Source: Intoshia linei (lineage: Eukaryota; Orthonectida; Rhopaluridae). From it: a stretch of DNA of 64,000 bases. Position 1 is the stretch's first letter. Every line of letters starts with the position of its first letter. Both the position numbers and the translations under genes were made by a program. The stretch lies in assembly GCA_001642005.1 (NCBI GenBank), contig LWCA01000017.1, positions 22,040 to 86,039 of the forward strand, given 5' to 3'. This document shows positions 1 through 64,000 of the stretch, piece after piece. The notes under the pieces were generated by a model. That model made no database searches and was not told the origin of the DNA. It saw only the letters and a program-made list of their open reading frames with translations.

Positions 1-68
1 AAAAAATTTAAAATAACCCTGACAGGAATAGTCTATTAAGTCTTAGTCTAAGATTATTTCTTAATTAC

Positions 69-3000
69 CTGAAAACGGTTCCAAAGGAAGTATCATATAT
101 GGTATCGTAATTGATTATTAATTGCTCAATAATAATCTGCAAAATTCCAAATTCAGAGGTGTCTGTGGTAGGAGAAATGGTAAATGGTATAATCAGAGAT
201 AAATTAGCAGCGTCCATTTTATTCTTATGGGAATTTTGATGAATACTAAAATTTTATTAATTTCTAGATTGTACTTGCTAGTGCAAATTTGAAAGTAGTG
301 ATTACAAGTTAAGACATCCAAAGAAATATCTTTGTGTTACGTATTCGGCATTTCTCAATTTAGCCAAGGCTTCAATAAGTTGTTCTTTCAAAATGTGTTG
401 AATTTTGGCAGAATTTTTGACATTATCTACAAATTTAGTATTTAAAAAAAATTACAATGTATAATTTAAATAATTTACTAATATTGTTATTTAAAATTGT
501 GATTTGAGAAATAAAATTTTGAGGTAGCAATGTAGTGTGCAAAGATTTAATAAATTTCTTTAATGCGCTAGTGACATTGTGAATATTTTTACTAATTAAA
601 AATACATCAACATTTTTCTCTACAAAATTTAAAATTACTTGAGTAGAAATTACAAAATATTACTTGCCACTATTGACTTGATAAACGCATTGGTTTCATA
701 AATTGATCCAGAGTGACGAAATATACCCACAGCATTGGTATCTTAATAAAACAAAATATATTTAACTTGCATTTTATAAAATTACTTTTAGCAATAAAAT
801 CACAACAAATTATAACAAATTGCGGTATATCCACTTTAAAAATCTAAAAAAAAATTTTATTTTTTTTTATTATATTTTACTGTATTATATATATCCAAAT
901 CGCATTTATATGGACTTTCGAGCAAACGGTCACATACTAGAATCTCTTTATTATGGTTCTGATCGTGAAACGATTTCATGTTTTCTTCTATATTTTTTAT
1001 TACATACGATCTAAAATAATACTAATATAATGTTTCAAATTATTAATTTTTTTGGTTTGTCCTTAAAAAATTTAAATCTCCCAGGTTGGGAAACGCGGCT
1101 TTACTAGATTAATATTCAATTTTATCTTACTTTTTAATAATCTCGTTCCCTAAAACCTAAACCTAAAACCCTAGATGTGTGAAAAATTGCCAATTGCCAA
1201 TTGCAAACAAAATTATTAAAAATACGCATATTCTTTGTGGTTAGCAACTATCAATTGACTAAAAATATATTCCTTAATACAACTTTTCTTAAAGTTAATA
1301 CGCATTAATATGTAATCGTTGATTATTTTGGATGTCTAATTTATATATTAAAATCTATATTTTGTTGAATAATTTTTATAAATTAAGAACCTCGTCTCCA
1401 ATGCCCCATTCGAAATTGCATACAGATAGAATAAGTGATGTACTATATGTTCCCTTATTGCTGGACTGGCTTTGTGAAGTTGCATTTCGATAGTCATATT
1501 CATAAATTAATTTGTTTTGTTCGGATATTGCATCAAGAGCGGCGTCGATTTTTATTTTGAGCTATTTCAATGGAATTGTATTATAATGGCATGCAATTAA
1601 TGCATATCATAAATTATATATAACTATTTGTATGTATGTCTGTTTGTCTATTTGCCTGTCTGTGTTAATTTTACAGTATATTCCAGTGGTTCTCAACTCA
1701 TTTTTTCTCATTCTACCCATGACCCTTTATATTTTTTCACGCACTCTATTTATTATTACCCCACAATAAAAGTACACTTTTTTATCAATTTTACCTCTTT
1801 TAAATCTGATTCTATAATTTGAACTTCATCTTTGTAATGAACTGCTTCTTTGATGTTATTTTCATAGATCCCTTCATGAGTATCATAAAATATCATCTAA
1901 AATAATATAGTATTATTTGAAGCAACTAAAATATAAGCACTACAAATTAGTCATATGTAAATGTCATAAACAAAGGTGTACCAGCAAAATTATTTATTTT
2001 ATTTTTATAAAGTACACTATTGCAGAGATCCCAGATGTTTGAATTTTACTCAAAGTCTAGAGTCTAGACCAGCGCTACATTATTATTTAAAAAATCCTAC
2101 TTTTATTCCACCATTAATAAAAAATAGCATTTTAAGCCCTTTGTTTAAAAATCTCCTTTATCCAATATTTTTTGAAAAATTCAATTTTACCAAACCTTAC
2201 GAGAAAAAACTCTCAATCCAACCCTAAATAAAAAAAATCCATTTTTACAAAGAATTATGCGTTAATTTAAGGTCAAAGATACATTTCCGATATTTTTTTG
2301 AAAAATTCAATTTTACATATATTCTTACAAGAAAAAACTATTAATCAACCACATAATAAAAAACCAATTTTAGCAACCATGAAGGGTAAAATTCCTTTTT
2401 CTGATATTTTTTTGAACAACTCAAAAACATGATAAAACTAAATAAAAAAATGATTTAATTATTACATTTATATCAGAACAATCATTTTTTTAATTGTAGG
2501 ACTATTAATTATTTCAAATTTTTTGTTTTAATACAATAGTTTCGAATAAAAAAAAATGAATTTTAAAGTATTTTTTGACCGTGAAGTCGTCACTAATTCA
2601 GATTGAATTTTTTTGTGTCTCTTAACAGGATACAACTGTACCATATGTACTTTTTTTTTTAAATTCTATAGCTGTTTTCATTTAAAAAAAAAATGGTAAT
2701 GTGGGTTTTCTTCGTAAAAATTATTTTTTTTGAGTTTTCCATTTATGATAATGTTTATTTAATGATGATGACTTATAAAACTATCCAGAATTTATGTTTA
2801 AAAAATTTTTAGGGCATGTTTTATTTTTAAAACAAAGGGTAATTTGGGGTTTTGACCATGAAGGTATGCGTTTCTGAGGCTGAGATTAACAGCAATGTTA
2901 ATGATTTTAAAACGCGTTCCAGAATACTCCGTTTTTATTTTTATTACATTTAAGAGTATATTTTTTATTAAATTTTTGGGTTGATTTTGGGTTGATTTTT

Positions 3001-6000
3001 GGTTGATTTTTGGCTCATTTTTTTTTAAATAAACATGCAAATTGGGTTTTTGACCCTGAAGGATTGAAATTCTGAAACTAAAAAATGAATAAAAACATGT
3101 CCTGGGAAAAACGTTATTAGATACTGAGTTTTTTAAATCCTGCGACTGTTAATTTTTCAATAAATGGTTACACACACAGACATTTATTTTTATATAAGTG
3201 AAGGATTTGTATCTCAAAATCAGCAAATCAACCACCTTGCTCATAAATGATAAAAATTAAAGTATTATTATTAGTGATACTTAATCAAATCACCTGATTC
3301 CCACGTAAAGACCCGTAATCTGTATCGTCCTCGTTCACTATTAAATCGATACCATCCTTGAACGGTTGCATTATGTAGGAATTTATATTATTTGAATATT
3401 CTTGATATTCTTCTGATAAAGTTTTGTACATAGACATTTCATACAGTAGCAACTGATCTTCCCTGTCTCTTAAACCAAATTCAAATAACTAGGTAGCAGA
3501 TTTTATAGATTTTTTATCAAAATGAATATTATTAAAATTACTTTTAGTGTTTCAGGGTACACATCACATCGAACATATTTTATGAGGTCTGCAAATGTAG
3601 CTATATCTGATTGTTGTAAGTTGATAAAATTCATGCTTTGATAAAACATTTTTTCGTTTTTTTTCTTTTTTTTCTATTAAATTCAGTTTATGAACATGAT
3701 TACCTTTATATTATTAACTAATAAATTGATAAATTAAGTGTTTTATCTTAAACTGTGGCCACTGGACACTGCAGTGGCATTTGTCAACTTCTCTGTCGTA
3801 TGTAGTAATATTTATAGCACTGTAGGCTAGGTGTTAGTATATATCAATAGCTAATAGCTTAACTAATTTTTCGAAAAAAATGAAGGATTTATGAGAAATT
3901 TATGAGATTTCCACTCATATCTCTTTATTGGAAATGTGTAGACGTTCAATGCAAATTTTTTTTGAAATTGTCAGAGGATTATTTTACTTTTTCATTTTTA
4001 ATTTTAATCCAACAGTTGAAAAATATGGGTTGATAAAATAAAAATATTAAAAGTTATTTTTTACCCGGAATGTGTAGATTTCTGGGGTTGAAAATTTGTA
4101 TTTATATCAACTGGAATAAGCTGCATCTGAATAATCTTTTTTTTATTTATAGGACCGTTAATTATTTCAAATTGTTAGTTGTAATAAAATAGTTTCGAAA
4201 TAAAAAAAATAAATACTAAAGTGCCTTTTTGACCATAAAGGCGTAATTTTGTCAGATTGAATTTTTTGTGTGTTTGTTTACAAAATATAACACTATTATC
4301 TGTATTTTTTTTAGTAAATCTAGGATTATTTTCATTTTTAAAAAAAAAGGTAATTTGTGGTTTTGACCATGAAGGTGTGCGTTTCTGATGCTGAGATGTA
4401 CGACAATGTTAATGATTTTAAAACGCATCCCAGAATTTATATTTTATTAAATTTTTGGACTGATTTTATTTTTAAACAAAATAGAAAATTGGGTTTTTAA
4501 CCCTGACTAAATGACTAAATTCGGAAAATTTTTATAAAATTGGAATAATTTTTCCAAGTTAATGATTAAAAAATTATGTGCATATCAAGATTGAACATCA
4601 ACTATTTCTTTTGTTAAATTTAAAATATCAAGCAAAAGCCTTAGATTAGTGGTTTTAAAACTTTTTCAACCATAGACCACTTGTCACAAAAAAAAATGTG
4701 TGTAGACCACATAATTTTTTTAAAAAATCCCCTTAAACCTGAACACGTCACTAAGGTAATATTTTGATTTTTTTATTATATATTCCTCCTTAAATCAAAA
4801 ATTTTACATTAATTTTGACAAGGTAGCTTCAATGGCGTAATTAAAAAAATTCTTAATTTCAAACATACTTATTGCGAACTACCAGTGCCGTATGCGAGAT
4901 CCTTGCACCGAGGGATCTCGACGAAATTTTTTTAAAAATGGAGGCTTTAATTTATTAAATTGAGCATTAATAAAATTCTTGAATATGAACTAATTTGAGT
5001 GTTTAATTTAAAATGTCAACTCAAGAGTCTTAGAAAGGTGAATAGGGTTATATGACATTATAATTCGTTTACAACATTTTTTCATGGGCTATTTTTCATT
5101 TTTGAAGTGGCAACGGGTTTGCTAGGTTCGATTACTAAACTACTAAACTACTACCAATCGACGAAAACTACTACAGAACTAAGTTAAATCGTTGGATAGA
5201 TTAAATTTAACGCATGTAAAAATTATTCACGTTATTCAGTAAATTTTCACTTTATTTTGATTAAATGATGTTTACGTTCACTAATTAATAGTAAATAATA
5301 TTATTTATAATAGTATTATTAATTAATTATTATTGTTAAAAAAGGTTATATTCATGTTATTTAATTTTTTTTATTATATAACATGTTATATATTATTTTT
5401 TCTTATAGACCACCTATAATTTCCTGTGGACCACTTTGGCAACCACTGCCTTAAATAGATGTGTAGGTCTATATCAAGAATTTTCAACGGTTGGCGAATC
5501 GTCCCTTGGGAATAATTTTCTAATCTAGGGAAAATTTTTCTATTTTAATTCACAAATACATAATCTAATAAATTTTTTTAAGGTCAATAATTATTCTTCG
5601 TCATTAGATTAAAATGTTAAATTCCTTTCCTTAAATTTCATAGCTAAAATATCATACAAATATATCACAATTTTTACTTCATACAATTAACAAACACACA
5701 ATTCATACAAATGTCGATCTTACAATTTGTTGGGGTTTATTTGTAATTATTGGTGGTCCTAAGCTTGGCACATGTAGGTTCGCCTCTGCATATGTTTAAC
5801 ATAACTTATAAGGGAATTATACATTGTATATCAATTTGAAATAGTTTATCCATACAAAATATTCAATTTTCATATAATATTTAAATGAATCGCCCATGTT
5901 GAGAATCGCTATGTTAAATATTAATTATGTATCTTAGTATACTTAAGACATATAAAAGCTTTTAAAATGTAGTATAATTTGCGATATAAATTAAATTCAT

Positions 6001-7028
6001 GAATTCATGAATAATTTAATAATAAATAAATGAATACATAAATAATAGTTAATTACTATTTATTTTACCTCGTTATATGTCAAAAACTTTGCCACTTTTT
6101 TTTGGTTGCTTGTAAATTCTTTCATGTTCTAAAATTTTCAAAATGAATATCTATAAATTTAGAAATTAGTGATACCTGCATGATTTTATCGCCATATTTG
6201 AAAACGTAATTATTTATTTCAATATATGCGCTTTTCGTCTAAATTCAATTAAAAGTACATCAATTAAATATAATTAATTATTTGAAGCGTCTCTACATTA
6301 TACAGTTTTTTTACATTGTATTAACTTGGAAAACTTTTGGACCTAGTTCAGAATCTACCATACCGAGATTCTCTCTAAGGGATTCAAAAAAATTTTAGTA
6401 AAATTGTCACCCATTTTAGAGGCTACTTTCGCTACATTTCCAGTCAAACTACACCAGTAAATATGTAAAATAAATTTGTATGTATTGAATTAAAAAAATG
6501 AAATTAGTGCGTTAGTTGAATCATACCAAAAGAATTAGAAAAAACCCTACAATATCACATTTCAATGTCAAACTTGAAAAAAATTTTTTTAAAAAGTTAC
6601 ATGCTTGATGATTTGATTACACATGTTGACACAATTTGATGATAATGGAATCATGCGATTTGTATAATGATTAAATATTTCCATTTCATTGGTTTTATTG
6701 CGATTGACAATTTCCAGCATTTTATGTATTTCTGAATCTTTCTTTACCGAACTAAATAATAAAAAAGTTGTATAAATTATTTATTAAATTTTTAAGTTAA
6801 TTTCAAATTTACCAATCTTTAATTTTCATTTTAAATTTATCATGGATTTTTTTGAGGATTTTGCTATTATTCCCATGAACTTTGGCTAAATCTTTAAAGA
6901 GTTCATTACACATGAGATTATTATTGAGTTTTTCGGTATAACGCGTCTCAATATTACGAACAATATTGTAGAATTGTCCTCTTGGAACTAAATACATGTA
7001 AAACATCAAGATTTGTTTTACTCCGTGT
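69..7028 (-). CDS. BAR-RhoGAP protein, ARHGAP17/44 (RICH)-like, both ends missing
   Basis: Exons (minus strand, 5' to 3'): 6813-7028, 6601-6751, 6176-6238, 6069-6128, 3542-3673, 3294-3488, 1795-1896, 1391-1561, 1226-1335, 881-1010, 786-843, 664-741, 479-619, 341-426, 69-223; the gene continues past position 1. Phases agree throughout. The 1391 donor is uncertain (1424 also fits). The first half is helical and BAR-like. The second half is a RhoGAP domain: an IP helix (VDIPQFVIICCDF), an arginine-finger motif GIFRHSGS at 664-741, and the signature NKM...NLS at the start of exon 69-223. Family role: membrane-curvature binding coupled to GTP hydrolysis on Rac/Cdc42 at the cell cortex. The two 5' exons (6601-7028) have no clear match to the family, so the true start is unresolved. 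The introns 1897-3293 and 3674-6068 are long because of inserted repeats. Family call fairly firm; N-terminus weak. Confidence 0.72.
1897..3293. repeat. Intron filled with hAT-type units and a dispersed-repeat copy
   Basis: This 1.4 kb intron of the BAR-RhoGAP gene holds about 2040-2340, low-complexity units of the type 'ttttaccaaac...aaataaaaaaatcc' also seen near 24.2, 56 and 59.6 kb. About 2400-3200 is a minus-oriented copy of the modular dispersed repeat (units containing 'ttttgaccatgaagg'). No coding exon was found. Confidence 0.55.
3880..4560 (-). repeat. Dispersed modular repeat, partial copy
   Basis: Minus-oriented fragment of the modular repeat, with units such as 'gttttgaccatgaaggtg' and 'taggaccgttaattatttca' in the same order as in the copies at 20.6-21.2 and 36.8-37.6 kb. 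It lies inside the 3674-6068 intron of the BAR-RhoGAP gene. Confidence 0.55.
4647..5448. mobile_element. hAT-like non-autonomous element
   Basis: Starts TAGTGGTTTTAAAAC and ends TTGGCAACCACTG, the degenerate inverted ends usual for hAT elements. It is flanked by near-identical 8-bp copies, CCTTAGAT at 4639-4646 and CCTTAAAT at 5449-5456. No transposase frame is visible. It lies in an intron of the BAR-RhoGAP gene. Confidence 0.6.
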
Positions 7029-8258
7029 CTGATTTTTGTTCATATTTAAATATGCGACTAAAAACTAATATTTTGAATAGATATCAACGATTTGCGGTTC
7101 ACCTGTAGATTCTATAAACTAAAATTATTTTACTTATAGTCAATATTTGAAGTAATCTATTTATTTTGTTACATCCAGTATTTGCTAATTTTTCTGTATG
7201 CGGTTATTTTTTGCAGGATATTTCCATTCTGTATTTGAATACATTTAAAGTTTAGTTTCATCTTCAAAAAAACGCTTTAAAGAGTTACATTAACATTAGT
7301 TTTATGTATAAAATAAATTAGTTTAGTTATCGTTCTAAATATATAAGAAATGTTTTCAAATTGATCTACATTAAAAAATAAACCAAATAATGATGAAAAT
7401 TAAACAAATTAAAAATACATTATTCAGACAACATTTAAGTAAGCTATAGTGACTTGCAATTGAGATTTAGAGCATTTTTCAGTTAGAGGTATTTTTGTAT
7501 TTAAATATAAAAAGGGTTTAGAGTAGGGTCTTCAATGGGGCGGTATCGCCCCTGGGCCATTTATCGGAATTATCAAAATCTTTCAAAAAGCAATGTGATA
7601 TTTTTACGAATACTGTGAAAATATCAGATAGAGCTCAGCAGGCCAGTTATCTAGTTGTTCAAATAGTGACCAAAAATAAAAAACCACTCAACAGCAGAAA
7701 ATATTATTATAGAATCTGAAATATATACATCAACATTCCAGCGAAAAACTGTACTAGAAAATGGGTTTTTTTAATTCTAAAGCTGTTATTTTTATTTGTG
7801 TGTCACGAAAATTTTTGAGATTGAAATGCGTGTCGCGAACCAAAAATTGTTGGAAAGCACTGCCTTATACACTACAAGCCATATCATCAAAATCTTTATT
7901 TTTTAATTTCTTTTTAATGAAAACAGCCCTAGAATTTAAACAAATTTACAGGTGGTTAGTTGTATCCTGTTAACACACACGTTGAATTTCAATCTCTAAG
8001 TGACGCCTTTACGGTCAAAAAAGCATTTTAGTATTTATATATTTTTTTTCCAAATATTTTATTAAAACAAAAAATGTGAAACAATTAACGGTCCGAGAAT
8101 TAAAAAAAAATTATTCTGATAGAGCTTATTCCAGTTGATATAAATATAAAAGTTCAACCCGACAAATCTACGCATTCCCGATGAAAAATAATTTTTAATA
8201 TATTATCAACCAATATTTTTCAAATATTTCGATTAAAATAAAAATGTAAATATTGATC

Positions 8259-8259
8259 N
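8259..8259. other. Ambiguous base / contig join
   Basis: Single N inside a dispersed-repeat copy, after the family sequence 'aaatattgatc'. The following bases no longer match the family at that point, so this is probably an assembly join. Confidence 0.6.
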
Positions 8260-8574
8260 ATGTTTAACATTATTCTTTATTTACTATTCTAAACGTCCTT
8301 GAAAGATTACAAAGTCTTAGAAATATTTAATTGTTAATTAAAGATTTATAATATTCTTCAAAACTTTACAAAGTATAAGATATAATTTTATTTTTTCTGG
8401 AATTTATGCTATTTATCACAATTTTTAGGATTGGACTGTTTTTAGTTTATTTTTAGATGTTAACAAACAAAAAATTAAGATGGAATAATTCACTTTAAAG
8501 TAAAAAGTAATGTGATATGATGGTTCCACCTGACACAAATTTGGGAACCACTTTAAAAGATTGATAATAGTGAA

Positions 8575-8688
8575 TAGTAAGATTTTTAAATTAGATTTTC
8601 AACGTGAATTTATTTTTTAAGTATAATAAAAATGTGCCCTCGGAAGAGCTAGGTCCTGTTTGCATGTAGTACATAGCAGTCAACCTGG
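8575..8688 (+). repeat. Dispersed repeat, 3' hairpin tail
   Basis: Carries the conserved tail GTGCCCTCGGAAGAGCTAGG, then a loop containing GTAGTACAT, then CAGTCAACCTGG. The outer parts pair as an imperfect hairpin. The same tail ends copies at 10837, 13047 and 42649. Confidence 0.65.
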
Positions 8689-9246
8689 TGTATTATAAAA
8701 TTATAGGACTATCTTAATTTTTACAAAAAAGGGTAATTTGTGATTTTGATTAAATAAACATACATACATTTTTAATTATTTTACTTTACATAACAACATA
8801 AGTAATTTACTGTCTTTAAATCATTTACATCTACATTACTGTATTTATATAACTTTAATCATTATTACCTAATATTTATTGATATGCATTTTTACTAGTC
8901 AAGTTATGAAACAAAATATTTATGTACTTTACTATATTGATATTTTGTCTTTCATGTAGCAAATTCTATAAAAATTCAAATATACCAGGAAACTATAAAT
9001 TGCATTATTTATTTTAAATTTAATAAACATTTGATAAGTGCTCAATCAAAAACACATTGAAACATTTATTATAATTAACATTGCCATTGGAATGCGTGAA
9101 CGATTATCAAAAAATCTTTAAAATTTTCGTAAATATAAAAAAGACCCTAAACCAATAACGAAACACAACCACATGAAATAAAAAATGATAAAAACAGTCT
9201 ACTGTATATTAATATTTATTTCTAACAAAAGTTGTATATATGCAAG

Positions 9247-9850
9247 TTATTCGTGTGCTTTGTCATATGATTTGTCTCCTTTGTAATTTCCAACGTAGCC
9301 GGTATCATCTACAACATTTTCCCTGCCTTCTATACCTTTACCCTTTCCATCTAAAAATTGATACAAGACATTTTAACATTAAACCTTTATCAAATCGTTC
9401 TTTATGCGCTCCAGTATAATTATTTGTGTCAGTCATTCTTTTAGTAATACCAGAATTTGTTTGTTTCTTAGTATGACATGAATAAATATACTAAATATAA
9501 CTTACTGTTCCCTTCAATTGCTTTGTAGCTCCAGTCAACTTTTCAGACATTTTTGAAACAGCATCTTCTATGGAAATTTTTTTATCCTTTGCATAATTTT
9601 TCGCCATTTCCTCTACAACACATTTAAATTCTTTAAAATTAATGGTTCTAAATTAAATTTAAGAAAAGAAATTTAAAAAATGAAACTTTTTCTTTTTATC
9701 TTTACACTTTGAAAATGCTATATCTAGCGAATTTGATGAACAGGAAGGCTTAGTAAAGCACTTTGCATCAGTAAACCATTTGTTTATATCCTTTGTTGTG
9801 GCTTCAGTACCCTTTGAACAAAAACTGTTGAATGTTTCTTCAAAAGACAT
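9247..9850 (-). CDS. TPPP: Tubulin polymerization-promoting protein (TPPP/p25-alpha), complete
   Basis: Four exons, 9687-9850, 9506-9647, 9385-9466 and 9247-9350, give 163 residues from ATG to TAA. Introns are 39, 39 and 34 nt with GT-AG ends and matching phases. The p25-alpha fold is recognisable: an N-terminal F..FC..G segment, the [10 protein letters not shown] motif, [15 protein letters not shown], and the C-terminal signature TGAHKERFD followed by [11 protein letters not shown]. Length fits the single-domain invertebrate form, which lacks the long disordered N-terminal extension of vertebrate TPPP1. Family role: binding and bundling microtubules, often in cilia or elongated cells. The final codons KAHE-stop are shorter than in vertebrates. 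Start: only ATG upstream of the domain in frame. Nothing suggests decay. Confidence 0.93.
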
Positions 9851-10076
9851 AATATTTTAAAAAATGAATAAATTTCAAAAATGTTTTTCAAGAATGCGTC
9901 TGAACTCATTGTAGTCAAAACAAAACCATACACTAACTCAATTCAGGTTTATTAGACATTAAAAAAATCAACCTATCGATAAATATGTTTATATATATTA
10001 ACTGCATATTTTAAATTTTTACGATTAATTATATTTTCACTTTGATAAATTGAATTTATTGAAATAATTAAAATAT
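9851..10076. other. Intergenic A+T-rich spacer
   Basis: Upstream side of TPPP on the minus strand. A+T-rich, without open exons or recognisable repeats. It must contain the TPPP promoter, but no motif stands out. Confidence 0.4.
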
Positions 10077-10235
10077 TTATTGATTTAAAATTTCTGAAGG
10101 ATTTCTAATGCTAAACTTTTTTTGTCCCATTTTATCTATCCATAAATAATTTGATTTAATTATTTTTAAACTATCTTCGTATTCCACGTAGTCATCATAA
10201 TTTTTTGGTCCATATGTTGATTTTACTACCAAGAC
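10077..10235 (-). CDS. Unassigned terminal exon
   Basis: After an acceptor (aaaatttag at 10236-10244) there are 52 open codons ending in TAA. They include VKSTYGPKNYDDYVEYEDSL and NYLWIDKMGQKKFSIRNP, with codon use like the neighbouring genes. I do not recognise the family. A second possible exon just upstream on the same strand (about 10270-10335) has an acceptor and about 20 open codons but no donor in the right phase. It could be the last exon of an unidentified gene, or a relic. The hosting gene is unknown, so this is only a candidate. Confidence 0.35.
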   Translation of the reverse strand, partial: VLVVKSTYGPKNYDDYVEYEDSLKIIKSNYLWIDKMGQKKFSIRNPSEILNQ

Positions 10236-10779
10236 CTAAATTTTAATAATAGAAAATTAATCAAAATAATTAGCAAGTTTTTCCATTGCCATTTAGTTAT
10301 TTGTGCACAGAATTCTAACACAATCTCTGTTCTACAAATTAAATTTTTAAACTAATGTAGTGCACACAATTTATTTTATTTAATATTATGTTGATTGAGT
10401 CTAATTCTTACTTATATAAAATTGAATGTTTGTGTGTTACCGTTTATTTATAAAATTAACAGTCATAATTTAAAAATCCTGAATTTCCTGATATAATTTT
10501 GAGATTTATTTCAATGTTGGTAACATTGCTTCACCCGAAATAATTGATAGAGGAAAAAGGGTGTCTACTTAAATCCAACATATCTAAAATCCAACCATTT
10601 TTACTAAAAATCCAATTTTACCGAATTGCAGAGTATTCCATAAAAACCCTATAAACTCCCCTTAACTGTAGGTAAAAGTGGAATTTTTCCCAAAGGGCTA
10701 GTAAAATTGGTTGGATTTTAAATATTTATGATATTAAAAATTTTATTTATTTCAGAATTCATGTTATTTACGATGATTA

Positions 10780-10837
10780 AATTATCCCTCGGGAAAGCTA
10801 GCTGACTGTTTGTACGAAGTAGTTAACAGTCAACTAG
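10780..10837 (+). repeat. Dispersed repeat tail abutting SLC6 stop
   Basis: Conserved tail CCTCGGGAAAGCTAG through ACAGTCAACTAG, the hairpin end of the dispersed repeat. It ends four bases from the SLC6 stop codon (10842-10844 on the minus strand), so the transporter's 3' untranslated region must run into this repeat. Confidence 0.6.
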
Positions 10838-10841
10838 TATA

Positions 10842-13800
10842 TTAATAATAAGGACTTGCATTAAATAATTTTTGATTCCTGTTATATTTGTAGTGTAGTA
10901 TGATGTATATGCCATAAATTATTGGTATAAACAAAACGATATTGGCTACAACTATTCCAGTTATTTGAACATTATTATTTAGTGCAATATCAGATATAGT
11001 CGTGTAAAAGGCTCCAATTAAAAGTATCTACTTTAATATTATTAAAAATTATCAAAAATTGTTTGGTTCTACCAGCAACGTTAAAGGTGTGAGAAACATC
11101 CACATTATGGTCCATATTATGTTTAATTTGGATTGAAGCATTAATTCAATGTCTGCAACAAATCTTTTTATACCTAAAAAGCAGATTCAACAAAATATAA
11201 AATTAATCAAAAGTAGTTGTCATGCACCGGTGGGAGTTGGGGCTTGCAATCTAAATGTTATTTATTTAAATGTTAATGAATGAAATATGGTTTAAGACTT
11301 AAATTCAAGAGTTAGAGGTAACTCTCATACATGTATTCGTGATGGTTATCTTTGCTCATTTTACGTTAACTTAATGTACGTATTTTCGAATTTCTGTACC
11401 ATAAATGTACGCTACAGCAATCGTTTCACAAAGAGAAAAAAATATCATGGTAAATACAACGACATAATCGTTCAACATAAGTATTATGTAGTAGCCTGCC
11501 TAAATTTATCATTAAAAGTTTATTTAATTGTCATTACATCTGTAACGCAAATTATTCCGCAACAAAAAAATAAAAAGCATAGAGTAAAATTCAACAGTAT
11601 ATTAAATCGTCGTAATTTTGGAAATTGATCCAGTAAACTGCACGTTACAGTTTGAAGCATGGCAAACTAAAATTTACACTATTATTTATTATTTATGAAT
11701 AATAATATAATAAGTACAATGTACTTATAATATATATACTTATAGTACTTATAGTATATAAGTCTTATATACATAAACAGTATATAAAAATAATATACTT
11801 GCGAATCCATTCCAATTAATAATATAGTAAAGAAAAACATGACAGACCATAATTGAGGTATTTGCAGTTGAGACATTACAGCCGGAAATGCAATAAATAT
11901 TAATCCAATTCCTGTATATGAATATATCATAATTTGAATAATTATTATTAATAATACTAAACGTACCACTCTCGTTATCCACAATATGTATATCACTTCC
12001 AAGGTCATTGGCTAAATTACCCAACATTGCAAAAACTGATAATCCAAAAAATACACTAGATATACTAGTTACCAAAGGTACGATGATTGAATCCCTAAAA
12101 ATAAAAATGTTCATTGAGAATTTAAACTTATACCGACTTAAATTATTATGAAATTTATTGTAACTAGAATATGTTATTACTGCACCTAAAAAATAAAATA
12201 CATATAAACCAGAGGTGGCCAAATTATGGCCTGAAATGGTTATCTAACAAAATGCACTAAATGTTTGACATTTCCGACACGTATAATAAGATAAATTTCA
12301 ACCTTCAATTTCACATCTTAAGGGTCAAAAACCCCAGTTGTCCCCTCTTTTTGAAAATCAAACCAGTTGGAGAATTTAAAAAAATATATCTTCAGGGCTA
12401 AAACCCCAAATTACCCTTTTTTTAATGAAAAGAGCCCTAGAATTTAGAAAAATTTACAGGTGGTACAGTTGTATCCTGTTAATACACACAAAAAATTTCA
12501 ATCTGAATAAGTAACGTCTTCACGGTCAAAAAAGCATTTTAGTATTCATATATTTTTTTCTGAAATATTTTATTAAAACAAAAAATGTGAATAATTTAAA
12601 AAAAAGATTATTCTGATAGAACTTATTCCAGTTAATATAACTACGAAATTTCAACCCCAGCAATCTACGCATTCCCGGTGAAAAATAATTTTTAATATAT
12701 TATCAACCAATATTTTTCAAATATTTCGAATTAAAATAAAAATGTAAATATTGATCGCTACAATTTCAAAAAAAATGTGCATTGAACGACTACACATTTC
12801 CAATAAAGACCTACAATTTCAAAAAAAATGTGCATTGAATATCTACACATTTCCCATAAAGAAATATGGGTGAAAATCTATATAATTCATTCCTTCTGAT
12901 TTTTTTTCATTGCTACGCAATTTTTAAATTTGAAATTCTCATTTTTAAGTTACATTTTCAACGTGAATTTATTTTTTTAATATAATAAAAATGTGCCCTC
13001 GACAGAGCTAGGTGCTGTTTGTACGTAGTACATTACAGTCAACCTAGTATATAATATTTTATTACCGTAATTTATCCTTTCAGATCTGTTTTTAGCTGTA
13101 TCGTTTGCCAATTTGCACAAAATCAACGTAGCAGCATTTATTCTTTCCTCCAATGTACCTAAAAAATCAAAAATTGAAAAAATATCATCATCTACCTAAT
13201 AAAGTCAAAATTTTTTCAGGTAAAAAATCTGAATCTTTGCGACTAATACTTATTTCAGCTCCACTTATTTCTTTGATACGTAAAACAGACTCACCTTTCG
13301 AGCCAATAATTAGACCAGCGGTATGATTTGGAATAAGTATTTTAAGCTATCAATTCAAGTTAATATACAAACAATAAATATTTAAATGAATAATCTTGCA
13401 TTACCGTTTTACTTCTACCAATAAATTCTTGAGAATTATTGACTAATCCGGATCTTTCTTCGATAATTTTGCAAATATTGGTGACTGCACTGATAATGAA
13501 TTGAACATTTCCAAAAAGTAGCATGTATCTTTCATTTTCACCTATAATGTAATATTTTTCGAATTTATTTTAATTTTGATATAAATGTTAAACCTGGAAA
13601 CAAGTCTTTGTTTCTCGACATTTCCAAATGGATATTGTAATCTTTCTGCATTTGTGTTATAACATCCCCACCCTTTCCAATAATCGCTCCAGCAGCAAAA
13701 TGAGGTATTAAAATTTTCATGGAGAACTCTATAAATAATTTATACTGTTGATAGTGTTTCTTACTTTTCGACATATTGTCCAAATCATTTGGTTTATTTT

Positions 13801-16800
13801 ATTTACTCATTTTTTAATTTTGAAATTTTACTTTCAAATGTTGATATAAAGCTCCAATTGCAACTAAATTTTACAAAAATGATTATTTATAAATAATTTT
13901 TTAGAAAAAATTTCATTATCAAAACATTTATATAGATTTACTATATTGTGAGAAATTTGTTTATCTAACAAAAATTTATTATTTTAATCGATATCATTTA
14001 TTATGCAAACTTAATACAATATAAATACAATACAATGAAATGTTAACAATTTACAAATCTTTTTCAAACTACAAAATATGTAGGTTAACCATATTGGACC
14101 AAGAAAATTTTGAATTTTTTGAAATATACTCATATAGAGAAGTTTCTATCAGTGGTTCTTAAACTTAAAACTCCACGGTCTCATTTTTCAACTAAAATTT
14201 TTGTATAAAGTTATACTTTGAGTTCTAGACTGTAAAGATGCACATTTTATAATTTTAATGGTTTCGAGGGCACCAAATTTATCATGTATTCATATAAAAT
14301 TGAATGTGTTTGCGTGTACTTTTTAATTAAAAAATTAACCATCTAGAATTAAAAAGTCCAATTTTAATAGTTTTTCGAGAGTGATGTAAATTATCATTCT
14401 CAAACCTTAACCGTTCAGAGTAAAAAACCTAATTTACCCCGTTTTTTTATGTAAAAAGTCCTAGAATTTTAAAAACCATCAATTCTGATCACTTCTTTAA
14501 ATTATTTGTAATCTGCAAGTATTTATACTTGATATTGCAATAAATTTGATTGTAACAATTTAAGAAATATTTTTGGATAACAACTTATTATTTCATCGCG
14601 GGTATAAAAATGAAAACCCCTGATATACATCTGATTTAATGATTAAATATCTTAACATTTTCACCATTTTGTCAATTTGTTGGACAATTTTTTTAAAATG
14701 GGGCATCAATTTACTAATTGATAATTTAAAAATTTTTTGAATATCCTAACTTATATAATATGCTACGCGATTATTGTTTGTGTGTGTGTTCCATGTTATT
14801 AAAATAACTACCAGTCTTAGAATTTTATAAAGTTCACATTTCAATTTTAGTTATTTCCGGGCGTATAATAATATAAATTTTACATATTTTTAAATAATAA
14901 TAAATAAATTAATTAAATTAAATAAATTTTCCCAAACTCACATCTTACGGATCAAAAACCCCAATTGTCTCTCTTTTTGAAAATCAAACGAGTTGGAAAA
15001 TTTAANATCTATATGATTCATTCCTTCTCAATTTTTTTCATTGCTAAGCAATTTTTCAATCTCAAATTCTCATTTTCAAAACATTTTGTTTAAAATTTAA
15101 ATTAAAAGTACAACAACGAATAACTAATAGTAATACAAATTTGTTAATATCATTTTTATATTTATTAAAATTCTTTGCAATATTGAATAATTATCATTTG
15201 GATATTGGAATAAACAATTTCATATTAATGTAAATACTAAATTTCACCGGAAATTGAAAACACGCCTACATTTTTTGTTGAGCTATAGAATATGTCAATA
15301 TAATTGAATTTTATAATCATTGTGGCCCGCGAATTAATTAAACTAGTCACCACTGATATAAACATTGTAATAATAGTTTATTAATACCCAGACCGGTTCC
15401 CAAATTAAATATCATTTGATGTGCGGCTGTAATCCATACCTAGAAATAAGATAAATGAAAATTGAATGTACTCGCTATTTTAATTACTTTTATTTCCAAT
15501 AATTTTGAAACATTTGGTATTATGAAATATTTGAGACCTTTAACAGCTCCAGGTAATAAACCTGCTCTAATTGTAAATATCAAAAATATAACATATGGCA
15601 ATGTAGCTGTAACTTGCATAATCTAATTTCCTTAATATTTTAACTGACAAATTAAATACATACAAATGTATATAAAAGGTAAACATACTTTTCCACTATA
15701 TTGAACACCTTTAACCACACATATGAATGTTATAATCCAGACAAAAATGAGACATCCAAATAGGTGCCAGCAGACAAAATTAATATCAAAAAGTCCAGTT
15801 GATTTATTCAGCACAATTTCTCTAAATTTTGTACCAATTTTATTATCATATACATGTGCTTACGAATAAAATATTTTGCTGGCGTCGAAAAATGTGACAT
15901 TATGATGCTTATTATTCATACCTTGAATTTTTTCAATTGACCACGGTAAAGTTGGGAAAAATGAATATATGAAATAATAAAGCGCCCATGACATGATGAC
16001 ATTATAATAAATGCACAACATGGCTGAGGTTATTACCAATCCGTATCCAACACCTAATAAGAAATACAGTACAATGATAATTAAATTGAAATAATAAGAA
16101 TATTGAAATTTTTAATTTTTAAATCAGTTGATCAACATTAAATTTTTATAGCTCTATCCTTAGTAAGGATTTCTTACTTGGATCAATTACGAGTCACTTT
16201 TTTGTATTAGTATCTATTTGTTTGTGTGGAACCATTTATTTAGAAAACTGAGCGTCCAAGAATATTAAAAAACAAATTTTAAGTCGTCTTTTGTGACGCA
16301 AAAATGTGAGATAAATTTCACTCAGAAATTTTCATCTTCATAATCAAAAATTCTAATTAACATTTTTTTTAAAAAAAAAAACTTTGGAATTCTAGGCAAT
16401 TAAAGTCTTAAGGGTTAAAAAAGCACTTTAGAATTTTTTAATTTTTTTTTTGCAATAAAGTAATCTTGAAATTTATTAAAAAAAGTTTAATGTGATGAGT
16501 ATATTCCATTTGATCTATACCAATGCTTCCCGATTCCAATAGTGTAAGGAGTCCGTACTACCGATATCCATTTCAAAATATATTTTTTTTGACCTCAAAG
16601 GAAAAATCCTAACTTATATAATATGCTACGCGACTTTTGTTTATGTTTGTGTGTCTCTGTGTGTGTTCAGCTTTATTTAAATAACTACCCGTCTTAGAAT
16701 TTATAAAGTTCACATTTCAATTACAGTTTCTTCCGGGGGTGTTTGTAAACATAATTTCAACCTCCCAAACTCATATCTTACGGGTCAAAAACTCCAATTG

Positions 16801-18322
16801 TACCACTTTTTGAAAATCAAACGAGTTGGAGAATTTAAAAAAATTATATATTCAGGGCCAAAACCCCAAATTACCCTTCTTTTTTTAATGAAAACAGCCC
16901 TAGAGTTTCAAAAAAGCATTTTAGTATATATTCCCGATTCAAATAGTGTACGGAGTCCGTACTACGGACCCCCATTTCAAAATATTTTATTTTTTAGAGC
17001 TCAAAGTAAAAATGAAATATAAAACATTAATGGAAAAATCGTATTTTTCCAAAAAAATATTGGAAAAGGAGGATTTTCCCCTTAAGGGTTGGTAAAATTG
17101 TATTTTTTATTTTGTGGTTTTCAAATGGTATTTTTTAGTAAATTTCATTATGGTTAGATAAAAGTGGGATTTTCGAAATAATAATGATATTAATAATAAT
17201 AACAGTCGTCTAGGCTTAGAATAAACACTCAAAATCTGGCAACTTTGAAATAAATATTAAAAATTCTTCAATAAAAATAAAAAAAAGTTATTTAATAATT
17301 TTTTGTATATTTTATTTAAATCTCAGGGACCCCAGACATATACTCTTGGACCCATAGTGGGTAATACCAATCGGGAACCACTGATTTAGACAAAAATTTT
17401 TACATTCGAAATTCAAATATTCAAATTAAGTTAATTTATTTATTAAATTAAATTCAAATTTAAATTCGAAAAAATTTTAAAAAGTAATGAAATATAACTT
17501 TAATCTATTTTTGAAATAATAAAAATTTGAATCTACAATTTAATTAGTTTTCATAGCTAACTACTGAGACTACAAAGTAAATGACAGTACCCAACAGTCG
17601 AGCTGGTGTGAAGTGCCCAGTAAAATACGTACTATCACATTTAGTTTATTTGGAATAAATTTTAAGCCGAAAATTTTTATTCGTCATCATAGATAAGTAG
17701 TTTTGGCTTTACATTTATCAGCAATAAACTCAAATTGATAGTACGTATTTTTTCTGGCCACTTTAGCTTGTGTAATACATGGTATAATTTTATGCTGAAA
17801 AAACTAGGATTATTACCTTTAAATAAGGGGCAAATTTTCCATAGCGTTATCTAAATTGATGTAATTGACAATATTCTAATTATTACGGGACAATTACTAG
17901 AAAACTGTCCAAGAGATATTTCTAGTTTAAATAATGGAATTCCACATATTATAAGGAATATAAAGTATGGTATAAGGAATGCAGCTAAATGTTTGTTAAT
18001 ATTTAAATTCAAACGAGTTTTGACTTACCGCCTCCATTTTCATAGCATAAATAAGGAAATCGCCAAATATTACCTTAATTATGATATATTTACAATATTG
18101 TATATTCGAAAATTTAGTTAATCAATTAATAAATTATATGTAAGTAGAGTTACCTAACCCTACAGCGTACCCAATACATGAAAAAATAAATTGAAACTTG
18201 TTGCTCCAATTCTGACGGCTCAATATAGTGCTAGTATTACTAAACAATGCCATTGTACGTCGTTCAATGGATTTATTTATTTTAAAGCTTTTCTGGTCTT
18301 TTGATGCACACAGAGTTGGCAT
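10842..18322 (-). CDS. SLC6 (Na+/Cl- dependent neurotransmitter/amino-acid symporter), complete
   Basis: Fifteen exons: 18154-18322, 18029-18073, 17887-17984, 17817-17850, 15864-16053, 15689-15821, 15488-15622, 15394-15439, 12134-12185, 11967-12094, 11799-11911, 11538-11666, 11400-11499, 11073-11173, 10842-11027. All phases close and give 552 residues. Landmarks: TM1 AVGLGNIWRFPYLCYENGG, TM3 GYGLVITSAMLCIYYNVIMS, the loop-4/TM7 stretch GAVITYSSYNKFHNN, TM8 LGMDSQ-type GMDSQ, and twelve membrane spans. Family role: sodium- and chloride-coupled uptake of GABA, glycine or other amines across the plasma membrane. Glycine rather than aspartate at the TM1 site argues against a monoamine carrier; the exact substrate is open. 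Odd points: the GGG of TM1 is reduced to GG, and extracellular loop 2 is short and has no cysteine pair. Most introns are 36-80 nt; the two long ones are repeat-filled. Confidence 0.93.
12290..13047 (+). repeat. Dispersed modular repeat, copy with 3' hairpin tail
   Basis: Shows the module order of the family: 'gggtcaaaaaccccaattg', 'cagggctaaaaccccaaatt', 'ttcacggtcaaaaaagcatt', 'cattcccggtgaaaaata', then the tail CCCTCGACAGAGCTAGG to ACAGTCAACCTAG ending at 13047. It ends just before the last exon of the KH fragment. Confidence 0.7.
13066..13774 (-). CDS. NOVA/PCBP-like KH-domain RNA-binding protein, fragment inside transposon
   Basis: Four exons, 13594-13774, 13405-13541, 13196-13346 and 13066-13158, joined by introns of 52, 58 and 37 nt with consistent phases, encode about 187 residues from the ATG at 13774. 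KH1 has KILIPHFAAGAIIGKGG and KH2 has LKILIPNHTAGLIIGSKG, each followed by the typical LFPG or FLPE turn. Spacing and wording are closest to NOVA, a neuronal splicing regulator that binds YCAY RNA, but a PCBP-type origin is possible. KH2 reads GSKG instead of the usual GKGG. The reading frame is open to a donor at 13065, after which only a repeat and SLC6 exons follow, so KH3 is missing. It lies wholly between the ends of a hAT-like element, which suggests DNA-level capture with introns kept. Confidence 0.7.
14744..15005 (+). repeat. Dispersed modular repeat, 5' end
   Basis: Begins TCCTAACTTATATAATATGC, the same start as the copies at 16607, 21277 (minus) and about 53309, followed by a GTGTGTGTG run. 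It is cut by N at 15006. Within it, about 14881-14932 is a low-complexity taaat-rich insertion. Confidence 0.65.
15006..15006. other. Ambiguous base / contig join
   Basis: Single N at the exact point where identity with 22206-22330 ends. The SLC6 exon order and the 12202/15356 target duplication support the join as placed. Confidence 0.65.
16522..17383. mobile_element. hAT-like element containing a modular repeat
   Basis: Begins CAATGCTTCCCGATTCCAAT and ends AATCGGGAACCACTG, approximately inverted. Flanks ATCTATAC and ATTTAGAC are a decayed 8-bp duplication. A modular-repeat copy (from TCCTAACTTATATAATATGC at 16607 to about 16990) is nested inside, and a second piece of the hAT end type (CCCGATTCAAATAGTG) follows at 16933. 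It lies in the SLC6 intron 16054-17816. Confidence 0.5.
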
Positions 18323-18569
18323 ATTGAGTGGATTATATTAGGTTTATTTTATTAGATATGAAAAATGTACAATTAAATAAATGCAATTTTTTGAATGGCA
18401 CATGTTTCAGTACTATTCATACATTCATTATTTCACCTCGTCGTGTCAAATCAACAAGTTTTATTAAATCTGACGTAAATATAATTATAATTATAATTAT
18501 AATTGTTATTTCATAGTCGTATGTCGTGAAGGGCATTTTATATATTATTAAAATTGCTGTTATGTACTA

Positions 18570-20533
18570 CAGTCGATTTTATTTAATTTAAAATACATAA
18601 TATTAAAATTCACTTTGTTTTAAACAAAATAATTTTGCTTCATAGTGTTTCTATGTAAAAAAAGTACATAATATTAAAATGTTCTTAATTTTAAAAAACG
18701 CAATGTTAATATTTTCATACAAATTGATACTGTTTGTTTTTTGAATTTTAAAATTAAATTATATTGATTATAAAAGTAATTATTTTAAGGTAATAATTTG
18801 TGTATATATGATATATCATATTTCTTTTAGACGTATGTCTCCGAAAAGATCATTTAAGTGTCTTGATTTACAAAAAAAGATAATTATTATTGAAAAAGTT
18901 GAAAATGGCCAAAAAAATCGAAGATTGCCGAAGTATACGGAGTAACTCCTGCATGTATCACATATATCATGAAGAATAAGAATCAAATTGCTGAGAGGGT
19001 TAATTCTCTTACTCCAAAGGCATTAAAATCAATTAAAATTAGGACAGTCAAAAACGACAAACTTGAAAAGGCAGTTTTGATATTTTTTGACAATTCACGA
19101 CAAAATAACATACCTATTTCAGGGTGTCTAATGAAACAGAAGGGATTACTGTATGCAAAAATAATGGGAATTATCAATTATTCTGCCAGTGATGGATGGT
19201 TAACGAAATTCAAAAGACGCAATTCAATATCTTTTAAACAAATTTGCGGCGAAAGAAAGTCTGTAAATATGGATTTGGTGAATGACTGGAAACAAAATGT
19301 TTTAAATTCAATCATTCAAGGTTACACTGATGAAAACATCTTTAATGCTGATGAATTCGCACTGTACTATGAGTGTATGCCCGACAAAACTTTTAAATTT
19401 ACCAATACCATATGTTTTGGAACAAAAGCCAGTAAACAACTTATTACAGTTATGGCATGTTGTAATATGACACTAATAAATAACTTATAAAAAGAAAATG
19501 TTCATTATTGGGAAATTTCAAAGACCCAGATGTTTAAAGAACATTGTATCAATACCTGTTGAATATACAGCCAATAACAAAGGTTGGATGACCCAAGTTT
19601 TGTTTAATCAATGGCTGTCGAATTTTAACAAAGATTTAGCTATTAAAAAACGGAAAATTATACTTTTTATTGATAACTGCACATCACACATTGTTAAGGA
19701 CCCACTATTGTATCACTTTATTAAGGTAGTATTTCTACCAAAGAATACTACTTCAATGTTGCAACCTCTAGATATAGGTATAATAAAAAATATCAAATAC
19801 TATTATCGTGATTTTTTGGTCCAGAAAAGAGTTACATAAATCGAAGAAGGCAGACTGTTTAGTAAAATAAACCTTTTTGAATGTTTTTCAATTTTAAATA
19901 ATGTATGGAATCAGTGTGTTAAAACAACTACTATTCTAAATTGCTACATTGAGGCTGAATTTAAATTGAATAATATTTCACCATCGATTCATGTGGAAAA
20001 TAACGAACCCTTTCTAAATAATTGGAATAAATTAATAAATATTTGTGAAATTGATATTAAAAATAAATGTTTATACAGTCTCTCTTAATTAATATATAAG
20101 ACAAAATTAATATCATGACAAATATTTTTGAGATTTTAAGAATGAGATATATCATTACACAAATCTAAATACAGTTTTTGAATAAATCGACAAAACTTAA
20201 ATGGTGTATTTTTTTTAAAATATATCAAAAACTTGAAAATTTGATTCTGTTTCAGCATTTTATAATTATTATTTATTTGGTGTAAATTTCATAATACAGG
20301 TGTAAATACTTAATTAACTATTCTATCGGACTAATTCATCAAAAGGCATATATTTTATAATATCTCTTTAGAAAAACAAAACATCGAAAGGTTCCATATA
20401 AAGTTTATAATAATATGCCAACTATCGAATCACCTTTAAAATCAACTATAATTTACTGATAAAATAAATGCTTATATTAAAATGTTCCTTAATTTAAACA
20501 AAATTCAATTTTTAAAATAGAGAGAATCGACTG
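18570..20533 (+). mobile_element. Tigger/pogo-family DNA transposon, full length, inactive
   Basis: Inverted ends CAGTCGATT...AATCGACTG, with TA duplications at 18568-18569 and 20534-20535. Length 1964 bp. It carries one decayed transposase gene (18836-20088). It sits upstream of the SLC6 start and is inserted into the hairpin loop of a dispersed-repeat copy whose two halves flank it. Confidence 0.8.
18836..20088 (+). pseudogene. Tigger/pogo-like transposase, frameshifted
   Basis: Starts ATG with MSPKRSFKCLDLQKKIIIIE, the N-terminal helix-turn-helix region. The frame slips in the A-run near 18915, then runs open as 18969-19490, breaks again near 19480 and continues as 19498-19839 and on to about 20088 after a stop. 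The DDE catalytic motifs are visible: ADEFALYY, FIDNCTSH and LPKNTTSMLQPLDIGIIKN. Length and motif spacing fit the pogo/Tigger/Jerky group. At least three lesions mean no active enzyme. Its role would have been cut-and-paste transposition at TA sites. Confidence 0.8.
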
Positions 20534-20535
20534 TA

Positions 20536-21278
20536 TATACAAACAGCAGCTAGCTCTGCCGACGGCCACGTTTTAATTTATTGAACAATGAGTGTATGAT
20601 CTTAAAAACAATTTTGATTTTAATCGAAACATTTGGAAAATATTGGTTGATAATATATTAAAAAGTATTTTTCACCGGGAATGCGTAGATTTCTGGGGTT
20701 GAAATTATGTATGTATGTATATCAACTGGAATAAGCCCCATCAGAATAATCTTTTTTTAAATTATCGGACCGTTAATTATTTAAAATTTTCTGTTTTAAT
20801 TAATTAAATATTTCGGAAAAAAAATATATAAATACTAAAATGCTTTTTTGACCACGAAGTCGTCATTTATTCGAATTTAAATTTTTTGTGTGTGTTAACA
20901 GGATACAACTGTACCACCTGTAAAATTGTTTAAATTCTAGGGCTGTTTTCATAAAAAAGGGGTAATTTGGGGTTTTGGCCCTGAAGATATAATTTTTTTA
21001 AATTTATGATAATGTTTATAATTTTAAAATCTGTATCAGAGTATATATTTTTTGAAATTCTCCAACTCGTTTGATTTTCTAAAAAAAGGACAATTGTGCT
21101 TTTTGACCCGTAATATATGAGTTTGGGAGGTAGAAATTTATTTTGCTAACACCTCCAGAAAAAACTGTAACTGAAATGTGGACTTTATAAAATTCTAAGA
21201 CGGGTAGTTATTGAAATAAACGGTAACACACATACAAACAAATATTGCATAGCATATTATATAAGTAAGGATTTTATA
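20536..21278 (-). repeat. Dispersed modular repeat, minus orientation, split by Tigger
   Basis: Reads on the minus strand from ATCCTTACTTATATAATATG (21278) through all modules to GCAGAGCTAGCTGCTGTTTG next to the Tigger end. The remaining tail (TAGTACATAACAG) is on the other side of Tigger at about 18540-18569. This gives an almost complete copy. Confidence 0.7.
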
Positions 21279-21286
21279 GTAATCTA

Positions 21287-22204
21287 CAGTGCCGTGCAAA
21301 ATAAACTGGCATTTGTTAAAAAATATTACTTCTTCATAAACAATGATTAAATTCAAAAATATTAAATAATATTTAAAATATAATAATAAAAATTACTCGT
21401 ACATCCAAATGAGGAGATTTATTTAAGTGAATACTGGAATTGATGCACAATTTTTTAATTGAAATACAGGAAATTTAAAAATGATAATAAATTTATTAAA
21501 ATAAAACTGTCGTGCAAAATAAACTGGCATGTAAATTAAAATTTACATAAATTATAATAAAATGTTGAAATTGTGACCATCAATTATATACAATCAAATA
21601 AAATAAATTAATACTTTGTAGAAGCTCCTTTACATTTTATTACTGAATTTATTCTTCGACGTATGGATTCATATTAATTTTTCATTATGGAAAATTCAAT
21701 ATTAATCCATTCTTCAACAACGATATCCCACAACCTGGTAAAATTTTGGGGGCTCTTTTAGACACGTTCCTCTTTGATATGAACCACATATTTTCAATAA
21801 TATTCAAATCTGGACTTTGACTGGGTCAATTATACAACTTCTCAATATTATTGGTACGTATAAAATCTTTGGTGGAGCGAGAACGATGACAAGGAGCACC
21901 ATCTTGCTGTAGTATCATATTGGGCTCATAAATATCCCCCAATTTCGATCTTAATATTCGTTGATACTCCTCGGAGTTTACATTGCTCCGGTATAATTCA
22001 ATTACCCTTGATCCATCAAATTTAATTGCACCCCACACCATTATCGATTTCGAAAATTTTTGTGATTGAGTGACATATTTGTCGTTATACCTTGAATCTG
22101 GTGGTCTACGAACATTTCTCATGTTTTTTCTAGACAAACAAATCTTTGATTCATCACTAAATACAACTTTGTTCCAATAATCGATATTTTTGTTTTTTTT
22201 TAAT
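21287..22204 (-). mobile_element. Tc1-family transposon, 5' part missing at contig join
   Basis: One end is CAGTGCCGTGCAAAATAAAC after a TA. A second direct copy of GTGCAAAATAAACTGGCAT lies inward at 21512-21530 (first copy 21294-21312), like the IR/DR layout of some Tc1 elements. The transposase pseudogene is on the minus strand. The other end is lost at N 22205. Confidence 0.75.
21630..22200 (-). pseudogene. Tc1-like transposase, broken
   Basis: Open part 21826-22137 includes SIMVWGAIKFDGSRVIELY and the catalytic-aspartate motif LQQDGAPCHRS. In the same frame, after one TGA standing at the conserved Trp of 'NWP', it continues PSQSPDLNIIENMW with the third acidic residue (DD34E type). The N-terminal DNA-binding part is missing at the contig join. 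Not functional as it stands. Confidence 0.8.
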
Positions 22205-22205
22205 N
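22205..22205. other. Ambiguous base / contig join
   Basis: Single N that cuts the 5' part of a Tc1 transposase. To its right begins about 126 bases identical to 14880-15005. Likely an assembly join at a repeat. Confidence 0.65.
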
Positions 22206-22550
22206 TTACATATTTTTAAATAATAATAAATAAATTAATTAAATTAAATAAATTTTCCCAAACTCACATCTTACGGATCAAAAACCCCAATTGTCTCTCT
22301 TTTTGAAAATCAAACGAGTTGGAAAATTTAAAAATATATATACGGTGATACGGATTTTAAAATCATAAAAGTTACCATGAACTTAAATTTAAAAAAATAT
22401 CTTCAGGACCAAAACCCCAAATTACCCTTCTTTTTTTAATGAAAACAGCCTTAGAATTTACAGGGTGTACAGTTGTATCCTATTAACATACTTAAAAAAT
22501 TTCAATCCGAATAAGTGACAACTTCACGGTCAAAAATGCAAAATAATATT
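22206..22550 (+). repeat. Dispersed modular repeat fragment
   Basis: The first 126 bases are identical to 14880-15005. Modules 'cttacggatcaaaaacccca', 'caggaccaaaaccccaaatt' and 'ttcacggtcaaaaatgc' follow. No hairpin tail. Confidence 0.6.
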
Positions 22551-22939
22551 AATAATAAATGATCGATAATAAATAATATCTTAATTTACAGTGTACGACA
22601 GCTATTATAATCGGAAAAATATTTGTACGTATACAGGTTATTATTATCATACAAAAATTTCCTGTGGATCATCTTGGTAACGACTGGTTTAAGGGAAAAA
22701 TTTTACCAAACCTGACAAGAAAAACCTCTTAATCCAACCCTATAAGAAAAAATTAGGGTTGGCAATCAATAAATATTAACGGGTAAATTACTGGTAAAAA
22801 TATTTGTATCGCTAAATTTTATTTAAAATTTATAATGGTAAATCCTTACTTTTATAAAGTAATTTGGTTAAAAATGTATGTGTTTAATTATTTGTTTGTT
22901 TGTTGATTATTTGTTCCAGTTTATTTAAGAAAGTAAAAG

Positions 22940-23460
22940 GGGTCGAGAGCCATGAAAAAACTAAAAATAAAATATCAGCATGAGGAAAATACAACGTAAT
23001 AATGAATTTAAAAATTCAAATATAATTATCAGGTGAACGCAGCATTGATAGATAAAATATATTGCGACAAACAATTAATTATCGAGGAAGGACATCGTCA
23101 AATAATACAGAAACTGTGGGACGATGCAGGGGTTCAATCGTGTTATGAACGACGTCGAGAATACCATTTAAATGACTCGTGTAAATAGTAATAAATGTTT
23201 AAATTTATTTTGAATTTTTTTAGTTATTTGAGTGCCTTAGACAGACTTTGTACAGATAACTACACTCCATCCACGCAAGACATATTAAGGGCTAGAACTG
23301 GGACGACTTGGATATTAGAATATAATTTTAACGTTAAAGGCATGAATTGCACCATGGTAGACGTGGGAAAACAGCGAAGTGAACGAAGGAAATGAATTCA
23401 TTGTTTTCAAAATGTAACGTCCATTTTGTTTCTGGTGGCTATAAGTGAGTATGATTAAGT
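22940..23460 (+). pseudogene. Heterotrimeric G-protein alpha subunit pseudogene
   Basis: Three exon relics. About 22943-22997 has RAMKKLKIKYQ; 23033-23187 has LWDDAGVQSCYERRREYHL and NDSCKY; 23224 onward has [20 protein letters not shown] and switch II. The 23188-23223 intron (36 nt) still has good splice ends. Lesions: switch II reads [11 protein letters not shown] instead of DVGGQ, the next Trp codon is TGA (23393-23395), a later Gln codon is TAA (23456-23458), and the first exon lacks a usable donor. Downstream exons (NKKD, TCAT motifs) were not found. The living parent would be a Gi/Go/Gq-type GTPase that relays GPCR signals. Because introns are kept, this is a decayed DNA duplicate, not a retrocopy. 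Confidence 0.8.
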
Positions 23461-24935
23461 TTTGGTTAAAAAAGATAATGAGGTTAATATTTTAATGAAA
23501 TGTTTCCATCCTAAGTTAACTCTTCAAATCAAATATGCTTAACTTTTTTGGGTAATGTATTTCCTGTTTTATTTTTACAATTAACAGTTTATTTTGTTAA
23601 AAAATGAATCCTTTTAAAATTTTAAAGGTAAAAGTGGACAATCAAATGTAAGGATATGAAAATATAGATTTTTTCATTGACCGCGATGATTGAAATCATT
23701 TTCAAATTTTACATTTAATTTTGTAAATAGATCATAAGAATAAATGTAGTTACACTATTCTTGCTGTCGATTTTTTAGGGGATAGGCTGAAAATTAGATC
23801 CATAATTATAATAGATGATGTTTATTGTCAATTTAATAATTTATGGTGCATAATAATTATAATAATTTTCTAACCACTTTTTTTACTGTTGTGCATTGCA
23901 CGCATTTTTTTTATTATTGATATTTTAGAATAGAATGATTGAATCAATTGGTTTTTTTTTAACACCATTATTCATTATGATTTTTTTGAACATTCGTCCA
24001 TAATTTTATTTTTAAACAAAGTCGATTTACTCGACGAACAAATTCAAATGAGCAACGTGGTTGACTATTTTAAAAATTTTACTGGTAAAATATAAAATTT
24101 AAGCAAATCAATTGATTTAGGAGACTCTTATAATATAGATGCAGCTAAGGGATTCATTCAAAATATGTATATTAGCCAAAATGATAACTGTACATTCTAT
24201 CCATTTTTATCCCACCATTAATAAGATTTAATCAAAAATGTCATTTAAACCCCACTGGGAAAAATCGACTTTTACCAACCCAAATTAAGAGAATATCCGA
24301 TTTGACCATATCCTTTGCGCAACAACCTCTTAATCCAAAACCCAAAATAAAAAATCCAATTTTAATACCTAACTGAAGACAAAAAAAATCTCCTTTTTCC
24401 AATATTTTTTTCAAAAATCCGATTTGACAAAATCTTATGATCAACAACTTCTTAATCCAAAACCCAAAATAAAAAATAAATTTAACCAACCTATATTAAG
24501 GGAAAAATCACCTTTTTCTAATATTTTTTTGAAAAACGCGATTTTACCAAATCTTTTGAGAAATAACCTTTCATTTTTTCATAAATGTTATACATGTCCT
24601 GTTTCCTTGGTGTCTAAAAATACAAATATGTTGAAATATGGACCGTAAACTATCCGTACCCTATTTAATCGGTAAACAATTATTTGTTTACTTTATACCA
24701 GAAAATAATTTCCACTATTGACATTATAGAAATAACAACATTTCAATTTTTACAAAATTTATTATATCACCACTAAAATATTTTTAATTTTGCCTATCAA
24801 TTGAATATACAGTAGTTTCTCATTACATCAAGCGTTAATTCCAATAAACCTGCCACAGTGACTAATTTCAAGAAAACTTTACCGTATTAAAAAACAAATT
24901 TACATAATTGTAATTATTATAGTGTACGTAATTAA
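23461..24935. other. Gene-free spacer with low-complexity units
   Basis: No exon found. About 24180-24560 carries two or three tandem units with 'aacccaaaataaaaaatccaa' style text, shared with 2.1, 56 and 59.7 kb. About 24720-24935 is the A+T-rich 5' flank of the MFSD1-like gene, without a clear promoter motif. Confidence 0.45.
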
Positions 24936-26459
24936 ATGTCTCTGGAAAATGAATATTTGTTATATGAAAATTCAGATAATGATGAAAACTCTACCGCCGA
25001 TATGAAACACGATACAATGGGAAAAAGTATAGATGGAAGTCAAGATGATTCAACTGTAATTATAAAATTACCATTTATATTGGGACCATGCTGTCGATAT
25101 TTGGTTGGAATATTAATTGCAATATTATGCACGGGTTCATATTTTAGTTATGATTCACCCGGCTCTATGAGTAAACACTTGGCAGAGTACCCTCTTGAAA
25201 TTGAAAATGACAAATTCATGCTACTTTATTCTCTTTATTCGTGGCCTAACGTCATAATGTCCTTTATTGGAGGTTTCTTAGTGGACAGAGTACTTGGCCT
25301 ACGGTTGGGAGCTTGTATATTCATATTTCTAGTGTCAATCGGGCACGCATTAGTAGTTGCTGGTTTGTTTATGAACAAATTTTGGATCATGTGCCTTGGC
25401 AGATTTATATTTGGACTTGGTGGCGAATCTCTACAAGTCACCCAAAACAGTTATGTAGTCAAATGGTTTGAAAAACACGGTGAATTAAACACGGTATTTG
25501 GCTGTATGCTAAGTTTAGCTAGACTGGGCTCTTCCATGAGTCTCATCATCCTTCCGTCAATATACAAATCTCTGAGTAAATACCATCTATCCAATACAGT
25601 AAAATTAGGATTGACATTCTCGGTCGCATTACTATTTTGTTGTGTATGCTTCATCGTTTCCATTCTATTGATGCATATTGATAAAAAAAAGGAAGTTGCT
25701 GAAAAGATATTTCAAAAAAGCGTAGTAAAGCATACGAATGGTACATACGGAACATTTGATCAGGATCAAACTGACACTACTGAAAATACTAAAAAGATTC
25801 GAATTTATGATATCAAAAACTTTTGTCTATCTTTCTATCTCATTACATTGATAATTGTATTATACTATTTGGCAGCATTTCCATTTGTATCTATCGCAAG
25901 TTCATTTATACAACGAAAATACGAATATGATGATATAACAGCTGGACAGATAGTAGGTGTTATTTATATTGCTTCCGGATTAATATCTCCCTTTATTGGG
26001 ATACTTATAGATAAAGTTGGTTATAATATTTATTGGGTTCAATTTGGTATTATGCTTACTCTATTAGTGCATATTTTATTTTGTTTTACGTTTACTCCCC
26101 CAATTATACAAATGTTGATAATGTCAATTGGTTTCTCTATTGTATCCAGTGCACTATGGCCCATGATTGCAATGACAGTTGATAAGAATTACTTGTCTAC
26201 TGCTTTTGGTTTAACACAATCAGCTCAAAATCTGGGCCTAGCAATTTTTACAATAGTAATTGGTTACATTTCAAAAATATTTGGCTACTTTTTATCCGAA
26301 GTTATATTTGTTACTGTTGTATGTTGTGCCCTTTTAGTTAGTCTATTTTTGTATATCGAAGATTTGAAACAAGGAGAACAGCTCAACATGTCCAAGAAAA
26401 AACATATAAATATACAGATAGCCAAAGAACTTATTAACGAATCCACCGAAATTTTGTAA
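24936..26459 (+). CDS. MFSD1: MFSD1-like major facilitator transporter, intronless
   Basis: A single open frame of 507 residues, ATG to TAA, with no introns. Twelve hydrophobic spans follow an acidic N-terminus. Family marks: GSYFSYDSPGSM after span 1, the MFS loop 2-3 motif GGFLVDRVLGLRLG, the span-4 region GRFIFGLGGESLQVTQNSY, and IALWPMIA-type SALWPMIAMTVD in the C half. Length agrees with MFSD1. Known role of MFSD1: lysosomal dipeptide uniporter working with the accessory protein GLMP. The N-terminus EYLLYEN contains LL with upstream acidic residues, compatible with endolysosomal sorting. The absence of introns is unusual beside genes with an intron every 50-150 nt; a retrocopied parent is possible. 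No decay seen. Confidence 0.93.
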   Translation: MSLENEYLLYENSDNDENSTADMKHDTMGKSIDGSQDDSTVIIKLPFILGPCCRYLVGILIAILCTGSYFSYDSPGSMSKHLAEYPLEIENDKFMLLYSLYSWPNVIMSFIGGFLVDRVLGLRLGACIFIFLVSIGHALVVAGLFMNKFWIMCLGRFIFGLGGESLQVTQNSYVVKWFEKHGELNTVFGCMLSLARLGSSMSLIILPSIYKSLSKYHLSNTVKLGLTFSVALLFCCVCFIVSILLMHIDKKKEVAEKIFQKSVVKHTNGTYGTFDQDQTDTTENTKKIRIYDIKNFCLSFYLITLIIVLYYLAAFPFVSIASSFIQRKYEYDDITAGQIVGVIYIASGLISPFIGILIDKVGYNIYWVQFGIMLTLLVHILFCFTFTPPIIQMLIMSIGFSIVSSALWPMIAMTVDKNYLSTAFGLTQSAQNLGLAIFTIVIGYISKIFGYFLSEVIFVTVVCCALLVSLFLYIEDLKQGEQLNMSKKKHINIQIAKELINESTEIL

Positions 26460-26648
26460 AACTATGTTAAATCTATTAAAATTTTTCTATTCTTGTGCTT
26501 ATCAAGGTGGGTTCCGGTGTAGTTGGGGGTTTTGCGAAATTTTCAAATCTACTAGATTTTGAACTTTACCATTTATTTCGTCAGTGGTAGAAATGAAAAG
26601 GCAATATTAGTGATATGAAAGATTAATATTAAAAAATATAAGAATGGT

Positions 26649-29600
26649 TTAATTTTTACAAATTCGTTTTTCATCGTATTTAACATCTTTGTCTTGATCT
26701 TGATTTGGTGGCTTAATATCTGTAACGTCTGTAACATGCAATTGCTGAATTTTTAAAATCTACAAAAATAATTCGATGGTTATCATTAAAATTATGGCAA
26801 AATATTTTAAGATATTAGTGTACCGAAAATATTCATGAATCATGATACATTCATTTATTAACATTGATGTAAATGCATTTCACTTAAAAGCTGACGAAAT
26901 CATGTGTTTATCTACACTGTAGTTGCAAAAGAAGTATTTGAACAGAAGGATTGATTAATTAGATTTTATTTATCTTTGATAAATTAATTTTTCCAATCGA
27001 GATATGTAAAAGTAAATTTTTAGAAGGTTAAAAAAACCACTTATCTAAAAAGCAAATCTAGGTGGGGTGCAAGGGTGGACAAATGTTCCCTAAAATATTT
27101 GAAGTTGTTGTATTACCATTGTGAAAAACGAAAAAAAATTTCTAGGACCCCTCGCTTACGTTTTATGTACACGGTTCATCATAACATAATAATTTATCAA
27201 TGAGTAGACCAAATAAAATAAATTTTTAATTACGGGTTAAATATATATTTATCTTTATTTGTATACATTTAATACTTTGTGGTTCCTCCTTTAGCGTTGA
27301 TTAGGGATTTAATGCTGTGAGGCATTGAATTTATAAGACTTTTCGATAGTTCTTTAATTGTAGATGAATTGCTCCAGACAAAATTGATGCGATTAATCAA
27401 TTTAGATTTTGTTCTTATTTGCATTCTATAGATATATAGATTCTATACATAATCTGGTGAACCTCATCTTTCAATTTCCACCACAAAATTTATATAGGAT
27501 TCATGTCTGGCGAATTTTCAGGCCAATCCAGGACAGAAATACCCTTATTCTCAAAATAGCAAGTGATGATTTAGCTTTGTGGCAAGAAGCTGAATCTTGC
27601 TGTAATACCAACCCTCCATTTGTATTCCATTCAGTTATTTCATTTAAAAATACTTGTAAAACATTCTTGTAAACTTTTTGTCCATTTTACCTGTCACAAT
27701 CTGTATTTTGCTAATACCCATAACATATAACCACCAAATCATAAATTTACATGGAAATTTTACCGTTTTTTTGATACAATCTGGTCTAAATTCTTCATTT
27801 GACCGTCTCCGTACATTTAATGATCTGTAAGCCAGCACAGTTATCATAGATTCGTCAGAAAATATGACCTATAAATCAATAAATTAACTTGAATTTTATT
27901 AATTAAAATATGATTCAAAATTAGTGAATATTTATATATTTTTTTGAATATAAATGAATTACCTTGCTCCAATCATGTTCAGTCCAACTTTCATACTTTT
28001 TTACCCATTCGAACCTGGATTGTTTCATCTTTATATATAGAAGGGTTTTTTAATTTTAGTTATATCATTTATACCCCGATGCCAACAGTCGACGGTTAAC
28101 CGTAATTCTTGATAAATAACTATTTCGTTGTTTAAGTTTTGTAACAACTTTAGAATAACTCGAATTTCGCTTTTAAATTGCTGTTTTGACAATTATTCTG
28201 TTAATTCTTTCGGTTGTGGACTTTTTCCTACCAGATCTTTTTCGATTTGAACCAAAAATTTGCGTATCATTTGTAAATTTTCAATTTATAAATGAAACAG
28301 TCGATTGAGACACACAAAATAAATCAGTAATAATTTCTTTATAAATTTCTATTGTATAAATTTCGTTAATACGCTATTTTTTACATATATTATTTAAATG
28401 GTGATTTAATCATCATTTTTCAATTATAAATATGTTCAATTTTTTTATTTGATGTAGTATAATTCAACAGTTGTTTGTATCTTAAAATTAATATTGTGGT
28501 GTAGTTAATAAAAATATATAGCCATGAAATGAATATATAAAAAATTATTATAATAATATAATCATTGATCAACCCTGTATCGACCCAATAATGATCATTA
28601 ATCTAGGTATTATTTTTTATGCTAGTAATATCAGTTAAATAACGTTGTACATTTTCGAAAGAGAACTTGCCGAAAATGTCGATTTTGATGCAGTTGAACA
28701 ACTCAACAGTATTTGAATGTTCAACATTGAAAAATTTGAAAGACGTTCGAAATAGCGCTCATCATAATAGCAACGTTAAAAATAGCAAGTATTGCAAAAA
28801 GCATCATAACAGCGACTATTACAATTAGTATCATAATAGCGACGATTAAAAAAAGCTTCATAACAGTGACTATTACACTAACCATCATAATAGCAAAGAT
28901 TTTATAAAATCATTTTTTTGATCCAAAATATGATTAGGGTTTAAGGGTTTATTTTTGGTACTAGAATGTAATGAGGATCTTTACAGTTCATTTTTTAAAC
29001 CAAAATATGATTAGGGTTTTTAAAAGGTTTATTTTTTGTACTATAATGTAAAGAGGGTATTAAAGGTTTATTTTTTGAACCAAAATATGATTAGGTTTTT
29101 AAAGTGTTTATTTTTTGTACCAAAATATAATGAGGGTCTTTAAGGTTTATTTAAAGGATAAAGTTTATCTATAAGGATACATGTATGTACAAAATAATGC
29201 ATAATAACTATTATCCATTTATTCAAAATCAATACTTTTATCAATTACATATTAACGTAAAATTAGTGTCATTAATTGCATTTCTTATGTTGTATATCGT
29301 ACACCTTTTTACAGATATTTTACAACAAAAAAAAATTTCATTTAATAATATTTAATTGATCGTATTATAACGTAGCTTTGTAACAACAAATAGAAATGTT
29401 AAAATGATATCCTAAACATAATATGGTTAAAAAATAAATTTTAAAAACCCTAATCATATTTTGGTACAAAAAATAAACCTTCAAAACCTTCATCATATTT
29501 TGGTATAAAAAATAAACCTTCAAAACCATCATTACATTTTGGTTCAAAAAAATCATGTTATAAGATTTTATAAAATCTTCGATATTATAATGCTTTTTCT

Positions 29601-31812
29601 AATAGTCGCTATTTGATAGTTGCCGTTATGATGCCTTTTGCAATAGTCGCTGTCATTAACGTTCACTGTATAATTTTTGTAGAATGAAAATTAAAAAAAA
29701 AAAATATAAATTATTATTGTTGGTAGCAATATATTAATAAATAAGAATTTGAATTTAAAGAAATTATATGCGTTTGGGCGTTTAATAATTATTTTTACCC
29801 CTGGCTGAAAATTCTAGATTCGCCACTGATAAGGTAACATTGAGTAAAAACTCATTCAATTAAAAACAACAACAAATGTGACACATAAAAAATTGCGACA
29901 TGACTAATACAGGAGTTATTCAGGTAATTACAAATTTCTAATAATCTACATCTTTTTTCGATTCAAATTAAATTACCATTTCAATATCAATTATATTTCA
30001 ATATTCAATTTAAATTTTAGCTTTTTAAATCGATCTTATAATAAAATAACAAATAAATCAATTTTGATAATATTAAAATTACATATTATTAAAATATTTT
30101 TACCAAACTGTCAAAAGAGAATTTTCAAGTTACTTTTTTATCAAACCATATTTAAATAATTAACATGTAAATAAAATTGACGAGAACAATATGCTTTAAA
30201 ATTTACGTTAGAATAAATTTAGTACAGTGAAATTTACAATAATAAATTAAATACCTCTCGATTGATAGTGTCAAATTTTTCTTGAATTTCAGACATTTCA
30301 TAATGTATCATGTGATTTTTCGTGTTTGGTGTAACCGATATACCAAAAATAGATATAGAATAATCTGACATAATGGTAATCAAGATTATTACAATAAAAA
30401 ATGAAAATATAGCCGAAATAGGTAAAATTGTAAGTGGAATATCGTGAAAAATGCTGATAAAAAATTTTCTAAAGGCAACTCCAATATGTTCCAAAGGTTC
30501 AATGATTAATTTGGTAATAGTTGCAACAAGGACCTATATATTAAAATGTACAACAATATAAGTGTATAAAAACTATATATTTTCAATTTTATATGTTAGT
30601 AAATCAGGGGTCAGCAACCTTTTTCATTTAGTGGGCATCTTTTTTATATAAAATAATTATATGGGCCGTTTTTGAAGATTTCAATTTTAACTAAAGAGAA
30701 ACGGTTCTAGTATATTCAACAAAATAAAATCCGAGACGATCTGAAAATTCAGTATTAAAATAATGATAATGAGCCAATTATATTAGAAAATGTTTAAAAC
30801 GGTGTTTCAAAGTTAAAAAATAAATAATTTACATAATTACTTAAAAGGCCACCAAAATTATTCTGTGGGTCACTAATTGCCGACCCCTGTAGTAAATAAA
30901 TGGTTGATCTAGGCTAAAATGGACCAGTTAATTAAACGTGATTGACAGGCCATTGGAAATTGAATTGACCTTTTAAATATTGAATTACCTTATTAGGCGA
31001 AATTTCCCATATAGGTTCGACTAAGATAGCTTTATTATACTCCAAACAAGCATCTTCAGATAAAATAAAATAAGAAGAAACAATTTTGAGAAAATTTTGT
31101 TGACCACAATTAAAATTGTTTTTATTTTTTGAAATTTGAGTAAGTTTTTTTGCTTTTTCAGTTTGATAAAGAAGAAATGCATTCCATGGTAAACTTAGTA
31201 AAAATACATATGGAGTCGATTTTAAAATGCATTGATACAAGCTAATATTCACTTTCAGAAAAAATTGTATAATGTATAAAATTAGGGCAATACACAGAAT
31301 TGTACAAAAAATATATCGAGAATTTTCTATACAAAAGTTTACTGCTTGGTTTAAAGAAGAATAATCATCATCGAAATAGTTGAAATTTTTATATTCTTGA
31401 TCCTGATCAGTTTGTTCAATATGAATAATCATTTTTATTAAAAAATCGTGGACTCTCTTCATGTATTTACTTTCCACTTTTATTTCTTTTGTGGTGGCAT
31501 ATTTTCGGAGAACATTCAAGTCTTTCTCGGTTATATAAACATGAAGCCGAAAATTGGAATCTTTTGACTTGTATTTTTCTACCAAATGGATCATACGCCG
31601 CAAATATACTTTAAAATGCCTATTTGCCCTGTTCAAATGTAATTCTTTGTCGATGAGTTCGTTTGTATCAACAATATCAATATTTTCCCCATTTATCGGA
31701 TTTAAATTTATCTATAAATTATATATATAGATTATTACTGTTTTAAACTTTTTACTGTTTCAGATTTATTATTGCACACCATTAATAGGCTCAAAACTAA
31801 AATTAACAACAT
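26649..31812 (-). CDS. CLCC1: CLCC1 (MID-1-related ER chloride channel)-like protein, complete
   Basis: Exons 31756-31812, 30989-31711, 30255-30533 and 26649-26759; phases close to give 389 residues. The first exon is a signal peptide (MLLILVLSLLMVCNN). The central exon has two membrane spans and the stretches SLPWNAFLLYQTEKA, FILSEDACLEYNKAIL and VEPIWEISPNK. The third exon has IEPLEHIGVAFRKFF and a further hydrophobic span. These match, in order, the conserved core of CLCC1, including the D-x-C and NPIW-type and EPLKHIG-type motifs. Family role: anion permeation in the ER membrane linked to calcium release and lipid balance. The C-terminal tail is far shorter than in vertebrates. The last exon (26649-26759) is assigned because acceptor and phase fit and it ends in TAA; it lies 3.5 kb away and is less certain. 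Confidence 0.83.
27240..28090 (-). mobile_element. Tc1/mariner-superfamily remnant with transposase pseudogene
   Basis: On the minus strand the frame 27644-27847 (RRRSNEEFRPDC, KFMIWWLYVMGISKIQ) continues, after a shift, into NGGLVLQQDSASCHKA, the second catalytic aspartate region. Further C-terminal text with stops reads toward the usual KGGTTKY end near 27270. Upstream pieces extend to about 28090. It is heavily broken, the ends are not clear, and it lies inside the long CLCC1 intron. Confidence 0.65.
28655..29675. mobile_element. Foldback-type element A (tandem-array inverted arms)
   Basis: Left arm 28750-29160, right arm about 29420-29675, separated by about 250 bases. Outer parts of the arms consist of short units like AGCATCATAACAGCGACTAT. 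Inner parts consist of about 60-base units carrying CCAAAATATGATTAGGGTTT and GGTTTATTTTTTGTAC. The right arm carries the reverse complement in mirrored order. No coding capacity. It lies in the CLCC1 intron 26760-30254. Confidence 0.75.
30605..30889. mobile_element. hAT-type MITE, 285 bp
   Basis: Ends CAGGGGTCAGCAACC and ATTGCCGACCCCTG are inverted. They are flanked by a perfect 8-bp duplication, TAGTAAAT, at 30597-30604 and 30890-30897. No coding capacity. It lies in the CLCC1 intron 30534-30988. Confidence 0.85.
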
Positions 31813-32423
31813 GAAATTAACAAAAAAAGGAAACTATCTTTATTGTTTGAGTCTCGACACTTTTATGTATTTCAATTTCAGATTCAGAATATGAAAAACA
31901 TTTTGTAATCAACAATTTAAAATTTTGGTTAACTCTAGGACCATTTATAGTTTAGCAGTTAAATTAAAAATTTAAACTAAACTTTAGCCCCTAAAATTGA
32001 AATACATTGAATGTATTACATTCTATTGATTTTATTAGTAACCAAGGTAAATATATTTATTTTGAATTTTAGGTTAAAAGTTTACGTATTTTCTCGTTTT
32101 TAATCTTTGCACATTATCAAATAGCAATTTTTTTTTTATCATAATTTAAAATGCTCTAATTTTCATTTATTTCAAAGTGCGCCCTGAAGTAAAAAAGGTT
32201 AAGAAACACTGGCATTTAGTATAATCAGTCCTTCCCAAAAGAGTCCACTGTAAAATTAATTTACATGTTAATATTATTATGGAGAAAAAATCACTTAATA
32301 CCGCCCAAACGAAAAAATTCACTTTTATTAACAGTTTGTTAGAATCTACTTTTTTAATTTTACTAAACCTAAGGAGTCTGTTCATAATATCTATTGTTTT
32401 TAATTATTAGACTATGCTATCTA
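31813..32423. other. 5' flank of CLCC1-like gene
   Basis: No exon and no clear repeat. It must hold the CLCC1-like promoter; only general A+T-rich sequence is visible. Confidence 0.4.
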
Positions 32424-33705
32424 TTAGGTTGCCCATAAAGTTATGTCGCTTTTATTTTCACAATGTTTTTTAATCATTATATGATCAAAAACATTTAAAC
32501 TAATTTGAAATTAACAATGCTTTTGGATAAAATGTTTAATGATGCATCAGATGGAAGTATAAATTATTTATATACACAAATATTTATTATGAATTTAGAC
32601 AAAAAACTTTGTGATTTTGAAGAACATATTCGCCATATTCAATTATATGAGTATAATAATTCTCATTCTGCTGTTAAAGCAACTCAAAATATATGTAGTG
32701 TGTATGGTCAAGATGTCATACAACGAAGAAAAACACAAAGATGGTTAACCAAGTTCATTAAAAAAAATTATATGCTTAAGGGATGCCCAACGTTCCGGTA
32801 GACCTCTCTTGGGTGATATTGATTCAATAAAAGAAGCATTGAACATCTCTCCTATTCAAACATGTAGATCGCTTACTAATGTTGCTGGTTGTTCAAAATC
32901 AAGTGTGTTTAATATGTTAAAAAGAATGAAAAAGGTCAATAGGTTTGGTATATGGGTTCCTCACTTATTGTCAAATCAGCAGAGATTAAATAGAGTTAAT
33001 TTATGTTCCTCTTTATTATTTCGACTGAAGAGTGAAGCATTTCTGGAATATGTGATAACTGGAGATGAAAAGTGGATTCAATGTGACAATACAAGACTTA
33101 AAAAACAATGGTTATCATCCGGCCAACAACCAGTGTGTACTCCAAAACCATACATGGAAAAAAGGTAATGTTGTGTATATGGTGGGATATGAAGGGCGTA
33201 TTGTTTTATGAATATCTTAAAAACAATGAAACGATTAATTCTGATAAATATTGTGAACAATTAGAAAAATTGAACCAAGATATCCAAATAAAAAGGCCTA
33301 AAATGTTCAATAGGTGTAAAATAATATTGCATCATGACAATGCTAAACCACATACTTTTAAAAAGACTCGTAATTTTTTAAGGGACTTAAATTATGAAGT
33401 ATTAGCGCACCCACCATATTCACCAGATATTGCACCTTCAGACTACCATCTTTTCAGATCCATGAGCAACCATTACCAAGACAAAAAATACAGTTCAATT
33501 CAGGATTAAAATTGGACATAGATGACTTTTTGCTTTGTAAAGATACCAATTTTCATTCAAGTGGAATATATAAACTACCACAACGCTGGGAAAGAATTGT
33601 GGAATCTAACGGAGATTATTTTATCAGTTAAATTAATTTATAAACACTTAAAATAAACGTTTTAGTTTTAGTCTATAAAATGAAATTATTTATTGGACAA
33701 CCTAA
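32424..33705 (+). mobile_element. mariner transposon, full length, inactive
   Basis: Inverted ends TTAGGTTGCCC and GGACAACCTAA with TA on both sides (32422-32423 and 33706-33707). Length 1282 bp is typical of mariner. It carries one transposase gene with frameshifts. Confidence 0.88.
32518..33630 (+). pseudogene. mariner transposase, frameshifted
   Basis: The reading frame is split into pieces 32505-32801, 32809-33168, 33108-33509 and a rest. Motifs in order: EHIRHIQLYEY, SGRPLL-like text at the first shift, ITGDEKWIQCDN (first Asp), LHHDNAKPHT (second Asp) and PPYSPDIAPSDYHLF (third Asp, DD34D). The C-terminal FHSSGIYKLPQRW-like part follows another shift. At least three frame breaks, so inactive. 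Confidence 0.85.
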
Positions 33706-34518
33706 TATTATAGTCTAGCTATATTTCCCTGTAACGTCAATTTATTCAAATTTTACTTAATTTTTCCAGTATTGTGTTATATAATATTAAATAATTTATG
33801 TTATTTATATTGTGAGTTAATATCTCATTATTTACTTTAATATAATTCTCCAAATCACCTAAATTTGCCTTGTAAATATTTGTCATGTCATTAATCTGAA
33901 ACTCTTATTAATACCTATCTTGATTACCTGGATAAATTAACTATATATTGGTGTTTACATTAATTATATCAATAGATGCATAATTTGACTTGGCGTTTAC
34001 TTAATAAACAATCTGAATATACACATCATAATGTAATTTATAAATTATCGATTAAATACAGTTAAATAATTAATTAATATTCTAAACACGACATCACTGT
34101 TATAGCAAATTATCAAAATAATATTTATATGCTTAAAATTATAAAAAATCGATATAATGTTCCTTTTACATATTCTAACATTCACGTTTGATAATTAGTA
34201 AATATAGAAAATTAAAACTATTATCACGATTTATGATATTTTGTTCAGGTAAATGACACTTTATGGTAACTAAAAGTATAGATACCAAAGTACAAAATGT
34301 ATTGCTAAATATAAAAATATTTTCAGTTTAAAGTTTTCATGTTAATTTATTTTGTCTCTAATAAATTGGTTCACGTCTTTGTAGCTTATGATTAACTATA
34401 AATAAAATATATTTGTGTTCTATTTATTTCGTTATATTCTATTAGTTGCAAATTAAAGTATATCAATGTAAAATGATAACTTTAAAATTGATTTAAATGG
34501 TTTCACAATAATTAAATA
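33706..34518. other. Intergenic spacer / 5' flank of convertase gene
   Basis: A+T-rich, no exon or repeat recognised. It must hold the promoter of the gene starting at 34519; no motif is clear. Confidence 0.4.
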
Positions 34519-37500
34519 ATGCTCAATTACGCTATTTTTTTCATTTTACTTCAATCTATATATTGTGAAAAGCATTATGTTGTTCATACCAAATCGGAGA
34601 ATGTGAATATTTCTCAAATTGAAGAAATATTGGGAATGAAACATGTTCATGCCGTAATTTTTATATTGATTTTATTTTTTATTTTAATCGTCCAAAATAC
34701 TGAGTAATTGATTGATTAATTTAAATATTCAAATATCACGTTTAACTTCGCCTCAGAATCCGTCGGAATCCCTTTGTATCTAAAAAATTAAAATGTAATT
34801 TGTAGATAACTTTTTGAATTTTGAGATTTCTTCTTTTTTTTGTTGAAAACACTAATGTACCAATGTACAATACTAATAAAAATGTAATTAAATTTCAAAA
34901 CCAACAACCTAAGTATTTATTATAGTCAAATGTAACAATAGTACACTTATAATTATTTTTTGTGTAATGCATTGTACATTGTAACATTAATGATTAAATT
35001 AATAACATTGAGATATATTATATACAAAATATTTTTTAAATAATTTTTTAATTTTAATTTTATTTAGATGCACAATCAACATATGCACCTTTTTGTTAGA
35101 TTAAATGATGCTGATCCAGATATTTCAAAAAGATCAAAAATTGATAACGATTTGGTAAATATAATATGTTAATATACAATATTTAACGTTTCACCCTTTT
35201 TTATGAATTTAAAGTAAAATGTATTTTAAAAATGTATAATGTAAATCTCCGTCTCATCGTTGTCCGATCGGTGTAAGGATACTTTACATAAGAACTGTAA
35301 TGATTACATTGGTTGTATTCGGTTGAATTGACGTGAGCATATTTTTTTATTTTTCATTTGGTACAAACTAATACTGATAAGCTGGATAATTTTATGAATT
35401 AGATTGATAAAATAGAAGAACAAGAAGTTTTGAAAAGATTTGGTAGACACACCATGAATACAATCAATTTCGATATGAATCCTAACAAAAATAAAGAAAT
35501 GACTACATTTGATAATATAAATGAAAAAGATTCTAAAATACGAAATAAATTATATTATAATCCATTCGAAGAAGAAATTAAGCGTGTTAAATTTGATACT
35601 AGAATGGAAGAGTGTACAAAATTCGATTTGGGTGATATTTTCAATGACCCACTCTATAAATATCAGTGGCAAATGGTAATATATAATGGAATACTATTTT
35701 ATTTGTCAGTATGTAATTATCGAAACTCTCTGTATTTTAATAAAAAATTGTCGGTATAAATCAGTAGTTTTCCACCTTTTTGTGTGCGCGACCCCCTCAT
35801 AAACATAAAAAATAATCGCGACCCAAAAATTTTCTATATACTCCAAACATCTTATCAATTCACATAAATGAAAATATTAAAAAAGCATATTCAGTTTTAT
35901 TTATATTTTATACTGTGTTTAAATTCTCACGACCCCCTGATAAATTTCGCGACCCCCGGTTGAAAACACGGGTATAAATCATATATAATATCATATACAA
36001 ATAGTCAACTGGCACCTAAAATACTGAAAATTTATTATATCAACCGACAATTTAATATTTTTACTGACGAACTATTTAAAATACTGACACTTTACGGATT
36101 AAAATACTGACGCTATAAATACAAGCCTATATAATGTATTGTACTACATATTATAATATATTAAAGTTAAAATTATTAGCATAAAGCCAATAATTATTAA
36201 AGTATTGATGACTTATCGGAAAAGTGACAAAGAAACGTTTACATCAGTGTTTTTTGGCCTTTTTGACTTCAGAGCGCACCTGTAAAATACATAATTATTT
36301 GGGCCACATTAAATTTTGATAAGAAAAAACACATTGATATTCGAAAATGTGCAAAAATTAAGAATGATAAAAATATAAAATTATAATAAAAAAATAGTTT
36401 TATTTAGATGTTAGAGCAGGGGTGCACAACGTGCGGCCGTGGGCAATACATCTGATCATAATGCAATATATCATTTTACTTCAAATTGAAAAGTTAAAAT
36501 TAGATTTTATTCACTATTTAAAATATTTTAATCAAAAAGTTACATTCTTGACTTTGTCCCAGTTTTTCAAATTTTTTTTAAATCAGGTATTTTCTTATAA
36601 AATCAATCAGAAGAATTATTGATCTAAAAACTTTGTAAAATAAAATTTTTCATAAAAATATTGGTAAAAGCAATTTTTTTCTTTAAGGGTTAGTAAAATT
36701 TGGTTGTTTTTATTGGAATCAGATTAAGTAGTTTTATTCTAAAACTTAGGTAGAAATAAATTTTAGTTTTAATTTACATTAGTTGTTATGTTTTAAACAA
36801 AATGTTATGAAAATAAGAATTAGAGATTGAAAAATTGCGTAGTAATGAAAAAAATATCGAACGAATGAATTATATAAATTTTCACCCATATTTCTTTATT
36901 GGAAATGTGTAGACGTTCAATGGACATTCTTTTTAAAATTGTAGGATCAATATTTACATTTTCAATTGTTATTTTAATCGAAATATTTCAAAAATATTGG
37001 TTGATAATATATTAAAAATTATTTTTTCACTGGGAATACGTACATTTTTGGAGTTGAAATTTTGTATTTATATCAAATGGAAATAGTTCTATCAGAATAA
37101 TCTTTTTTTTAATTTTCTGACCGTTAATTATTTCACATTTTTTGTTTTAATAAAGTATTTCGGAAAAAAAATATATAAATACTAAAATGCTTTTTTGACC
37201 GTAAAGGCGTCACTTAGAGATTGAAATTCAACGTGTGTGTTAACAGGATACAACTAACCACCTGTAAATTTGTTTAAATTCTAGGGCTGTTTTCATTAAA
37301 AAGAAATTAAAAAATAAAGGGTAATTTGTGGTTTTGGCCCTGAAGATATAATTTTTTTAAATTTAAATTTATGATAATATTTATGATTGTAAAATCCGTA
37401 TCAGAGTATATATTGTTTTCAATTCTCGAACTTGTTATTTCCAAAAAAAGGGAAACTTGGGCTTTTTGAGCCGTAACATGTGAGTTTGGGAGGTTGAAAT

Positions 37501-40500
37501 TTATTTTGCTAACACACCCGGAAAAAACTGTAATTGAAATGAGACTTTATAAAATTCTAAGACTGGTAGTTATTGAAATAAACGGTAACACACGTAAACG
37601 GTAAATTGAACTAAATAATTGGAACTCGAATAATTTTTAAAAAATGGGTTTTAATCATGATTGTCCTAATTTTATAGTTTAAAATTTATATTTGCCGGAA
37701 AAATTGACCAATACTGAAATTTTGATTTTGTTTTTGAAATTTCTGGGATTATCTATTTTTGGAATAAATGGTTACAGTATAATAATTATTGATATTATTG
37801 TCATTATTATTTACTATAATTGTAATTATAATTTATAACCGTTACGCACACAGACAAAGACACATTTTTAGCAAGTTTTACTAAAAGATGTGTCTGTAAA
37901 ATTATAAATTTAAATTTATTTAATTCACAAGCAATTGGTGATGTATACAAAATATTAAATAATATAAGTAATAATAATATTAATAATTTAGCATCAAGAT
38001 TATAACAACATTGTAAATGTTTGGAAACAAGATATTTCTGGAAGAGGTGTTAATGTGACGATTTTAGACGACGGAATTTTTCATGATAATCCAGATTTGA
38101 AAACTAATTATGTAAAAATAATAATTTTATTTACTTATTTTAATAGCATCAAGACATAAGTTACGATTTGAATGATGTGAATGACAAATATCATGATCCC
38201 ACTCCAAGAGACGATGGAAATAATGAGTAATATCTGATAATTGTTTATTGATGAACCCTTGTAATTTTGATGATATTGCCTAGATTTTTATTTTTGTAAG
38301 AAAATTTGTATTTTTCGATATTCTTTTTTTAATAATTATTATATAATCCATTATAATGAACGTGTCTATTGTTGTTTATTTACTTGGCACTGGGTACCGA
38401 ATTATTTGTATAAATATTTAAAATGTTTTATTTTCATTTTAATTAATAATGTAATATAATTAGACACGGAACTAAGTGTGCAGGAGTTGTTGCGGGTGAA
38501 GCCAACAATGGTCATTGTGGCGTAGGAGTAGCATTCAATTCCAATATTGGAGGTTTTTTTAAATGATAAAATATTTTGTATAGATTGAGTTTTAATATAC
38601 ATTGTATTATTAATTTATCATAATTTATACATTTGTACTAATCTGTATCATTATTCAAACTCACAAAGCAGCGAACAGGAAAATACCAAAATTTTCATTG
38701 AAAAAAATATAGTAAGTAACTGCTTTCGATAAGTAACAAAATATTTTGGTAGCTGTAACAGAATAATCTTTATTTTTAATTCTAGGACCCTTAACTACAA
38801 ATTTATTTTACATTTTTTGTTTATACAATAGTTTCAAATAAAAAAATGAATGTTAAAGTTGTTAACCGTAAAAGCGTTACTTCATCAAATTAAATTTTTT
38901 TGTGTGTTAACTGGATATAACTGTATCAGCTGCAATTTTTTTTAAAATTCTGGGACTATTTTTATTATTTAAGAATAGGGTAATCTGGGGTTTAAATCGT
39001 TAAAATTACTTTTTTGAGTTTGCCATTTATTATAATTCTTGTTTTTAAAAAATATCCCAGAATTTATGTTTTATAAAATTTTAGAACATGTTCCATTTTA
39101 AAAAAACGTGTAATTTGGGGTTTTTACCATGAAATTAAATTTAAAAAAGGGCAAATTCTGGTTTTGACCTTGATTCTGAAAATGAAGTATAAATATAAAC
39201 ATTACCCGTGAAAAACTAAATTAGAAATTGGATTGGTTTTAATTCTACAATTGTTATTTCTTTAAATAAACAGTAACACACACAGACATTTAATTTTACA
39301 TAAGTAATGAATTAGAAAAATGTTTTTGAGAGGACTTGTCCACAGGTCAAGTTAATACATGTAGAATCTACATATAATCTACAATATAAATTAAAATACT
39401 TAAAATATTTAAAATTTAGGAGTGAGAGTTTTGGATGGAGTTATAACCGATCCAATCGAATCGCTTTGCTTTACGATAAACGTTGATAAAATTGATATTT
39501 ATAGTGCCTCATGGGGTAAATGTGATATTGACATTTGAAACCTATTAATTAGGCCCAAAGGACGATGGTATGACAATGGATAAGCCGCGCTATCATTCAA
39601 CTGAAGCTATGAAAAATGGAATTAAAAATGTTTAGAGATTTTTTCTTTTTTATATTTATATAGGGTAGAAATGGATTGGGATCTATATATGTTTGGGCTA
39701 CTGGTAATGGAGGAGAAATGGATAATTGTAATTGTGATGGTATGAGAGAAAATATTAAATGTACATAAATATAATAGGATACGTATCATCTATATACACG
39801 CTATCGTTTAGCAGCGTATCTAAAAATGGAGAAGCAATGTATTATGCTGAAAAATGTCCATCTACACTGGCTTCAGTCTTTATTGGTTGGAATTCTGGTG
39901 AAGAAAAGGATGAAAAATCTGGTTGTCATGTGGTATGATTATTGATTAATTTAATGATTCATTAATACTATTATATTGTAAAAAACGAAATATATTTACG
40001 CCAAAGTTTTCCAGATCAAGCTAGATAATATTATATGAAAGAATTAATTTTAATTAACTTAAAATTTCGTATGGGCCCGTTTCATGGACCGGCTGACTTT
40101 TCCATGAAATTGTGTACACTGTACATTTTATTTAAAGTAAACGTTAATTTATAGATTTCTACCAGTGTTCATTCAGAATGTACTACAGAATTCCAAGGCA
40201 CTTCCAGTGCCGCGCCAATGGCTGCAGGCTGTATTGCCTTACTATTGGAAGCAAAGTAAGCAATAAATATTATTTTTAAACATTAAAAACATTTTTAAAT
40301 AGTCCCAAATTGAGTTGGAGAGACGTAATTCATGTTGTCACATTATCTGCAAGAATAACGGACAGTGAAGATGATGGATGGGTCTTAAATGGAGGTGGGT
40401 ATCATTACAATGAAAAATATGGTTTTGGTGTCATGGATTGTGCTAGAATGGTATGGTATGGGAAAAGATTAAACCCGGTTGAGCCAATGTTAAATTCAAC

Positions 40501-41067
40501 TTATTCATTAATTCGTTCGACAAGGTACCATTTAAATTTAAATTTAAACTTAAATTTGCAATGTTAATTTTCAGATCTGTCCCAATATATAGAGGAGTAC
40601 TATATAAACATTCCATATACGTGGCATTTGAAAAAATTTCGTTCGTCGAAAACGTAGAACTGATTATAGACATGGAAATTGGTAACTTTACTCGAGGTTC
40701 AATTTCTCTATTTCTGAAATCGCCGTCAGGAACAATTTCTCGATTATTGGGGACAAGAATTGCTGACACGTCAAATAAAAAAATTAATTTTACATTTAGT
40801 AGTTTACAATTTTGGGGAGAAGACCCCAATGGAGTTTGGGATTTTACATTGGACACTCTTGAAAAACCATTGCAATTTTCCCCGGTTAAAATCCACACTT
40901 TATCTGTACGATTCTATGGATTAGAAAATTATCCAACAATCAAAACATGGCATGACTCTGAACGTGTTAGTCCCATTTATTTACAATATCTCAACGAAAA
41001 AAGCTATGATGATCCAATCAATACTTATACCTTTATTTCAAATGTTGAAAAAAGACAAAAATTGTAA
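34519..41067 (+). CDS. Kexin-type proprotein convertase (PC1/3- or furin-like), complete
   Basis: Thirteen exons: 34519-34653, 35068-35154, 35403-35675, 37992-38111, 38147-38226, 38464-38552, 39420-39515, 39553-39629, 39664-39739, 39778-39932, 40155-40255, 40303-40524, 40575-41067; 667 residues. Signal peptide ([16 protein letters not shown]), short prodomain with a KR cleavage site at 85-86, then the S8 catalytic domain: Asp in TILDDGI (191-192), His233 in EHGTKCAG, oxyanion Asn334 in ATGNGG, Ser413 in [13 protein letters not shown] domain follows to about residue 630; there is no transmembrane span. The Asn at 334 excludes PC2, which has Asp. Family role: cleavage of prohormones after dibasic sites in the secretory pathway. 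Odd: about 70 residues separate KR86 from the conserved FNDPLY, and the P-domain RRGD motif reads TRGS. Confidence 0.93.
35762..35971. mobile_element. hAT-type MITE, 210 bp
   Basis: Starts CAGTAGTTTTCCACC and ends GGTTGAAAACACGG, roughly inverted, with a perfect 8-bp duplication, GTATAAAT, at 35754-35761 and 35972-35979. It lies in the convertase intron 35676-37991. Confidence 0.75.
36240..37620. repeat. hAT-like ends and a minus-oriented modular repeat in convertase intron
   Basis: 36418-36450 starts CAGGGGTGCACAACGTGCGG, a hAT-type end without its partner. About 36820-37620 is a near-complete minus-oriented copy of the modular repeat, with units 'ttttgaccgtaaaggcgtca' and 'ggttttggccctgaagatat' ending in GTAACACACG. 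Confidence 0.6.
38740..39310 (-). repeat. Dispersed modular repeat in convertase intron 38553-39419
   Basis: Minus-oriented units 'tttttaccatgaaatt' and 'ggttttgaccttgattctg', ending with CAGTAACACACACAGACATT. It explains the length of this intron; its neighbours are 34-222 nt. Confidence 0.6.
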
Positions 41068-41132
41068 CATTAAATTTATAGACACGGGGTATTATTCAAA
41101 ATGTACAAATGTAATGTATTCTTGACTATATT

Positions 41133-44100
41133 TTAAAATACTGAATTCAAAGATTCATCCATTGATTCAGAATCAGAATCAGAATTGCCTTGATCACTCA
41201 AATTGTGTAATAAATCATTTTCATTGCTTTTCATTTCATTAAAAGTTTCGTACAATTTTTCATAGACATTTTCTTTTTCGGCCAATATACTTTGTATTGA
41301 TTTATTAGAAATTTCGTCTGGTAGGTTGCTTTTATCTTCAAATACATTATTTACTGTGGCACACGAGTTTTCTGTACTATCATAACCAGATTTGTAATCA
41401 TTATTTAGGAGGGGTGAAATACCTTAATTTTATTATTATTAAATTTGATGTATTAAAAATTTTAATCTTGAAATGTACAAATACCTTTAGACGTATCACA
41501 AGGCGTGTTTTGAACATATTCGTATAGTTGATGTGTTTCATCTTTTATCTACAATTTAAAATGTGATTATTATAAATAGTTATTTGACAATACATAATTT
41601 TGAGGAATAAATGGATAATTTTCTTCGCTTTTATGGTTAATGGAATTCATAGGCAAGTCTTTATTTTTATTCTTTTTGGCTTTTTTTAATCTATTTTAAT
41701 TTAAATAATGTTCGTATATCCTTAAATATAATATATTTTAATTTAAGGATTCTTATTATATATCCACTTTATTTCAATAACTACCAGTCTTAGAATTTTA
41801 TAAAGTCCATATTTCAATTACAGTTTTTTCTGGGGGATATAATAAAATAAATTTCAACCTCCCAATTTCACATCTTACGAGTCAAAAACCCGAGTTTTCC
41901 CTCTTTTTGAAAATCAAACAAGTTGAAGAATTTAATTATATATACGCTAATACTGATTTTAAAATCATAAATATTATAATAAATTTAAATTTAAAAAAAT
42001 TATATCTTCAGGGCCAAAACCCAAATGACTTTTTTTTTAATGAAAACAGGCCTAGAATTTAAATAAAATTTACAGGGTGTACATTTGTATCCTCTTAACA
42101 CACATAAAAAATTTCAATCCGAATAAGTGACGACTTCACGGTCAAAAAATCATTTTAGTATTCATATATATTTTCGAAATATTTTATTAAAACAAAAAAT
42201 GTGAAATAATTAACGGTCCGAAAATTAAAAAAAAAGATTATTCTGATAGAGCTTATTCCAGTTGATATAATTACAAAATTTCCACCATTTTGTTTCAAAT
42301 TATAATTACAACTACAAATTAGTAAAAGTAATACAACTTTATTATCATTTTTATATTTATTACAATCCTATGCAATATTGGTAAAATTCGCCTGAAATAT
42401 GTTTATAAAGTGAAGATTCCGTTAATTATTGATACATAATTGGTATTTTTAAGTATTTATTATGATTATGTGATATGATGGTTCCACCTGAAACAAATTT
42501 GGGAACCACTCCAGTAAAGGATTGATAATAGTGAATAGTATGATTTTTAAGTTAGATTTTCAACGTGAATGTATTTTTTTGGTATAATAAAAATGTGCCC
42601 TCGGCAAAGCTAGGTGCTGTTTGTATGTAGTACATTACAGTCAACCTAGTATATTTATATGATGTAAACATGTTTAAACTGTTTAAGCTGTCCTTGGATT
42701 AGACTTGAATTTTTATAAAAAATTAAACCTTATGCACCTAAATATTTTTCATAAATGAAAGGCAATGTAACTAATTTGTCGCCCTGTTGTACATAATAAA
42801 TTTTACTCGGCGTCTAAAATAAATTTTTTTTCATGATTATTTTGAAATTCTTCGGAATCGTTACAAGACTTGGTTATGATATTACTCTTATTTTCTTTAG
42901 AAGAATATCCAATTTTTTTAAGAGTAATGCTTTTCAGTCTTTTAATTTTACTTTGACGCATTCTGTCTGAATGTCTGAAACTTTCAGTAAAATGTAAATT
43001 TCGATTTATTTTCGGTTTAGCAACTTTTGGAAATGTTCCAAATAGTGGATGATTACGCTAAATTTTATTTTGTTTTATTATTTAAATTGTATTTTAAAAA
43101 AATATATTTTACTCGATGCGTGTGTGTTTCAATAACTTGTTTTTGATGTTCGACTTTATCTGTATTGGATTCACTATCATTTTGATCGATTTCAGCTGAA
43201 ATTGTCCTTCTTATTTCTGGACCCAAATCGTGTATTGTTCTGAAACCAGCTTGCAAATGTGTGTTAGGTTTATGACGTAATTTCGCTATTGCATCTGTTC
43301 CAGTTACGTAATCCGTTTTATTTGGTACTTTTCGTCGTTTTTTAAATCTGCGAAAATAGTCTTGAATCAAAAATGTAGCATAAAATTTTCCAACTGTTAT
43401 TTCATCATCATCTAATTTGATAAAATTTATACATTATAATTATTTATACATTATAATTATTTTTTATATAACTTTTATTACCTCCACTTGGAGGTATCAC
43501 TTCATCCAACACTTTCATGTTTATTTTTTTCCAAATTTTCATAAGTATCGCTCGAAGTTCTTCATTGCAGTCCTGAATGCAACCTATTGATAATAAAAAG
43601 GATATATTGAAATGTAAAATGTAATTAAAACCTTCAGATTTTATATTTAATGCGGTTCGAATTAAAGCAAATAATGTAGCATTAAACATGACAGTTCCAT
43701 CACTATTTAAGGGCATATTCATCGACACTAGCCGCTGTGAAAATTGATAATAATATAATATAGTACATGTATTTGTAATATATGAGTAATTATAAATATA
43801 CTTGTATTAATGATACATAATAATTATTATGTAACATTATTTACGTTTAATTAAAAATGTAACATTTTATGATTAATTGAGTATTAATAGATACTAATAT
43901 TAATATTAATAGATGAATGGACATTTGAATTAAATTATAATTTGATAATTTTTATAACTACTTTTAATTTTGATATTACCTTACAAGCTAATCTGTGAGG
44001 ACACAAAGAACCGAATCCCAATGGAGGCGAAATTTTTCTTAAAAGAGTGACAATATCCAAATGTTTAATTTTGGCTCTACAATTAGATGGAATGAATTTT

Positions 44101-47100
44101 ATTATAAATGAATTTACGTTGCATCAGGATCATATTCAGCCCACATTCTAATAAATTCTTCCAAATGATGAGGACCAAGAATAGACCAATCTCTAGTTAA
44201 ATACTCGAAATTATCCATTATTACTGCCACAAATAAATTTAAAATCTAAAAAATATCAATATATTAGAATCATTGAGCAGTTCCGACAAATGGTATAATT
44301 TTAACACTGTGATATGTATTATGTTTGTAAATATTATAGCAAGGAAAGGAAAACCGTCACTTGAGAGCGACTTATTAGATAAACCAATACAATTCATGTC
44401 ATATATGGTTTATTTATGCTGATATGAATTGGTTAATTGCTCATTTAATTAAAATTTTTCTTTTTCGCAATTACAGTTCACTGCAAGGTCTTTACGATAA
44501 TTTAAAAATTCATATCCCAGTTAAAAAATTACATTTATAGTTCTGTCCTTAGTCAGAGCCGTCTTAAGCCACTTCGTGGGTATAGGCTAAAAAAATTAGG
44601 TCCCCTGTTTAGAAGACAGGGCATACTGTGGGTTGGAGACTTAGAATCTTATTTCATTGAGTATTAATAAAAGCATTATATTTTAAATTCAATAATTACC
44701 AGAACTTTGATTCTTTAAACTATTTTCTTTCTAGCTATTTGAATTCCCCATTTAAATTCCCGTATTTTTTAATAAATTGGGGCCTCTTTTTAAGATATAA
44801 CTGTAAAGTACTTTTATTAATTTGGAGGCCTTTTTTAATGAGGGCCCCTGGGCTACAGCCCATATTGCCCATGCCTTAAAACGGCTCTGTCCTTAGTAAT
44901 ATATGATATTTATATTAGTGGAATAAATAACGGTAAAAACTAACCAAAAATGAACATAGAATATAAAAAGATATAAAATATATATATGAAACATCCGTTC
45001 CACAAGATTCGTATCCATAATCGTCAGAATGAATATCACATTTTACTGATTTGTCATATGTACAATCCATCATTATTTCATGCCAAGCCTCTCCAGTTGC
45101 AGATCTAATAAATATAATAAAAATTAATATTCCAGTTTTCGAATTTGTACAATTTACTCGGTTAGTATGAGTTATTTTAACGCCAAAATGTTTGCGTGAG
45201 TTTTTTTACAGATATGAGTATAATTTAATATAACTTTTTAAATTTGACCATATTTTTGGAAACATCTATTCACCCTAGTGAAAACTTAAAATTGATCAAC
45301 TTATTTATATTATATAATTATGACTGTTTTCATTTCAAAAAAAGAGTAATCTGGGGTTTTGATCGTGAAAATGATCTTTTTTGAGGTTATTATTTATGAT
45401 AATGCTTATGTTTTTAAAAAATATACCATAAACTATGTTATTAATATTTAATTAATACATTTTGGGTTTGCGATTTATAATAATGTTTATTATTTTAAAA
45501 CCTATCCCACATTTTATGTTTTATAAAATTTTAGACATTTTATCATTTTTACTAAAAAAGGTAATTGTGGTTTTGGCTGTGAAGGTATAAGATTTTGAAA
45601 TTTAAATTTATCATAATAATGATGATTTTAAAATCTATATCAGATTGTTTATTTTTTATAATTTCAAGACTCGTTTGAATTTAAAAAAAAAAGTATAATT
45701 GGAGTTTTGACCTTGAAGAAATCAATTTATGAAAATAAAATTTGCGGTAAAACATCGCCCTCGAAAAATTGTATTAGAAATGGACATTATTAAAACTCTA
45801 CGCCTCTAATTTTCTTAAATAAATGTGAACAAACAAATAAATAGACAGACATACCTTTTTAACTAACATGTAAATTACTTTATAAGTAAGGATTTATCGT
45901 TATAAATTAAAAAAAATTTTTCATTAATTGTCAATCCTAGTTCTATATCAAATGATCAAACTGGGTATCATAATAAATTATATTTATACCTAAACAATAC
46001 AATAACAGCTTGAAAAAATGTTTGAAAGTTGTTATTTCTATTTATGTTTGTTTCTTCGTCTAATTGTATTTTTCCAAAGACCTAAATTAAAAAACCATTA
46101 AAATAAATTAATCTTAAATTTATTATTATATGATCAATTTTTTTCAATTTTTGTGAAACTGATTTCACATATGTTAAACCCATACCTGTATACAATTATT
46201 TTGAAAAGTATAACTGTATTTAGAATAATTTAAATAAATGAAGAAAAATATATATAAAATTACAGCTCACTTAAAAAAGCTTTAGATACCCTTATGATTG
46301 GTTTCTAGGCATTAAATTAAAATAATACCTGCATTCCAACAACGGCATAGATAAAAAACAGCATACCGATCAATAATGCTACGTATGGAAGAGCCTAAAA
46401 TTCGAATAAAGTATTCATTATGATATTTTAGTGGTTTATATTTACGAAAAATACATAAAATAAGCAAATTTTTTTAGAATATTGAAGAATTTACATTTCT
46501 TATAACAGAAAAAAAACTGACTGAAAGGTTTTATGTAGTACAAATAAATATTAAATTTTTTAAAAATTTAAATTCATTTCTGAAAATATGTACCATTCAT
46601 CAATTTGAAGAAAAACCTGAAATGACTTGACAAAAGTCCAAATGAGTGTTCTAATTCCTTCTCCACGACTCAACAGTTTGATTAATCGCATTACGCGGAA
46701 TAGCCTGAAGAAATTGATGCTAATCATTGTTGAATTTTGTGGCTAAAAAATTATTTAATTATAACCAAAATATAGTAATTTCAAATGGTCAGATCCGCTC
46801 GTCATTCATTATCTTGTAAATTATAATTACAAATTGTAATGATAAATACTATCTTTTCTCGATTATAAGCAGACCCCTGAAATACAAATTTTCATTTAAA
46901 TTTTTAGCTAAATAAAATTTGAATATAATGAGTTTCTGCTTGTATTCGAAAGAAAGAACTTTAAACAAAAAATAGACAGAATATCAATTTATTTCTAAAT
47001 TATAACTTCCTTCATACAATAGAATGTTTGATTTATAAGTTTATACTAATTAGAAAAAAACTTTTATTGCATTTTTTATATTTTTCAAGATCTGTTTAAA

Positions 47101-50100
47101 AGTCTGCTTGGTTTTGATTATAAGCATTTTTCCTTATACTCTCGAATATGAGAAGACTTCTTATAATCGAGAAAAGACAGTAGACATTTGAATATTATTC
47201 TTTCATTATTATTAAATATTTTATTCAAATTTATTCAAATTCATTCATTTATTAGAAATCATCATGTCGTATAGAATGTATATAACTGTGAAATTTACAC
47301 ATTCTATGGGCAAGTCGTAGAATGTATACATTTCATGGATAAGTCGTAGAATGTGTAAAATTTTCATTTATATTTTAAATATAGTTTAATTTTGGATTTT
47401 AGAAATTTTTTTTAATCCAAACTTTAAGGGTGGTTTTTAAGATTTTTTTTAGAACAAAACTTTAACGGGGGTTTTTAAAAATATTTTTTGAACAGAACTT
47501 TAAGAAGCGGTTTTTTAGAAATTTTTTAAATCAAATTTGAAAAGGGGTTTTAGGTAATTATATTTGACCCAAACTTTCGAGAGGGATTTTTAAGATTTTT
47601 TTTTAAACCAAACTTTCAAGGTGGTTTTTAAGATTTTTTTTAGACAAACTTTCAAGGTGGTTTTTAAGATTTTTTTTAGACAAACTTTCAAGGTGGTTTT
47701 AAGATTTTTTTTAACCAAACTGTAAGGTTGTTTTTAAGTTCTGTTCAAAAAAAATTCCTAAAAACTCCCTTTTAAAATTGGTTTAAAAAAAATCTTAAAA
47801 CCACCTTGAAAGTTTGTCTAAAAAAAATCTTAAAAACCACCTTGAAAGTTTGTCTAAAAAAAATCTTAAAAACCACCTTGAAAGTTTGGTTAAAAAAATC
47901 TTAAAAACCACTCTTAAAGTTTGGATCAAAAAAAATTTCTAAAATCCAAAATTAAACTATATTTAAAATATAAGTTAAAATTTTATACATTCTACAACTT
48001 GTCCATATAATGTATACATTCTACGACTTGCCCGTGGAATGTGTGCATTTCACAGTTGTACACATTCTATGCAACATATACATAAATAGTACAAAATATT
48101 TGGCTGACCCTCGTTATAGAAGCAGGCATATATAGTTTAGTGATATTTTAAAATTACACTTAATTCGTTATAAATAATATCAATAAGACTGCCCATGACA
48201 ATGATGAAATCTAATGTATTCCACGCATCTTTAAAGTAATGCTAAATTATATAATATGTCATTAATGAATAATCACAATTATGATTAATCTTTATACATA
48301 TAATTATATAAAAAATTTATATTTTTAGTCCATCTCAAACCCTTTTTACATTAAGTTCAACTACTAGTGTGTGTAATTAATCTTTTAAAATCAAGAGAGT
48401 TTTAATTTTTAAATTATTTAAAAAAATTCTTTAAAGGGCAACCGCATATGCACCACAAGAAGTGATGATTAATGAATCAAAAAATTCAGGGCCCATTTTT
48501 AATTTTCGGGTGGCTACCGCTTGGTAGATTCCGTTCTGACAACTTTTATGCATTCTGTTTCGAATTCTTAGTGATAATAGTTTTAATTTTTGTAAGTTGA
48601 TTACTACTGGAAAATTTTAAGGTATTTAAAATTTAAAAAAAAATTTATTACCAATAATGGAAAAGTCAGTAAAATGTAAACATTACTTGAATTTTTTTAC
48701 ACACACTTAAAAAAATATGCACGTTAAATTTAAAATAAAGAGATAAAATTGATTATTACGCAAGGTTGGGCTTCATCTGGTGTTGGTTGTCTTTGAAAAA
48801 CTTTTTTATATTTTTTTCAATATACCCAACTCTTTTTAATTTAATTTAATTAAACCTTTAATCTTTTCTATATTACTTGAAAGTCATACCTTAAATCTAA
48901 ATGCGGCCAACTTCAAAATAAATTCAATTGTAAAGACTGCGGTAAAAAACATATTTAGGTAGTCTAGTGACATGGAATAATACTTGGGTTGTTGAAAGAA
49001 CTAAAATTATTGTATTATAATTGATTACAATCAAAATATATTATGTTTATTATTATTATACTAGTATTAAATTAGTGGGGTTTCATTAAATTTTCAAAGA
49101 ATAAAAATTGATGAAAAATTAAGTACTTTTCACAGTTTAACTATGTATGATAGGGTGTCTGATTTTGCACTTTTTGAAAATCAAAAACTTCAAACTTCAA
49201 AATTTACATAATTGATTAAATTAGTGATATTGAATATAGTAAATTTCATACATACATTAGAGATATTCTAAAATTTTATTCTTAAGATCCAAAGGGTTCA
49301 AGATCGGAAAAATTTGAGTAATTAATCAAAAAAGGAGAAGAAAAAAAAATAATTTAAATTAGATAAAATTTGGGGAGTCGATAAAAAAATTTTTAAATTA
49401 TTGATTTATGGTTCGCTTTTTTTGTGCTTGGATACTATTCATTTTATATAACAAAATAGTGAACATAATGAAAATGTATATATATTTTGAAAAAAGTTAT
49501 CTACTTTTCACAGTTAGTCCATGATCCGCTTAATCTGTCGCTACTGTACTATCAGTTTACATGTTAATTGTTCCAATTGTTAAAGTTCCCCAAAAATTAT
49601 ATGAATCCCAGTATAAAAACTAGCGTGGCGGTTGATTTTTTTAAATTATAATTTAAATAACTAAATTAAAATAATTATTTGATAAATTGACCTTCATTCC
49701 CAATGTAACTGAATTTAGCAAAATGAGTGCAAAAATGGTATATTCAAAAGGCCGAGAAGTTACAAATAGCCAAATTTTAAATTGGTGTTTGTTTTTAGGT
49801 ATATATCGTCTTTGCGGTTTAGCATGTAGTGCATATTCTATACATTGTCTCTAATATGAAAACATTTGTAATTGATAATTTAATTTATTGAAATTTTTGT
49901 ATTCAAAATTAAATTAAAAAATTCCTATAAATACATATTGAAAATAGTACCTCATTTTTAGAAAGTTCACAATTTTTGTATTCTTGCTCACCTTCATTTT
50001 GAAACGTGACAATGACAAACCCAACAAAAATGTTTACCATAAAAAATGCAATAACAATTATATAAACAAAATAATATATAGCTACTGAAGGCCTATAATT

Positions 50101-53100
50101 GTATATTGGACCAATATTTTCAGCACTGGAATCAATCGATCTGTAAAGCAGACTAATTTTTTTTCAATGTAATAAAAATATATATTACAGAGGCCATCCC
50201 TCAAATGTTGCCACACTGAACAAAGTCAACATTCCATTTTTTATGTCATCAAAATTAAAATTATTGTTTGTCCATTCTCTGGATACAATTTCAGGTTCTT
50301 TTACATCAAAACCAATATATCGTATATATTGTCCTCTAAAAATTGTGACGTATTAACGCAACTTTACATATATGTATATTAAATTACCGACAGGTCTCTT
50401 CTGTTAATTTTGAAAGATCATTACATTCATAAAAGGCACCCTATGTTAATACTAAAATAATTTTATAAATGTACGCACTTTGAAAAGTTGAACACCGATA
50501 GCTGAAAACATAAATTGTAATAAAATTGTAACCAACATGATATTTCCTATAGTTTTGACAGCAACAACTACACATTGAACCACATTCTGAGAATTTAATC
50601 ATAGAATAAATCAAATATACCTTTAATCCTTTAGCTCTATTTATAGCTCTCAAGGGCCGCAAAACACGTAAGACTCTTAGAATTTTCACAGTACTAATAG
50701 CTTCATTACTAAAATATAGTTTTAAAAATAAATCATACATTTACTTTAACAAAAATGAACCCAGACCAACAAATACTACCAGTAAATCTAATAAATTAAA
50801 TAAGCTTCTACAGAAAGATCCTTTGTGCCATATAAAACCCAATGCCACAATCTAAATTATGTTTTAAGTTTTAGAGTAATTTATTTTTAGCAAAAGTTTT
50901 TAAATTACTTTTAGATTAACTTCTATTGTAAATAATCCAGTGAAAATATAGTCGAAATATTTTAAAATCTAAATAAAATTATGTAGTATAGTATACATTA
51001 TGATATATTATGTAATTAATGATTATAATTATACACATTGTAAGTGGGGTAGAGACAAGGAGCACAAGGGTCGAATATTGGGGTTAATATATTCATTATA
51101 TGTTTTTAACAGTTGTCTTTAGTCACTACCAGTTTCATGTAATTTAGTTTTTCTCAAACTTTTTATGCTAGGCCTCACTTTTATTCTTAAAATATCTCAG
51201 TCTCACTTCAAAAAATGACCTAGCGATCATTTATGTAATATTAACGTAAATTAGGGATCTTTTCAGAAAACTAATCTCTACTACGTCTAAACCATGGATT
51301 CTTAACCTTTTTTCACTTGGTACCCCTTAATTCAATTAAATTCAATTTGGCAATCCCAGGTTAAGAACCCATAGCCTAAACCTATTTAATAGGATCGTAA
51401 TCTATTAAATATTTAGGGCAAGTAAAAATTAACAAATGCTAGCCCGGTCGGTCCCGGTGGACGACTCTACATCAGTTACTATGTAATAATACTTCAACCT
51501 ATTTAAGTAAATTATTTTTTTATTTATTTATATTATTCTAATTATTTTATTTGGAGAAATGAGGCTACAATTTTACAAAAATTTCTTAAAGCTCGTCCCG
51601 AAGAGGTTTCTCAGATACCGTAGGTTCGGTACTGAACCATAATATAGTTTTATCCATAACCTACCAATTTTACATTTGGTATGTGGAGTCCAGTTGAATA
51701 TATGAATCTCTGAGATGTTCAAGAAAATAACGCCCCTTAAGACAGATAAAAAATTAAATTATATACTTTATTTCTCTGTGAATTCGTGTAGAGAGGGTCC
51801 TCAGCTGCCAACATTGTTGAACTAACCAAAATAGCAAACAATACAAGATTTCCAAAATAGTTGTGATTGCAAATAAACCAACAAAATTTTCGAAATCTAA
51901 AAATTAATCAAATGAAAATAAAACACCTTTTAAACGATAAATTTCATGAGGACAGAGAGACACAATATAAAAAGTTTTAAACATATGTATTGCCTTGTTG
52001 AATATGTTTTTAACTGGGGTTCACAACATACCACGATTTTATCTGCGGAATTTAAACACGAAATTTTTTCAATACCACTAAAACAGTAAATTTGAAAGCA
52101 ATCATGATATCCCTAAAAATGGTAATAATTTTACTTCAATGGTCAACAATTTCTAGGACCATATAGAGATGATATTTTGAAGATAAATTTCAAATTTTTC
52201 GATCTAATTTAATTTAAATATATCATGGAAAGGCCTGATAACCATTCTGTGAGTTTAGAACAAGGCTAATGTAAAAAATGTTTATGAATGTTAGCAATCA
52301 TCAGTATATACCAGGGGTGTCTGATTCAATTTGCTTGGCAGGATAAATGTGAAACAAAAATTATTACGCGGGCCGTACAAAAAAGTATTACTCAAACCAT
52401 TATTAAACTAACAGTTTTAATTAATAAAATGGAAAAGAAACAATAATAATGGAATGAGTATATAACTAATGTTAAAATTCTAATCATGAATAAATAAATC
52501 ATGAAAAATATATAAAAAAACTGTGTAAAAAATTTTATCATAAAAATAAAAATTTATATTATAACGGGCCGCATAATTGACAGTCTTGTTATATGTCAAT
52601 GAATGAAATGAAAATTTCTTGTATTTGAATTTTGAATTTGTAATTTTTAATGTATATTAATGTTTTAATGCATACTAGTCAAGGTTGAATAGTACCCACT
52701 AACCACAAAATTAGCTTATTATTTATTATCACATAAAATTTGTTAATTACATGTTACATATTAAATTAAAACTAAATAAAATCATATTGAAAGATTTTCG
52801 TGGATTAATGGTGCTCTAAATCTCGTACAGGTTGTAACAGTAGTCGTCAAAATTTTAACGAAAAATTAATAATTTTTCAGAGGTGAAAATGCTAGTAATA
52901 CGTATCATGTGTATACTATTTAAAAATATCTGCTAGTAAAAGAATTCAAGGTATCTTGCACCATCCACTTAGTCAATCAGAGAATTATAGTATACTTGTT
53001 TGTTGGCGATAAACAAATCAATGAATTATATTGTGGAATCTCGGGCTTAATTGATGTATCATTTTCTTCATTAATTCTTTTCGGACACGCTTTTGAAGAG

Positions 53101-56100
53101 GTATTTTCTAACATATTACAATAAATATAATTATTTTAGTAGATAAATTATGATTTTACCGTTTGATTCCATTGATAAACTAATACATAAAATATTAAAT
53201 AAATTAATTAAAAATTACTTTTGAGATTCTGAATCTTGTTTCTTAATTAAAAACAAAAAAATTAATAAAAATAATAAAATAAAATAAAAATAGAATATAA
53301 TTATTATAATCCTAACTTATATAATGTTACGCGATTTTTGTTTGTGTGTGTGTTCCACTTTATTGAAATAACTACCAGTCTTAGAATTTTATAAAGTTCA
53401 CATTTCTATTCCAGTTTTTTCCGGGACGTATAATAAGATAAATTTCAACCTCCCAAACTCACATCTTACAGGTCAAAAACCCCAATTGTCCTTCTTTTTA
53501 AAAATCAAACGAGTTGGAGAATTTAAAAAATATATCTTCAGGGCCAAAACCCCAAATTACCCTTCTTTTTTTAATGAAAACAGCTTAGAATTTTTAAAAA
53601 TTTCAATTCAAATAAGTGACGACTTCACGGTCAAAAAAGCATTTTAGTATTCATATTATTTTTTTTTCGAAATATTTTATTAACAATGTAAAACAAAAAA
53701 TGTGAAATAATTAACGCTCCGAAAATTAAAAAAAAAGAAGATTATTCTTATAGAGCTTATTGCAGTTGATATAAATACAAAATTTCAACCCCAGAAATCT
53801 ACGCATTCCCGGTAAAAAATAATTTTTAATATATTATCAATTAATATTTTTCAAATATTTCGATTAAAATAAAAATAAAAATGTAAATATAGATCCTACA
53901 ATTTCAAAAAAAATGTGCATTGAACGTCTACACATTTCCAATAAAAAAATATGAGTGAAAATCTATATAATTCATTCCTTCGGAATTTATTTCATTGCTA
54001 AACAATTTTTAAATTTCAAATTCTAATTTTCAAAACACATTTAATAAAATTTAAATAGAAAATATAACAACGAATCTAAAACAACTTTGATTTATCATTA
54101 TTATATTTATTACAATTCTTTAAATTCGACTGAAATATGTTTATAACGTGAAGATTCGGTTAATTGGTAATTTTAAGTATTTATTAAATTGATACTGAAT
54201 ATATATCATCACATTGAAAATGATAAAATAGGTTTTTATAATTTTATCGGTGTTTTTATTGATTTTTTTTTAATAATTTTTACCAATTAATTGCAACTAA
54301 ATTGGTTGCAATCAATTAATTCCAATTCCTGCCTGTTACGTTAAACGTACCTGAAATGGCATTACGGGTTTGAAAACTTATTTGTTGATGTTGAATTACA
54401 TCTGTAGTACAATAGAACCCGATTATAGTGATAATATTGGTATTCTGAATTTGGGACATTAAATTATCAACAATATATGTAGGTTTTATTAAATCCTAGA
54501 AATAAAAAAAAATTGTCTAATTATAAACCTTTAATATATTCAGATAAGTCAGATTATTTTTTAAATTCAATTTAAACTTACTTTTCGTTTAAATGATGAT
54601 TTAGCTTCATTGATTTTATTATTATTTTCAACTTTAGTTTCGTTGTGCACTCTAGTTAACGTGTCCGCATCCGCCAAATTATCCACCGCTATGGCCAAGA
54701 AAACGTTTAATAATATATCTAAAGATAAAATAAACAGTTTTATGACAATTACAATTTCCACAAATAAACATGATGACAAAATACAAAATGACCAAAACGC
54801 CAAAAGATTTAACACCACCATAGGATTGAATTCCATTGTACATGACGACATTCCAATCTTCACCCGTTAAAACCTTTAATAAATAGAGTTATATTTTTAA
54901 TGGTATACATTAAATACATCAATATTTTATACCTGAAAAACTGTGATAAATGACTGGCAGAACGAATCAAAATTAGATCTTGGTTTAAGAACATCTTTGT
55001 CGAAATTAAATCGACCTCCAAATAACTGCATTCCCAGAAGAGCAAATATAACAATAAATAAGAATAATAACAGTAAAAGACTGGCTATAGATCTCATACT
55101 GTTCAGTAAAGACGCTACCAAATTACTCAATGATTGAAAATGTCTAAATTTGATATACAAATGTATAAAGTATATGCACACTGTGCATTGCACAGTATAC
55201 AGTGGTCGCTCTCAAAAGTGAAAAGGAGTAGAGCACCTATCGGACTTTTATTAAATTTTATTAATGTCTGATTTTTTAATTTCTTAATTCTCATCAATGA
55301 TTAATTACAAAATAAAATGTATAGTTTTTATAATCTTGATGGTAAACATGAATTTAAGATTATTGAATTATTAGAGAAATGGATAAAGTGGATATAAACG
55401 ACGCAGAATAAAATAAGGGGTTTCTAAGAGATTGCATTCTTAGTAATACGAGGACTAGGAACTAAAAGGTTATGAAACCCTGCTCTAAATAATGTCAAAT
55501 TATAAATTACAACATTACATTGTATTCGATTTCATAAAATTTGAAACCGACCATGATATTAAATTTTCTAATTTTTAAAACAAATTTACCGTGTTATTTT
55601 AAAAATTCTGAGTAGACGCGCACATCGTAAAACACTCAATCCTAACGGACGAATCAATCCAGAGTAAATTAAAATCAATTCTGTGAGACTGCAAATTACG
55701 ACAAAACAATCAAATCGATTGAAGCACGATAAAAAATAACCTTCAATTCCCAAACAGCTTAATTTTAACAACATTTCAATGGCAAACATTATTACAAAAA
55801 ATATGTTCACAACGTCTAAAATGTTATATATTAAATTTTTAACATAAATATCAGTGGTTCCCGATTAGGGTTAGTGGAACATTATATTGCATCTAAAACA
55901 ATATACCTGGGGTCAATGAAATTCAAGTAAAATAAAAAAAAATTTACCAACTTTTAAATTTTAATTTATATTTTTAAATTGAAGTATTAAATTTATTACA
56001 GAGTTGCCAGATGTTAAAAATATATCCAAAATTCTTGACGACATTTACATTATTATTTCAAAAATCCCACTATTATTTAAAAATTAAAATTTAATAAAAA

Positions 56101-59100
56101 ATACAATTTCAAACCCTGAGGGAATAATCGACTTTTACCAATATTTTTTTGAAAAACACGATTTTACCAAATCTTATAAGAAAAATTCACTTAATCAAAT
56201 CCCAAAATAAAAAATACATTTTTATCAATCCTTAAGATATTAGATATTAGCACTGGAATCATTCTATTATAGGAATCTGCAAAATAATTAATTTGTCATA
56301 ATTGGGGTATGATTAAGTGAATTACGTTGCTTAAGGACTGATAAAATTGTATTTTTTTCAAAAAAATTATATATTACAGCTAAATACATACAATCAATTT
56401 AATAAAATCAATTAAATTTTACGAATATTGGTTTACTTGTAAAAAAAATTATAAAAAAAATAATATTTCGAAATGGTGGTCAGTAAATTATTTGAATCGG
56501 TAAACACTGATTTATATACAATGTATATTATACATAATATTATTATCATCATGTATTATGTTACCTTATTATTAAGGTTTATTATTATTCAATCATGCTC
56601 CAATTTTAGGGTAAATAATAGGGTTGGCAATTTACCGAATAAAAGTTTAACGGTAAATTACCGATACATTTCATATTTTTTAAATTTTTTTTTAAATACA
56701 TGTATCAAAATTAATTTAATCTCTATAATTAATTTAAACATATTTACATTATTTTTTGAAAAAGAATTTTAATGTCAATTTAATGTAATTTTTTAGTAAG
56801 ATTAAATTATAGGTTTAATTTAAAAAAAAAAAATAATTGAGGTTTTTGACTAGTAAGATGTAAGTTTCAGATATTGAACTTTATCTTACTTTCGCTTAGG
56901 AAAAAACTAACTTGGAATTTTCGTTTTTTAAAATTATATAACACTTAGTTATTGAAATAAACGATAATACATGGACAGACTGATAAAAAAAGAGTTTTAT
57001 ATGCATGTATAAGTGAGAACGTACTTGAAACAAACAATGACTATATTAAATATTTTACTTTGAAACATTTCGAGCCATTTAGGTTGACCATAATGATCGG
57101 ATGTTAGTACAACAGTGTTTAACGTAACTAATACGATTATAAGCCAATAAAAAAATTGAGATTTCACAATATGACGTACTCGAATTTTACTAAATTAGAA
57201 TGTAAAATTATGCTACATTATTAATATACTATGTAATTGTATTATATTTTTTAACTTACTAGATTTTATAAAACCTTTGAAATCTGCGTCTGTAATATAA
57301 GAGTATATATATTTAAAATACACGTAAGCTATTACTTGAATTGAAGCACTCTTTTATTATGTTGAAATCTAATTGGATGAGTTTCACGGTATTCTGAGTT
57401 TTCTTCTCCGGAAAAAGAACCGGTAATATTGGTTGTTTGGGTCATATCCTCTAAACCGTTATTTTACTTTATTTAATTTTTTCATGTTATATATAGTTTC
57501 TATTATTAAATTTACCTGACTGATTGATCCAATCCAAATAACCTCTAACGTCGCTGTCAACCTTTTTTTTGTCTCTCAGTTTTTTGAAATTGCCTCTAGC
57601 CTTAGCTTTTTCTCTAGCCTTTGAAAATTCACTAAAAATATATAAAAGTTAAAAATATTCAATACCCGCTCAAGACACCTAATACTAAATTCATAACAAA
57701 GAATGAACCTAATATTATCAGAGAAAGAAAATAAATCCACGGCCATGTGTTTCCTAACGAGTCGTTTATCTAATATATTAATTTATGTATTTATATTCTA
57801 TCTTTATAAAAACCATATATAAAACATCCGTCCAACCTTCCATTGTCACACACTGAAAAACTGTTAAAATAGAAAGGCCAATATTATCAAAATTTGTAAT
57901 TCCGTTGTTTGGACCTTCATAATATTCACGACATGTGTAACCTTCATTGCATTGATATAAACCACCACAAACAGTCGGATATGGTTTCATCACATCTATG
58001 TTAAATTAAGTTAAATTGCATAAAATGATAACTATAAAAAATCATGAACATTTCAATTCATTCATTTGGTCTTCTTTGTACCCAATTTATTAGTATTATT
58101 AAATTATTATTATTAATTATACACTTAATGATAATTGAATTAATTTTAATACTTGTATTATTTTTGAAGCACGTCTTGTGTAAACTACCAGAAAACAATT
58201 CTAATCCAATGATAGCATAAATTATTATGACAAAAGCAACTAATAACGCCACATGTAAGAGTGGGATCATTGCTCTTAGAATTGAATTCAACACAACTTG
58301 AAGACCTTTAAATAAAATAAAAATGTATATAAAATTAATAACAGACGTTTAATAATAATGATAATAATTATAATATTTTTAACTAATTATTATTATAATG
58401 CACCATAAATGTACAATTAAATCTGTAGTTCGTCAATGTCGGATGGTATAATTTTGGAAAAATATTGAAACGATAACTTAATAAACAAAAGTTTTTACAC
58501 TTAAACCTACACGGATGCCCATTTCGCCCAAAATGTTTTGTGGACCCTTTAAAAAATTTCTACGTAACAAATAGCCCTTAGTAGACCAATTACAACTGAA
58601 CCTGCGATGTTCGAGCCTCCAGCCTCTAATTATCGGTATTTGATTATAATCAAAATTTTTTTAAAAATTAACCATAAACTTTTTATAAAATGATTAATAA
58701 ATACATACTTGGAACGCCAGAAACAAGTCTGAGCGGTCTGAGAACTCTGAAAGCTCGTAAAGCCTTAACATCAAATCCTTTTTGGTCTAATACTGAAAAT
58801 ATGGAACTTACATTACTAGAAAAGAATTAACATGAAAATAAATAAATTACCCTATAACAACAATAATAAAATCAAGACTATTCCATTTCGATCTTAAATA
58901 TGCTCCAGGGTGTAACAAAAAACCTAGAGCAATAATTTTTAGCAAGCATTCGAAAGTAAAAATTATCAAAAATGCAAATTCGAGATATTCCTAAAATGCG
59001 ATAATTTTAAAAATTGTAAAATTAACCAAAATTATATTAATTTCATTGGTATCTCCAGAAGGATACGGAGTATATATTGCCAAAGCTATACAATTTGCAA

Positions 59101-61563
59101 ATATTGTCACCAGTATTAAATATTCAAAAGCCCTGAAATTGATGAAATTATTAACAAATAAATTATATATATTATTTTAATCAATTTATTATTATTATTA
59201 TTGTTATTTTGGCGCCATAATTTTTAGGTACAAAATTTACAAGCTTCAAATTTATGAAAATTTTAAGGTAATTTTAACTGCATTTTAAAGTACATTTGAA
59301 TGATATTAATTATATATTAATTTAGAATCAATTTAAATTTAAATTTAACTAAAAATCTATGTCTGTTTGTAACGATTATAGTGTATGTGTAGTTAATGTA
59401 AATATTTAAAGGATTGAAAGTAAGATGAGTTTAGATTTAGTTCCGATTTAGGTCCAAAACTATATGCCTTGGCTTCGTGAGATTCAAATAAAATATATAA
59501 AAAATTTTATCAACTGTTTAATTTGTCGATGTTGTTTGCCAGATGTTGTTAATCTACCCTAAACACTAGACAACCGTTACATTATTATTTGAAAAATGTC
59601 ACTATTAATCCAAATATTAATAAAATTTAATCAAAAATACCATTTGAAACCCCAACGGAAAAACCGACTTTTGAAAAATCCGATTTTACCAAATCTTTAA
59701 TCGTTTAATCCAAAATAAAAATTAATTTTACAAAACCTAACTTACGGAAATATCCAATTTTTTCAAAAATCCGATTAGACAATATCTTATGAGCAACAAA
59801 TTCTTAATCTAAAACCCAAAATAAAAAATCCAATTTTAAATACCTATCTGAAGAGGAAAATCTACTTTTTCAAATACTTTTTTTCAAAAATCCAAAATAA
59901 AAAATACATATTTAAATACCTGACTAAAGGGAAAAATCCCCTTTTTCCATTATTTTTTTTCATTAACACGATTTTACAAAATCTGATGAGAAAAAACCTT
60001 TAATTTTTTAATTAATTTTATATATTTCATGTTTCCTTTGGGATCCAAAAAAATAAATATTTTGAAATGGTGGTCCCGTATAATGTTTGAATCGGGAACC
60101 ACTGGTTTAGAGTCTAAACTTTAATGGTTTTTAAAAACAACAATTTCTAATACAGTTTTACGCAGGTAAGGTTTTATCGTTAATTTAATTTCCGAAATTG
60201 AATCGTTGAGGGTCAAAAACACAAATTATCCATTTTTTTAAAAATCAAACGAGTCCTCGAATTTTTTAAAATACACATTCTGATACTAATCTGATAGATT
60301 TTAAATCATAAATATTAGCGTAAATTTTAATTTCAAAAACTTTAATCTTCACGACAAAAACCAGAAATTACTTATTATTTTAAAAAATATCACATTTAAT
60401 ACAGCCTTTTTAGTTAACATACATAAAAAATTTCACTAAGCTAAGTCTTCATGGTCAATAAAGAAATTTACTATATAGTATCATACTATTACTATTATAT
60501 ACTATTAGTATGTAATACAATGTACATATGTACTGTGTTTTTTTTTTGGAAATTATTTCATTGACATCCATTAAATTAAAAAATATGAAATATTAAATGC
60601 TCCTAGAATTTAAAAAGATTTATTCTGATGCAGATTATTCCAGTCTATATAAATAAAAAATGTCAACCTCAAAAATCTAAATATTCCCATCAAAAATAAC
60701 CTTTAATATATTATCATCCATTATTTTTCAAATTTTTGGATTAACTTTTTTTATAAAATTAAAAATGAAAATGTAAATATTCATCCTACAATTTCGAAAA
60801 AATAGTAAAAAATTAAAATTAACAATTTAGTATTTTTTAATATTATAAACCTTTGATCACCATGGTTTTTAACAAGGGTTGTGCCATATTTTGACAATTA
60901 CTATAAAAATTACATTTATTTTATTATTCTATCACTGCATTATGAATAATAATTTACAATTCAAAGTATTAAAACTACCCACTCAAAATAGTCAAAATAG
61001 TATATCTAGTCTGTATATAAAATTAAAATTTGGAAAATGTTAAGTTAAATTATCTCTTTTTTTAAAAGTCTTAGCATGTATTGCAAAAATAGAAAAATCA
61101 AACTAGATTCATTTGCACTTATTCGTGTACATTTCAATAAAAGAATGCATAATGAAGCTATAAAACTGAATCGTAAATCTACCCTAAAATTCGAATTATA
61201 CCTTTAAATAGTACTTTAAATTTTTTTGTTTTTGTTAAATGTAGCTTCCCGTAAATGAAATGGTTTGTAATTATTTTAAACTTTCTTTGTTAATATTGAT
61301 ATTACTTCCATTCAATGATACGGATGCATAATTTTCGGAACGGATTGTTTAGGCTAAAACAAAACAAAGCACGTCTGGGTTTTTGGTTTAGTTTATTTTG
61401 GTTTCTAATATTGGCCCTATGCTTAGCACCGACCGTCATTTTTTTCTGAGCTCCTAAATGAAAAAATAAAATAAAATAAAATAAAACAACTGTGCAAAGC
61501 AACCGCAGTAGCGACAATTTTATTAAAATTTGGATATTTTTTATCCACTTGCCCCTTTTCCAT
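41133..61563 (-). CDS. Voltage-gated calcium channel alpha-1, Cav1 (L-type), complete
   Basis: 42 exons, all phases consistent, about 1826 residues. Exons 5' to 3': 61491-61563, 61306-61453, 59027-59132, 58851-58990, 58709-58815, 58153-58305, 57814-57995, 57666-57769, 57516-57631, 57336-57450, 57260-57289, 57059-57189, 55590-55815, 54933-55143, 54753-54873, 54582-54718, 54351-54495, 52996-53107, 51767-51896, 50909-50968, 50745-50851, 50621-50708, 50479-50586, 50388-50440, 50189-50335, 49951-50152, 49692-49850, 48890-49000, 48158-48241, 46617-46742, 46329-46394, 45990-46081, 44945-45104, 44118-44245, 43980-44076, 43632-43734, 43482-43583, 43113-43411, 42807-43057, 41594-41690, 41485-41548, 41133-41422. 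Filter glutamates E295 (TMEGW), E619 (TGEDW), E1013 (TFEGW), E1302 (TGEAW) give the EEEE calcium locus. Four charged S4 segments are present. Beta-subunit site GYLDWI at 368-373; IQ calmodulin site near 1509. [16 protein letters not shown] is typical of Cav1. Role: depolarisation-driven calcium entry. The acidic tail is short. Confidence 0.95.
41745..42649 (+). repeat. Dispersed modular repeat, copy with 3' hairpin tail
   Basis: All modules in order, ending GTGCCCTCGGCAAAGCTAGG ... ACAGTCAACCTAG at 42649, followed by TATA. It fills the Cav1 intron 41691-42806. Confidence 0.7.
44550..44895. mobile_element. Probable hAT-like MITE in Cav1 intron 44246-44944
   Basis: Begins near 'cagagccgtcttaagccact' and ends near 'gccttaaaacggctctg', an inverted pair (AGAGCCGTCTTAAG / CTTAAAACGGCTCT). 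'tccttagt' stands on both sides (44547-44554 and 44890-44897 region), compatible with an 8-bp duplication. Interior without a gene. Confidence 0.6.
45300..45900 (-). repeat. Dispersed modular repeat fragment in Cav1 intron
   Basis: Minus-oriented modules 'ggttttgatcgtgaaaatg', 'ggttttggctgtgaaggta' and 'gttttgaccttgaaga', ending in TTTATAAGTAAGGATT. More diverged than the copies above. Confidence 0.5.
47263..48085. mobile_element. Foldback-type element B (tandem-array inverted arms)
   Basis: Two arms of about 400 bases meet near 47740. Outer arm parts carry units with AAGTCGTAGAATGTATACAT; inner parts carry about 35-base units with ACTTTCAAGGTGGTTTTTAA followed by a T-run. The right arm is the reverse complement in mirrored order, ending ATTCTATGCAAC. 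No coding capacity. It lies in the Cav1 intron 46743-48157. Confidence 0.8.
52316..52588. mobile_element. Degenerate hAT-like MITE
   Basis: Starts CAGGGGTGTCTGATTC, with 'gcgggccgtac' inside, and ends GGGCCGCATAATTGACAGTC. Flanks GTATATAC and TTATATGT are only partly alike. It lies in the Cav1 intron 51897-52995. Confidence 0.45.
53309..54060 (+). repeat. Dispersed modular repeat, near-complete, no tail
   Basis: Starts TCCTAACTTATATAATGTTA with GTGTGTGTGTT and runs through all modules to 'aaaatctatataattcattc'. The hairpin tail is missing. It lies in the Cav1 intron 53108-54350 and is one of the best copies for building a consensus. Confidence 0.7.
55852..56260. repeat. hAT-type end with tandem low-complexity units
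   Basis: Starts CAGTGGTTCCCGATTAGGG, then 'gattttaccaaatcttataa' and 'aatcccaaaataaaaaatac' units as at 24.2 and 59.7 kb. It is followed by gene-free sequence up to the exon at 57059, including a modular-repeat piece at about 56810-57000. All within the Cav1 intron 55816-57058. Confidence 0.5.
59440..60110. repeat. hAT-type element with tandem units, 3' end
   Basis: Ends TTGAATCGGGAACCACTGG at about 60106, like the 17383 end. Between 59640 and 60000 the unit 'ccaaaataaaaaatccaatt' with flanking text repeats about four times. It lies in the Cav1 intron 59133-61305. Confidence 0.5.
60115..60800 (+). repeat. Dispersed modular repeat, diverged copy in Cav1 intron
   Basis: Modules 'gagggtcaaaaacacaaatt', 'ttcatggtcaataaag' and 'tattcccatcaaaaataacc' in family order, without tail. 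Confidence 0.5.
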
Positions 61564-63700
61564 AAACTTATCAATTAAAAAGTTTGAATCAAAAACGGAC
61601 CAATTTCAATGTCATAAATGGAATAAAAGTCCAATACTTGAAATGCAATACTGAAGTGTAATGTGTAAAAATTATGTTTTGGATTATAAGATGAAGCACA
61701 AGTTACTGTCACTAATTTAAATTGAAAAGGTACAATGCTACATCAGATCACATCAATCCATTCTAGTCCCTCACGTCAAACATTGCAGAATACATCAAAA
61801 ACTAATTATTTTCTAAATCAATTAGGAATTAGAATAGTGAAATAATCGAATATTGTTCCAGTTTTTTTCTTTTAAACTCAAAATATTTTTAATTTTTCAT
61901 AATTAAACGTCAAAATAATATAATATCATAAATTATAAAATACCTTCAAAAAATTTCAAATTAAATTAATTTTTAATTAATAAAAATGATATTTTTACAA
62001 TCGATTAAGTAATCAGCTAAATTGTTAGCTACACATTCAACAGACTATTCCAGTATTTCTAAATCAAAACTCACAAGTGATAACAGCTGGTTTTTATATC
62101 TAGCCTGGAACATTTTTATTCGTGAATCTACATAATAATACACTATATCAGTTATAATTTTTACAGCAAAGTTTATGTCTTTATATTCGTAGTTATTAGT
62201 TCATTGTCTTTTATTTCTTTCAATAAAAGTATTAACTGTATATTTTTTAAATTGACTATTAAATCAAGAATATTAACAATTAATTTCAATTTTTGACTAT
62301 ATAAAATTCTTTTTACATGTATGTCAAATGATGAATACAGGTTATAATCTTGTCTTTAATATATTTTTATAAAATAAAACATACAACGTGTTTAGTTTGA
62401 CTTGGTATAAGAAATAATATATATTAACAATTACAATATCATGTAATATGATATTTTGCAAGTGCTGTCAAATTGAACGATTCATTCTTCCTACATTAGT
62501 AAAATTTTGGAAAGTAAAACGAATTTATAATGATTATCAATGATTCTTCCGTTTACAATTGTACTTAAATTGATTCACGGTTCTCATGATCCCCAATCAT
62601 TTCAAATTTTTTCATAAACCCAAATATTTGTCATTGTCTCATAGTATTTGTTCACTTTGACAATTTTTGTGAGGAAAAACAAATTTACTAAAGAAGTTAA
62701 TAAAGAAATTAACATTTCAATTCTATTTTTTAATTTTACATTTACAATTTTGTTGGTATATGATTATAGAATAGTTTCAGGTCTATTGATTGATAAGGTC
62801 CAGATGTGAATGCTTTTTGTTTATCTACATATTTTTCTGAATTGTGGATTGGATGTAAAAAGTGTTCTTTATTAAGTTCTTCAATTATTTTATTTGAATT
62901 ATCTAATTTTTATATAATTTTAATTAATTAATATTAATATAAGTATAATGTTAATTATCCAAACTTATATAAAACTCATTTCTGTCTAGTCTGCCGGCGT
63001 GTGTTATTGTTTATTTCAATAACTAACAGTCCTAGAATTTAAAAATTCCATATTTCTATTAGTCTTTTCAGGGTGGAATTCAACGTAAAAGATAATTTTA
63101 AAATCTCCGAAAATAACATCTTACCGCTGAAAAAACCCAAATATTCTTTTTTTTTAAATCAAACCAATCATAGAGTTTAAAAAAATATACATATTTAAAA
63201 ATAATAAACATTCTCATAAATTTAAATTTCAAAAATTTATATCTTCAAAGACTTTAGGGCCATTTTTTAGTAAACAAATTTGAAATCTGTTTGTTCACAT
63301 TTCATTGACGAAAGTATGATGTGTAGTGTTTTAAAAACACCAATTTCTAATACAGTTTTTCGAGGATTAGATTTTATCGCAAATTTGATTTAAGAAATTG
63401 AGTTTTTCAGGGTTAAAAACCTCAATTATCTTTTTTCTTTTAATCCACGAATTAAACCAAAAATATTTTTAAATCAAGATTATCATTTTTTAATTTCAAA
63501 AACTTATATTTTCATGGTCAAAACCCTAAATTCCCCATCTTAACGTACATAATGTATATAAAACTCGTTGTTTGTGTGTCTGTGTGTGTATCATCTTTAT
63601 TTTATAAAACTTAAAAAAAATAATAATCCCAGAATTTAAAAAAAGATTAATTTAATTTATTAATTTATTTCATACAGCTTTTTCCAATTAAAATATATAT
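61564..63700. other. 5' flank of Cav1 gene, with repeat fragments
   Basis: No exon is supported. The frame of the Cav1 start exon stays open upstream to about 61735 without an ATG and without family similarity, so it is probably 5' untranslated sequence. About 62960-63670 contains diverged modular-repeat pieces with GTGTGTC runs. The Cav1 promoter must lie here, but no motif stands out. Confidence 0.45.
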
Positions 63701-64000
63701 TAGGTGATTCACAAAGTTGTCGTTTTTATTGATACAATTGATTAGAAACGCTATATAACCGATAAGATTTCACATATTTCCAAATATAAAATATTTTTTA
63801 ACAATCATGTGTACGACCACATCAGATAAGAACGTAATTTATTTAAATCTACATTGATTCAATGGCCATTTAGACGAAATATTTTAATGATTTTGAGGGA
63901 CATTTACGTCATATTTTACTGTATGAGGACCTTAGTGCAGTGGTAACTACCAAAAATATATGTGCTGTGTATAGTAAGGATGTTTTAAATGACAGAAAAT
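63701..64000 (+). mobile_element. mariner transposon, 5' part, cut by window end
   Basis: Starts TTAGGTGATTCACAAAGTTG after TA. The transposase N-terminus is recognisable at 63880 onward: DFEGHLRHILLYEDLSAVV and NICAVYSKDVLNDRK, parallel to the element at 32424. The start codon of the normal frame is not obvious. Confidence 0.75.

What the first reader, a model, noticed from the sequence alone, without database searches (positions are those of the whole stretch)
12202..15363. KH-domain gene fragment carried by a hAT-like element inside an SLC6 intron
Seen: hAT-like ends at 12210 and 15355 with a perfect 8-bp duplication ATATAAAC. Removing the block leaves a 54-nt intron, normal for this gene. 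Between the ends lie four open exons of a NOVA-like protein (KH1 and KH2) with three intact tiny introns and no KH3. Inference: genomic DNA, not cDNA, of an RNA-binding gene was captured and moved. An intact frame suggests either recent capture or use, possibly as a truncated regulator transcribed with the transporter.
Basis: partly seen in the sequence, partly recalled or inferred. Interest (0 to 1): 0.75.

Follow-up and report, generated by a model that had tools for sequence, protein, structure and literature searches.

The report
NOVA gene piece inside hAT transposon
In the tiny parasitic animal Intoshia linei, a short transposon sitting in an intron of a transporter gene has had its middle replaced by a chunk of chromosome carrying most of an old, still readable RNA-binding (NOVA-type) gene, and the public gene model reads that piece as part of the transporter.

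Summary
Confirmed, with corrections. In Intoshia linei, hAT ends at 12210-12284 and 15229-15355, with relatives elsewhere, and a perfect 8-bp duplication enclose ~2.95 kb in an SLC6 intron that is 48 nt without the block, not 54. The ends belong to a ~0.5-kb MITE whose interior is replaced. The filler is a NOVA-type gene from start codon to KH2, between two partial copies of an abundant Helitron-like repeat; one cuts the last exon and supplies the stop. A three-KH paralogue shares exon lengths 135/137/151 yet only 49% of the protein; both are about equally close to other NOVAs. So this is an old, long-constrained paralogue, not a fresh copy; no donor was found. Structure matches animal Pack-TIRs, probably made by gap filling in a resident MITE; movement by transposase is not shown. 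Public protein A3Q56_00346 already splices these KH exons into SLC6 in frame, omitting a transporter exon. RNA evidence was not available here. New member of a known kind; moderate interest.

The parts
12202..12209 (.). target-site duplication, left copy, ATATAAAC
   Evidence: identical to 15356-15363, 8 of 8
12210..12284 (+). left end of a hAT MITE (TIR CAGAGGTGGCCA)
   Evidence: 87-88% to C563, C1011, C895, C919; with the right end in short elements at C168, C1011, C895
12285..13047 (+). R1: 5'-truncated copy of an abundant Helitron-like repeat; 3' end CTAG at 13044-13047 followed by T
   Evidence: 132 matches from 40 scored of 4735 first-look candidates, most of them this repeat; 3' end aligned with 12 other copies; hairpin; 26 substitutions in 517 bases from the consensus
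12977..13158 (-). last exon of the KH gene: end of KH2, then into the antisense end of R1, which supplies the stop codon (TAA, 12977-12979)
13196..13346 (-). exon 4 (151 nt), start of KH2 with IIGSKG
   Evidence: same length and position as C8 exon 4
13405..13541 (-). exon 3 (137 nt)
   Evidence: same length as C8 exon 3
13594..13728 (-). exon 2 (135 nt), KH1 with IIGKGG; phase-1 acceptor that the public model joins to SLC6
   Evidence: same length as C8 exon 2; junction 15388/13728 reproduces P0008
13765..13774 (-). probable exon 1 (ATGTCGAAAA) with start codon
   Evidence: C8 starts ATGTCGGAAAA and also has a 36-nt intron 1; inference
13048..14743 (-). captured host DNA between the two repeat copies: KH gene and upstream flank; about 14240-14627 resembles another dispersed repeat
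   Evidence: no other copy of the KH part found; repeat-like part (40 of 256 candidates scored)
14744..15185 (+). R2: 5' part of a second copy of the Helitron-like repeat (A|TCCTAACTTATATAATATGC), with a probable assembly join (single N) at 15006
   Evidence: 5' ends aligned with 11 other copies; matches break at the N; N context
15186..15228 (.). unassigned 43 bp between repeat and hAT right end
   Evidence: matches to the repeat stop at 15185-15186 in several copies; hAT match starts at 15229
15229..15355 (+). right end of the hAT MITE (TIR ...TAGTCACCACTG)
   Evidence: 90% over 127 bp to C168
15356..15363 (.). target-site duplication, right copy
12186..15387 (-). phase-1 intron of the SLC6 gene that holds all of the above; 48 nt without the insertion
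   Evidence: splice check

Best explanation
This is a single-copy Pack-hAT (an animal Pack-TIR). A non-autonomous hAT MITE inserted into a 48-nt phase-1 intron of an SLC6 gene of Intoshia linei, making the 8-bp duplication (shown by anatomy). Its interior was then replaced, most likely by repair of a break with another chromosome site as template (inferred from the structure and from published cases). The template carried an old NOVA paralogue, from start codon to KH2, between two copies of a Helitron-like repeat; one of those copies had already cut off KH3 and gives the reading frame its stop (order inferred). The paralogue evolved under protein-level constraint for most of its history (shown). 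In its present place it lies in sense inside the transporter gene, and exons 2-4 are a 423-nt phase 1-1 cassette (shown); it is either translated as a small two-KH protein or now and then spliced into SLC6 RNA (both untested).
For: TSD and hAT ends with relatives. Middle of the MITE absent from the window and unrelated DNA in its place (in one search the window matches the MITE query only at 344-461). Left junction: ACGTAT shared by hAT and repeat copies, by eye, not tested against chance; published Pack-TIRs have microhomology at one or more breakpoints in 190 of 281 (PMC8277862, section 8). Two further members of this MITE family carry inserts, with a TSD of 8/8 (C613) and 7/8 (C612) by eye; the C613 insert includes pieces of the same repeat. 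Constraint: exons 2-4 have the same lengths in C8 while introns differ (C8/window 36/36, 36/52, 39/58, 70/37 nt); differences at codon positions 1/2/3 are 67/49/94 over 171 codons, NG86 dN 0.475, dS 1.29; window and C8 match NOVA-1 at 60 and 62 of 161 sites and Blattella Nova at 52 and 53 of 122, and each keeps 42 of the 67 columns that the two outgroups share.
Against: Gap filling copies and should leave a donor; none was found, though the assembly may be incomplete. About 60% of the MITE is missing (by hand), whereas published gaps have a median of 4.6% of the element, and the filler is far above the published median of 224 bp (PMC8277862, sections 8, 10). The right junction shows 43 unassigned bases. 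No orthologous locus was at hand to show an unfilled MITE. The order of KH3 loss and capture is inferred. The first exon is far shorter than in C8 (10 against 61 nt) and an upstream in-frame ATG is followed by a stop after three codons, which could be early decay. dS is near saturation and two other dN/dS methods failed. No expression data.
Confidence: 0.6

Rival explanations
1. The KH cargo was captured elsewhere and the whole element was then moved into the SLC6 intron by hAT transposase (cut and paste), which would also explain why no donor remains.
For: Perfect TSD around the filled element; no donor found; hAT transposase dimerisation domains are present in the genome, 97 matches with 150 of 229 candidates scored.
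Against: No second copy found; published single-copy animal cases are mostly ascribed to gap filling (PMC8277862). The TSD is expected under both histories.
Confidence: 0.22
2. Recombination between Helitron-like repeats: the MITE first gained a piece of the repeat (as C613 has), and the NOVA segment, flanked by direct repeats, then entered through the repeat.
For: Both outer parts of the filler are the same repeat in the same orientation; C613 is a MITE of this family with pieces of the repeat inside; it would explain the missing donor.
Against: The repeat is so common that two breakpoints in or next to it are not surprising; needs two events; 43 unassigned bases at the right edge.
Confidence: 0.1
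3. Decaying pseudogene: the KH fragment has no role and is intact only because the capture is young (this concerns function and can be true together with either origin).
For: The hAT ends are 3.5% from their small consensus (4 of 74 plus 3 of 126), an upper bound for the age of the capture; at 2% neutral change 12-18% of simulated copies stay intact. The first exon looks shortened.
Against: The repeat that ends the frame is 5.0% (26 of 517) from its consensus; at 5% only 0.4-1.5% of simulated neutral copies keep frame and splice sites (4000 runs per setting, assumed 0.1 or 0.18 indels per substitution). So the form without KH3 was probably constrained for part of that time.
Confidence: 0.3
4. 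Native nested gene: a NOVA paralogue has always lived in this intron and the hAT ends are incidental.
For: The gene is old and no other copy was found; it lies in sense with its host.
Against: hAT ends and TSD sit exactly at the edges and the flanks close to a 48-nt intron, near the 57-bp median intron reported for I. linei (PMC6543705, passage seen).
Confidence: 0.05

Closest known systems
Pack-TIRs of animals, hAT class (Tan et al. 2021, PMC8277862)
   Same: hAT ends with TSD around a non-transposon filler; single copy; short shared sequence at a breakpoint; filler partly exonic; same orientation as the host gene
   Different: Filler about 2.95 kb with a probable five-exon coding region against a published median of 224 bp; donor not found; filler bordered by a second repeat family; an orthonectid genome
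Pack-TYPE elements of plants, hAT among them (PMC8903248, passages seen)
   Same: Non-autonomous TIR element carrying host gene sequence
   Different: Single copy here; their proposed route by tandem insertion and re-mobilisation was not examined here
NOVA (KH1-KH2-KH3 RNA-binding protein); I. linei A3Q56_01023 on C8
   Same: KH1 and KH2 with GxxG loops, intron positions, lengths of exons 2-4
   Different: KH3 and the long linker absent; first exon much shorter; 49% protein identity
I. linei A3Q56_00346, annotated 'Transporter' (P0008, 637 aa)
   Same: Contains these KH exons spliced in frame after the SLC6 exon ending at 15388
   Different: A gene model of unknown support; it leaves out GAVITYSSYNKFHNNLSR, uses a donor inside exon 5 (13128), and near its end lacks stretches that I had read as SLC6 coding by eye

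Membership tests
hAT superfamily (non-autonomous) | 8-bp target-site duplication | tested here: met
   ATATAAAC on both sides, 8/8; relatives C613 8/8 and C612 7/8 by eye; C168 not clear-cut by eye
hAT superfamily (non-autonomous) | TIRs of the CAGNGGTG type (motif recalled) shared with other copies | tested here: met
   CAGAGGTGGCCA / CAGTGGTGACTA; copies
hAT superfamily (non-autonomous) | a hAT transposase in the same genome that could mobilise it | tested here: inconclusive
   97 PF05699 matches; a link to this TIR family was not tested
Pack-TIR | TE interior replaced by host sequence with ends retained | tested here: met
Pack-TIR | parental copy of the filler elsewhere in the genome | tested here: not met
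   only a 49% paralogue (C8) and a 337-bp fragment of that paralogue (C82); no DNA-level donor. The assembly may be incomplete; the Pack-TIR label rests on structure only
NOVA | KH1-KH2 pair with NOVA as best relative | tested here: met
   2ann E 3.9e-26; Blattella Nova-1, the one hit among 69 candidates of suitable length
NOVA | third KH domain | tested here: not met
   frame stops at 12977 inside the repeat; KH_1 matches in the block only at KH1 and KH2
Helitron (for repeat R) | A|TC start and CTRR|T end with 3' hairpin | tested here: met
   among copies caught by a pattern, 8 of 8 starts follow A and 8 of 9 ends are CTRR followed by T; among the aligned copies some starts and ends deviate; the hairpin includes the CTAG, which is not typical (recalled)
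Helitron (for repeat R) | Rep/helicase protein in the genome | tested here: inconclusive
   PF14214: no match here, but none in the 14 controls either

The most novel reading that the evidence does not exclude
The hAT element is the only remaining home of an old NOVA paralogue in this animal, and the captured exons are used: the phase-matched KH cassette is spliced into the transporter RNA, as the public model A3Q56_00346 has it, or is read as a two-KH NOVA without KH3. Transposon repair would then have rescued a regulatory gene and placed it in a neurotransmitter-type transporter locus.
Probability: 0.2. Interest if true: 0.75.

Novelty: new member of a known kind. Interest (0 to 1): 0.5.

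Why it matters
In the published animal set 13.4% of Pack-TIRs hold exonic sequence and the median filler is 224 bp (PMC8277862, section 10). Here a very reduced animal holds one with most of a gene, signs of long coding constraint, and a public gene model that fuses it to a transporter. It is a good case to test whether repair inside transposons can keep or relocate genes, and a warning that the annotated SLC6-KH protein may be a product of gene prediction.

Tried and rejected
Recent duplicate of the C8 gene: rejected, 59% nucleotide and 49% protein identity. Processed cDNA: rejected, introns at conserved places. C82 as donor: rejected; it is a 337-bp fragment 94% identical to C8, introns included (21 differences), and the element search showed no hAT end in the 8 kb fetched around it. 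Assembly artefact at the N of 15006: considered; the join lies in the repeat, but SLC6 exons and TSD match on both sides and the KH part is on the unbroken side. Linkage of NOVA with SLC6 on C8: an SLC6 gene lies on C8 at about 32-42 kb, NOVA at 8.2-9.6 kb; taken as chance, not tested. Helitron protein search (PF14214): nothing, uninformative. LWL85 and YN00 failed; only NG86 ran. No structure prediction was run, as the KH fold is clear from sequence. Dating rests on small sets (hAT left 6 rows, right 4 rows, R1 22 rows, window included); the 0.18 indel rate is 136 events to 735 substitutions, summed by hand from the 22 R1 rows, and includes alignment noise. Nothing in print on this case was seen in the listings (titles and abstract starts only); the I. 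linei genome paper (Curr Biol 2016) was not read. One genome search was left unused.
Full report
WHERE. The window is 64 kb of an 86,039-base contig (C869; length) of an assembly of 34,653,042 bases in 1319 contigs. A protein that I read from contig C8 of the same assembly is identical to A3Q56_01023 of Intoshia linei, so the species is I. linei, an orthonectid.

WHAT IS THERE. Reading the + strand: TSD ATATAAAC (12202-12209); left hAT end (12210-12284); 3' part of a Helitron-like repeat, R1 (12285-13047, ending CTAG|T); a NOVA-type gene on the minus strand (start about 13774, stop 12977) with upstream flank; 5' part of a second copy of the repeat, R2 (from 14744 to 15185, with a single N at 15006); 43 unassigned bases; right hAT end (15229-15355); TSD (15356-15363). 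The SLC6 intron is 12186-15387, and 48 nt without the block.

THE hAT FAMILY. Left and right ends occur together in short elements at C168, C1011 and C895; at C563 and C919 only the left end was seen. A search with the C1011 copy gave 49 matches, with 40 of 68 candidates scored; besides the query itself three loci (C1202, C168, C1162) cover more than 400 of its 473 bases at 79-85%. C613 and C612 carry inserts, and TSDs of 8/8 and 7/8 (by eye). In the window the middle of the MITE is gone and unrelated DNA lies there. The left hAT-repeat junction has a shared ACGTAT (by eye); I did not test this against chance.

THE REPEAT. The whole block brought up 4735 first-look candidates, of which 40 were scored with 132 matches, most of them in this repeat. 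Its ends were aligned in 12 (3') and 11 (5') other copies. The ends look like a Helitron, but PF14214 found no Rep/helicase protein, in a search where no control rang either, and the hairpin includes the CTAG. I call it Helitron-like. R1 is 5.0% (26 of 517) from its consensus. The matches of the block to R break at the N of 15006, and by eye the three Ns of the window lie in R, so this is probably an assembly join and R2 may be longer in life.

THE GENE. The spliced protein is closest among solved structures to NOVA-1 KH1-KH2, and Blattella Nova-1 is the one hit among 69 candidates of suitable length (the C8 protein is too long to be a candidate there). A full NOVA with KH1-KH3 lies on C8. In my gene models the two share all four intron positions; exons 2-4 are 135, 137 and 151 nt in both, while intron lengths are 36/36, 36/52, 39/58 and 70/37 nt (C8/window). 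Exon 1 is 61 nt in C8 and 10 nt here. Over 171 codons the two differ at 67, 49 and 94 first, second and third positions; nucleotide identity 59%, protein 49%, NG86 dN 0.475 and dS 1.29. They are about equally far from NOVA-1 (60 and 62 of 161) and Blattella Nova (52 and 53 of 122). So both lines stayed under constraint and neither is a recent copy of the other. The frame of the window copy runs through KH2, past 13047 into R1 read backwards, and stops at 12977.

DONOR. A search with 13066-14290 alone gave nine candidates, all scored, with ten matches; apart from the window itself none reaches the KH exons. The protein search gave eight matches: the window, C8, C82 and a weak C613. C82 is a 337-bp piece of C8 at 94%.

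SELECTION SINCE THE LOSS OF KH3. If R1 cut the gene when it inserted, about 5% neutral change has passed. In simulation 0.4-1.5% of neutral copies keep frame and splice sites at 5%, 2-6% at 3.5% and 12-18% at 2% (0.18 or 0.1 indels per substitution). This favours constraint for part of that time. It does not show selection after capture, because the capture may be younger than both clocks (R1 and the hAT ends, 7 of 200).

THE PUBLIC MODEL. A3Q56_00346 (P0008, 637 aa, on a contig of 86,039 bases) carries PF00209 and PF00013. Its KH region is reproduced by joining 15388 to 13728, KH exons 2-4, part of exon 5 (13158-13128), and then 12094. It leaves out the exon GAVITYSSYNKFHNNLSR, which splicing 15388/12185 keeps in frame and which resembles the conserved SYNKFHNN stretch of SLC6 transporters (recalled). 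Near its end it also lacks stretches that I had read by eye as SLC6 coding. I therefore think it more likely a prediction than the working transporter; but exons 2-4 are a phase 1-1 cassette of 423 nt, so an in-frame fusion is physically possible.

COMPARISON. Tan et al. (PMC8277862; abstract, outline, sections 8 and 10 and some passages read) list 370 Pack-TIRs in 100 animal genomes, 208 of them hAT (passage of section 7); single-copy ones are mostly ascribed to gap filling, with microhomology at one or more breakpoints in 190 of 281, and the median filler is 224 bp. The window element fits in structure; it is larger, has lost more of the MITE than is usual, and lacks a found donor. Plant Pack-TYPE elements (PMC8903248, passages seen) are the other relative. 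I. linei introns have a median of 57 bp (PMC6543705, passage seen), so a 48-nt empty intron is normal.

VERDICT. It is ordinary in kind (Pack-hAT) and unusual in size, age and intactness of its cargo. Function is open.

Noticed in passing
L038 3840-4176 (C82:16340-16676): A 337-bp fragment of the C8 NOVA gene, 94% identical and with introns, stands apart: another DNA-level copy of part of this gene; what carried it is unknown.
   Followed up: partly
L037 about 4685-4800 (C8, just after the NOVA stop codon): A short stretch with inverted ends like CAGAAGTGGCC / GGCCACTTCTA lies about 50 bp downstream of the full NOVA gene (by eye).
   Followed up: no
window 8259, 15006, 22205: The three single Ns of the window lie in the same Helitron-like repeat by eye; they look like joins between assembly pieces with gaps of unknown length.
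   Followed up: partly
window about 16600-17000: The SLC6 gene seems to hold a further copy of the Helitron-like repeat in another intron (by eye in the display).
   Followed up: no
L061 and L062 (C612:17800-19000, C613:57650-58550): Two further MITEs of this hAT family with foreign inserts, C613 with pieces of the same repeat: filling of MITEs may recur in this genome.
   Followed up: partly
C8:32358-42234: An SLC6 gene (betaine/GABA transporter, P0094) lies on the same contig as the full NOVA gene, starting about 23 kb from it.
   Followed up: partly
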